Assembly (NCBI GenBank): GCA_001767195.1
Contig: MEKU01000080.1
Span: forward strand, 20,566 to 67,084
Direction of reading: 5' to 3'
From: Acidobacteria bacterium RIFCSPLOWO2_02_FULL_67_21
Lineage (GTDB): Bacteria; Acidobacteriota; Vicinamibacteria; Vicinamibacterales; UBA2999
DNA: 46,519 bases
The notes under the pieces were generated by a model. It searched no databases. It had not been told where the DNA came from and was given only the letters and a program-made list of their open reading frames with translations. Positions 1 to 46,519 of the stretch are shown one piece after another. Position numbers and translations under genes: made by a program. Position 1 is the stretch's first letter. Each line of letters begins with the position of its first letter.

Positions 1-1042
1 CCGCGTTGTAGTAGGCGATCACCTGGTCCAGGATCTCGCCTGTGTCGCCGTCGAGGACGTCGTGGAGGCGATGGGTCGTGAAGTTGATGCGGTGATCCGT
101 GATGCGGCTCTGCGGAAAGTTGTAGGTGCGGATCTTCTCCGAGCGTTCGCCCGTGCCTACCTGCCCGCGCCGCTCCTTCGCGATCGCCTCCTGCTGCTTG
201 CGCATCTCCATCTCGTACAACCGCGCGCGCAGGACCTTCATCGCCTTCGCGCGATTCTTGATCTGCGACTTTTCGTCCTGCTGCGAGACCACGAGACCGG
301 TCGGGATGTGGGTGATCCGCACGGCCGAATAGGTGGTGTTGACGCTCTGGCCCCCGGGGCCGCTGGAGCAGAAGGTGTCGACGCGGAGGTCCTTCTCGTT
401 GATCTGGATGTCGACCTCTTCGGCTTCGGGCAGCACCGCCACGGTCGCGGTGGATGTGTGGATGCGGCCGCTCGCCTCGGTGGCCGGCACCCGCTGGACT
501 CGATGAACGCCGCTCTCGTACTTCAAACGGCTGTACACGCCGCGGCCCTCGATCGAAGCGATCACTTCCTTCAGGCCGCCCCCGGTGCTCTCGCTCGTCG
601 ACATTACCTCGAGACGCCAGCCCTGCCGCTCGGCAAACCGGCTGTACATCCGGAACAGGTTGGCCGCAAACAGCGCGGCTTCGTCGCCACCGGTGCCGGC
701 TCGAATTTCGAGGATGACGTTCTTCTCGTCGTTGGGATCGCGCGGAACGAGCAGCAGCTTCAGGTCGGCGAGGATCGCGTCCTGCTTCTGCCGGAGCGAC
801 GTGAGCTCCTCTTCGGCGAGCTCCCGCATGTCGTCATCGGCGGTGCGCAGGATTTCCTCGGCGCCCGCGATGTCCTTCTGCACCGACCTGTAGTCGCGGT
901 ACGTCTGCACGAGCGGCTCGATCTCGGACAGCTTCTTGGCGGACTTCCGGTACTCGGCGGGGTCGGACTGCACCTCGACCGTTCCGAGCCGCGTCATCAG
1001 CTCCTCGTACTGCGACTCCACCGCGATCAGCTTGTCGAACAT
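1..1042 (-). CDS. prfA: Peptide chain release factor 1 (3' end runs off window)
   Basis: Minus-strand translation [23 protein letters not shown]...[22 protein letters not shown]...[29 protein letters not shown]; contains the GGQ motif. Confidence 0.95.
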
Positions 1043-1057
1043 ATACTCCGGACCTGT

Positions 1058-1303
1058 TCATCCCCCCGACACCGGCGGCAGGAACGCCACCTCGTCGCCG
1101 TCGTGCACGGCGGCGGCCATTCGCGCGTACTCCGCATTGACCGCCACCGACATCGTCTGCTCGTACTGGGCGAGCCCCGGAATGTCGGCGGCCAGTGACG
1201 CCCACACGGTGCGTACCGTCGCCGGCTCCGGCACGTCGCGCACCAGCTCGCCCGTGCCGGCCAGATCCCGGAGCCGGGCAAACAGGCGGACCGTTACGCG
1301 CAT
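1058..1303 (-). CDS. moaD: Molybdopterin synthase sulfur carrier subunit (MoaD)
   Basis: MRVTVRLFARLRDLAGTGEL...DGDEVAFLPPVSGG; C-terminal GG; overlaps moaE. Confidence 0.88.
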   Translation of the reverse strand: MRVTVRLFARLRDLAGTGELVRDVPEPATVRTVWASLAADIPGLAQYEQTMSVAVNAEYARMAAAVHDGDEVAFLPPVSGG

Positions 1304-1770
1304 GCTGTCCTGTACGCGGCCTGCCGGGCGTCCTGGTCTTCGGGATCGGCCGTCGCGCCTTCGAGCCAGACCTCGCCGCCCTCGAAATGCTCCCGCTTCC
1401 AGATGGGGACGATCTGCTTCACGCGTTCGATGGCGTACCGGCACGCGGCAAACGCCGCGGCGCGGTGTGCCGAGACGGCGACAATCACCACGCTCGCGTC
1501 GCCAATCTCGAGGCGCCCGATCCGATGGTGAATGCCGAGCCGCGCATCAGGCCATGCCGCCTCCACCTCGCTGACGATCCGCTTCAACGCCTTGATCGCC
1601 AGCGGTTCGTAGGCCTCGTACTCGAGGAACCGCACCTGCCGGCCCTGATTGTGCGCGCGCACCAGCCCCGTAAACGTGGCGACCGCACCGTCGCCTGCGG
1701 ATCCGGCATTCAGCTCGCGCCCCAGCGATGCCGGATCCAGCGGCTCCGAGGTCACGGCGACCTGGACCAT
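1294..1770 (-). CDS. moaE: Molybdopterin synthase catalytic subunit (MoaE)
   Basis: GDGAVATFTGLVRAHNQGRQVRFLEYEAYEPLA...HRIGRLEIGDASVVIVAVSAHRAAAFAACRYAIERVKQIVPIWKREHFEGG. Confidence 0.95.
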   Translation of the reverse strand: MVQVAVTSEPLDPASLGRELNAGSAGDGAVATFTGLVRAHNQGRQVRFLEYEAYEPLAIKALKRIVSEVEAAWPDARLGIHHRIGRLEIGDASVVIVAVSAHRAAAFAACRYAIERVKQIVPIWKREHFEGGEVWLEGATADPEDQDARQAAYRTACA

Positions 1771-1774
1771 GGGA

Positions 1775-2566
1775 TCAGTATAACGTTCGGTTCCAGAAGT
1801 GGTTCATGGGACCGTGCCCTTTCCCGAGGGCTGGAGCGGTCCGGATGGCTCCCGCCACATAGGCCTGCGCCAGCGGAATCGCCTCGTCCAGCGAGCGACC
1901 GAGTGCAAGATGCGCGGTCACGGCGGAGGCGAACGTGCAGCCCGTGCCGTGCGTGCTCCGCCCCGGCACTCGCGCCGTGCGAAACTCGGTGAAGCGCGCG
2001 CCGTCGTACAGCAGATCGACGATGTCGGCCGAGTCGAGATGGCCCCCTGTGATGATGACGGCGGCCGGACCGAGGGACGCGATGCGCCGCGCCGCCTCGT
2101 GCCGGTCGGCCTCGGTCCGAATCGGGGTGCCCGAGAGCGCTTCCGCTTCGGGGATGTTCGGCGTCACGACGAACGCGCGCCGCAACAGCTCCGTCTTCAT
2201 CGTCGCGACCGCTTCATCATCGATGAGCGCGGCGCCGCTCTTGGCGATCATCACGGGATCCACGACGAGCCAGGGAATCTCCAGATCGGCGACGGCTGCC
2301 GCCACGGCTTCGACGATCGCGGCTGTGGCGAGCATTCCAGTCTTCGCCGCATCCACGCCGATATCGGAGACGACGGCCTCGATCTGCGCGGCGACGAGAT
2401 CGGCCGACAGCGCTTCGAAGCTCGTGACGCCGAGCGTGTTCTGCGCGGTGACGGCGGTAATTGCGCTCACGCCGTACACGCCGTGCGCCGCGAACGTCTT
2501 CAGGTCGGCCTGGATGCCCGCTCCGCCGCTGGAATCGCTGCCCGCGATGGTGAGAGCGGTGTGCAT
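1775..2566 (-). CDS. thiD: Hydroxymethylpyrimidine/phosphomethylpyrimidine kinase
   Basis: MHTALTIAGSDSSGGAGIQADLKTFAAHGVYGVSAITAVTAQNT...GTGCTFASAVTAHLALG. Confidence 0.95.
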   Translation of the reverse strand: MHTALTIAGSDSSGGAGIQADLKTFAAHGVYGVSAITAVTAQNTLGVTSFEALSADLVAAQIEAVVSDIGVDAAKTGMLATAAIVEAVAAAVADLEIPWLVVDPVMIAKSGAALIDDEAVATMKTELLRRAFVVTPNIPEAEALSGTPIRTEADRHEAARRIASLGPAAVIITGGHLDSADIVDLLYDGARFTEFRTARVPGRSTHGTGCTFASAVTAHLALGRSLDEAIPLAQAYVAGAIRTAPALGKGHGPMNHFWNRTLY

Positions 2567-2600
2567 TGGAAGGTGAGCGGTTGTCCGGAATTCGTCGGTC

Positions 2601-2639
2601 GTAGTGCCCGGCTTGAGCCGGGCTGAAGCCCGGCACTAC
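2601..2639. repeat. Palindromic intergenic repeat (hairpin) overlapping the bioY stop codon
   Basis: gtagtgcccggcttgagccgggctgaagcccggcactac: near-perfect inverted repeat. Confidence 0.85.
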
Positions 2640-3256
2640 GTACGCTGACGGCCCAATATCGCCCAGGTGCCCGGCAGGACGCCCGCTGCCACGAGCAGCT
2701 TCATCACATCCGCAATCACGAAGGGATAGACACCTGCCGTGAGCGCGGCCTCGAGTCCCGCCGGCACGCCTGGGACAATGCGCGCTGCGAAGTAGCCGAG
2801 CCAGACCGCTCCGCACGCATAGACAATCACCAGGCCCGCGAGCATCGCGAGCACGGAGGTCAGATAGCGGCGATCGAAGCCACGCTCGGCCAGGTACCCC
2901 ACGACATACGCCGCAAAGGGGTAGGCCATCAGATATCCGCCCGTCGGGCCGAGGAGCCGCAAGATGCCCTGCGGCAGGGCTGCCGAGGCGGCAAATACCG
3001 GCAAGCCGGCGCAGCCCGCCACCAGATACAGCAACTGGCTGGCCGCGCCAAGTTTCGGCCCGAGCGCGAGGCCGCCGAGCAGCACCACCATCGGCTGAAA
3101 CGTGAACGGCACGGCGGTGAACGGCAGCGGGATACTGATCTGCGCGGCGGCGGCGGTCAACGCGGCGATGAACGAGACGGCCGCAACCTTGACTGCGCGC
3201 CGGCCGCTCTCGCGGCCGACGAGGACGGTTTCGACAAGCGTGGCGGAAGAGGACAT
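2636..3256 (-). CDS. bioY: Biotin transporter BioY
   Basis: AAAQISIPLPFTAVPFTFQPMVVLLGGLALGPKLGAASQLLYLVAGCAGLPVFA...GPTGGYLMAYPFAAYVVGYLAERG. Confidence 0.93.
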   Translation of the reverse strand: MSSSATLVETVLVGRESGRRAVKVAAVSFIAALTAAAAQISIPLPFTAVPFTFQPMVVLLGGLALGPKLGAASQLLYLVAGCAGLPVFAASAALPQGILRLLGPTGGYLMAYPFAAYVVGYLAERGFDRRYLTSVLAMLAGLVIVYACGAVWLGYFAARIVPGVPAGLEAALTAGVYPFVIADVMKLLVAAGVLPGTWAILGRQRT

Positions 3257-3272
3257 TACTGGCGATTGTAGA

Positions 3273-3995
3273 TCAGCGTCCCAGTACCAGCAGGTACTGG
3301 TAGGGCAGCGTCTGCCGGCTGAGCACGCGCAGCCCCGCCGCCCGCGCGTCGTCTTCGACGGCGCTGACCTCGACCCGCGCGCCTTCGGCCGCGGCCGGTC
3401 CCGGACCGCCGCTGCCCGGCTTGTAGTTCACGATGCCGACGCGCCCTGTCGGTGTGAGCGCGGCAGCCAGGTTCTGCAGAAAGGCCACGCGACGTTCCAC
3501 CTCGGGGTAGACGTCCACGACGAGCACGGCATCGAGCGCGCCGCCCGGGAGATTGGGCGTGCTGTCCGAGCCGAGCCGCGTCTCGACATTACGAAGCCCC
3601 TCGCGCGCTACCCGCCGGCGAATCGCTTCGAGCATCTGGCGCTGGACGTCCTGCGCGTAGACGATCCCGTTCGGGCCGACGCGCCGCGCCAGGCGGATCG
3701 TGAACCATCCCGCGCCGGCCCCGATGTCGGCGACGGCCGAACCGTCGGCAATGCCGAGCGCATCCATGATCTCGTCGGGTTTCTGCCACGCTTCGCGGTC
3801 AGGCGCCTCCAGGAGGCCAAGGTCCTGCGGCGGAAACAGCCGGCCGTGGCGGGCGCCGGCTGCTTGGAACTCCCAAGCCCCAAATTCCGCCTCCGCCGAA
3901 GGCTGCGGCGAGACCTCGCCGAAGCTACGCGAAGGCGGGCCCAAATCCCCAACCCCGAGGCTCGCGATGAGCACACATGCGAGCACGCTCGTCAT
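3273..3995 (-). CDS. Class I SAM-dependent methyltransferase with N-terminal signal-like segment
   Basis: MTSVLACVLIASLG...; DEIMDALGIADGSAVADIGAGAGWFTIRLARRVGPNGIVYAQDV. Confidence 0.85.
   Translation of the reverse strand: MTSVLACVLIASLGVGDLGPPSRSFGEVSPQPSAEAEFGAWEFQAAGARHGRLFPPQDLGLLEAPDREAWQKPDEIMDALGIADGSAVADIGAGAGWFTIRLARRVGPNGIVYAQDVQRQMLEAIRRRVAREGLRNVETRLGSDSTPNLPGGALDAVLVVDVYPEVERRVAFLQNLAAALTPTGRVGIVNYKPGSGGPGPAAAEGARVEVSAVEDDARAAGLRVLSRQTLPYQYLLVLGR
3867..3956. repeat. Repeat-like composite (CCAAATTCCGCC...TTCGCCGAAGCTACGCGAAGGCGGG...CCAAATCCCC) inside the methyltransferase CDS
   Basis: Palindrome-rich core 'ccgcctccgccgaaggctgcggcgagacctcgccgaagctacgcgaaggcggg' flanked by two related C/A-rich segments 'cccaagccccaaatt' and 'cccaaatccccaacccc'. 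Confidence 0.55.
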
Positions 3996-5398
3996 CGCTT
4001 GACCTCGCCCGCAACGCCCGGGCGCGTCATGTGCTCCACCGACAGGATGCGCGCAAGCTGCCGCTCGTCCATGAGCCCCCGCTCAAGCACGATGTCGCGA
4101 ATCGGCCGGCCGGTGCGCACCGATTCCTTGGCAATGTCAGCCGTCTGGGCGTACCCGAGATGGGGACTGAGCGCCGTCGCCGTCGCGGTGCTGCGATCCA
4201 GCAGCTCGCGGCAGCGCGCGGGGTCGGCTTCGATCCCGTCGACACAGCGCAGCCGCAGCGCATTCATCGATTCCCGCAGGATGGTCGACATGTGAATCGC
4301 GTTCCACGCAATCACCGGCATCATCACATTGAGCTCCAGCTGGCCGGCTTCGGCAGCCGCCGCGATCGTCACGTCGCAGCCGATCGCCTGGTAGCAGACC
4401 TGGTTCACCATCTCCGGAATCGACGGATTGACCTTTCCCGGCATGATTGACGACCCCGGCTGGACGGCGGGAAGCGCAATCTCGCTGAGACCGGCTCTCG
4501 GGCCCATGCTGAGCAGGCGCAAATCGCTGGCGATCTTCCCGAGCTCGACCGACAGACGGCGCATCGCTCCGGCGTAGGCGACGATGTCGCCCATGCTCTG
4601 GGTCACGCCGAATCGGTTCGCGGCCGGCTTCAGGGGGAGCCCGGTGTCGCGGCTCAGATGGCGGATGGCGAGCGCGGCATATTCCTCCCCGGCATTCAGC
4701 CCGGTGCCGACGGCCGTCGCGCCCAGATTCAGCTCGTGCAGTGCTTTGGCGGCGTGCTGGAGACCGTCGACCGCGCGGGCGAGACAGTCCGCATAGCCGC
4801 CGAACTCCTGGCCGAGCGTCATCGGCACGGCGTCCTGCAGGTGCGTGCGGCCCACCTTCAGCACGCCGTCAAACGCCTTCGCCTTCCGCTCGAGTGAGAC
4901 CGCGAGCGCGCCTGCCGATGCGACGAGCGCGGCATGGATCGTCAGCAGGGCGAGGCGCGTGGCGGTGGGGAAGACGTCGTTGGTCGACTGGCCCATGTTG
5001 ACGTGATCGTTCGGATGCACGAGCGTGTAGTCGCCGCGCCGCCCGCCGAGGAACTCGGCGCCCCGGTTGGCGAGCACCTCGTTCGTGTTCATGTTGTGCG
5101 ACGTCCCCGCGCCCGCCTGGTAGACGTCGACGACGAACTGATCGCGCAGACGGCCCGCCAGCACTTCGTCGGCCGCCGCGACGATCGCATCGGCCAGGCG
5201 CTTGTCGAGGCGGCCGAGCGCCAGGTTGGCCTGTGCGGCCGCTTTCTTGATCAGGACGGTGGCAGTGACGAGATCCGCCGGCGCATGCAGCCCGCTGATG
5301 GGAAAGTTCTCGACGGCGCGCGCGGTCTGAATGCCGTAATACGCGTCGGCCGGAACGGCGAACTCACCGATCGGATCGCGCTCAATCCTCGACTGCAT
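3992..5398 (-). CDS. aspA: Aspartate ammonia-lyase (fumarase/aspartase superfamily)
   Basis: AGAGTSHNMNTNEVLANRGAEFLGG...VHPNDHVNMGQSTNDVFPTA...GSSIMPGKVNPSIPEMVNQVCYQAIG. Confidence 0.88.
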   Translation of the reverse strand: MQSRIERDPIGEFAVPADAYYGIQTARAVENFPISGLHAPADLVTATVLIKKAAAQANLALGRLDKRLADAIVAAADEVLAGRLRDQFVVDVYQAGAGTSHNMNTNEVLANRGAEFLGGRRGDYTLVHPNDHVNMGQSTNDVFPTATRLALLTIHAALVASAGALAVSLERKAKAFDGVLKVGRTHLQDAVPMTLGQEFGGYADCLARAVDGLQHAAKALHELNLGATAVGTGLNAGEEYAALAIRHLSRDTGLPLKPAANRFGVTQSMGDIVAYAGAMRRLSVELGKIASDLRLLSMGPRAGLSEIALPAVQPGSSIMPGKVNPSIPEMVNQVCYQAIGCDVTIAAAAEAGQLELNVMMPVIAWNAIHMSTILRESMNALRLRCVDGIEADPARCRELLDRSTATATALSPHLGYAQTADIAKESVRTGRPIRDIVLERGLMDERQLARILSVEHMTRPGVAGEVKR

Positions 5399-5417
5399 GG
5401 TGGTGTCGCGCGCGTAA

Positions 5418-5425
5418 ATTATACT
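5418..5425. promoter_or_regulatory. Overlapping divergent -10 elements (TATACT on +, TATAAT on -) between aspA and fumarase
   Basis: attatact: TATACT at 5420-5425 (+), TATAAT at 5423-5418 (-). Confidence 0.5.
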
Positions 5426-5431
5426 GCTCGA

Positions 5432-6958
5432 ATGGAATCCGGCTTTTTCGACAGTATTCTCGCGCTCGTCGTGCGTACCTCGACGGACCTGCCGCCCGAC
5501 GTGCGCACGGCCATGAAGGCGGCGATGGCCGCCGAGGCGAGCGGCACGCAGTCTGCGCAGGCCCTGTCGATCATCGCGCAGAACGTGGATCAGGCCGCGG
5601 AGGGGGAGGGCGCGATCTGCCAGGACACGGGCATGCCGACCTTCGAGGTCAAGGCGCCGGTCGGCGCCAACCAGATCGTGATGCGCACGCAGATCCGGGA
5701 GGCCGTGGCGGAAGCCACGCGCCGCGGCAAGCTGCGCCCCAACTCGGTCGACTCAATCACCGGTGAGAACTCCGGCACGAACCTCGGTCCGGGGACCCCG
5801 ATCGTTCACTTCGAGCAGTGGGAGCGCGACGACATCGAGGTCCGGCTGATCCTGAAGGGCGGCGGCTGCGAGAACATGAACGCCCAGTACTCGCTGCCGC
5901 TGGAGCTGCCGGGGCTGGGCCGGGCGGATCGAACGCTCGAAGGGGTTCGCACGTGCATCCTGCACGCGGTGTGGCAGGCGCAGGGGAAGGGGTGCGCGCC
6001 CGGGGCCGTTGGCGTGTGCGTCGGCGGCGATCGCACGTCGGGCTACGTCCAGGCGAAGGAGCAGCTGTTCCGCACGCTCGATGACGTGAACCCCGATCGA
6101 CGGCTCGCCGACCTCGAGGCGTCGATCATGGGCGAGATCAACAGGCTGGGGATCGGCACGATGGGGTTCGGCGGGCGCACCTCGCTCATCGGCTGCAAGA
6201 TCGGCGTGCTGAACCGGCTGCCGGCGAGCTTCTTCGTCTCGGTCGCCTACGATTGCTGGGCGTTCCGGCGCCTCGGTGTCGTGCTGGATGGCCGAACCGG
6301 AGCGATCAGGCAGTGGCTCTACCGCGATCCCGCCACCCCGGTGGCGGCGATGGCGGATCAGGCCGGCTTCCCGCGGACGGGCCGCGAAGTCGCGCTGCAG
6401 ACGCCGCTCACCGAAGCTCAGGTACGGACCCTCCGCGTCGGCGACGTCGTCCTCGTCACTGGACGGATGTACACCGGGCGCGACGCCGTGCACGCGCATC
6501 TCATGAAGCATGCGCCGCCGGTGGATCTGTCGGGGTCGGTGCTCTATCACTGCGGCCCGGTCGTCTCGAAGGCCGGCGATCGATGGACGGTCACCGCTGC
6601 CGGGCCAACCACGAGCATCAGGGAAGAGCCGTATCAGGCTGACATCATCCGCCGATACGGCGTGCGCGCCGTGATTGGGAAAGGCGGTATGGGCGCGAAA
6701 ACGCTGGCCGCGCTGAAGGATGCGGGGGCCGTCTACCTCAACGCGATCGGCGGCGCTGCGCAGTTCTATGCGAGAACGATCGATCGCGTCGACGGTGTCT
6801 CGCTGCTGGAGTTCGGAACCCCCGAGGCGATGTGGCACCTCCAGGTGACCGAATTTCCGGCCATTGTCACGATGGACGCGCACGGGAACAGCCTCCATAA
6901 GGACATCGAGGAGAAATCGGCTGCAGAGCTGGCGGCGCTCGGCACGCCGGCGCGGTAG
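5432..6958 (+). CDS. Class I (iron-sulfur) fumarate hydratase, fused alpha+beta
   Basis: MESGFFDSILALVVRTSTDLPPDV...EGAICQDTGMPTFEVKAPVG...GENSGTNLGPGTPIVHFEQ...GCENMNAQYSLP...IREEPYQADIIRRYGVRAVIGKGGMG; the ORF track start at 4934 is too early. Confidence 0.93.
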   Translation: MESGFFDSILALVVRTSTDLPPDVRTAMKAAMAAEASGTQSAQALSIIAQNVDQAAEGEGAICQDTGMPTFEVKAPVGANQIVMRTQIREAVAEATRRGKLRPNSVDSITGENSGTNLGPGTPIVHFEQWERDDIEVRLILKGGGCENMNAQYSLPLELPGLGRADRTLEGVRTCILHAVWQAQGKGCAPGAVGVCVGGDRTSGYVQAKEQLFRTLDDVNPDRRLADLEASIMGEINRLGIGTMGFGGRTSLIGCKIGVLNRLPASFFVSVAYDCWAFRRLGVVLDGRTGAIRQWLYRDPATPVAAMADQAGFPRTGREVALQTPLTEAQVRTLRVGDVVLVTGRMYTGRDAVHAHLMKHAPPVDLSGSVLYHCGPVVSKAGDRWTVTAAGPTTSIREEPYQADIIRRYGVRAVIGKGGMGAKTLAALKDAGAVYLNAIGGAAQFYARTIDRVDGVSLLEFGTPEAMWHLQVTEFPAIVTMDAHGNSLHKDIEEKSAAELAALGTPAR

Positions 6959-7022
6959 TCCGGGGCGGCGCATATTCATGCAAGTCAAACGATGCCAACG
7001 GGTTACGTGTCTCCAGCGGGGC

Positions 7023-7051
7023 TTGCTGGGGGGTCACCCGGAGCATATAAT
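7023..7051 (+). promoter_or_regulatory. Sigma70-type promoter of the erpA-like gene
   Basis: TTGCTG (7023-7028), 17-nt spacer, TATAAT (7046-7051); SD AGGAG just before ATG 7079. Confidence 0.7.
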
Positions 7052-7078
7052 CAATAAATACCAGGAGCACCCAGACCA

Positions 7079-7402
7079 ATGATCAACGTGTCTCAGACGG
7101 CGGCGTCCAAGATCAGCGAGCTGCTTGGCGAAGAAGGCAAGGCGGGCAGCGGCCTGCGCGTGTTCGTGCAGGGCGGCGGCTGCTCGGGTTTTCAGTACGG
7201 GCTCATGATCGAGGAAAACGGCGGTGACGCCGATCAGGTGTTCGAGTCCAACGGTGTGAAGCTGTACGTCGACCCGGTCAGCATCAGCTACCTCAAGGGC
7301 GCGGAAGTCGACTTCGTGGAGACCGTGACCGGCGGCGGTTTCACCATTCGCAACCCCAACGCCGTGTCCACGTGCGGGTGCGGCCAGTCGTTCACCGTGT
7401 GA
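7079..7402 (+). CDS. erpA: Iron-sulfur cluster insertion protein, IscA/ErpA family
   Basis: LRVFVQGGGCSGFQYGLMIEEN...FTIRNPNAVSTCGCGQSF (C...CGC A-type carrier motif). Confidence 0.9.
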   Translation: MINVSQTAASKISELLGEEGKAGSGLRVFVQGGGCSGFQYGLMIEENGGDADQVFESNGVKLYVDPVSISYLKGAEVDFVETVTGGGFTIRNPNAVSTCGCGQSFTV

Positions 7403-7403
7403 C

Positions 7404-8381
7404 GTGACGGCCCTTCCAGATCTGACCCGCCTCAAGCCCGAAGGCGGCAAGCGATCCAGCAAGCGGGAGCAGATCGTCAATGTCTTCCTCCGGCAGGAAG
7501 GGCATCTCAGCGCCGACGATCTCGTCGACCTGATCCGTCAGGAGGATCACCGGATCAGCCGCGCCACCGTTTACCGGACGCTCCAGTGGATGGTGGATGC
7601 TGGCATCGCGCGCAAGGTCGATTTTGGCGAGGGGCGGTTCCGGTTCGAGCATTCGTACCGGCAACCCCGCCACTTCCATCTTATCTGCAAGAGCTGTCAC
7701 CGATCGTTCGAGTTTCTCAGCTCGGACATCGAAGCGCTGGTCGAAGAAGTGGCGTCGGCGCGCAGCTTTGCGGCGTCGCAGAGCGTGGTCCAGATCTACG
7801 GCACGTGCGACGAGTGCCGGACGGGCCGGCAGCCGACACAGGCCGACGGCCACAAGGATCTGCTCTTCGCGCGCGACGCCCTGCGGATCGCGATTGCCAC
7901 CGAGCGCAGCGGGCTCGAGTTCTACACCCGCGCCGCCCGGCTGACCCGCGATCCCCGCGGGCGCAAGGTCTTCGACGACCTCGCGCTCGAGGAGAAGGAG
8001 CATCTCACCAAGCTGGAGGCGCGCTACAACGAGCTGCTGCAGCGCGATCCGCAGCTCGAGTCGCAGCCGACGTTCCTTTTCTTCAAAGGCGCCGCGAACG
8101 GCCTCTTCGCGGAAGGCGCCGACCGGCTGCTCAAGGGCGTCAACGATCAGCAGGCGCTGCTCATCGGCATCCGCTGCGAGCGCGGGTCGCACCAGTTCTT
8201 CAAGAAGTACGGCGAGCGTTTCGACGACTCAGAGGGAAAGCAGATCTTCCTGGAGTTCGCCGACGAGGAGCGCCAGCACCTCGAGCTCCTCATCCGGGAA
8301 TACCGTGCGCTCCTGAAGCGCCAGGGCCGCAGACGGCGGGCCGGCCGGCCGGGCTCCCCGGCGGCGCGCGCCGCCCGGTGA
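7404..8381 (+). CDS. Fur-family regulator fused to a rubrerythrin/ferritin-like diiron domain
   Basis: N-term KRSSKREQIVNVFLRQEGHLSADDLVDLIRQEDHRISRATVYRTLQWMVDAGIARKVDFGEGRFRFEH...HFHLICKSCHRSFEF...CDECR; C-term ATERSGLEFYTRAARL...EEKEHLTKLEARY and ERGSHQFFKKYGE...EERQHLELL, two E...ExxH half-sites. Confidence 0.88.
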   Translation: MTALPDLTRLKPEGGKRSSKREQIVNVFLRQEGHLSADDLVDLIRQEDHRISRATVYRTLQWMVDAGIARKVDFGEGRFRFEHSYRQPRHFHLICKSCHRSFEFLSSDIEALVEEVASARSFAASQSVVQIYGTCDECRTGRQPTQADGHKDLLFARDALRIAIATERSGLEFYTRAARLTRDPRGRKVFDDLALEEKEHLTKLEARYNELLQRDPQLESQPTFLFFKGAANGLFAEGADRLLKGVNDQQALLIGIRCERGSHQFFKKYGERFDDSEGKQIFLEFADEERQHLELLIREYRALLKRQGRRRRAGRPGSPAARAAR

Positions 8382-8391
8382 TCCGCCGATT

Positions 8392-9228
8392 CTGATCGAT
8401 CTCCATCTGCATACGACGGCGTCCGACGGGCTGTGCTCGCCGCGCGAGCTCGTCGAGCGGGCGTCGGCCGCTGCCGTGACCGCCATGGCGGTCACCGACC
8501 ACGACACGACCGCGGCCGTCGACGAGGTGCGCCGTCTCGCGGCCAGCCGCGGTATCGAAGCGGTGCCGGGCATCGAGATCACCGCCATGGACGACGGCCG
8601 CGACGTGCACGTGCTCGGCTACTTCTTCGACCCGGCCCACGACGGCCTCCAGGCATTTCTCACCGAACAGCGCCGCGCCCGCCGCGCGCGGATCGAGGAG
8701 ATGATCAGGCGCCTCGCCGTGCTCGGCATGCCGATCGACGCTGAGGCACTCGCCGAGGTGGAGGCCGGCGGCGCGGCCTCCGGGCGCTCGATAGGGCGTC
8801 CGCTGATTGCGCGTGCGCTGGTGCGCGGGGGCCACGTTGCCACGACCGATGAGGCGTTCGATCGATGGCTCGAGCGCGGCCGCCCGGCGCACGTGCCTCG
8901 CGCCGGTGCTCCCCCGGAACACGTCATCGACGTCATTCATGCCGCAGGTGGTCTGGCCTCCCTGGCGCATCCCGGCCACGAAGAGGCGGCGCCGCGTATT
9001 CGCGCGCTTGCGGAGGCCGGTCTCGACGCCGTCGAGGTCTACCACCCGGACCACGATGCGGCTGCGGTCGCCGGGATCCTCGCGCTGGCGCGTCACCTGG
9101 GCCTCTGTGTGACCGGGGGATCCGATTTTCACGGCGATCCAGCGTATGGACTGGGGCCGGGAGTGATGGGGCTGCCGCCGCAGGAGTTCGAACGGCTCAA
9201 GTCCGCGTGGCAGCATGCACGCCGGTGA
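8392..9228 (+). CDS. PHP-domain phosphoesterase (RNase AM/YciV-like); 5' end uncertain
   Basis: In-frame upstream of the ORF-track start: LIDLHLHTTASDGLCSPRELVERASAAAVTAMAVTDHDT...; PHP motifs DLHLHT, VTDHDT, LAHPGH, GSDFHG. Confidence 0.88.
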   Translation: MIDLHLHTTASDGLCSPRELVERASAAAVTAMAVTDHDTTAAVDEVRRLAASRGIEAVPGIEITAMDDGRDVHVLGYFFDPAHDGLQAFLTEQRRARRARIEEMIRRLAVLGMPIDAEALAEVEAGGAASGRSIGRPLIARALVRGGHVATTDEAFDRWLERGRPAHVPRAGAPPEHVIDVIHAAGGLASLAHPGHEEAAPRIRALAEAGLDAVEVYHPDHDAAAVAGILALARHLGLCVTGGSDFHGDPAYGLGPGVMGLPPQEFERLKSAWQHARR

Positions 9229-9952
9229 GGTCCTTCTGCGGCTTCGCGCCGTCCGCAAGGATTACGGCGCCCTGCGCCCGCTGCGGGTGGAGGCGTTCGA
9301 GCTGCGGGAGGCAGAAACGGTCGGCGTGGTGGGCTTGGATAGTGCGGCGGCCGAGGCCCTCGTCAATCTGATTACGGCTGCAACGCTTCCAGACGAGGGG
9401 CAGATCGATATATTCGGCGCACCAACCGTGGAGATCGCCGATGCCGACACGTGGCTTCGTTCGCTCGACCGCTTTGGTCTGGTGAGCGAACGGGTGGCGC
9501 TGGTGAATGAACTGTCCATCGAGCAGAACCTGGCGTTGCCGCTGTCGCTCGACGTGGCGGACATGGCCCCGGACCTCCGCGGCCGCGTTCAGCAGCTGGC
9601 CGCCGAGGTCGGGATGACGTCGGCCGACGCTGAGCGGCCCTTGTCGGCTGCCACAGCTGACCTGCGACAGCGGATACGTCTTGCGAAAGCTCTGGCGCTG
9701 GATCCAAAGATCCTGCTGGCGGAACATCCGAACGCCGCCGTGCCGCGACAGGCCGCCGGACGCCTCGCCTCGGACATGGCGGCGATCGCGGCGCGCCGCC
9801 GGATCGCGATGCTTGTGTTGACGGCGGACACGGCATTTGCGCGCGCCGCCTGCGCGCGGGTCATGACCTGGCAGCCTTCAACCGGAAGCGTGACGCTATT
9901 GCCGTGGTGGCGCCGGTCGTCGCGCAGGCCGGGGAGCGCAGCTCAACCGTAA
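9215..9952 (+). CDS. ABC-transporter-ATPase-like protein with degenerate Walker A (pseudo-ATPase candidate)
   Basis: REAETVGVVGLDSAAAEALVNLITAATLPDEGQIDIFG...LSAATADLRQRIRLAKALALDPKILLAEHPNAAV; fold-like order of motifs but no GxxGxGKS/T. Confidence 0.75.
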   Translation: MHAGEVLLRLRAVRKDYGALRPLRVEAFELREAETVGVVGLDSAAAEALVNLITAATLPDEGQIDIFGAPTVEIADADTWLRSLDRFGLVSERVALVNELSIEQNLALPLSLDVADMAPDLRGRVQQLAAEVGMTSADAERPLSAATADLRQRIRLAKALALDPKILLAEHPNAAVPRQAAGRLASDMAAIAARRRIAMLVLTADTAFARAACARVMTWQPSTGSVTLLPWWRRSSRRPGSAAQP

Positions 9953-10016
9953 CGTGGAACAGAACTTGGATTCGCCTTTCCGGGCCGTCAGGGGACGGCT
10001 GCGGAGGTTACTCGAC

Positions 10017-10229
10017 GTGGCGAGCGGTACGATTAAGCGGTTGGTCCGCGATCGCGGGTTCGGCTTTATTCGAGACGATGGCGGGCAGGAATGGTTCTTT
10101 CACCGGAGTTCGGTGAAGGAACCGTCGTTCGAGGAATTGAACGAGGGACAGCGGGTCGCGTTCGATGAGGAGCCGTCGGCCAAGGGGCCGCGGGCTGGAA
10201 ATATCCGATCCGACTCAACGGCAGCCTAG
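10017..10229 (+). CDS. Cold-shock domain protein
   Basis: MASGTIKRLVRDRGFGFIRDDGGQEWFFHRSSVKEPSFEELNEGQRVAFDEEPSAKGPRAGNI; start chosen at GTG preceded by GGAGG. Confidence 0.88.
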   Translation: MASGTIKRLVRDRGFGFIRDDGGQEWFFHRSSVKEPSFEELNEGQRVAFDEEPSAKGPRAGNIRSDSTAA

Positions 10230-10278
10230 ACATCCGCCGCACGGCCGGTGTCATACCCACAGGTCTGACCGGGCAGCC

Positions 10279-10929
10279 CTATGCCCCCAATCCAAGTACG
10301 TACGCCACCAGCCTGGGGAGCTCCTGGACGACGCTGCGGACGTCGCTTCGATACCGCCACCAGCGCGCCGGCTCCGCGGTTTCGTACCTGGTGGCGCGCA
10401 TGACCACGGCGACGGCCGTTCCCTCCAGCTCCCGCCGAAAGGCAAACGCGGAACGTCTGAGGTGGTAGGGCGACGAGACGATGATGACGCGGTCCCAACC
10501 GCGCTCCTGCGCCATGGCTCGAAGCGTCTGGGCTTCCGCTGCTGTGCTCCTGTGCTCCCGTAGGGGAACGATCACGGCCTTGGCTGGAATGCCCATCCTT
10601 CGAAACACGTCCTGCGCGCGGGCGACATCATCGGGAACGCTGACGCCACGCCTGGTAAGCTCCGCGAAGCCGCCTTCGGTCGACTCGCGCGACAGCACGA
10701 GGAACGGGCCGTAGCCGGCCAGGTACAGATCGGCGCCTTCGAGCGCGCGGCGCATCGGAGTTCCGGCGAGCACGAAGATCGCGTCAGCCTTCTGAAGCGG
10801 GTCTTCGCGGGCGAGAAACGGACCGAGCTCGATGAAGCCGTACGCAGCAGCCAGAAGAAGGAGCGGCGTGGCAACCAGGAGAGCGCGGCGGGATGTGCCG
10901 CCTGGCGCGCGTGCGGCTGGCGGCATCAC
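10279..10929 (-). CDS. YdcF/DUF218-family protein with N-terminal membrane segment
   Basis: DAIFVLAGTPMRRALEGADLYLAGYGPFLVLS...STAAEAQTLRAMAQERGWDRVIIVSSPYHLRRSAFAFRRE. Confidence 0.85.
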   Translation of the reverse strand: MMPPAARAPGGTSRRALLVATPLLLLAAAYGFIELGPFLAREDPLQKADAIFVLAGTPMRRALEGADLYLAGYGPFLVLSRESTEGGFAELTRRGVSVPDDVARAQDVFRRMGIPAKAVIVPLREHRSTAAEAQTLRAMAQERGWDRVIIVSSPYHLRRSAFAFRRELEGTAVAVVMRATRYETAEPARWWRYRSDVRSVVQELPRLVAYVLGLGA

Positions 10930-10941
10930 GTCGGCGGGTGT

Positions 10942-10963
10942 CCCGGCCCCGGCCGGGGCCGGG
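10942..10963. repeat. Perfect 22-bp palindrome (hairpin) between cold-shock gene and ydcF-like gene
   Basis: cccggccccggccggggccggg is identical to its reverse complement. Confidence 0.85.
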
Positions 10964-10974
10964 CGAAATCGGTA

Positions 10975-11181
10975 TCAGCTTTCAATCAGGCGAACGTCAC
11001 CCGCCCGCGGACCCTTCGTGGAGTCCTCCGACGTGAATTCCACGCGCTGCCCCTCCCGCAGCAGCTCGAATACCGCGCCGCGCACGGCACTGCGGTGGAA
11101 GAAATGTTCGATGCCGCTCTCATCGCGAATGAAGCCGAACCCCTTGTCGATGAGGAGGCGTGCGATTGTCCCGGTTGGCAT
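10975..11181 (-). CDS. Cold-shock domain protein
   Basis: MPTGTIARLLIDKGFGFIRDESGIEHFFHRSAVRGAVFELLREGQRVEFTSEDSTKGPRAGDVRLIES; SD ggagg upstream. Confidence 0.9.
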   Translation of the reverse strand: MPTGTIARLLIDKGFGFIRDESGIEHFFHRSAVRGAVFELLREGQRVEFTSEDSTKGPRAGDVRLIES

Positions 11182-11230
11182 GGCCCTGTCCTCCGATGCG
11201 CTAGCCTAGGCGAAATCCCAGACGCTCCAT

Positions 11231-11275
11231 GGACCGCTGTGAGCGAACTATGAAGCCACACTGCAGTGGCGGTCC
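11231..11275 (-). promoter_or_regulatory. Potential structured 5' leader of the minus-strand cold-shock gene
   Basis: ggaccgc (11231-11237) pairs with gcggtcc (11269-11275), enclosing a further ccac/gtgg hairpin. Confidence 0.4.
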
Positions 11276-11366
11276 CTGTGCGCACCGGCGCGCCGAAGCG
11301 CGGCCAGTGTAGGGAGTCCCGACAGGGAAAGTCAAGGAGTGCCCGAACTCCTTGCGAATCTGCAAA

Positions 11367-11395
11367 TTGCGCTCCGTGTACAGTGCCGGTACGAT
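11367..11395 (+). promoter_or_regulatory. Promoter of MobA-like nucleotidyltransferase gene
   Basis: TTGCGC (11367-11372), 17-nt spacer, TACGAT (11390-11395), 6 nt before GTG 11402. Confidence 0.6.
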
Positions 11396-11401
11396 GGGCC
11401 C

Positions 11402-12016
11402 GTGCCGTCCGAGGGCGTCGCCGCCATCATCCTGGCCGCCGGGGCGTCCACCCGCATGGGGCGCACCAAGGCCCTTCTCCCCGATCCCGACGGGTGCCCT
11501 TTTGTGGCCCGTCTGGTCCGGACGTTTGCCGACGCGGGGATCCGTCACATCGTTGTGGTCACCGGCGCGGAGTCCTCGTCCATCGCCGGGGCCCTTGCGG
11601 CCGACCGCGCTGTCGTCGACCCGATGGTCGTCGTCAACCCCGATCCGGCCCGGGGGCAGCTCTCCTCGTTGTGGGCCGGGCTCGACGCGGTGCGGCCTCT
11701 GGACCCGGCCGCCGTACTGGTCATCCCGGTGGATATGCCGCTCGTGCGGGCCGCAACCATCCGTCAGCTCCTCGAGTCGTGGCGCCGATCGCGGGGAACG
11801 ATCGTGCGGCCGGCTATCGGTGAGCGGCACGGCCATCCCGTACTGTTCGATCGCGCCCTGTTCGATGAGCTGCGGCGCGCCCCGCTCGACGAGGGCGCCC
11901 GCGCCGTCGTCCATGCGCACGCGGCCGACATCGTCGATGTGCTGGTAGACGATGAGGGCTGTATCGCCGATATCGATACGCCGGAGGACTACGAGACGCT
12001 GATCAGGAAAGGATGA
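11402..12016 (+). CDS. MobA/MocA-like nucleotidyltransferase
   Basis: VAAIILAAGASTRMGRTKALLPDPDGCPFVARLVRTF...VIPVDMPLVRAATI...DIDTPEDYETL. Confidence 0.88.
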   Translation: MPSEGVAAIILAAGASTRMGRTKALLPDPDGCPFVARLVRTFADAGIRHIVVVTGAESSSIAGALAADRAVVDPMVVVNPDPARGQLSSLWAGLDAVRPLDPAAVLVIPVDMPLVRAATIRQLLESWRRSRGTIVRPAIGERHGHPVLFDRALFDELRRAPLDEGARAVVHAHAADIVDVLVDDEGCIADIDTPEDYETLIRKG

Positions 12017-12026
12017 ACAACCGATG

Positions 12027-12100
12027 AAATCCCAAACCCCAAATCCCAAATCCTAAAATCAGTTGAAAGTTGGGATTTGGTCATTGGGATTTGGGATTTG
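12027..12100. repeat. Inverted repeat of (AAATCCC)n / (GGGATTT)n type in a convergent intergenic region
   Basis: aaatcccaaaccccaaatcccaaatcc (left arm, 12027-12053) and tgggatttggtcattgggatttgggatttg (right arm, 12071-12100). Confidence 0.8.
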
Positions 12101-12106
12101 ATCGCG

Positions 12107-12889
12107 CTACTGTCTTTGCACCAGCTCGATGCGGACGCCGTCGGGCCCTTCGATGAATGCCAGCCGCATCGACACCCCGCTCGGCAACGTCAACGGCCGA
12201 GGCTCGGTCGCAATCTTCACGTTGCGCCCCTTCAGCTCCGATACCGCGGCATCGACATTCAGCGGGCGAAACCCGATGTGGTCGATGGAGTGACCTTGAC
12301 TGGGCGTGGCGTCACCCTGACGGGCGAGCAGCCACACGCCGCCGTAGTTGATGCCGTCGATCCGATCCTTGAGCTTGCCGGGGCGTCCGCCGAACGTGCT
12401 GGCGTACCACGCTAACGCCGCTGCCGGATCGGGCGCGCGCAGATGCACGTGGTGCAGGCCGAGCTTCTCAGGGTCCTGGGTGACCTCGATGCGAGTCCCC
12501 CAGGGGTCCTCGACGAACGCCAGCTTGAACAGGCCCGGGGCATCGCGCACCGGCTCGAGGACCCTGGCGCCGCCGGCCTGTAGCGCCCGCATCGTCGCAT
12601 CGATGTCGGGCACCGAGAAGCCGATGTGATCGAGGACGCTGCCGGTGCTCGGCTGCGCCTTCTCACTACGCTGGACCAGCAGGCGCGTGTCGCCAAACAG
12701 CAGCCGATCCGGGCCCTCCGTCATTGTCTCGCCGCCGAAGTGCTCGTGGTACCAGGCGACTGCCTTTGCCTGATCTGGTGCGGCCAGGTGAATGTGGTCG
12801 ACGATCGGGCGGAATCCAGTCTGCGCCAACGTGGGAACCTGCAGTGCTGCGATACCGCACGCGCACAGCGCGAGGACGTGCCTACCCAT
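12107..12889 (-). CDS. Two-domain glyoxalase/bleomycin-resistance (VOC) family protein, exported
   Basis: Signal-like N-term; two VOC repeats: IVDHIHLAAPDQAKAVAWYHEHFGG...VLDHIGFSVPDID and LHHVHLRAPDPAAALAWYASTFGG...HIGFRPLNVD. Confidence 0.88.
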   Translation of the reverse strand: MGRHVLALCACGIAALQVPTLAQTGFRPIVDHIHLAAPDQAKAVAWYHEHFGGETMTEGPDRLLFGDTRLLVQRSEKAQPSTGSVLDHIGFSVPDIDATMRALQAGGARVLEPVRDAPGLFKLAFVEDPWGTRIEVTQDPEKLGLHHVHLRAPDPAAALAWYASTFGGRPGKLKDRIDGINYGGVWLLARQGDATPSQGHSIDHIGFRPLNVDAAVSELKGRNVKIATEPRPLTLPSGVSMRLAFIEGPDGVRIELVQRQ

Positions 12890-13045
12890 GAGCGCCTCCT
12901 CCTGAACGTTCGGGTCGGCCCTGAAGCTACAAGGAAACGGGGCCGCGCGGCAAGCGTGAGCGAAGGATGGTGGACCTATCTTGGTCCGATTCGAACCAGA
13001 TCATCCTATGGTTGAGGCGGATCGACGGGCTCCGCACCGGAGGCG

Positions 13046-13276
13046 TCACGAACCTGGCGTAATCGACTTATGCGCTGAGTGCCCGCACGGCCGGGCGGTC
13101 CGCTGGCGTCGCACGGCCACCGTATTACCGATCATGTCGAAGAACTCGACTGAGTATCCTTCGTCGGCTAATCCGGTCACGGCGTGTCGTTCCACGACTG
13201 TACCAACATCGCCCGCGCGCAGCCACGTTCGGCGATATCGCGTCAGAATCACGTCGCTGTACACCTCGAATGCCAT
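13046..13276 (-). CDS. DUF4926-like small protein; C-terminus possibly frameshifted
   Basis: MAFEVYSDVILTRYRRTWLRAGDVGTVVERHAVTGLADEGYSVEFFDMIGNTVAV... Confidence 0.6.
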   Translation of the reverse strand: MAFEVYSDVILTRYRRTWLRAGDVGTVVERHAVTGLADEGYSVEFFDMIGNTVAVRRQRTARPCGHSAHKSITPGS

Positions 13277-13432
13277 GTGCCGACCGTGGGTACATGGTAA
13301 TGAATCGGGGCACGTCGCTTCCACCCTCAATCTGCCAGATTAGGCAGAAACGCGCGATCCTTCCGCTCGGCGTCGTCTCGGTCCATCGGGGCGTGCATGG
13401 GCACGAGCCGGTGGTACCATCGGCCGAGGCTG

Positions 13433-13699
13433 ATGCCGCTCAACCCAACCCTTCCCGAGTGGTGGAACTGGGAGCTGTCATTCACCGCTCACGCGGAGCT
13501 TCGTATGGAGCAACGTGGGGTGACGGAAGTGGACGTCCGAGCTATGCTGGAGCGAGCGACACGATACGAGCCGAGCGTCGTCGAGGGCCGTTTCATGATT
13601 CACGCTGCTCATCAACAGCTTCCGTGGATCGTGATCGTTGAGCCCGACGTGGACGCGAGGCTCCTCGTTGTCGTGACGCCATACGAGGTGTCCCAATGA
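13433..13699 (+). CDS. DUF4258-like protein (putative toxin-like partner)
   Basis: MPLNPTLPEWWNWELSFTAHAELRMEQRGVTEVDVRAMLERATRYEPSVVEGRFMIHAAHQQLPWIVIVEPDVDARLLVVVTPYEVSQ. Confidence 0.7.
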   Translation: MPLNPTLPEWWNWELSFTAHAELRMEQRGVTEVDVRAMLERATRYEPSVVEGRFMIHAAHQQLPWIVIVEPDVDARLLVVVTPYEVSQ

Positions 13700-13968
13700 C
13701 CGAGCGTTCGCTGCAGGTTACGTATCGGAAGGGCCGACCGTTCGCCGCCTACCTACACCTGTCGCACGCAACGGGTGAAAAGAGCGCCAAGACGGTTCCA
13801 GCGCCTGACGGCCTGCTCGTAGTGGACTACGCCGGGAGCGGGCGGCCCATTGGTGTGGAGATTACGGCGCCACTGGCCGTACCCCTGGAGCGACTGAACC
13901 GCCTGCTTGCCGATCTGGGCGAGCCGCCACTGAGCGAACAGGACTACTTGCCTGTTCGAGCGGCGTGA
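13696..13968 (+). CDS. DUF2283-like protein (putative antitoxin-like partner)
   Basis: Starts in ATGA overlap with upstream gene; MTERSLQVTYRKGRPFAAYLHLSHATGEKSAKTVPAPDGLLVVDYAGSGRPIGVEITAP. Confidence 0.7.
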   Translation: MTERSLQVTYRKGRPFAAYLHLSHATGEKSAKTVPAPDGLLVVDYAGSGRPIGVEITAPLAVPLERLNRLLADLGEPPLSEQDYLPVRAA

Positions 13969-13987
13969 ACACGAGCCATCCGAAGAA

Positions 13988-14119
13988 ATGAAGCAAGCAA
14001 ACTTTCCGGAAGGCTGGGACGAAGAACGCGTTCGTCGGGTGCTCGAACACTACGACAAACAGTCAGATGAAGAAGCCGTAGCAGAGGACGAGGCGGCCTA
14101 CCCGAGACGCGACAGATAG
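13988..14119 (+). CDS. 43-aa acidic small protein, antitoxin-like
   Basis: MKQANFPEGWDEERVRRVLEHYDKQSDEEAVAEDEAAYPRRDR; read directly, below the ORF-track cutoff. Confidence 0.45.
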   Translation: MKQANFPEGWDEERVRRVLEHYDKQSDEEAVAEDEAAYPRRDR

Positions 14120-14229
14120 CCTTCGCAGTCTTCCCACGTAAGGCCGAATTCGCGCACGTCCGCGAGGCCGAGTCTGGCCGTAATGTCACGGAGCGCGTCG
14201 AGATCACGGTCGTCGAACCCTTCGTCCAT
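14098..14229 (-). CDS. 43-aa small ORF convergent with 13988..14119
   Basis: MDEGFDDRDLDALRDITARLGLADVREFGLTWEDCEGYLSRLG. Confidence 0.35.
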   Translation of the reverse strand: MDEGFDDRDLDALRDITARLGLADVREFGLTWEDCEGYLSRLG

Positions 14230-14275
14230 CAATATGGACTTTACTACATATGCCTCCGCAGCCATAATATCGGTT

Positions 14276-14390
14276 GTGGCTTGGGCTGTCGACCTGCACG
14301 ACCAGTTCATGTCGGAGTTCGAAGCGTTGCCGGAGACAGTACAAGACGAGCTGCTGGCCCACATCGAACCAGGAAGGGGAAGCGACGACC
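14276..14390 (+). pseudogene. HigB/RelE-like toxin remnant with internal deletion
   Basis: VAWAVDLHDQFMSEFEALPETVQDELLAHIEP then jump to 'aaggggaagcgacgaccatga' (KGKRRP* in another frame) overlapping the antitoxin ATG. Confidence 0.6.
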
Positions 14391-14720
14391 ATGAAGAACT
14401 TGGATCACGTTCGGAAGCAATTGAGCACAGCTCGTCGCAAGAAGGTCGCAGCGCGGGCCGCGGCTCTGATCGCTGAAGAGAGGACGCTTCAAGAACTGCG
14501 GCAGGCACACAAACTCACCCAGAAGCGGATGGCGGAAGTCCTCGGCATCGGTCAGGACAGCGTGTCGAGGCTCGAGCAGCGTAGCGATCTTCTCATCTCC
14601 ACGCTGCGTGGATATGTCGAGGCGATGGGCGGACGTTTGTCGCTAATTGCGGAATTTCCAAATCAGGAGCCCGTCATTCTGGCCGGCCTGAAGGCGATCG
14701 AGGCAGAGCAGAGTCGATAG
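14391..14720 (+). CDS. XRE-family antitoxin, HigA-like
   Basis: MKNLDHVRKQLSTARRKKVAARAAALIAEERTLQELRQAHKLTQKRMAEVLGIGQDSVSRLEQRSDLLISTLRGYVEAMGGRLSLIAEFP. Confidence 0.85.
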   Translation: MKNLDHVRKQLSTARRKKVAARAAALIAEERTLQELRQAHKLTQKRMAEVLGIGQDSVSRLEQRSDLLISTLRGYVEAMGGRLSLIAEFPNQEPVILAGLKAIEAEQSR

Positions 14721-15063
14721 CGCTCAGACCTTGAATTACTGGGGTTGGTGTTCCGTACTCAGGCCAGCGACTCTGGACGCCGGACGAGCGCAAGCGCATC
14801 GCGTTTCCCATTCTCGGTGCTTCACCGTGTGAGGGTGTCCCGCAATCGTCTTCGGACGGCGATCTGATTTCTTAGGCTTTCGGAACAGTTAAGACGGTGT
14901 GGGGCGTGTCCCGCAAACAGGTGTTTCCGGGACAGACACCACCAGGCCCGGTACCGGGAAGGGCCGCCGCAACCGAAGTCGCGATGCGTCTGCAACACCG
15001 TTTGTTCACGTCGTTGACTCACCATTCGGAATTGCGGTGATCAGCCCAGCCGTAGGAGGACGT

Positions 15064-16484
15064 ATGCGGCGAATGTCGAACGTGATCCTGTCAGGTCTCA
15101 TTCTTTTCGTCGCAGGGTGTGCCGCTCCACCAGCCAGCCGCCAGCGGCGGCACGAAGCGCCACACTATTCGAGGGCGCGCGGCTGATTATCGGTGACGAG
15201 GCCCCGCCCATCGAAGATTCCGCGTTCGTAGTGCAGGATGGCAAGTTCACTTCTGTCGGCCGACGCGGTCAGGTGCAGGCCCCGGACGGGGCCGCTCGGG
15301 TCGATCTGACGGGCAAGACCGTCATGCCCGGCATCATCGAGGCACACGCACACCTGGGGTACTGGAAAGATCTAAAACCCTCGGGGGAAAACTTCACGCG
15401 CGAGCAACTCCTCCAGGATTTGCAGCGCTTCGCGTACCACGGCGTCGTCGCGGTCCACAGCATGGGAGCGGACCGCAGAGAGATCGCGTGGCCGTTGCGC
15501 GATGAGCTCCGGGCGAATCCGCGCCCCGATGCGGCGATGTATCTCTCGGCCGGTGGGTTCTCCACGCCGAAGGGCGGACCCGCGCCGCCTCTCGACGCGG
15601 CCGTTCGCGTGGTGACGAACGAGGAGGAAGTGCGAAAGGAGATTCAGGAGCTGGTTGCGAAGAAGGCCGACTTCGTCAAAGTGTGGCAGGACATCCGGCG
15701 TGAGCTGATGCCCAGGCCTGTGATTGAATTCCTCATCGCCGAGGCCCACAGGAACAACCTCCGCGTCGTGGCCCATACTCACGCGATGTCGGATTTCAAG
15801 CACCTGCTGCGAGCCGGGCTCGACGCGTTCGCCCATCCGACGTGGCGCCAGACAGAAGTCGAACCGGTGGACGATGAGCTCATCGCGCTGTTCAAGGCGC
15901 ATCCGAACGTGCCGGTGATGCCCGGCTTCTGGACACCGCGCCACGAGATCTACGGTGCGCGGCCTTACTGGCTCGACGATCCGCTGCTTGCCGAGACGTT
16001 CACGCAGGCCGAGATCAAGGCGTTGGAGAATCCAAAGATACCCAGTGACGCGCCTCAGACGTGGGCGAGCGGCCCCGTGCCCCGGAGTATGAAGAGGCTC
16101 AAAGCGGCGGGCGTTCGGTTCGTGCTTGGGACCGACATGGGCGGAGGCTTTTCACTTGAACACGACCCTACACCCGCCTATCTGGGATGGAGCACGCACA
16201 TCGAGATGGAGAGCATGGTGAAGGCCGGTCTGACGCCGAGCGAGGTCATAACAGCGGCCACGCGCAACTCCGCTCAAATCCTCGGGCTCGATCAACTTGG
16301 CACGGTGGCCTCTGGCAAGAACGTCGACTTCCTTGTGCTCGACGCGAATCCGCTGGACAACATCGCCAACACGCGCCGGATCTCGCGCGTGTACCTGCGG
16401 GGCGGGCAAGTCGACCGCGCGGCACTGAGAACACAGTTGAAGGGCGGGTCTGCAGCCGCAACGCGTCCGCCGACAACCGATTGA
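15064..16484 (+). pseudogene. Amidohydrolase-family lipoprotein, apparent frameshift after the signal peptide (or start further in)
   Basis: MRRMSNVILSGLILFVAGCAAPPAS (lipobox, SD AGGAGG) in frame 1, then LFEGARLIIGDEAPPIEDSAFVVQDGKF...TVMPGIIEAHAHLGYW...VVAHTHAMSD...VLGTDMGGG in frame 3. Confidence 0.75.
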
Positions 16485-16495
16485 CGCCGAGTTTG

Positions 16496-17287
16496 ATGGC
16501 GACGTCAGATCATGCGAACACGACAGTCTCCCGGCGCAGCTTTCTTGCGGCCTGCGCGGCGCTTGACACCGTGGCCACCCATGACGGAGATCTCGATGCT
16601 GTCTGGCGAGAAGCGTTTGGCGAAGGCCAATTGCTTCCGGTCGGCACTCGCAGTTTGATTGCGCAGGGCGTCCTCGTTTTGCGGGAGTTCTCCAGCGGCC
16701 AATGCGAAGTGGTGTCGGGCCCGGAGATTCAAGGTTGTCGTAAAGCCTTGGTTGCAATGGCACTCGTAGAGCCCTTTATTCACGGATTTTCTGGGACTGC
16801 GACGCGGCCAAGAACGCAGCCTTCCCTGGTCAATGGTTGGGTGGAGGTCGAGGGCTGCGAGGTTCGACAGGTTGACTACCTGCCAAAAGGGCTTGAGGCG
16901 GTAACCCAGTTGCTCCGCACGATGAGCCCGCCTTCCGTAACCTTGGTCGGGGGAGTACACACTCCCGGTGGGTTTCTGCTCGTTCCAAACTTTCTTCCGA
17001 GCGTGAGGGCCCCGGACGTCGGATCAATGTACGTGGTATTCGGCGACGGCGGTTCACATCCGTGCATCCAGAGTGTCGATAAACCTGGTGAATGGATCCT
17101 TCCCAAGAGCGTGGACCAGCCCGGACTCTTCACGTTGCGCGCGTCCTGGTCCATTCGAACAGAAGCGGGCCCGGTAGAGAGAACTAGCGACAAGGCAGAA
17201 CCTATCCACCTAGCCGCGTACGGGCCGCGCTGCCGACGTGCTATCCGGCATCCTCGTCGGCTGATTCGATCGCGGAACCTTACCTGA
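16496..17287 (+). CDS. Hypothetical protein, SRRSFLAACAAL N-terminal motif (Tat-like)
   Basis: MATSDHANTTVSRRSFLAACAALDTVATHDGDLDAVWREAFGEGQLLPVG...; follows amidohydrolase by 11 nt. Confidence 0.5.
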   Translation: MATSDHANTTVSRRSFLAACAALDTVATHDGDLDAVWREAFGEGQLLPVGTRSLIAQGVLVLREFSSGQCEVVSGPEIQGCRKALVAMALVEPFIHGFSGTATRPRTQPSLVNGWVEVEGCEVRQVDYLPKGLEAVTQLLRTMSPPSVTLVGGVHTPGGFLLVPNFLPSVRAPDVGSMYVVFGDGGSHPCIQSVDKPGEWILPKSVDQPGLFTLRASWSIRTEAGPVERTSDKAEPIHLAAYGPRCRRAIRHPRRLIRSRNLT

Positions 17288-17358
17288 ACGGCTCAGCGGT
17301 TGAGAACCTGACCACGCGCTCCTTCGAACGGCGTCGTGTGCTGTGGATGTGAATTAGC

Positions 17359-18171
17359 TCAAAAGGCGACGGTGACGCGCAGAAAGGTTGCACGAATCGA
17401 GGTGGCGCCTTTGACCTCGCTCGTGTTCTGGCCCTCGAAGAGAGCCTCGAGCTCCTTTTGAAGATCCGCGGCTTTGCCGCTCTGTTCTGCGGCGGCGAAC
17501 GCATTCATCGTGGGCCCGTAGTAGTTTCTGAAGTCAGCGACAAACGCAGATGGTGAGCCGGGAGGCCTAAAAGTATATGTGTCTCTGAAGAAGGAGATCT
17601 TCTCGGCTGGAACCCCCACCGCCGCAAATCGCTCGATCACGTTGCTCTCGATCCCCCACGTCATTGGACTGACAAAGCCCTCTGGCGGTGGCGGCGAGTA
17701 GGAGGAGCTGATTTTCAGAATCTGCGCGACCAGCGTCGGATCGCCAGGAATCCAGTTCCCCATGACGATGCGGCCGCCGGGCCTGGTCACGCGCACCATC
17801 TCCTTCGCCACGTCGAACGGTTTGGGCGCGAACATGGCGCCGAAGATGCTCACGACCAAATCGAAACTGTGATCGGCCAGTTCGCTCAAGTTGGTAGCAT
17901 CGCCTTCCTGGAACCGGCAGTTCGTCAGGCCTTCTTGCTGCGCGCGTTTGTTCCCGGCTTCTACAAGATTGCTCGCGATGTCGACGCCGAGGACGTCGGC
18001 GCCCAGCCTGGCCTCGGGCAGGGCCGTCGTTCCGTCGCCGCATCCCAGATCCAGCACCTTCAATCCCGGGGTAATGCCCAGTCCGGCGACGACCGCCTCT
18101 CCGCTCTCCCGCATGCTCGCCGCGATCCGCGTGAAGTCACCCTTTTCCCACAATGCCTTGTTCGGATTCAT
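17359..18171 (-). CDS. Class I SAM-dependent methyltransferase (UbiE/COQ5-like)
   Basis: MNPNKALWEKGDFTRIAASMRESGEAVVAGLGITPGLKVLDLGCGDGTTALPEARLGADVLGVDIASNLVEAGNKRAQQEGL; SD ggagga upstream. Confidence 0.88.
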   Translation of the reverse strand: MNPNKALWEKGDFTRIAASMRESGEAVVAGLGITPGLKVLDLGCGDGTTALPEARLGADVLGVDIASNLVEAGNKRAQQEGLTNCRFQEGDATNLSELADHSFDLVVSIFGAMFAPKPFDVAKEMVRVTRPGGRIVMGNWIPGDPTLVAQILKISSSYSPPPPEGFVSPMTWGIESNVIERFAAVGVPAEKISFFRDTYTFRPPGSPSAFVADFRNYYGPTMNAFAAAEQSGKAADLQKELEALFEGQNTSEVKGATSIRATFLRVTVAF

Positions 18172-18451
18172 GTGACGTTGTTCCTCCAGCGCAGCGCTTA
18201 GTGTAAGGCGATAAAATCTTGATGGCGACGTGACGTGTCGGATTTGCTGTCGGTCGCGCAACGCGACTTAAGAAGCCCTCGACAACGTCGTTAGCACTGC
18301 CTAAATCAACCCCGGCTACCATCACGAGTTCTTCGGGCGTTGCCGTGATGCGTTCGACCGGCACGTCGAGGTCTTCTGGTGCTCGCACGGCCAATACATA
18401 CTCGGCGAGCTTTTGGTTCCACTCACGGTAAATCCAGCGAAGCCAGTCCAA
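18137..18451 (-). CDS. Hypothetical ORF, probably a gene fragment
   Basis: LDWLRWIYREWNQKLAEYVLAVRAPEDLDVPVERITATPEELVMVAGVDLGSANDVVEGFLSRVA...; 3' part overlaps the 5' end of the methyltransferase. Confidence 0.3.
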   Translation of the reverse strand: MDWLRWIYREWNQKLAEYVLAVRAPEDLDVPVERITATPEELVMVAGVDLGSANDVVEGFLSRVARPTANPTRHVAIKILSPYTKRCAGGTTSHESEQGIVGKG

Positions 18452-18759
18452 ATGTGTTTCGTCTCCGTCCGCGTGGTCTTTCGTAGGTCACGCTAGGGAC
18501 CCCCGGATTGAGCCTGCAGGCCGGAGTATAGCCGGATGAGCTTCGGTTGAGGCGAGGCCGAAGCATTGATTTGAACGCCTGAGCGCCGCCCAGCCCCGAG
18601 GCGTTCTATTTGGGCGAGGGCGCTCGGGCACGGACGATCTGCGTCAGGCAGGGCTGGAGTTCACATCCTACGCAAATTGCGTACTCATGATGTAGGCAAG
18701 GCGCCTCTGAATAGAGCGCAGCGCAGTTCGATTCGCGTGACGGTCGCCACGCCGACTCG

Positions 18760-19059
18760 TCATTGTCGAGATCGATGCGCATGACGCTTTCGGATCGAAA
18801 CGATGGCGGCGCCCTGCTTCGGTTTTTCGGTCAGGATCGCGGTAAGCGCCCGGTCCCACGCCTTTAGCGCCATCCGCTTTTCTGCATCGTAAGAATGCCG
18901 GTCATAGACGCGCGTCGCGCGGGCCCCGCCTTCAACATGGTTGAGTACCTTGGAAATGTGGTCTCGTGGGATTCCCGCCTCGGCCATCCGCGCAGCGCAA
19001 ATCGTGTCCGCGGAAACATGCCACGCTGATTGACGCGACCGCGGAGTGCTACCCCAGTG
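18760..19059 (-). pseudogene. Tyrosine recombinase (phage integrase) C-terminal relic
   Basis: WHVSADTICAARMAEAGIPRDHISKVLNHVEGGARATRVYDRHSYDAEKRMALKAWDRALTAILTEKPK; upstream catalytic region missing. Confidence 0.75.
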
Positions 19060-19082
19060 CTACCCGAGAAGTTGAAGGATGG

Positions 19083-19155
19083 TGGACCTGACCGGGATCG
19101 AACCGGTGACCTCCTGAATGCCATTCAGGCGCGCTCCCAACTGCGCTACAGGCCC
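19083..19155 (-). tRNA. tRNA-Ala, anticodon GGC (encoded CCA at 19080-19082)
   Basis: GGGCCTGTAGCGCAGTTGGGAGCGCGCCTGAATGGCATTCAGGAGGTCACCGGTTCGATCCCGGTCAGGTCCA-CCA; acceptor GGGCCTG/CAGGTCC, anticodon loop ATGGCAT. Confidence 0.95.
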
Positions 19156-19226
19156 ACGTCGGGTAGGAAATTTCATCCTAACATGGCCTGTGTGACCTCG
19201 GGTGTCACCGCCCCCGGCTACAGTGC

Positions 19227-19448
19227 CTACGAGGCCGTCTCTACAGGGGAATGGCGGCGATGGGCCAGCGAGAGCCACTCCGTGAGCAGCTGCGCGGCTT
19301 CGTCCGGCGTCGGGCCGTAAAACGGCATCATCGCCGAGGGAACCCCCGGCGCGCGCAACAGCTGCGCCCGCCATCGGTTGCTGACGGGCATCACCTCGAT
19401 CAGGTACGTACGCCCGCCGATGGTTTGTTCGAAGCGATGAACGGTCAC
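19227..19448 (-). CDS. Small hypothetical protein
   Basis: GTG start: MTVHRFEQTIGGRTYLIEVMPVSNRWRAQLLRAPGVPSAMMPFYGPTPDEAAQLLTEWLSLAHRRH. Confidence 0.6.
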   Translation of the reverse strand: MTVHRFEQTIGGRTYLIEVMPVSNRWRAQLLRAPGVPSAMMPFYGPTPDEAAQLLTEWLSLAHRRHSPVETAS

Positions 19449-19717
19449 GTCGTGCTGTTTCTGAGTGAATGAGCGAGATGAGTAACGGCGCACGATCTTA
19501 CCCGTCGAGCGGTACCGATCAAGCGAAGCGCCACACGAAGGCGGCATCCGCAGCGCCTGCGGCGCCGGCCACAGAAGACAGCGCGCCGAAAAAAACTTTC
19601 GGCGCGCAGCTTCTCCACAAGTTTTACACGCTTCATCCACAGCTTTTCCACACCTGCGTCCGGTATCGGATCGCGGCGGCCCGCAGAGGAGTAGAATGGG
19701 TCACCGCACCAACATCT

Positions 19718-21091
19718 GTGATCAAGAAGGTCTGCGTCTTCCTGTTCGTGTGGCTTGCGATTCCGTGCACGGCCGCGCCGGCGTCGGATGCCATGCTGCT
19801 CCGACTGTACCTCACCGACGGCAGCAGCATCGTCAGCTACGGCGAGTTTGCGCGCGTCGGCGAGCAGGTGATTGTCTCGATGGTGATGAGCGGCGCCGAC
19901 GAGCCGCGGCTGCACGCGGCCACGCTGCCGGCCAGCGCCATCGATTGGATGCGCACGGACCTTCATGCCGCATCGGCGCGGTATCAGTGGTACGCGCGCA
20001 CACGCGGCGAGGACGATTTCAGGCGATTGACCGACGACGTGGCGTCCGTGCTCAATACCGTCGTGTCGAGCAAAGACCGTGCCCGGGCCCTCGAGTTTGC
20101 CGAGAAGGCGCGCGCCACGCTGGCGGAGTGGCCCCGGCAGCATTACGGATACCGGCAGCGCGACGTCCGCGAAATTCTCGCTGTCCTGGACGAGGCCATC
20201 TCGGACCTTCGAGCGGCGACCGGTGCCAGCGCCTTCAATTTGTCGCTGGTCGCCGACCCGCCGGATGTTCCGCTCGAGCCGCTGGCGGTCCTCCCGACGG
20301 CTCGCGAGCAGATTGACCAGGCCCTGCGCGTCGCCGGCCTGACGGTCCGTCCGGCCGAGCGCGTCGCGCTGCTGCAGGCCGTCTTGCAGCTGCTCGATGA
20401 AGCCGGGGCCACGATTCCGTCGGGCGACGCGGCGGTCTGGCGGCGTTCGGCTGAGGCGGTCATCGCCGAGGAGCAGACCGTCGATGCGCGCTACGCGGAG
20501 ATGACGCGTCGCCTGATGACGGATGCGACACGCGGCGCGGCGCGTGCGCAGGTCACCTCGGTCGAGCGCGTGCTCAGCCGGATTCCCCGTGAGGACGCGC
20601 GGCTCGGACGCCGGCGTCCCGAGGTCATGCAGGCACTGTCCGCATCGGTCCAGGGACAGCTGGACGCGGCCCGGCGTCTCCGCCTTCTGCGGGACCAGTG
20701 GGCGATCCGGCGTTCGCTCTACACCGAGTACCAGCGGAAAGTCGGCGCTCAGGTAATCCAGCTCGTCAAAGCCCAGCCGGCGCTCGAATCGATCAGGCGC
20801 CTCGACGGTCCGCCGCCCGAAACACTTCTGACCGTTCAAGCGGGGTTGCGCGGCGGCGCTGAACGTCTGGACCGCGTCGATCCGCCCGTCGATCTTCGAA
20901 CCGCGCACGAGCTGCTCATCGGCGCGTGGCGGTTTGCGGAAAGCGCCGTGGCCGGACGGTTTCAGGCGGCCCGCACCGCCGACGTGCCGGCAGCCTGGGA
21001 GGCCTCCTCGTCCGCCGCCGGCGCGCTGCTGCTCCTGTCGCGGTTCCAGCAGGAGCTTCGCACGCTTCTGGAGCCCCCGCAGCTGCAGTGA
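19718..21091 (+). CDS. Hypothetical exported protein, helical
   Basis: GTG start: MIKKVCVFLFVWLAIPCTAAPASDAMLLRLYLTDGSSIVSYGEFARVGEQVIVSMVMSG...; overlaps addB-like start by 4 nt. Confidence 0.7.
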   Translation: MIKKVCVFLFVWLAIPCTAAPASDAMLLRLYLTDGSSIVSYGEFARVGEQVIVSMVMSGADEPRLHAATLPASAIDWMRTDLHAASARYQWYARTRGEDDFRRLTDDVASVLNTVVSSKDRARALEFAEKARATLAEWPRQHYGYRQRDVREILAVLDEAISDLRAATGASAFNLSLVADPPDVPLEPLAVLPTAREQIDQALRVAGLTVRPAERVALLQAVLQLLDEAGATIPSGDAAVWRRSAEAVIAEEQTVDARYAEMTRRLMTDATRGAARAQVTSVERVLSRIPREDARLGRRRPEVMQALSASVQGQLDAARRLRLLRDQWAIRRSLYTEYQRKVGAQVIQLVKAQPALESIRRLDGPPPETLLTVQAGLRGGAERLDRVDPPVDLRTAHELLIGAWRFAESAVAGRFQAARTADVPAAWEASSSAAGALLLLSRFQQELRTLLEPPQLQ

Positions 21092-23988
21092 CGCAGGTCA
21101 CCGCCCGCACGACGCGGCTCGTGCGGGCGCCGGATCTCGCCGCCTTCCGGCACGAGGCGGTGGCGCTGGCCTGCGAGGGGACCGCCGCCGACGTCGGTGA
21201 CCGACTGGTGGTGGTGCCCACCCGCGCCGCGGCCGCCTACCTGACCCGTGCCATCGAGCGGCGCCTGCTCGGCGAAGACCAGGCGCTTCTCCTGCCGGCG
21301 TTCGTCACGCGTGCCGAGCTGCATCGGCGGCTGGCCGAGCGGCTTCCGGGCGAGCTGCGGCAGCTTGGCAATCCGGAAAGGGAGGTGCTGATGGCCGTCG
21401 CCTGCCGCCGTGCCATCCGCGACGGCGCGGTCCCGCCGTTTCAGCTGCGGCCAGGACTGGTCGGCGAAATCGTCGACTTCTTCGACACGCTTCATCGCAA
21501 CCTCAAACCGGTCGACGCATTCGAGCGGCTCGCGCTCGGAGCTCTGGAGCCAGGGGCCGGCGACGATCGGGGCGCCGAACGGCTGATCCACCAGACCCGC
21601 TTTCTCGCCGCCGCGTTCCGGCATTTCGAGCGGCTGTGCGAAGAGACGGGGGCGCCCGACGAACACCGGCTTCGCGCCATGCTGATCCGTGAGCCCAGCC
21701 CGCGTCCCTGGAGACATGTGGTCCTTGCCGTGGGTGACCGAGCGGGCGACGAGTACGGCCTCTTTGCGGCGGACTGGGACCTGCTGGCGCGGCTTCCGGG
21801 CCTCGAACGAATCGACGTGCTGGCGACCGACGCCACGATAGCGGGCGCGTTCCATGAACGCATCCATCACGTGCTTCCAGGCATCGAAGAGACCCGCGCG
21901 GACTCGGCCGCCCCATCACCGTCGCCGCGGCTGCTCGTGCCTCCCGGCGGTGCCAGCGTGCACCCGGCGCGGGATCGCGAGGACGAGGTGGCAGGCTTTG
22001 CGCGATGGGTGCGGCACGAGCGGTTGCCCTTGGAGGACACCGCGCTGGTCGTCCGGCGCCCGCTCCCCTACGCGTACATCACACGCGAGGTACTCCGTTC
22101 CGCCGGGGTGCCGCTGCAGATGTGGGATACGCTTCCGCTGGCCGCCGAGCCCTTTGCGGCGGCAATCGACCTGGTGTTTGCGTGTGTGGTCCGCAATTGT
22201 GCGCGTGGACCGGCCGTCGAGCTGCTTCGCTCGCCGCATTTCAACTCTGGGCTGCCGCCGCGCTCGATTGCCCGCCTCGAACGTGCGCTCAGCGAAGCGG
22301 GCTATGCCGGAGGGCTGGATGCCCTGGAGGTCCTGCTCCGGACATGGGAACAGGTTGCGCCCGAACGCTCGGACGTCCTGCTCGAGGGCGCGCGAGTGCT
22401 GCGTACGGTGGCGGCGGAGCTGGCGCCGCTCCGGGAGCCGGCCCCTTGCCACCTTCATCTCGATCGCGTCCTCGCGTTCATTCAGGCGCGCGAGTGTCTG
22501 CCGGCTGCCGGAGACCCGCTGCGGCCACGCCTGCTGCGCGGCCGTGCGGCGATCCTCTCGGTGCTCACGGGCCTTCGGGATGCGCATGCGAGATTCGACG
22601 AGGAGGCCGTCGACTTCGAGACGGTAGCCGCCCTGGTCAAACGTTCGATTGAGGCTCGCACGTTTGCACCGCGGACTGGGGAAGGCGGCGTCCATCTCAT
22701 CGACGCCGGCAGCGCGCGCTTCGGCGACTTCGCGCACGTGCAGCTTGCCGGCCTGGTGGACGGCGAATGGCCGGAGAATCCCAGGCGCAACATCTTCTAC
22801 CCGCCGTTTCTGCTCCGCGATCTGGGCTGGCCCCCGGAGTCCGAACGGCTCGATGCCGCGCGGGCTGCGTTCACCGATCTGCTGCGCCTGCCGTCCGAGC
22901 AGCTCGTGATGTCCACGTTTTCGCTCGAGGGCGACGCGCCGGTCTCGGTCTCGACGCTGGTCGATCTGGCCGCTGCTTCCGGGCTCGATAGCCGCGAATG
23001 CACGATCCCGCAGGACCGCATCTTCGAGCAGGAAGCGGTCGCGCTCGATCCGGTCGACATGCGGCCCCTTGGTGCCGCGGCGCGGGCGGCCGTGTGCCGT
23101 CGGATCGAGGCGGCCGCCCGTCCGGGTCGCCGCGCAGGCGCCACCAGCGGCCACCGCGCGTCGGCGTACTCGGTCAGCTCTCTCGAACGGTACCAGGATT
23201 GCCCCTTCAAGTTTTTCGCAGCCAACGTGCTGCGGATACCCGAGCCCTCCGACGATCGGGCGCGGGCGCCGCGGCTGCGGGGACAGTTCCTGCACCAGCT
23301 CTTCCAGCGCTTCTTCGAGGTCTGGGAGGCTCGCGGCGGGGGCACCGTCACCGTGGGCCGGATCGACGAGGCGCGAGCCCTGTTCGAGGAAGTGGCGGCA
23401 CCGGTGCTGGCGGAGCTGCCCGAAGCGGAAACGGCGCTCGAGCGCGCCGCGCTGTTCGGGTCGGCCGTCTCGCCAGGGACCGTCGACCTGGTCCTCGGGT
23501 TGGAGGCATCAGGACCGGAGGCGGTACTCGAGCGGCGGCTCGAATACCCCCTGAAGGGCGAGTTCTCGCTGGGCTCCGACGACGGCCGGCGGGTGGCGCT
23601 CAGGGGAGTCGCCGATCGGATCGACCTTCTCGCCGGCCGGCGTCTTCGCGTCATCGATTACAAGTCCGGCGTGGCGCCGAATCCCAAACGGGCGCTGCAG
23701 GTGCCGATCTACGCGCTGTGCGCCCTGGAAGATCTCGGCGAGGGCGACGGCAACTGGACCGTGCACGAGGCCATGTATGTCGCGTTCTCGGGCCGGCGCT
23801 CGCTCGTGCCCGTCGTGGATGCCGGCGCGGATCCGGATCCGCCGCTTGCGGCCGCACGCGACAGACTGCATGCGGTGCTCGACGGCGTGGAGCGGGGCGA
23901 ATTTCCGCCGCGCCCCCACGACATCCGCATCTGCAGCTACTGTGCCTATCCATCGGTGTGCCGGAAGGATTACGTCGGCGATGAGTAG
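21088..23988 (+). CDS. AddB-like PD-(D/E)XK nuclease / inactive-helicase subunit with C-terminal Fe-S cysteines
   Basis: SSLERYQDCPFKFFAANVLRI...RLRVIDYKSGVAPNP...ICSYCAYPSVCRKDY; N-term DRLVVVPTRAAAAYLTRAI lacks Walker A. Confidence 0.85.
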   Translation: MTQVTARTTRLVRAPDLAAFRHEAVALACEGTAADVGDRLVVVPTRAAAAYLTRAIERRLLGEDQALLLPAFVTRAELHRRLAERLPGELRQLGNPEREVLMAVACRRAIRDGAVPPFQLRPGLVGEIVDFFDTLHRNLKPVDAFERLALGALEPGAGDDRGAERLIHQTRFLAAAFRHFERLCEETGAPDEHRLRAMLIREPSPRPWRHVVLAVGDRAGDEYGLFAADWDLLARLPGLERIDVLATDATIAGAFHERIHHVLPGIEETRADSAAPSPSPRLLVPPGGASVHPARDREDEVAGFARWVRHERLPLEDTALVVRRPLPYAYITREVLRSAGVPLQMWDTLPLAAEPFAAAIDLVFACVVRNCARGPAVELLRSPHFNSGLPPRSIARLERALSEAGYAGGLDALEVLLRTWEQVAPERSDVLLEGARVLRTVAAELAPLREPAPCHLHLDRVLAFIQARECLPAAGDPLRPRLLRGRAAILSVLTGLRDAHARFDEEAVDFETVAALVKRSIEARTFAPRTGEGGVHLIDAGSARFGDFAHVQLAGLVDGEWPENPRRNIFYPPFLLRDLGWPPESERLDAARAAFTDLLRLPSEQLVMSTFSLEGDAPVSVSTLVDLAAASGLDSRECTIPQDRIFEQEAVALDPVDMRPLGAAARAAVCRRIEAAARPGRRAGATSGHRASAYSVSSLERYQDCPFKFFAANVLRIPEPSDDRARAPRLRGQFLHQLFQRFFEVWEARGGGTVTVGRIDEARALFEEVAAPVLAELPEAETALERAALFGSAVSPGTVDLVLGLEASGPEAVLERRLEYPLKGEFSLGSDDGRRVALRGVADRIDLLAGRRLRVIDYKSGVAPNPKRALQVPIYALCALEDLGEGDGNWTVHEAMYVAFSGRRSLVPVVDAGADPDPPLAAARDRLHAVLDGVERGEFPPRPHDIRICSYCAYPSVCRKDYVGDE

Positions 23989-26900
23989 CGTGAGTCTGCC
24001 CTTTGACGCCGACCCGCGCGACGCCCGCATCGCGGCTCGTGATCAGGAGGCGCGGGCGCGGGCCGTTGACCCGCGCTTCAACGTGGCCCTCGAGGCCTCG
24101 GCCGGCACGGGCAAGACGCGAATCCTCGTCGACCGGTATATCAACCTGCTGCGGGCCGGCGTGGCCCCCGCAAACATTCTGGCCATCACCTTCACCCGCA
24201 AGGCGGCGGCAGAGATGCGTGACCGCATCATGGCGACGCTCCGCGCCGCGGCGGCGCGTGGAGAGATCGCGCCGGCGCGGTGGCGCGATCTGCGGGATCG
24301 CACGGCCGACATCGCCATCTCCACGATCGACGCGTTCTGTCTGTCGCTGCTGCGCGAGTTTCCGCTCGAGGCCGACCTGGAGCCGGGCTTCTCGCTCGCC
24401 GACGAATCCGAGCTGCCGAGGCTGCGCGACGAGGCGCTCGATGCCGCGGTGCACATCTGCCGCGCCGCGGCCCGCGCCGATGAGGACCTGACGCTCGTGT
24501 TCGCGCAGCTCGGGGAGCGCCGCGTACGGGCGGCGCTGGCGGCGCTGCTCGAACGCCGGCTTGTCGCTCCCCGTGTGCTGTCCGCGTTTCTGGCGCAGGG
24601 GCCGCCGCCCGCAGACGGCGCCGCCGCCAGCCTCAACGCGGCAGTGCGGCTCGGCGATGTCTTCGACGCCATGCGCGGCGGACTCGATCGGTTCGTCGAC
24701 ACAGGGCCGCTCCACGCGCGCTTCGACCTGCTCGTCCATGATCTTCGGGGCCTGCGGGGGGGGCGTCCGGGCCGGCCCGGGCTCGTGCAGGCGGTGTTCA
24801 CCCGGGTTCGCGCGCACTTCCTCACGCACGAGGGCCGTCCGCGCCGCCGGCAGCCGTTTCGCCGCGACCTTTTTGCCAGCGCCGCCGACTGGAACGCGCA
24901 CACCGCGCTCGTGGTGGAGCATGCGCCGGCCATCGCAGCCATCGACGCGGCCTATCGCCGCGACGTCAACGCGCTGCTCTCGCGGGGGATCCGGCGTATG
25001 TTCGCGATCGCGGCCGCGGAGTACCGGCGGACCCTGGATGCGCACGCCGCGCTGGACTTTCCGGATCTGCTGCTCCGTGCGCTCGAGCTCCTGCGCCGGA
25101 TGGACGAGTTCTCGCGAAGCCGCTACCGTCTCGAGTCGAGGTATCACCACGTGCTCGTCGACGAGTTTCAGGACACGAGCCGCGCACAGTGGGAACTGGT
25201 GTCGCTGCTCGTGCAGTCATGGGGTGAAGGCGCCGGGCTTGCCGCCACCGGGCCGCTGCAGCCGTCCATCTTCATCGTCGGCGACCGCAAGCAGTCGATC
25301 TACGGCTTCCGCGACGCCGACGTCTCCGTGCTGCGTGAGGCCGCGCGCCACATAGGGACCCTTCGTGGAGACCCGGACGTTCGCCGCGCCATCTCGCGCA
25401 GCTTCCGTGCGGCGCCGGCGCTGCTCGCGTTCGTGAATGATGTCTGCGAGGACATGCCGAAAGGCAGCGGCGACGAGGCGTTCCAGTATGAAGAGACGGA
25501 CCGCTTTCCACTGGAGCCACCGGCGCCGGATCCGGGGACGGCTCGGGCAGATCCCCCGATCGGTCTCGTGGCAGCCCCTGCGGTCGAAGAGTGCGCAGAA
25601 ATCACCGCCGCGGAAATTGCCCGTCTACTGACCGCGGCGGTCGAGATTCGCGACCGCGACACCGGGCTGCCGCGCCCGATATCGCCCGGCGACATCGCCA
25701 TCCTGTTTCGCTCGCGGGAGAGCCACCGCGAGTTCGAGGCGGCGCTCGCGCGCCGCCGGATCCGCGCGTCCGTCTACAACGGCCTGGGCTTCTTCGACGC
25801 CGACGAAGTCAAGGACGTCCTGGCGCTCATCGGGTATCTGGCGGATTCGGCATCGGATCTGCGCGCCGCGGCGCTGATGCGCTCGCGAGTCGTCGGGCTC
25901 TCGGACGAGGCGCTGCGCCTGCTGGCGCCCGCGCTTGCCGGGACGCTGGCGTGCGAGAACCCTCCGGACACCGCGCCGCTCCTCGCGCCGGCGGATCGCG
26001 CGGCCCTCACCGAGGCACAGACCGCGACGGCCCGCTGGCGCGCGCTTGCCGATCGGATGCCGCCGGCCGAGCTGGTCGATCTCGTGCTCAGCGAGTCGGC
26101 GTATGCATTCGAGTTGCGAGGGCCGCGGGTCGCACAGGCACGCGAGAATCTGAAGAAGCTTCGCGACTGGCTCCGGCGGCTCCAGAATCGCGGCTATGTG
26201 ACGTGCGCCCGGCTGGCGGCGCAGCTCGGCCGGCTCGCCGTGGGCGGCGAGGCCAATGCAGTCATGGATGCCGGTGACGCCGTCAGTCTGATGACCATTC
26301 ACGCGGCCAAGGGGCTCGAGTTCCCGGTCGTATTTGTGGTGAACCTGGGCCGCGGAACAGGCGGCCCGCGCGATTCCGTCCGGCTGTGGGGCGACGAGGC
26401 GGCGGCGGTCGCCGTGGGCGACTTTCAATCGGACGCCGACGCAGAACAGCCTGCGCGGGAGCGTGAGGAGACGAAGCGGCTTCTCTACGTCGCGTTGACA
26501 CGTGCGCGAGACCGGCTGTACCTCGGCGCAACGCTGAGAGAAGGTCGGGTTCCCGCATCCCGAGGCAGTCTCGCCGAGGTCCTGCCCTCCGCCCTCGTCG
26601 AGCGGCTTGGGGCGGCCGGACAGGACCTGGCGGTGTGGCGTGCCTCATCCGGCGTCGAACACGCGTTCCGTGTGTGTGATGCACGCGAACCGGGCGGCGC
26701 GCTGCCGCAGGGCGAGCTTCCCGAGCGTGAAGCTCCGGCGTGCGATTTCGCGGCGCTCCAAGCACCTTCGCCGGCACGCACCGTGGCGGCACTGGCAGAA
26801 GAGGGGTCGGAGCCCTTCGACGAGACGTCCCCGACCGATGATTCGGGCCGGCTTCTGGGTCTCATCGTTCATCGCCTCCTGCAGCGATATGGCTTCGATG

Positions 26901-27322
26901 CGGGCCCGGAGGTCGACGCGGATACGGCACTCAGCATGCTTCGGCCTGACGAAGTGACGAGCGCCGTGTCGCGTTCTCCTCTCGAGCTGGCGGCCGCAGC
27001 CGGCAAGGCCTATCGCGCCATCACCGGGCAAGACGACATCCGCGCGCTGTACACCTCGGGCGAGCGGCTGGACGAGGTTCCGTTCACGATGCGCGTCGCC
27101 GGCGTCGCCGTGCGCGGCACGATTGATTGTCTGGTGCGCGCGGGATCCGATCGGCTGCTCGTGCTGGAGTTCAAGACGGGGAGTCCGCGCCCGGCGCATC
27201 GCGTGCAGCTCGATCTCTATCGCCGTGCCGCCGAACGGCTGTTCCCTGGTATGGCGGTCGACGCGCGCCTGGTGTACGCGCACACCTTCCGGGGCTCGGC
27301 GGGCGGCGGTCATGTGCGCTGA
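23981..27322 (+). CDS. AddA-like UvrD/RecB helicase-nuclease
   Basis: FNVALEASAGTGKTRILVDRYINLL...ILAITFTRKAAAEMRDRI...HVLVDEFQDTSRAQWEL...VGDRKQSIYGFRDADV...LMTIHAAKGLEFPVVFVVNL...RLLYVALTRARDRLYLG...LLVLEFKTG; 8-nt overlap with addB. Confidence 0.92.
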   Translation: MSSVSLPFDADPRDARIAARDQEARARAVDPRFNVALEASAGTGKTRILVDRYINLLRAGVAPANILAITFTRKAAAEMRDRIMATLRAAAARGEIAPARWRDLRDRTADIAISTIDAFCLSLLREFPLEADLEPGFSLADESELPRLRDEALDAAVHICRAAARADEDLTLVFAQLGERRVRAALAALLERRLVAPRVLSAFLAQGPPPADGAAASLNAAVRLGDVFDAMRGGLDRFVDTGPLHARFDLLVHDLRGLRGGRPGRPGLVQAVFTRVRAHFLTHEGRPRRRQPFRRDLFASAADWNAHTALVVEHAPAIAAIDAAYRRDVNALLSRGIRRMFAIAAAEYRRTLDAHAALDFPDLLLRALELLRRMDEFSRSRYRLESRYHHVLVDEFQDTSRAQWELVSLLVQSWGEGAGLAATGPLQPSIFIVGDRKQSIYGFRDADVSVLREAARHIGTLRGDPDVRRAISRSFRAAPALLAFVNDVCEDMPKGSGDEAFQYEETDRFPLEPPAPDPGTARADPPIGLVAAPAVEECAEITAAEIARLLTAAVEIRDRDTGLPRPISPGDIAILFRSRESHREFEAALARRRIRASVYNGLGFFDADEVKDVLALIGYLADSASDLRAAALMRSRVVGLSDEALRLLAPALAGTLACENPPDTAPLLAPADRAALTEAQTATARWRALADRMPPAELVDLVLSESAYAFELRGPRVAQARENLKKLRDWLRRLQNRGYVTCARLAAQLGRLAVGGEANAVMDAGDAVSLMTIHAAKGLEFPVVFVVNLGRGTGGPRDSVRLWGDEAAAVAVGDFQSDADAEQPAREREETKRLLYVALTRARDRLYLGATLREGRVPASRGSLAEVLPSALVERLGAAGQDLAVWRASSGVEHAFRVCDAREPGGALPQGELPEREAPACDFAALQAPSPARTVAALAEEGSEPFDETSPTDDSGRLLGLIVHRLLQRYGFDAGPEVDADTALSMLRPDEVTSAVSRSPLELAAAAGKAYRAITGQDDIRALYTSGERLDEVPFTMRVAGVAVRGTIDCLVRAGSDRLLVLEFKTGSPRPAHRVQLDLYRRAAERLFPGMAVDARLVYAHTFRGSAGGGHVR

Positions 27323-27449
27323 GGCCAGATGGCGGCAGTGCCAGCCGGTACGACCGTCCAGTCTCCGGCCCTGGTCTGATCCCTCAAAAAGGCGCTCTTC
27401 CGCTGAATTCAACGAATTCCGGGATAGTCCAGCTGGCTTACTTTCTGCA

Positions 27450-27479
27450 TTGCGCTGGCCGGATCGCATCTCCTACAAT
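27450..27479 (+). promoter_or_regulatory. Candidate sigma70-type promoter for zinc-ribbon gene
   Basis: TTGCGC (27450-27455), 18-nt spacer, TACAAT (27474-27479). Confidence 0.5.
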
Positions 27480-27547
27480 CGAACTCAAGATGTGCCATAG
27501 ATGTTCGGATGGAGAGTAAGCCGTTGACGATTAAAGAGGAGACGCGC

Positions 27548-27769
27548 GTGGCGCTGACCTGCCCGAGCTGCGGGAACGACGGGAACTTCCTCGTCAAGAC
27601 GCTCCAGATGCATGTGGTGCACCTGGACGACTCACGGGTGGAAGTGTCCGAAGAAGGGCGGCCGGCTGTCCTCGAGCTGCTCTGCGACGAGTGTGAGACC
27701 CCGCTCAATCTCGACGATCTGGATGAGGGGCTTCGCAAGGAGCTGCTGCTGACGCTGGGGGCCCGTTAA
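27548..27769 (+). CDS. Small zinc-ribbon protein (start could be 27509)
   Basis: MALTCPSCGNDGNFLVKTLQMHVVHLDDSRVEVSEEGRPAVLELLCDECETPLNLDDLDEG; GAGGAG SD before GTG 27548. Confidence 0.65.
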   Translation: MALTCPSCGNDGNFLVKTLQMHVVHLDDSRVEVSEEGRPAVLELLCDECETPLNLDDLDEGLRKELLLTLGAR

Positions 27770-27857
27770 GGACCCACGGCTTCAGCCTTGCCCGCCTGAG
27801 TTTTCTCTACGCAAGGTTGACTTCTCGTCTTCCCGGCCCCTAAGGTATCCACAGGTC

Positions 27858-28313
27858 ATGAGCGGGCACGTCTTCCGGCCGTTTGGCGGAGGCTCTCTCG
27901 GTCTTGCGGGAGCTGTCGAGACGGGCGCCGACGCCAGCTGCTTCGCCGATGAGGTTGTGGTCGACTTCCCATCGGTCGCGCCGGCCGTCGAACGCATCCG
28001 GCGCGCGTTTCTGGCAGACGAGCGTACCGGCGCGCTGCGCGCGACGATCCAGCTGTCGGCCCGTGAGGCCCGGGAAGGCGCGACCGTGCCGCTCGAGGTG
28101 GCGGTCCACTGCACCTGCCGTGGGTGCGGCGGGCGTGGCGAGACATGGACCGAGCCGTGTGGCTGCTGCAACGGCAGCGGCGCGGAGATGCGGCCGCATC
28201 AGCTGCACGTCGCCGTGCCGGCCGGCGTGCCCGACGGCGCGCGTTTCAACTTCACGGTCACGCCCCGCCACGATCCGCCTACTCGAGTCGAGCTTCGCGT
28301 GCTCGTCGTGTAA
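27858..28313 (+). CDS. DnaJ-like cysteine-rich/C-terminal-domain protein lacking a J domain
   Basis: PLEVAVHCTCRGCGGRGETWTEPCGCCNGSGAEMRPHQLHVAVPAGVPDGARFNFTVTPR. Confidence 0.65.
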   Translation: MSGHVFRPFGGGSLGLAGAVETGADASCFADEVVVDFPSVAPAVERIRRAFLADERTGALRATIQLSAREAREGATVPLEVAVHCTCRGCGGRGETWTEPCGCCNGSGAEMRPHQLHVAVPAGVPDGARFNFTVTPRHDPPTRVELRVLVV

Positions 28314-28709
28314 GTGGAGCGCCACGTCCGCCTTCTCGGCATCCTTGCAGTTGTCTGGGGCGCGCTCGCCGCGCTCGTCGGGGTCTCGATGCTGCTGCTG
28401 GGCGCCGGCGCCTGGAGCCTCGTGGCCAATCCGGACGCTGAGGCCGTGTCGCTGGCCGCCGGCCTGACCGCCGCCGTGTTTGCGTCTGTCGGCGTCTTCT
28501 CGCTGGTGTGGGGGGCCGTTCATCTCTGGGTGGCGGTGCAGCTCCGCCGGCGCCAGCCGCTGGGCCGCATCGTGATGCTCGGTCTGGCCGTGATCAATCT
28601 GCTCGTCTTTCCCTTCGGCACGGCCCTTGGCGGCTACGCGCTCTGGATTCTGCTTTCCAACGACGGCCGCCACGTGTTCGAGCCGCTGCCCAGCGAGGCG
28701 ATAAGATAG
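28314..28709 (+). CDS. Small integral membrane protein
   Basis: Four hydrophobic segments: LLGILAVVWGALAALVGVSMLLLGAG..., LTAAVFASVGVFSLVWGAVHLWVAV, IVMLGLAVINLLVFPFGTALGGYALWILL. Confidence 0.6.
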   Translation: MERHVRLLGILAVVWGALAALVGVSMLLLGAGAWSLVANPDAEAVSLAAGLTAAVFASVGVFSLVWGAVHLWVAVQLRRRQPLGRIVMLGLAVINLLVFPFGTALGGYALWILLSNDGRHVFEPLPSEAIR

Positions 28710-28713
28710 GTTC

Positions 28714-29817
28714 ATGTCCTCGCTCGATCGCGACGCGGTATTGAACGCCCTCAAGACGGTTGTCGATCCGGATCTTCGCCGCGACATCGTGTCGCTCGGC
28801 TTTGTGAAGAGCCTGGCGATTGACGGCGGCGGCCGCGTCTCATTCACGATCGAGCTCACCACTCCCGCGTGTCCGGTGAAGGATCAGCTGCGCGACCAGG
28901 CGGTCGCGGCCGTCCGGGCCCTGCCAGGGGTCAGCGATGTCGAGGTGCAGATGACGGCCAGCGTACGCTCCGTCTCGGCGCCCGAGACGGGACGGACGCC
29001 ACTGCCGGGCGTCAAGAACGTCATCGCCGTCGGCGCGGGAAAAGGCGGCGTCGGGAAGACCACGGTCGCGGTCAATCTCGCACTGGCGCTCGCGAAATGC
29101 GGCAGCCGCGTCGGGATTCTGGACGGCGACATGTACGGACCGAATGTGCCGCTCATGATGGGGCTGGAGACGCAGCAGCTCACGACCGATGGACAGCGGA
29201 TCGTGCCTGCCGAGAAGTACGGCGTGCAGGTGGTGTCCATCGGGTTCATGACCGGCGATGATGCCGCGGTGATCTGGCGCGGTCCAATGCTGCACCAGGC
29301 CATCCAGCAGTTCTTCCGGGAGGTGGCGTGGCACGACCTCGACTATCTGATTGTCGACATGCCGCCCGGAACCGGGGACGTCGCCCTGAGTCTGAGCCAG
29401 ACCGTGCCCGTGGCGGGGGCCGTCCTCGTGACCACGCCGCAGCAGGTCTCGCTGGCGGACACGAGGCGGGCCATCCGCATGTATCAGAAGCTCAACATCA
29501 AGCCGATCGGCGTCGTCGAGAACATGAGCTACTACGCCTGTCCGAACTGCCATCACGAATCCGACATCTTCGGATACGGCGGCGGCGAGTCCCTTGCGCA
29601 ATCGATGGAGGTCCCGTTTCTGGGCCGGCTGCCCGTGTACCAGCCGATCCGGGAGGGGAGCGACACCGGTGTGCCCCTGATTGTGAGCGAGCCAGGGTCA
29701 CCGGCCGGCCGGGCCTTTATGACTGTGGCGGAGCGGACGGCCGCGCAGCTCTCGATTGAGGCGCTCAAAGTGGCGGAAGCCAACAAGGGGAAAATCCCGC
29801 TCATTCCGGTTCGATAG
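28714..29817 (+). CDS. mrp: Mrp/NBP35-family ATPase (Fe-S carrier ApbC-like)
   Basis: NVIAVGAGKGGVGKTTVAVNLALALAKCGSRVGILDGDMYGPNVPLMMG...VDMPPGTGDVALSLSQTVP...NMSYYACPNCHHESDIFG. Confidence 0.93.
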   Translation: MSSLDRDAVLNALKTVVDPDLRRDIVSLGFVKSLAIDGGGRVSFTIELTTPACPVKDQLRDQAVAAVRALPGVSDVEVQMTASVRSVSAPETGRTPLPGVKNVIAVGAGKGGVGKTTVAVNLALALAKCGSRVGILDGDMYGPNVPLMMGLETQQLTTDGQRIVPAEKYGVQVVSIGFMTGDDAAVIWRGPMLHQAIQQFFREVAWHDLDYLIVDMPPGTGDVALSLSQTVPVAGAVLVTTPQQVSLADTRRAIRMYQKLNIKPIGVVENMSYYACPNCHHESDIFGYGGGESLAQSMEVPFLGRLPVYQPIREGSDTGVPLIVSEPGSPAGRAFMTVAERTAAQLSIEALKVAEANKGKIPLIPVR

Positions 29818-29872
29818 CCCGGGCCTGGCGCCCTTCACGCCGACCCATCCAACGCCGACTCAAGATTCCTAA

Positions 29873-29900
29873 TTGACAAACCCAAGAGGTCGGATATAGC
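29873..29900 (+). promoter_or_regulatory. Promoter of the TonB receptor/iron-uptake locus
   Basis: TTGACA (29873-29878), 16-nt spacer, TATAGC (29895-29900). Confidence 0.6.
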
Positions 29901-29912
29901 CTGAGGCTGATA

Positions 29913-29929
29913 TTAAGACTCAGTCTCAA
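29913..29929. promoter_or_regulatory. Candidate Fur box
   Basis: TTAAGACT-C-AGTCTCAA, 17-nt near-perfect palindrome just downstream of the -10. Confidence 0.55.
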
Positions 29930-29954
29930 AGTTATGGTTCGGAGGGTTCAGGTC

Positions 29955-32393
29955 ATGGCGAAAACGCTTGTGGTGCTGCTGGTGGTGCTCGGGGCGGCAT
30001 GGCCCGCTGCCGCGCAGGGTGAGCCGACGATTCTGGGGCGGGTCGTATCGCCGGGGGGCGCTGCGGTCGCCGGCGCCGAGATCGTCCTGCGCTCCGCTCT
30101 GGGGGAAGAGACCGTCACAACGGCCGGCCCGGAAGGGCAGTTCGAGTTTCAGCGCGTCCCGGCCGGTGTGTACCGGCTGCTTGCCTCAGCGATCGGCATG
30201 TCCCCGATCGCGCAGCCGCTGACGGTCGCGGCGGGTCAGCCGCTGTTCGTCACGATCGAGCTGCCCGAGGTGGTGCGGGAGCGCGTCAACGTGGTGGGCC
30301 ACTCGTCGGCGGCCGGCCGTATTCCGGGTGCCGCGCGGATCATCGAGCCTGACGAGATGCAGAAGCTCCAGATCGCCACCGACGACGTCCATCAGATGCT
30401 GCGCCAGATCCCGGGGTTGAATATTCAGGAGGAGGAGGGCTACGGCCTGCGGCCCAACATCGGGATGCGCGGAACCGGCACCGACCGCAGCAGCAAGATC
30501 ACCCTGATGGAGGACGGCGTGCTCGTCGCGCCCGCGCCCTATTCGGCGCCCGCGGCGTACTACGCACCGGTGCCCGGCCGAATGGAATCCCTCGAGGTGC
30601 GCAAGGGATCGAGCCAGGTGAAGTACGGCCCGATTACCACCGGCGGCGTGCTGAATTACGTGTCGACGTCGATACCGTCCGCCTTCCGGGTCCGCGGCAA
30701 CGTGGCCACGGGCGCGGATCGCACCGGCAAGATTTCGGTCAACGTGGGCGACGAGTACCGGAACTTCGGCTGGCTCGTCGAAACCTTCCAGCTTCGCAAC
30801 GACGGGTTCAAGACGCTCGACGGCGGCGGCGACACCGGCACCGACCTGCAGGACTACATGGGGAAGCTGCGCTTCAATACGACGCCCTCATCCACGTTGT
30901 ATCAGGAAGTTGAGTTCAAGATCGGCCGCACCGAGCAGGTCGGCAACGAGACGTATCTCGGGCTGACCGACGAGGACTTTGGCCGCACGCCGCTGCGGCG
31001 CTATGCCGCTTCGCAGCACGACGTCATCAACTCGACTCACGAGCAATACCACGTGCGCCATCTGCTCGCGCGCCGCAACTGGGACGTGACGACGGTCGGC
31101 TACCGGAATGACTTCCAGCGTGCCTGGTACAAGTTGGAAAGCGTGCTCGGGTCTGGGCTGGGGGGTGTGCTGGCCGCGCCCGATCGCTTCCCGCAGCACC
31201 TGGCCGTCCTGAAAGGCGGAGACAGCGCGCCAAACGCGCTCGTCATCCGGAACAACAACCGCGCGTACTTCGGCGCCGGCGTGCAGTCAGTGCTCGGCGT
31301 CTCACTCTCCGGTCCGCGGGTGGACCACAAGGTGGAGGCTGGTCTCCGCTACCACCGCGACGAGGAAGACCGGTTCCAGCAGGATGACGCGTATCAGATG
31401 ACAGCGGGGCGCATGACCCGGACCCGTGCCGGCGCGCCGGGGAGCCAGACGAATCAGGTGGTGGGCGCCTCGGCGGTTGCCGTGTTCCTGTCCGACACGA
31501 TCACCTGGGGCAGCTGGTCGTTCGCGCCCGGTGTCCGCTACGAGACGATCGATTTCGAGCGGATCGACTACTCGCGCTCGGATCCCACCCGCACCGCCGG
31601 GTCTGCCGCCTTGGACACGTCGGTTGACGTCGTCGTCCCTGGCGTCGGCGTCACGTACGAGGTTCGTCCCGGGATGGTGGCGTTCGGTGGAGTGCACAGA
31701 GGCTTTGCTCCCCCGGGACCGGGGTTGGCGCCAGAGACGAACTCTGAAGAGAGCGTGAACTACGAGCTCGGCTCGCGGGTCGAGCGGGGCGCGCTCCGTG
31801 GAGAGCTGATCGGCTTTTTCAACGACTATTCGAACCTGTTGGGGCGGGACACGCTGTCGACGGGCGGCACGGGCGACGGAGACCTGTTCAACGGCGGCGA
31901 AGCGCTGACTGCCGGTCTCGAGGCGGCAGTCGATTGGAATCCGCTGGCCGGACGGCTCGGGGCCTTTGCACTGCCGGTGCGCCTCGCCTACACCTTTACC
32001 CGCGCCGAGTTCCGCAACGATTTCCAGAGCGCCTATGGACCATGGGGAACCGTGCGCGTGGGCGACGGTCTTCCGTATGTGCCGCAACACCAGCTGCACG
32101 CGAGCGTCGATCTCGATCGAGGCCGCTGGCGGGCCCGCCTGGACTCGACGTACCTGGGCCGGATGCGCACGCGCGCAGGCCAGGGCGCGCACGTCGCCAC
32201 GGAATCGACCGAGGCGTATCTGGTCGTCGGCCTGTCCGGCGAGTATGCGCTCGGCGGCGGCGCGGGCCTCTTTGCGAGCGTCCAGAACGTCACCGACAAC
32301 AGCTACATCGTGTCCCGGCATCCCGCGGGGGTTCGTCCCGGCCTGCCGCGGCTGTTTCTCGCCGGCCTGAAGTTCGATGTCGGACGGCGGTAA
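29955..32393 (+). CDS. TonB-dependent receptor (FecA-like) with N-terminal carboxypeptidase-regulatory-like domain
   Basis: MAKTLVVLLVVLGAAWPAAAQGEPTILGRVVSPGGAAVAGAEIVL...MLRQIPGLNIQEEEGYGLRPNIGMRGTGTDRSSKITLMEDGVLVAPAPYSAPAAYYAPVPGRMESLEVRKG...; SD ggagg before ATG 29955. Confidence 0.88.
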   Translation: MAKTLVVLLVVLGAAWPAAAQGEPTILGRVVSPGGAAVAGAEIVLRSALGEETVTTAGPEGQFEFQRVPAGVYRLLASAIGMSPIAQPLTVAAGQPLFVTIELPEVVRERVNVVGHSSAAGRIPGAARIIEPDEMQKLQIATDDVHQMLRQIPGLNIQEEEGYGLRPNIGMRGTGTDRSSKITLMEDGVLVAPAPYSAPAAYYAPVPGRMESLEVRKGSSQVKYGPITTGGVLNYVSTSIPSAFRVRGNVATGADRTGKISVNVGDEYRNFGWLVETFQLRNDGFKTLDGGGDTGTDLQDYMGKLRFNTTPSSTLYQEVEFKIGRTEQVGNETYLGLTDEDFGRTPLRRYAASQHDVINSTHEQYHVRHLLARRNWDVTTVGYRNDFQRAWYKLESVLGSGLGGVLAAPDRFPQHLAVLKGGDSAPNALVIRNNNRAYFGAGVQSVLGVSLSGPRVDHKVEAGLRYHRDEEDRFQQDDAYQMTAGRMTRTRAGAPGSQTNQVVGASAVAVFLSDTITWGSWSFAPGVRYETIDFERIDYSRSDPTRTAGSAALDTSVDVVVPGVGVTYEVRPGMVAFGGVHRGFAPPGPGLAPETNSEESVNYELGSRVERGALRGELIGFFNDYSNLLGRDTLSTGGTGDGDLFNGGEALTAGLEAAVDWNPLAGRLGAFALPVRLAYTFTRAEFRNDFQSAYGPWGTVRVGDGLPYVPQHQLHASVDLDRGRWRARLDSTYLGRMRTRAGQGAHVATESTEAYLVVGLSGEYALGGGAGLFASVQNVTDNSYIVSRHPAGVRPGLPRLFLAGLKFDVGRR

Positions 32394-32421
32394 CGGATCG
32401 ACTATTTAGGGAGAGCCTGGA

Positions 32422-33534
32422 GTGATGACGTCGCTCGTATCGGTCGTGGATGCTCCGCGTGGAATGCCGGTGAGCCCGGTGGCCATGCCGATGGTGGCGG
32501 TCGACCGGGTGACGGTGGCGTTCGGCGACCTGCTGGCGCTCGACGGCGTGTCGCTCGAGGTGGAAACCGGCGAGATCGTGTCGCTCGTGGGGCCTTCGGG
32601 ATCGGGAAAGTCGACGCTGCTGCGGGTGATTGCCGGAATCACGCGCCCGACCCGGGGGCGCGTGCGCCTCGCGGGGAGCGAAGTCGCGGGTCCGGCCACG
32701 TTTGTCGAGCCAGAACACCGCCGGGTCGGCCTGGTCTTTCAGGATTACGCGCTCTTCCCGCATCTCACGATCGCCGCCAACGTGGCGTTCGGTCTCAAGG
32801 GGCTGGACCGGCGCGTCGTGCGGCGCACCGTAGGCGAACTGCTCGAGCGGTTCGGCCTCGCGCGCTATGCGGAGAGCTACCCGCACATGCTGTCGGGCGG
32901 CGAGCGGCAGCGAGTGGCGCTCGCACGAGCGTTGGCGCCGCAGCCGCGCGTGATCCTCATGGACGAACCGTTTTCCGGCCTCGACAGCCGGCTTCGCGAT
33001 CGCGTCCGCCAGGAGACGTTGGACGTCCTGCGCGAGACGCACACGACGACCCTCGTCGTGACACACGATCCAAGCGAGGCGATGCGTGCCGCGGATCGTG
33101 TGGCCCTGCTCCACGACGGACGGCTGATCCAGTACGGTCCGGTCGAAGAGGTCTACGCGCATCCGGCGACGGCGTTTGCGGCGCGGTTCCTGAGCGAGGT
33201 CAACGAGCTTTCAGGTACCTGCTGCTGCGGCCGTGTGGACACTGCGCTTGGATCGTTTGCGGCCCCCCACCTTCCCGAGGCGTCGCCAGTACGGGTGTGC
33301 ATCAGACCCCATCACGTGCGGGTGACCGATCGGCCGACCGGTATCCCGGCGATGGTGGTCTCCTCGGAGTTTCTTGGGGAGAGCGATCGGATGATGCTCG
33401 AGGTGCCGGGCCTGGATCGGCCTCTGTGCCTCAGGACCTTCGGTCGCGCGCACATGGCGCCCGGGCACCGTGTGTTTCTGGATGTCGATCCCGCCGGCGT
33501 TGTCGTCGTACCCGACGATGACCGGCCGGCATAG
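32422..33534 (+). CDS. fbpC: Iron(III) ABC transporter ATP-binding protein, FbpC-like
   Basis: VGPSGSGKSTLLRVIAGITRP...VFQDYALFPHLTIAANVAFGL...MLSGGERQRVALARALAPQPRVILMDEPFSGLD...VTHDPSEAM. Confidence 0.85.
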   Translation: MMTSLVSVVDAPRGMPVSPVAMPMVAVDRVTVAFGDLLALDGVSLEVETGEIVSLVGPSGSGKSTLLRVIAGITRPTRGRVRLAGSEVAGPATFVEPEHRRVGLVFQDYALFPHLTIAANVAFGLKGLDRRVVRRTVGELLERFGLARYAESYPHMLSGGERQRVALARALAPQPRVILMDEPFSGLDSRLRDRVRQETLDVLRETHTTTLVVTHDPSEAMRAADRVALLHDGRLIQYGPVEEVYAHPATAFAARFLSEVNELSGTCCCGRVDTALGSFAAPHLPEASPVRVCIRPHHVRVTDRPTGIPAMVVSSEFLGESDRMMLEVPGLDRPLCLRTFGRAHMAPGHRVFLDVDPAGVVVVPDDDRPA

Positions 33535-33558
33535 ACGGTTTTCTACCGAGGCCTCGTT

Positions 33559-34587
33559 ATGACACTTTCACTTGTGCGGTTCTTGAAGGCGGCCCTGCCG
33601 GGCGCCGCCGTGCTTCTGTGTGCCGCGACGGCGTCGGCACAGGAGGTCAATCTCTACACCACCCGTGAGCCCGGCCTCATCCAGCCGCTGATGGACGCCT
33701 TTACGAAGGCGACGGGCATCAAGGTGAACAGCATCTTCGTGCGCGACGGACTCGCCGAGCGCGTCGCGGCGGAAGGGACGCGGTCCCCGGCCGACGTCCT
33801 GATGGACGTCGACATCGGCGCGCTGATCACGCTGGTGGATCGCGGGCGGACGCAGCCGGTCCGGTCGAGCGTGCTCGAGGCGGCGGTGCCGGCGAACCTT
33901 CGCGGGAGCGACGGGTCGTGGTTCGCGCTGTCGCTGCGCGCCCGCGTGCTGTACGTGCAGAAAGACCTGAGCCTGAAGTCGTTCACCTACGAGCAGCTCG
34001 CCGATCCGCAGTGGAAGGGCAAGATTTGCACACGCGCTGGCCAGCATGCCTACACCACCGCGCTGATTGCCGCGTACATCGCCCATTACGGCGAAGCGCG
34101 CGCGGAGGCATGGCTGAGAGGGCTCAAGAGCGGCCTGGCGCGGGCCGCGGCGGGGGGCGATCGTGACGGCGCCCGCGACATCATGGGCGGCATCTGCGAT
34201 CTGGCCCTCGGCAATTCCTACTATGTCGGCCTGATGCGGAGCGGCGCCGGCGGCCCGGATCAAGAGAAGTGGGGGTCGGCGATCCGCATCATTCTGCCCA
34301 CGTTTGAGAACGGCGGGACGCACGTGAACGTGTCGGGCGCCGCAATCGCGAAGAACTCGCCGAACAGGGCGAACGCTCTCCGGTTCCTCGAGTTCCTGGT
34401 GTCCGACCAGGCGCAGAAGATGTATGCCGAGGCGAACTTCGAGTACCCGGTGAAGGCCGGCGTTGCCGCGCATCCGATTATTGCCGCCCTTGGACCGCTG
34501 AAGGTTGATGGGCTCCCGCTGGTCGAGATTGCGAAACACCGCGCGACCGCCAGCAAGCTCGTGGACAAGGTCGGATACGACCGCTGA
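33559..34587 (+). CDS. fbpA: Iron(III) ABC transporter substrate-binding protein, FbpA/FutA-like
   Basis: Signal peptide; QEVNLYTTREPGLIQPLMDAFTKATGIKVNSIFVRDGLAERVAAEGTRSPADVLMDVDIGAL...WFALSLRARVLYV...AGQHAYTTALIAAYIAHYGE. Confidence 0.88.
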   Translation: MTLSLVRFLKAALPGAAVLLCAATASAQEVNLYTTREPGLIQPLMDAFTKATGIKVNSIFVRDGLAERVAAEGTRSPADVLMDVDIGALITLVDRGRTQPVRSSVLEAAVPANLRGSDGSWFALSLRARVLYVQKDLSLKSFTYEQLADPQWKGKICTRAGQHAYTTALIAAYIAHYGEARAEAWLRGLKSGLARAAAGGDRDGARDIMGGICDLALGNSYYVGLMRSGAGGPDQEKWGSAIRIILPTFENGGTHVNVSGAAIAKNSPNRANALRFLEFLVSDQAQKMYAEANFEYPVKAGVAAHPIIAALGPLKVDGLPLVEIAKHRATASKLVDKVGYDR

Positions 34588-34597
34588 TCCCCGTGTG

Positions 34598-36256
34598 ATG
34601 CTCCGGAGGCCGGGCCGTGGAAGCCCGTGGCTCGCCGCCTCCGGCATCGTCGCTCTCCTCGTTATCGCCCCCATCGCGGCTCTCGCGCTCACGGCATCGC
34701 GGGGGTCGGCCGATCTCTGGCAGCACCTGATCGCCTATGTCCTGCCGGTGGCCGTGCGCGACACCTTCGTCCTGCTCCTCGGCGTCGGGCTGCTGACGGC
34801 GGCTGTCGGCACGACGATGGCCTGGCTGGTCACCGCGTACGATTTTCCCGGGCGCCGCGTCATCGACTGGGCGCTGTTGCTGCCGCTGGCGGTGCCGACC
34901 TACGTGGTCGCGTACGCCTATCTCGATATCCTGCATCCCGTCGGCCCGGTGCAGACCGCGTTGCGCGCGCTGCTCGGCATCGACGACCCGCGCGATTTCC
35001 GGCTGCCGGATATCCGATCCATGGCCGGCTGCGTCGTGCTGCTCGGGTTCGTGCTGTATCCGTATGTCTATCTGACGACCCGAGCCATGTTTCTGATGCA
35101 GACGGCGAATCTGGTTGAGGTGGCGCGCACGCTGGGCATCAGCCGGCGCGGGGTGTTTCTGCGTGTCGCGTTCCCGCTGGCGAGACCCGCGGTGGCCGTG
35201 GGCCTCAGTCTTGTCCTGCTCGAGACGGTCAACGACATCGGCGCGTCGGAATTCCTCGGCATCCGCACGTTGACCGTGTCCATCTATGCGACCTGGATCA
35301 CGCGGTCGGATCTGGCGGGCGCCGCGCAGATGGCGCTGGCCATGCTCGCTGTGGCGCTTGGAGTCGTGCTTCTGGAGCGGTGGGCCCGGCGGCAGCGCCA
35401 GTATGCCAACGATGCGCAGCATGCCCGCCCGCTCGAACCACAGCGGCTTGCGGGCTGGCGCGCGGGCGCGGCGCTGGTCGCCGCCATCACCCCGGTCGCG
35501 ATCGGATTTGCGATTCCTGCGGCGTATCTGGTCGACGAGGCGCTCGCCCGCGTGCGTTTCGCAGGGGTGTCTCGAGTCATCCTGTCGGAGACAAGCGCGA
35601 CCATTGGGCTTTCACTCGTGGCGACGGCGCTGACCGTGCTGGCGGGCCTCGGCGTCGCGTACGCCGTACGGGCGACGGGCCGCGCGGCCGCAGGCGTGCT
35701 CGCGCGCATCGCATCGCTCGGCTATGCCATCCCGGGCACGGTGCTGGCGATCGGGCTGCTTCCGGTCGTCACCGGCATCGAGGCCTTCGTCGATAGCGGT
35801 GCTCGCGCGGTACTTGGGGTGTCCACCGGCCTGCTGCTGCTCGGCAGCGGCGCCGCACTCATCTATGCGTACGTCGTCAGATTCCTGGCGCTCGCCGTTG
35901 GCGGCGTCGAGGCCGGCCTCAGCCGCGTCCCGGCATCCCTGGACGAGGCGGCTCGCACGTTGGGGGAGTCGGCAGGCGGCCGCCTGCGGCGTATCCACCT
36001 GCCGCTCGTGCGCCCGGCTCTCGCGACGGCAGCGCTGCTGGTGTTTGTCGACTGCATGAAGGAGCTGCCGGCGACGCTGCTCCTCCGGCCGCTCGGCCTC
36101 GAGACGCTGGCGACACACTTGTACGGGGAAGCGGTGCGCGGCACGTACGAGGACGCTGCGATTGCCGCACTGTTGATTGTGGCGGCTGGGCTCGTTCCAG
36201 TGGTCATCCTCGCGCGTGTCAGTCGCGCGCGCATCCACGCAGGTCCCCTCTTGTAG
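34598..36256 (+). CDS. fbpB: Iron(III) ABC transporter permease, FbpB-like (duplicated permease domain)
   Basis: PLAVPTYVVAYAYLDILHPVGPVQ...MLRRPG start; EVARTLGISRRGVFLRVAFPLARPAVAVGLSLVLLETVNDIGASEFLGI...EAARTLGESAGGRLRRIHLPLVRPA. Confidence 0.88.
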   Translation: MLRRPGRGSPWLAASGIVALLVIAPIAALALTASRGSADLWQHLIAYVLPVAVRDTFVLLLGVGLLTAAVGTTMAWLVTAYDFPGRRVIDWALLLPLAVPTYVVAYAYLDILHPVGPVQTALRALLGIDDPRDFRLPDIRSMAGCVVLLGFVLYPYVYLTTRAMFLMQTANLVEVARTLGISRRGVFLRVAFPLARPAVAVGLSLVLLETVNDIGASEFLGIRTLTVSIYATWITRSDLAGAAQMALAMLAVALGVVLLERWARRQRQYANDAQHARPLEPQRLAGWRAGAALVAAITPVAIGFAIPAAYLVDEALARVRFAGVSRVILSETSATIGLSLVATALTVLAGLGVAYAVRATGRAAAGVLARIASLGYAIPGTVLAIGLLPVVTGIEAFVDSGARAVLGVSTGLLLLGSGAALIYAYVVRFLALAVGGVEAGLSRVPASLDEAARTLGESAGGRLRRIHLPLVRPALATAALLVFVDCMKELPATLLLRPLGLETLATHLYGEAVRGTYEDAAIAALLIVAAGLVPVVILARVSRARIHAGPLL

Positions 36257-36325
36257 GGGTCGCCACGCGACGGGGTTTGCCGATGTGCTTCCGGCAGAGC
36301 CGCTAAATCGACATAAGATCGCGAT

Positions 36326-37639
36326 GTGTCCGACCTCGAGTTGCCCTTTGCGAAAAAGACACTCCACAACGGCCTGGATGTCATCGTTCATGAGGACCAT
36401 CACGTCCCGGTCGTGGCCGTAAACATCTGGTACCACGTCGGTTCCAAGGATGAACGGCCCGGGCGTACTGGATTTGCGCATCTCTTCGAGCACCTGATGT
36501 TCGAGGGCTCCGAGCATCACAACTCGGGGTACTTCCCGCCACTTCAGCAGGCCGGAGCCCTTCTGAACGGATCCACGAACACCGACCGGACCAATTACTG
36601 GGAGGTCGTGCCGACGAGCGCGCTCGACCTGGCGCTCTGGATGGAGTCGGACCGCATGGGGTACCTCCTGCCTGCCCTCACCCCCGACCGTTTCGAGACG
36701 CAGCGGGACGTCGTGCTCAACGAGCGGAGGCAGAACTACGAGAATCGCCCGTATGGGTTCGCACTCATGGCGATCGTCGCAGCGCTGTTCCCGCCCGATC
36801 ACCCGTACCACTGGCTCACGATCGGTGCGGCCGAAGACCTCCGCTCGATGCGCCTGGACGAGGTGCAGGAGTTCTTTCGAACCTACTACCACCCCGGGAA
36901 TGCGTCGCTGGCGCTCGCCGGTGATATTGATGCGCCGCGCGGCTTCGAGCTGGCCGAACGGTACTTCGGCGACCTGGCCGGAGGCCGTCGCCCCGAGCGC
37001 CTTCGCAGCCCGGCCGCGCTCGAACGCGAGGTGCGGCTCGTGCTCGAAGATCGCGTCCAGATGCCGCGCCTCTACATGGCGTGGCATTCGCCGGCCATGT
37101 TCGCCGAGGGCGACGCCGAGATGGATCTGCTTGCCGATCTGCTGGCAAGTGGCAAGACGTCGAGGTTGTACCGAAGACTGGTGTACGAGCAGCGCGTGGC
37201 CCTCGACGTGTCGGCCTACCAGAACTCACGGGAGCTCGCCGGGTTCTTTCTGCTCGCCGCCACGGTGGCGCCCGGGATCTCCCTGACCGAGATTGCCGCC
37301 ACGATTGATGCCGAGCTTCAGCAACTGGCGGACGCCGGCCCCACTGCGAGCGAGATGGAGCGCGCCCGCGCGCAGACCGAGGCGCACTTCATGTACCGCA
37401 TTCAGACGGTGGGAGGGTTCGGCGGCAAGTCCGACCAGCTGAACGCGTACAACGTGTTTCGCGGCGATCCCGGGTTCTTCCAGACAGACCTGTCACGGTA
37501 CCGGGATGCGACAGGTCCCGCCGTGCGTGCGGCGGCGCGCCGCTGCCTGCCGTTCGATCGCCGTGTGGTGCTGAGCGTGGTGCCTGCCGGACAGCACGCG
37601 GCGGCCCTTGCCGGGTCGGTGCCGGTCTCCGTCTCATGA
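36326..37639 (+). CDS. M16-family zinc metallopeptidase (catalytic-type)
   Basis: NGLDVIVHEDHHVPVVAVNIWYHVGSKDERPGRTGFAHLFEHLMFEGSEHH (HxxEH present). Confidence 0.92.
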   Translation: MSDLELPFAKKTLHNGLDVIVHEDHHVPVVAVNIWYHVGSKDERPGRTGFAHLFEHLMFEGSEHHNSGYFPPLQQAGALLNGSTNTDRTNYWEVVPTSALDLALWMESDRMGYLLPALTPDRFETQRDVVLNERRQNYENRPYGFALMAIVAALFPPDHPYHWLTIGAAEDLRSMRLDEVQEFFRTYYHPGNASLALAGDIDAPRGFELAERYFGDLAGGRRPERLRSPAALEREVRLVLEDRVQMPRLYMAWHSPAMFAEGDAEMDLLADLLASGKTSRLYRRLVYEQRVALDVSAYQNSRELAGFFLLAATVAPGISLTEIAATIDAELQQLADAGPTASEMERARAQTEAHFMYRIQTVGGFGGKSDQLNAYNVFRGDPGFFQTDLSRYRDATGPAVRAAARRCLPFDRRVVLSVVPAGQHAAALAGSVPVSVS

Positions 37640-39006
37640 TGCGCGTCGATCGCTCGCGGCTTCCCGAGGTCGGCCTAGACCCGATCTTCCGGTTTCCCCG
37701 GATTGCCCGTCACACGCTGGAAAACGGGCTCGATGTCCGCACGGTCGAGCACCGGACCGTCCCGGTGTCCACCTTCGTCCTCACGGTCGCTGGAGGGCTT
37801 GGAGCCGATGCTCCCGGCCAGGAAGGGCTTGCCGCCGTCACGGCCGACATGGTCGACGAGGGGACGGGCGAGTCGGATGCCATCGAAGTCTCCGAGGCCC
37901 TCGCCAGGATTGGTGCCGATTACGATGTCGACGTCGGGGCGGATGCCACGCTCTTCACCATCACGACGCTGTCGCGGTTTGCCGAGCAGGGCGCACGCCT
38001 GCTTTCGGCCATCCTCACGCAACCGAGTCTCCGCCAGGCCGATTTCGACCGTGTCCGGCAGCTGAGGCTCGACCGCCTGCGGCAGCTCAACGATCTGCCG
38101 CCTGCGGTCGCCGAGCGGGCGTTCCTTCGCCTCCTCTATCCAGAACACCCGTATGGGCACCTCGCGATCGGGACGTCCACGTCGCTGCGCTCGCTGGCGC
38201 TGGACGACGTGACGCGATTCCACGCCGGGACGTTTCAGCCGGATCGCTCGACCCTCGTCGTTGCGGGACCCGGCTCCCACGACGAGCTCCGGCAGCTCGC
38301 CGAAGCCACATTTGGGGGATGGTCGGCCAGCCGCGCCGTCGCCCCGGCCGCGGCATCCGACGTGGAGCCGGCCGTCTCGCTGCAGCGCCTGGCTATCGTG
38401 CCTCGGGAAGGCGCCGCGCAGTCCGAGCTGCGGATCGGCCACCTGTCGGCGCGCCGCAGCACGCCCGACTACGCGGCGCTGCTGGTGATGAATGCGGTCC
38501 TCGGAGGCCAGTTCGTCAGCCGTGTCAACCTGCGGCTTCGCGAGGAAAAGGGCTACACCTACGGTGCGCGGACAGGATTCGACTGGCGCAGGGGCCTGTC
38601 GCCCTTTTCGCTTCAGGCGAGCGTCCACACGGCCTCGACCGCGGATGCCGTCCGTGACACGCTCGCGGAGTTCGACGCGATCGGAAGGTCGCGGCCGCCT
38701 TCGGACTCGGAGCTGGCGCTTGCCAAAGCGTCGCTGACGCGCGGCTATCCGCGCAACTTCGAAACCGTGCAGCAGGTGGCCCGCGCCGCGGCGCAGCTCG
38801 CTCTCTACGACCTGCCCGACACCTACTTCGAGGCGTTCATCCCCCGCATCAACGCCGTCGGAACCGACGACGTGGTCAGTGTGGCGGCACGATATGTCGA
38901 CGCCGCCCGGGCGACGACCTTGATCGTCGGCGACCATGCCGCAATCGGCGAGTCGCTCGCATCGCTCGGGCTCGGAGAGCTCCAGGTGTTGCCGGCGGAG
39001 TCCTAG
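37636..39006 (+). CDS. M16-family peptidase-like protein (HxxEH absent)
   Basis: HTLENGLDVRTVEHRTVPVSTFVLTVAGGLGADAPGQEGLAAVTADMVDEGTGESDAIEVSEAL; ATGA overlap with upstream gene. Confidence 0.9.
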   Translation: MMRVDRSRLPEVGLDPIFRFPRIARHTLENGLDVRTVEHRTVPVSTFVLTVAGGLGADAPGQEGLAAVTADMVDEGTGESDAIEVSEALARIGADYDVDVGADATLFTITTLSRFAEQGARLLSAILTQPSLRQADFDRVRQLRLDRLRQLNDLPPAVAERAFLRLLYPEHPYGHLAIGTSTSLRSLALDDVTRFHAGTFQPDRSTLVVAGPGSHDELRQLAEATFGGWSASRAVAPAAASDVEPAVSLQRLAIVPREGAAQSELRIGHLSARRSTPDYAALLVMNAVLGGQFVSRVNLRLREEKGYTYGARTGFDWRRGLSPFSLQASVHTASTADAVRDTLAEFDAIGRSRPPSDSELALAKASLTRGYPRNFETVQQVARAAAQLALYDLPDTYFEAFIPRINAVGTDDVVSVAARYVDAARATTLIVGDHAAIGESLASLGLGELQVLPAES

Positions 39007-40037
39007 AGGCTCTTCAACAGAAACCGTGTCAGCACGTAGCCGTCCAGATACTTGAACGGCGCCGACCCTGTCGAGTAGTGGCCGCAGGGCAGCACGCGCA
39101 CGTCGTGCGGCAGCCCGCGATGTGCGAACTCGCGGGCGATCTCCTGCGAGAGGTCCACAGGGAACGTCAGGTCATAGCGGGCATAGACCAGCAGCGTCCG
39201 GGCGTGCCCCACGCGATCGAAATACGCAGAGGGGCTGATCGGACGCCACAGCCGGCGAAGCAGGTCCAGGTCGATGTGCCCCTCCAGCCCCTGCCGGACG
39301 TGGCGGGTTGAGAGGCCCCGCCACACGACGTCGGCGAAGCGCGGGGAGACGTGGTTGAGCGCCTGCGCTCGCACCAGTGGCTCGTGTGCCGTGGTCAGCA
39401 TCGCGAGGCACGAGCCGAGGCTCGTGCCGAGAATGCCGATGCGCTCATATCCCTGGCCAGCCAGCCAGGCAATCGCGCGCCGGGCGTCGAGCACCGCCTG
39501 CCGGCACACCTGCACCGTCCGGGCGATGTTCGCGCTCACGATGTAGTCGGCGCGGGTGAGCTCGGGCGGCATGCGGACGTCGTGGTAGGGGAGGCTGAGC
39601 CGCAGGGCCGAGATGCCGAACCGCGCCAGCAGCCGCGCGAGGCCGACGTGGCCCTCCGCATCCGAGTTCCACTGCGGCAGCACGAGCACCGCGCGGCCGC
39701 GAGAGCCGGCCGGAAACCAGCGGGCGGACACGATGTTGTTGGTCTCGTGCGGGGTCGTCAGCACGCTTGGAAACCGCAGCGTGCCCGCCTCGCCGAGGCG
39801 CCGGCGCTCGTCCCCGGCCTCTTCGAACTGGTACTCGGCTGTCGGCGGCGCATCGAAGAAGTGAGCCGTGTCTCCCATCGCCTCTCCAATCCAGTGCTGG
39901 AGGCGCTCGGCGGGCGTCTGGCTCATGTGTCCGTTCTGCGGAATCCAGTCGAGTCCCCAGTCGAATGGCCGGACGATGCGGTCGGTGCTGATCGAGGCAA
40001 GCCGCCGTTCCCACGCGTGGAACAAGGGCGCGATCAT
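39003..40037 (-). CDS. Alpha/beta-hydrolase family protein
   Basis: AVLVLPQWNSDAEGHVGLARLLARFGISALRLSLPYHDVRMPPEL...IGILGTSLGSCLAMLTTAHEP...GHYSTG. Confidence 0.8.
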   Translation of the reverse strand: MIAPLFHAWERRLASISTDRIVRPFDWGLDWIPQNGHMSQTPAERLQHWIGEAMGDTAHFFDAPPTAEYQFEEAGDERRRLGEAGTLRFPSVLTTPHETNNIVSARWFPAGSRGRAVLVLPQWNSDAEGHVGLARLLARFGISALRLSLPYHDVRMPPELTRADYIVSANIARTVQVCRQAVLDARRAIAWLAGQGYERIGILGTSLGSCLAMLTTAHEPLVRAQALNHVSPRFADVVWRGLSTRHVRQGLEGHIDLDLLRRLWRPISPSAYFDRVGHARTLLVYARYDLTFPVDLSQEIAREFAHRGLPHDVRVLPCGHYSTGSAPFKYLDGYVLTRFLLKSL

Positions 40038-40092
40038 CGGCTCATCCTGATGGCGGCCCGAGGGCCGTCGCCGTGCCCGATCGTCCCGAGCC

Positions 40093-41445
40093 TCAACGGG
40101 ATGCCCCCGGGCCCAGGTAGCCTTCGACGGCCCGCGCGAGGTCGAGCAGCGCGGCCGTTTCGCCGAGGCGGCCAACAAGCTGCGCCCCAATCGGCAGCCC
40201 TTCCGGAGACATTCCGCAGGGGATCGTGATTGCGGGATGCCCGGTGAGGTTGAACAGCTGGGTCAGACGCAGCATCGCGCCGCGCACGGGTTCCTCAGTC
40301 CCGCCCACACGCACCGTTTCCACGCCGAGCCGCGGCGCCAGGATTGGCAGGGTCGGCAGGAGCAGCGCGTCACACCCGGTCAGCGCGGAATCCACCTCCG
40401 TCCTCAGGACCTCGCGCCCGTGGAGCGCGCGCATGTAGTCCTCGGCCAGGATGTAGCGGCCCATTTCGAGCCGCATCCGGACGTTCGGGGTGTAGGCGTC
40501 CGCCGCGCGCTCGAGCGTGGGCGCGTGGTACGCTGCCGCCTCGACCAGCACGATATGCAGGTAGACGGGAGCGATGTCGCCGGCGTGCGGGATGATGGCG
40601 TCACACAGCTCGACGCCGGCCTCGCGCAGCCGGGTGCACGCCTGCGCGAAGGCCGAGGCCACCGCCGGGTCGAGCAGTGCCGTGAAGTCGTCGTGCAGCC
40701 GTGCGAGCTTCAGGGGCCGGCTGGCGGGCGATCTGGCGGCCGAACCGGCGCCGCCCAGCGCCGCGTGCAGGATCTGCGCATCCTCGACGGAGCGGCAGAT
40801 CGGCCCCACGTGATCCATCGTGGGGCTCAGAGGCACGACCCCGCCGGTCGGGATCTCGCCGAGTGTCGGCTTGAGGCCGACGAGCCCGCATGCCGCTGAC
40901 GGAATACGGATCGACCCGCCGGTATCGGTGCCGATTGCCGCATACGCCATTCCAGATGCCACGGCGGCCGCCGAGCCGCCTGACGAGCCGCCGGGCGATC
41001 GATTGGCGTCGAGCGGGTGCCGCGCGGCGCCAAAGGCCGAATCCTCGTTCGTGGTCCCGAAGGCGAATTCGTGGAGGTTGTTCTTGCCGATCAGCACTGC
41101 ACCGGCTGCCTTGAGCCGCGAGACGACCGGCGCGTCCGCCGCCGCGATGTGTCCCTCTCGCACGCGGGAGGCGGCGGTCGTCGCGACGCCGCGCAGGTCG
41201 ATGATGTCCTTGAGTGAAACGGGGACGCCGTGCAGGGGGCCGCGATACCTGCCGGCCGCGATCTCGGCGTCTGCCTGCCGCGCCTGCGCGCGTGCCTCGT
41301 CCGCCAGGACGGTGATGAACGCGTTCAGCGACGCGTTACGCGCCGCGATGGTGCTCAGGCACCGTTCGGTCGTCTCGGCGGCCGTGACGGCGCCAGACCT
41401 GAGCGCGTGCGCCAGCTCGGCGAGTGTCCGGGGCTCAGCGTCCAT
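40093..41445 (-). CDS. Amidase-signature family protein (GatA/AtzE-like)
   Basis: GPLHGVPVSLKDIIDLRGVATTAASRV...LIGKNNLHEFAFGTTNEDSAFGAARHPLDANRSPGGSSGGSAAAVASGMAYAAIGTDTGGSIRIPSAACGLVGLKPT. Confidence 0.9.
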   Translation of the reverse strand: MDAEPRTLAELAHALRSGAVTAAETTERCLSTIAARNASLNAFITVLADEARAQARQADAEIAAGRYRGPLHGVPVSLKDIIDLRGVATTAASRVREGHIAAADAPVVSRLKAAGAVLIGKNNLHEFAFGTTNEDSAFGAARHPLDANRSPGGSSGGSAAAVASGMAYAAIGTDTGGSIRIPSAACGLVGLKPTLGEIPTGGVVPLSPTMDHVGPICRSVEDAQILHAALGGAGSAARSPASRPLKLARLHDDFTALLDPAVASAFAQACTRLREAGVELCDAIIPHAGDIAPVYLHIVLVEAAAYHAPTLERAADAYTPNVRMRLEMGRYILAEDYMRALHGREVLRTEVDSALTGCDALLLPTLPILAPRLGVETVRVGGTEEPVRGAMLRLTQLFNLTGHPAITIPCGMSPEGLPIGAQLVGRLGETAALLDLARAVEGYLGPGASR

Positions 41446-41608
41446 CCGGCCTGTGCGGTTCGAGCTGGCCGCTGGCGTCGGCATTCCAGTCGGCCATTCT
41501 GAGCGCCGACGTCGCGCGCGCCAGCGTCTCGAGCAGCGGGCGCAGGGCGGGGAGCCCGCGGCGCTCCGCGTCCTGAACGGCATTCTCCAGCCAGAGCGTG
41601 ATCGTCAT
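41435..41608 (-). CDS. 57-aa small protein, candidate small partner subunit of the amidase
   Basis: MTITLWLENAVQDAERRGLPALRPLLETLARATSALRMADWNADASGQLEPHRPDGR*; stop overlaps the amidase start (ATGGACGCTGAG). Confidence 0.5.
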   Translation of the reverse strand: MTITLWLENAVQDAERRGLPALRPLLETLARATSALRMADWNADASGQLEPHRPDGR

Positions 41609-41628
41609 CTGCGGTAGGATCGGCCTCC

Positions 41629-43044
41629 GTGCGGCGCACCAAGATCATAGCGACAATCGGTCCGGCGTCGAGCGCCGAGCCGACGCTTGACGAGCTCGTC
41701 ACCGCTGGTGTTGATGTCTTTCGCCTCAACTTCTCGCACGGCACACACGAAAGCCATCGGGACGCGGCGCAGCGAATCAGGGCGGCCGCCGCGCGTCAGG
41801 GACGGCCGGTGGCCATCCTGCAGGATCTCGCCGGTCCGAAGATCCGCACAGGCCGCCTGCGAGGCGGTGCGCCCATCGATCTCCGTCAGGGCGATGCGCT
41901 GCGGATCGCGGTCGGCGATGAGCTCGGCGGGCCCGGGCGCGTGTCGACCTCGTACGCGGACCTCCCGCGCGTGGTGCGGCCTGGCGATGCGCTCCTGCTC
42001 GACGATGGCCGGATCCAGTTGAGGGTCGAGCACGTCGGCGACGACGAGATCGGAACGGTGGTCGTCGACGGCGGCCCTCTCGGCGAGCACAAGGGGATCA
42101 ATGCGCCAGGTGTGAGCTTTCCGTCGCACGGCATGAGCGAGAAGGACGCCGTCGACCTCGCCTTCGGCGCAGGCATCGGTGTCGATTTCGTCGCGCTCAG
42201 CTTTGTTCAGTCCGGCGCGGATCTGCGGCAGGCACGGGAACGGCTGCGCGGCATCGGCGCGCCCGACGTGCCGCTCGTCGCCAAGCTCGAACGTCCCGAA
42301 GCCATCGCCCGGCTCGACGAGATCCTGCAGGAGTCGGACGCCGTGATGGTAGCGCGCGGCGATCTCGGGCTGGAGCTTCCGCTCGAGCGTGTTCCCCGCA
42401 TTCAGCGGGAAGCGACGCGCGGGGCGCGGACGGCGGGCATTCCGGTGATCGTGGCGACGCAGGTGCTCGAATCGATGCGTACGGAGCCGCGCCCGACACG
42501 CGCCGAAGTCAGTGATGCCGCAACCGCGGTGGACGAGGGCGTGGACGCCATCATGCTGGCGGGGGAGACCGCCGTGGGGCTGTATCCCGTCCGGACGGTT
42601 CAGACGCTCGACCTCATCATTCGGGAGGCCGAGGCGATGCCGCCGGCCGCGGGCGTCGCGCCGCACGGCTCACGGCTGCTGGCCGGCCACGGCCGCGCGA
42701 TCTGCGAGGCGGCTGTGACGCTGTCGGCGCGGGGCGACGCCATCGCCATCGTGGCAATCACCCGTGGCGGCAAGACGGCCCGGATGCTTGCAGCGCTCCG
42801 GCCGCCGGTCCCGGTGTTTGCCGCCACCGACAGTCAGGAGATGGCGCGCCGCCTGGCGCTGGTCTGGGGCGTCGTGCCTGTCGTCGCCGATCTCGCCGGC
42901 GACGTCACCGAAGCTGCAGGCCGCATCGGGGCCATGCTGGTGGAGCGCGGATCGATCCCGAGGGGATCGGCGGTGGTCCTGGTCAGCATCACGCCCGACC
43001 TCGCGGCCGGGCCGTCGAACTTCCTGAAGCTCCAGCGGGTGTGA
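41629..43044 (+). CDS. pyk: Pyruvate kinase
   Basis: MRRTKIIATIGPASSAEPTLDELVTAGVDVFRLNFSHGTHESH...ILQDLAGPKIRTGRL...VMVARGDLGLELPLERVPRIQREATRGARTAGIPVIVATQVLESM. Confidence 0.95.
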   Translation: MRRTKIIATIGPASSAEPTLDELVTAGVDVFRLNFSHGTHESHRDAAQRIRAAAARQGRPVAILQDLAGPKIRTGRLRGGAPIDLRQGDALRIAVGDELGGPGRVSTSYADLPRVVRPGDALLLDDGRIQLRVEHVGDDEIGTVVVDGGPLGEHKGINAPGVSFPSHGMSEKDAVDLAFGAGIGVDFVALSFVQSGADLRQARERLRGIGAPDVPLVAKLERPEAIARLDEILQESDAVMVARGDLGLELPLERVPRIQREATRGARTAGIPVIVATQVLESMRTEPRPTRAEVSDAATAVDEGVDAIMLAGETAVGLYPVRTVQTLDLIIREAEAMPPAAGVAPHGSRLLAGHGRAICEAAVTLSARGDAIAIVAITRGGKTARMLAALRPPVPVFAATDSQEMARRLALVWGVVPVVADLAGDVTEAAGRIGAMLVERGSIPRGSAVVLVSITPDLAAGPSNFLKLQRV

Positions 43045-43045
43045 G

Positions 43046-43510
43046 CTACGTCCAGCGTTCTTCCAGGTAGCTCTTCAGGGTCGTGAGCGCCAGCAGCCAG
43101 CCGTTCGACATGAAGTCGTAGTAGCGCTCCCACCGCTCGTTCGTCTCGTCGTACCCCGACTGCCGCAGGTGCAGAATCGTCGACTCGCCCTGCAGGCGGC
43201 AGCGGGCCTCCAGCGCCATCGGCCCGATCGGCTCCCCGTCTGGCGGATGCCAGTACAAGTCGGCAATGAAGAACTCGCGGCCCGGCGCAAAGTCGACGAC
43301 CGTCCCATGAAACGCGCCGCCGAGCCGGCCGAGGAGGTCGTCCCGCCATGCGGTCGGCTCCCACTCCACCGCGTAGCTGCCGAACGGCCGGGGCACGCAC
43401 ACCGATCGCGACACCTCCCACCACTCCGAGAGCGCCTCCGGATCGAAGAACGCGTCGAGCACCGCGGCCGGCGGGGCATTGATGAGCAGGCTGTGCGCGA
43501 ATTCCCGCAT
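43046..43510 (-). CDS. SRPBCC/AHSA1-like domain protein
   Basis: MREFAHSLLINAPPAAVLDAFFDPEALSEWWEVSRSVCVPRPFGSYAVEWEP. Confidence 0.8.
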   Translation of the reverse strand: MREFAHSLLINAPPAAVLDAFFDPEALSEWWEVSRSVCVPRPFGSYAVEWEPTAWRDDLLGRLGGAFHGTVVDFAPGREFFIADLYWHPPDGEPIGPMALEARCRLQGESTILHLRQSGYDETNERWERYYDFMSNGWLLALTTLKSYLEERWT

Positions 43511-43547
43511 CTTGGCGACTCCCGCATTGTGCCCCGATAATCGCCGG

Positions 43548-44405
43548 ATGCAGCCACTTGCCTACATGGACCGCGAGTTTCTCGACAGCGATGAGGCCCG
43601 CCCGCTCCGGATCCTGGCCGAATACCTCGAGCCGCTGCGGCGCTTCAAGGCGCAGAACATCCAGGACACCGTCGTCTTCTTCGGCTCGGCCCGGATCCAC
43701 AGCCGAGAGCACGCGGAGCAGACGCTCCAGCGCCTCATGCGGCGGGTGGTCGGGAAGGACGCGGAGCCGCCGGACGAGCACCTCCTCCGCGGACGCAAGG
43801 CGCTCGAGTGGTCGCGGTATTACGAGGACGCGCGCGAGCTCGCGCGCCTGCTGACCGAATGGTCGCTCCCGCTCGCCTCGCCGCACCATCGGTTCGTGGT
43901 CACCTCCGGCGGCGGCCCCGGCATCATGGAGGCGGCCAACCGGGGCGCCATGGAGGCCGGCGGCAAGACGATCGGGCTCAACATCAGGCTGCCGTTCGAG
44001 CAGGGCGCCAACCGCTACATCACCGACGGCCTGCACTTCGAGTTCCACTACTTCTTCATGCGCAAGTTCTGGTTCGCGTATCTGGCGAAGTCGCTGGTCG
44101 TCTTTCCGGGCGGCTTTGGAACGCTTGACGAGATGTTCGAGATCCTGACGCTCATGCAGACCGAGAAGCTCGCCAAGCAGATCCAGATCATCCTGTACGG
44201 AACCGACTACTGGAACAAGGTCCTCGACCTCGAGCCGCTGCTGGATTGGGGCGCGATCTCCCCGCCGGACCTCGCGCTCCTGCAGCGGGCCGACAGCCCG
44301 CAGCAGGCGTTCGAGTTGTTGAAGGCGCACCTGACCGCGCATCATGTCGAGCCGGCCACGGAGCAGGAAACCAAGGCGCCGGGGATCGCGAAGACGCGCT
44401 CCTAG
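43548..44405 (+). CDS. LOG-family protein (TIGR00730-like)
   Basis: VVFFGSARIHSREHAEQ...VVTSGGGPGIMEAANRGAMEAGGKTIGLNIRLPFEQGANRYITDGLHFEFHYFFMRKFWFAYLAKSLVVFPGGFGTLDEMFEILTLMQT. Confidence 0.92.
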   Translation: MQPLAYMDREFLDSDEARPLRILAEYLEPLRRFKAQNIQDTVVFFGSARIHSREHAEQTLQRLMRRVVGKDAEPPDEHLLRGRKALEWSRYYEDARELARLLTEWSLPLASPHHRFVVTSGGGPGIMEAANRGAMEAGGKTIGLNIRLPFEQGANRYITDGLHFEFHYFFMRKFWFAYLAKSLVVFPGGFGTLDEMFEILTLMQTEKLAKQIQIILYGTDYWNKVLDLEPLLDWGAISPPDLALLQRADSPQQAFELLKAHLTAHHVEPATEQETKAPGIAKTRS

Positions 44406-45583
44406 TAGAGCAGGAACGGCTTCCGCACTTCGGCGAACGCCCGCTCGTCGTCGCGCCAGCTGTCGACAATCTCGGCGAGCGGCGCACCCTCTTCGACCTG
44501 CCGCCGGAGCCGATCGGACCCGGCCAGGATGTCGATCGGCAGCTTGTCGTGCTCGTATTCGTACGGCGGGAGGCGCCAGGCGAAGTGTGCCGGGTCCAAT
44601 TGCCGGAAGGTCTGCAGGAGCGCAACGCCGGTCGCCACGGGCCGGAACGCGTCGCGATCGGACACGTGGATCTGGCACCCGCCGCAGGCGCGTTGAGCAT
44701 GCTTCTGGAACGTCGGCTCGAAGACGGCCGGCCTGAAATACACGCCGGGAAGGTCCAGCGCATTCATCCCGGCCGCGAAGCGGTCGGCGTCGATCCAGGG
44801 CGCCCCGACCAGCTCGAACGGCCTCGTCGTCCCGCGGCCTTCCGAGAGCAGCGTGCCTTCGAACAGGACGGTGCCCGGATAGACGACGGCCGTCTCGAGC
44901 GTCGGCATGTTCGGCGACGGCATGACCCAGGGCAGGCCGGTCCGGTCCGCGTACATCGACCGCTGCCAGCGCTCCATTCTGGCGATCTCGAGTGACGCGC
45001 CGGCGCCGAACCGCTCGTTGAAGAGCGCCGCCAGCTCGCCGATCGTCATCCCGTGCCGCATGGGAATGGGAAACTGCCCGACGAACGATTCGAAGCCTGG
45101 CGCGAGCGAGGCGCCTTCGACCCCCCGCCCGCCGATCGGGTTCGGCCGGTCGCAGACGATCACGGGAATACGGTGGCGGGCGGCTGCGCGCAGGCAGTTC
45201 GCCATCGTGTAGATGAACGTGTAGATCCGGGCGCCGATGTCCTGCAGGTCGATGACCAGGACCTCGACGTCCCGCAGCATGTCGGCGGTCGGCTCGCGGG
45301 TTTCGCTGTAGAGCGAACAGACCGGCACCCGGCGCGAGGCATCCTCGCGGTGCGGCGTTTCGACCATGTTGTCCTGCACGTCGGACCGGAAGCCATGCTG
45401 CGGGCCGAAGATGGCTGCCAGCCGGACGTCGCCCGACTCGGCCAGCCGATCGACGATGTGGCGGAAGGCGTGGTCGACCGAGGCGTGATTGCAGACGACG
45501 CCGACGCGGGCGCCGCGAAGGCGCCGCGATCCCAGCAGAACATCGGAGCCCAGACGTACAGCGCCGGCCGCGGTCAGGAGCAT
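44402..45583 (-). CDS. DUF1343 / NamZ-like exo-beta-N-acetylmuramidase family protein
   Basis: LRGARVGVVCNHASVDHAFRHIVDRL...AIFGPQHGFRSDVQDNMVET...VLVIDLQDIGARIYTFIYTMANCLRAAARHRIPVIVCDRPNPIGGRGVEG. Confidence 0.88.
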   Translation of the reverse strand: MLLTAAGAVRLGSDVLLGSRRLRGARVGVVCNHASVDHAFRHIVDRLAESGDVRLAAIFGPQHGFRSDVQDNMVETPHREDASRRVPVCSLYSETREPTADMLRDVEVLVIDLQDIGARIYTFIYTMANCLRAAARHRIPVIVCDRPNPIGGRGVEGASLAPGFESFVGQFPIPMRHGMTIGELAALFNERFGAGASLEIARMERWQRSMYADRTGLPWVMPSPNMPTLETAVVYPGTVLFEGTLLSEGRGTTRPFELVGAPWIDADRFAAGMNALDLPGVYFRPAVFEPTFQKHAQRACGGCQIHVSDRDAFRPVATGVALLQTFRQLDPAHFAWRLPPYEYEHDKLPIDILAGSDRLRRQVEEGAPLAEIVDSWRDDERAFAEVRKPFLLY

Positions 45584-45699
45584 GCCGACCATTATCAGCG
45601 AGCTCGACTGTATCAGCGGCGAACTCAGCCGTATGCGGGATCGAGCGGGCGCGCCGGGATGCTATTGCCGGGCTCGCGTGCGGCCGATACGACCATCAA

Positions 45700-46095
45700 A
45701 TGTTTCAACCCAGTCCATCGGTTTCTCGGGTGGCGGCCGCCTGTCTGCTCGTCTGTGTCCTCCCGGCCGCCGCGGCCGCTCAGGAGAAGCGTCTGACGCT
45801 TCCGACGTTTGTGGCCAGCAGCGCCGCAGCCGCCGATTGGGTGTCGACCTATCAGGCTCTGAAGTTCTACAAGGTCCGAGAGACCAATCCCATGCTCCGT
45901 CCGTTCGAGCGATCGCCGGCATCGCTTGTCGCCGTCGGCGCACTGATCGACGTCGGATCCGTGAGCGCCTGGAACGTCATCGTCGGCCGCCGGCACGAGC
46001 GCGTGGCGGTCGCCGGGCTGTGGGCGATGGCCGCCTTCCGGACCTACATCACGCTTCACAACATGCGGAACATGCGCCGCGCCGAGCGCCGGTAA
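45700..46095 (+). CDS. Hypothetical protein with signal peptide
   Basis: MFQPSPSVSRVAAACLLVCVLPAAAAAQEKRLTLPTFVASSAAAADWVSTYQALKFYKVRETNPMLRPFERSPASLVAVGALIDVGSVSAWN. Confidence 0.65.
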   Translation: MFQPSPSVSRVAAACLLVCVLPAAAAAQEKRLTLPTFVASSAAAADWVSTYQALKFYKVRETNPMLRPFERSPASLVAVGALIDVGSVSAWNVIVGRRHERVAVAGLWAMAAFRTYITLHNMRNMRRAERR

Positions 46096-46243
46096 ATCGC
46101 CGGACGCCCTGATTCTCGCCGAGCCGTTCGACCTGCAGCCGCGCATGCTCGCCCGCGCCGATGCGATTCGCGCCTCGCTCAGACGCCGGGGCTGGCGGGA
46201 CGCGGGCGAATCCTGACCGGCGTTGGTCTGCCTCCGGCGCGGG

Positions 46244-46519
46244 TCACACGGTCTGCAGGTACTGATGGATCATGCTGACGGTGGCCGACCCTTCGCCGAC
46301 GGCGGCGGCGACACGCTTGCTCGAACCGCGGCGGGCGTCGCCGGCGGCGAAGACGCCCGGCACGCTGGTTTCAAACAGGAACGGGTCGCGATCGGCGGTC
46401 CACGCCTTCGGCCAGCGGCCGTCCACCAGCAGGTCGCGGCCGGTCAGAATGAATCCCTGGGCATCCCGCTCCACCAGGTCGGCCACCATCCCCGTACGGG
46501 GTGCCGATCCGATGAAGAT
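46244..46519 (-). CDS. Thioredoxin-reductase-like FAD-dependent oxidoreductase, C-terminal part (runs off window)
   Basis: FIGSAPRTGMVADLVERDAQGFILTGRDLL...FLFETSVPGVFAAGDARRGSSKRVAAAVGEGSATVSMIHQYLQTV. Confidence 0.85.
   Translation of the reverse strand: MFIGSAPRTGMVADLVERDAQGFILTGRDLLVDGRWPKAWTADRDPFLFETSVPGVFAAGDARRGSSKRVAAAVGEGSATVSMIHQYLQTV

Follow-up and report, generated by a model that had tools for sequence, protein, structure and literature searches.

One open reading frame in the window, by which we mean the whole 46,519-nucleotide stretch of DNA analysed here, encodes a Fur regulator and a ferritin-like domain in a single polypeptide, and this fusion is confirmed to be real and not an assembly artefact. 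Judged from sequence, it probably serves these bacteria as their main iron Fur. The fuller reading, that a diiron module gives this main iron Fur a second redox or iron-load input in cis, with the functional coupling that the earlier note proposed, has in our estimate about an even chance (roughly 0.5).

Architecture and conservation of the fusion

The reading frame lies at 7404..8381 on the + strand, starts with GTG and runs through 325 codons with no internal stop. Its parts, all on the + strand, are a Fur domain with winged helix and dimerisation/metal domain (residues 14-141, 7443..7826), a linker (residues 142-153, 7827..7862), a ferritin-like four-helix domain (residues 154-304, 7863..8315) and a basic C-terminal tail (residues 305-325, 8316..8378). 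The Pfam profile PF01475 (FUR) matches residues 14-132 with 90.4 bits against a cut-off of 23.1 (E = 1e-25), and PF02915 (Rubrerythrin) matches the second half, split in two stretches, with 44 bits against 22.8 (E = 3e-11); the latter profile is matched in 68/69 fusion members. With both domains above cut-off in one reading frame, the single-polypeptide architecture claimed in the earlier note stands. In a PDB sequence search the first half matches 20 Fur-family sequences (best 2o03, 4e-17), and the modelled Fur domain matches Campylobacter jejuni Fur in Foldseek (E 4.5e-9). The full-length AlphaFold model (pTM 0.52) folds the first half like Fur and the second as a four-helix bundle, with an uncertain orientation of the domains.

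The fusion recurs widely among relatives. The source genome of the window (4.19 Mb, 99.5% complete) was sampled together with relatives from the same family and order, the Vicinamibacterales, and the single-ORF fusion is present in 55/59 of these genomes, most full-length copies being 69-91% identical. A scan of GTDB-species genomes, which covers close relatives, returned 52 loci, nearly all labelled Acidobacteria or Vicinamibacteria and two labelled Acidimicrobiia. Among 396 Acidobacteriota genomes sampled across the phylum, divergent full-length fusions occur in ~10 other families (~31-44% identity, E 1e-52 to 1e-93); two sampled families of the same class (f16 and f17) have a stand-alone Fur of ~160-174 aa. 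The Fur-domain tree is compatible with one or several origins of the fusion. One Vicinamibacterales genome that is 100% complete (G058) lacks both the fusion and the operator described below and carries a PerR-like protein only; another genome of its family (G394) has the fusion. A plasmid search found no place spanning both domains.

Because the single reading frame recurs in 55/59 relatives and in the public loci, an origin by assembly artefact or frameshift is ruled out. A stop or frameshift between the domains was looked for and is absent, and homologues encoded as two separate genes were likewise looked for and none was found split. The sole apparent C-terminal-only copy (G203) has a run of N inside its Fur part (L134) and is therefore no evidence of split genes. 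On codon-position mismatch rates, which in both domains are ~0.06-0.15 at position 1, 0.06-0.11 at position 2 and 0.43-0.44 at position 3, both domains are under strong protein-level constraint. The ferritin-like domain shows 0 gaps in 9060 compared cells. Within the Vicinamibacterales alignment the linker is variable in sequence (identity 0.29) and near-constant in length (2 gaps/720 cells), and the tail is basic in 61/61 fusions (net charge +2 to +15, median +8). A variant copy (L075 5001-5843, and G027:C16) has lost residues 82-129 in frame, and with them most Fur metal ligands, while retaining the DNA-binding and ferritin parts; this copy may be genuine or may stem from an assembly error.

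The gene directly upstream (7079..7402, +) encodes an erpA-type A-type Fe-S carrier, which scores 131.7 bits against the ErpA equivalog NF010147 (cut-off 117). Its stop (7402) and the GTG of the fusion (7404) are indeed separated by 1 nt, as the earlier note had it. The same arrangement, with erpA directly upstream on the same strand, is found in 50/50 loci that extend far enough. A class I fumarase gene lies upstream in 29 fusion loci and a PHP-type phosphatase gene downstream in 36. A TATAAT at 7046..7051 (+), a -10-like element of the erpA-fusion unit, recurs upstream of the relatives' erpA.

Metal sites of the two halves

Alignment to Bacillus subtilis PerR (sequence verified against 2fe3) and Escherichia coli Fur places the Fur regulatory site, site 2 of E. 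coli, at H34, E82, H90 and H92, with E103 at the PerR D104 position (7503..7712, +). By conservation, four cysteines, C95, C98, C135 and C138 (7686..7817, +), form a predicted structural zinc site or, possibly, an Fe-S site. Site 2 ligands and cysteines are kept in all 61-62 Vicinamibacterales fusions except the copy without residues 82-129. In PerR, positions 85 and 104 are Asp, and a Glu at the D104 position marks Fur, while the Zur criterion is a Cys ligand replacing the Asp85-type ligand (PMC4866751). Both PerR Asp positions are Glu in the fusion (E82, E103). The Zur-type Cys is absent too: E82 occupies its position, and the only cysteines of the fusion are 95, 98, 135, 138 and 258. PerR or Zur identity is ruled out by these ligand residues, and on the same residues the metal site of the fusion is Fur-type rather than PerR-type. 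The earlier note had left peroxide and iron open as the signal; since Glu occupies the two PerR Asp positions, the Fur half is unlikely to sense peroxide through histidine oxidation as PerR does.

Site 1 of Fur is an accessory site whose functional need is disputed. In E. coli Fur it consists of H87, D89, E108 and H125 (PMC12538065), and its equivalents in the fusion are R89, F91, E110 and S127, so that the site is largely lost and the Fur half has one regulatory site only. In the distant fusions the site 1 residues are mostly kept in the alignment.

A second FUR-family protein of the window's genome (L002, G000:C11:18280-21657, 1423-1911, minus strand) groups with PerR in the tree (96/92 support), and its gene lies directly upstream of katG (1-1407, minus) on the same strand in a dedicated perR-katG unit. 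It is the one other FUR protein of this genome.

The second half carries the complete set of ferritin-type ligands. The half-sites EEKEH and EERQH claimed in the earlier note were located at residues 196-200 and 288-292, and the glutamates E167 of helix A and E259 of helix C complete them. The six predicted diiron ligands, E167, E197, H200, E259, E289 and H292 (E + ExxH twice; 7902..8279, +), do not vary among the 61-62 Vicinamibacterales homologues. AlphaFold predicts the isolated domain as a four-helix bundle (pLDDT 90.6, pTM 0.86). Its best Foldseek neighbours, with a probability of 1.00 and weak E-values (best 5e-3), are 2fzf, 3fse, Dps and 2oh3, and the domain falls among ferritin-like structures of the COG1633, Dps and Mn-catalase types. 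Sequence matches of the second half in the PDB are the ferritin-like diiron proteins 1vjx, 2oh3 and 5n5e, and the profile of the domain matches designed diiron four-helix bundles and TM1526. With these ligands and this predicted fold, the ferritin-like half very probably binds a diiron centre.

The description of this half as ferritin/rubrerythrin-like holds for its ferritin-like fold (COG1633 / PF02915). It does not extend to a full rubrerythrin: the fusion has no cysteine beyond residue 258 and therefore no C-terminal rubredoxin FeCys4 domain. Rubrerythrin also has an additional glutamate in helix C (ExxE), which is absent here; S262, three residues past E259, is invariant instead. Beside the ligand E259 lies C258 (8175-8177), invariant in Vicinamibacterales and absent from the distant fusions; this cysteine may be redox-active. 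Two distant fusions (L129, L131) have lost diiron ligands, and the diiron site is therefore not required everywhere. The fusions in the genomes of family f42 (L127-L129, L131) are divergent, and the degenerate diiron ligands of some of them suggest that the iron chemistry was lost in one lineage.

Operator and predicted iron regulon

The box noted earlier at 29913-29929 proves to be a plausible iron box. It contains a 15-bp palindrome, TAAGACTCAGTCTCA, at 29914..29928 (no strand assigned), a candidate Fur operator that departs from the order-wide consensus TGAGACTnAGTCTCA at 1 position. In the 59 genomes of the Vicinamibacterales sample, TGAGACTnAGTCTCA sites number 65, against 3 for the reversed control. 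The window's genome has two sites at no more than 1 mismatch, one before a TonB-dependent receptor gene (29934-32393) and the other upstream of a bacterioferritin gene, and allowing up to 2 mismatches raises the count to 6, the reversed pattern giving 0. The receptor (29934..32393, +; PF00593 / PF07715, FecA and siderophore-type models) has a likely start at 29955, after GGAGG. The bacterioferritin gene is on the minus strand, with the operator (1 mismatch) at L140 1501-1515, and its product scores 177.9 bits against 125.6 for TIGR00754.

The genes adjoining 31 box loci include those for TonB plug (14), PepSY_TM (8), LamB/YcsF (3), M16 peptidase (3) and FeoB (2) proteins, with single occurrences of FTR1, Peripla_BP_2, ferritin and AhpC. 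By these annotations the set looks like an iron regulon. In many Vicinamibacterales genomes the fusion is, by sequence search, the sole FUR-family protein; this holds for 20 genomes, each at least 95% complete, and boxes are present in 14 of the 20. A box at 1 mismatch or fewer is absent from many of the genomes that carry the fusion, and two incomplete genomes in which the fusion was not detected (G014, G016) have one box each. A DtxR-family protein is present in most genomes sampled and could be a rival reader of the box.

Over the whole sampled genome set, the box is not enriched in the distant fusion-bearing families (7 sites against 18 control sites). A box common to those families was rejected on this count, and the operator is therefore an order-level feature. 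Autoregulation through the same box was also rejected: no TGAGACTnAGTCTCA lies upstream of erpA in the window, nor, by eye, in the relatives' erpA promoters, where the TATAAT is the only recurrent element.

Several further observations concern the surroundings of the boxes. Downstream of the TonB-dependent receptor, an ABC importer of the ferric, phosphonate or thiamine type (ATPase, solute-binding protein and double permease) is encoded at 32422..36256 (+). A gene for a NUBPL/Mrp-type Fe-S carrier of the ApbC family (28714-29817) lies immediately upstream of this operator-TonB-ABC cluster. Elsewhere in the window, at 20926-27322, lie AddB/AddA-like genes that overlap, one for a PD-(D/E)XK nuclease protein and the other for a UvrD-type helicase-nuclease. 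At four loci from several genera (L149, L163, L164, L173) the operator stands beside a porin-like gene, with a divergent M16 peptidase gene in 3/4. At three others (L154, L156, L171) it precedes LamB/YcsF genes (5-oxoprolinase-type), which are unexpected in an iron regulon.

Possible roles of the diiron domain and relation to known systems

In the mechanism that we propose, Fe2+ in site 2 (H34, E82, H90, H92, E103) would allow the dimer to bind TGAGACTnAGTCTCA operators. The Fe2+-loaded fusion would repress iron uptake through TonB receptors, PepSY-TM proteins, FeoB and FTR1, and bacterioferritin may also come under its control. The ferritin-like domain would take Fe2+ into a diiron site oxidisable by O2 or H2O2, and the iron load or redox state of that site would act on the attached Fur dimer, altering either its conformation or how much iron reaches it. 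The regulator would in this way receive a second input within the same polypeptide. Being transcribed together with erpA would tie its dose to the Fe-S assembly machinery. The cysteines of E. coli Fur carry a [2Fe-2S] cluster (PMC12538065), which gives the erpA linkage a possible meaning. A bolder reading, to which we give less than an even chance, is that an oxidisable diiron domain gates the DNA binding of the main Fur in cis, so that one polypeptide integrates the Fe2+ level and O2/H2O2.

The ferritin-like domain might instead be a metal buffer or chaperone, taking Fe2+ from site 2 of Fur or giving it to that site and so setting the iron threshold, a cis counterpart of Fpa/YlaN. In Staphylococcus aureus, Fpa (YlaN) is an Fe(II)-binding partner that directly modulates Fur and lowers its DNA binding (PMC11559061). 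The fully conserved diiron ligands and the single regulatory site of the Fur half, in which H87, D89 and H125 of site 1 (PMC12538065) are replaced by R89, F91 and S127, are both consistent with such a role. However, a full conserved diiron site with two ExxH motifs exceeds the needs of a simple Fe(II) buffer, and no transfer mechanism is visible, which makes this role rather doubtful. Fpa resembles the ferritin-like domain in this reading as an Fe(II)-binding partner of Fur, but it is a separate protein of Gram-positive bacteria and acts in trans.

Rubrerythrin-type diiron sites react with H2O2, and this counts towards a peroxide-responsive regulator, whose diiron domain would reduce or sense H2O2 and relieve Fur repression, or would shield bound DNA in the manner of Dps. 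The basic C-terminal tail fits this role, as do the perR-rbr operons of Geobacter and Desulfovibrio, which also pair a FUR-family regulator with a rubrerythrin (PMC545781). Those operons, however, consist of separate genes, are of the PerR type and are not described as erpA-linked (PMC545781). The fusion shares with PerR its membership of the FUR family, and its partner domain suggests a peroxide link, but it has no Asp at position 85 or 104, and a separate PerR-like protein is encoded next to katG in the window's genome. The domain also resembles the rubrerythrin/COG1633 proteins (PF02915; PDB 2fzf, 1vjx, 2oh3) in its four-helix bundle, its E + ExxH half-sites and a significant profile match, whereas it has no rubredoxin and no second helix C Glu (S262), and is joined to a DNA-binding domain. 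Since the box targets are in addition iron transport genes and not peroxidases, we regard a peroxide-responsive regulator as unlikely. Degenerate diiron ligands in L129 and L131 would suit a purely structural or oligomerisation module whose iron chemistry is irrelevant to regulation, but the six ligands are identical in every sampled Vicinamibacterales fusion while other positions vary, and such a module is improbable.

The reading of the fusion as the main iron Fur with a second diiron input in cis can be set against Fur itself. The fusion shares with Fur (PF01475) the winged helix, the dimerisation domain, the site 2 ligands, the CxxC...CxxC zinc site, the Glu at the position that discriminates Fur from PerR and a 7-1-7 palindromic operator. 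TGAGACTnAGTCTCA shares 10/14 fixed letters with TGATAATnATTATCA, which we take to be the Fur operator consensus. Unlike Fur, the fusion has ~185 extra C-terminal residues forming the ferritin-like diiron domain, has lost the site 1 ligands of E. coli and uses the operator variant TGAGACTnAGTCTCA. We found no description of a Fur-rubrerythrin fusion in the open-access papers searched, and the architecture may already be catalogued in InterPro-type tables without having been studied.

The physiological signal of Fur is debated, the candidates being Fe2+ at site 2, [2Fe-2S] at site 3 or partners such as Fpa. A main Fur welded to an oxidisable iron-binding diiron module, beside an Fe-S carrier gene, would make this question testable in one protein. 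For the Vicinamibacterales, a little-studied order of soil and groundwater, the analysis yields a candidate operator motif for Fur, together with the first prediction of an iron regulon. The diiron four-helix domains of the plant protein BRUTUS are iron sensors, sensitive to iron, O2 and H2O2 (PMC12022348). Like the fusion, BRUTUS / BTSL place a diiron four-helix domain, there with iron and redox sensing, in a regulator of iron homeostasis (PMC12022348), although they have a hemerythrin fold and are plant E3 ligases, and we claim no homology. If the bolder reading is true, a cis-gated diiron Fur would be the functional counterpart, in a bacterial order, of diiron sensors of the BRUTUS type.
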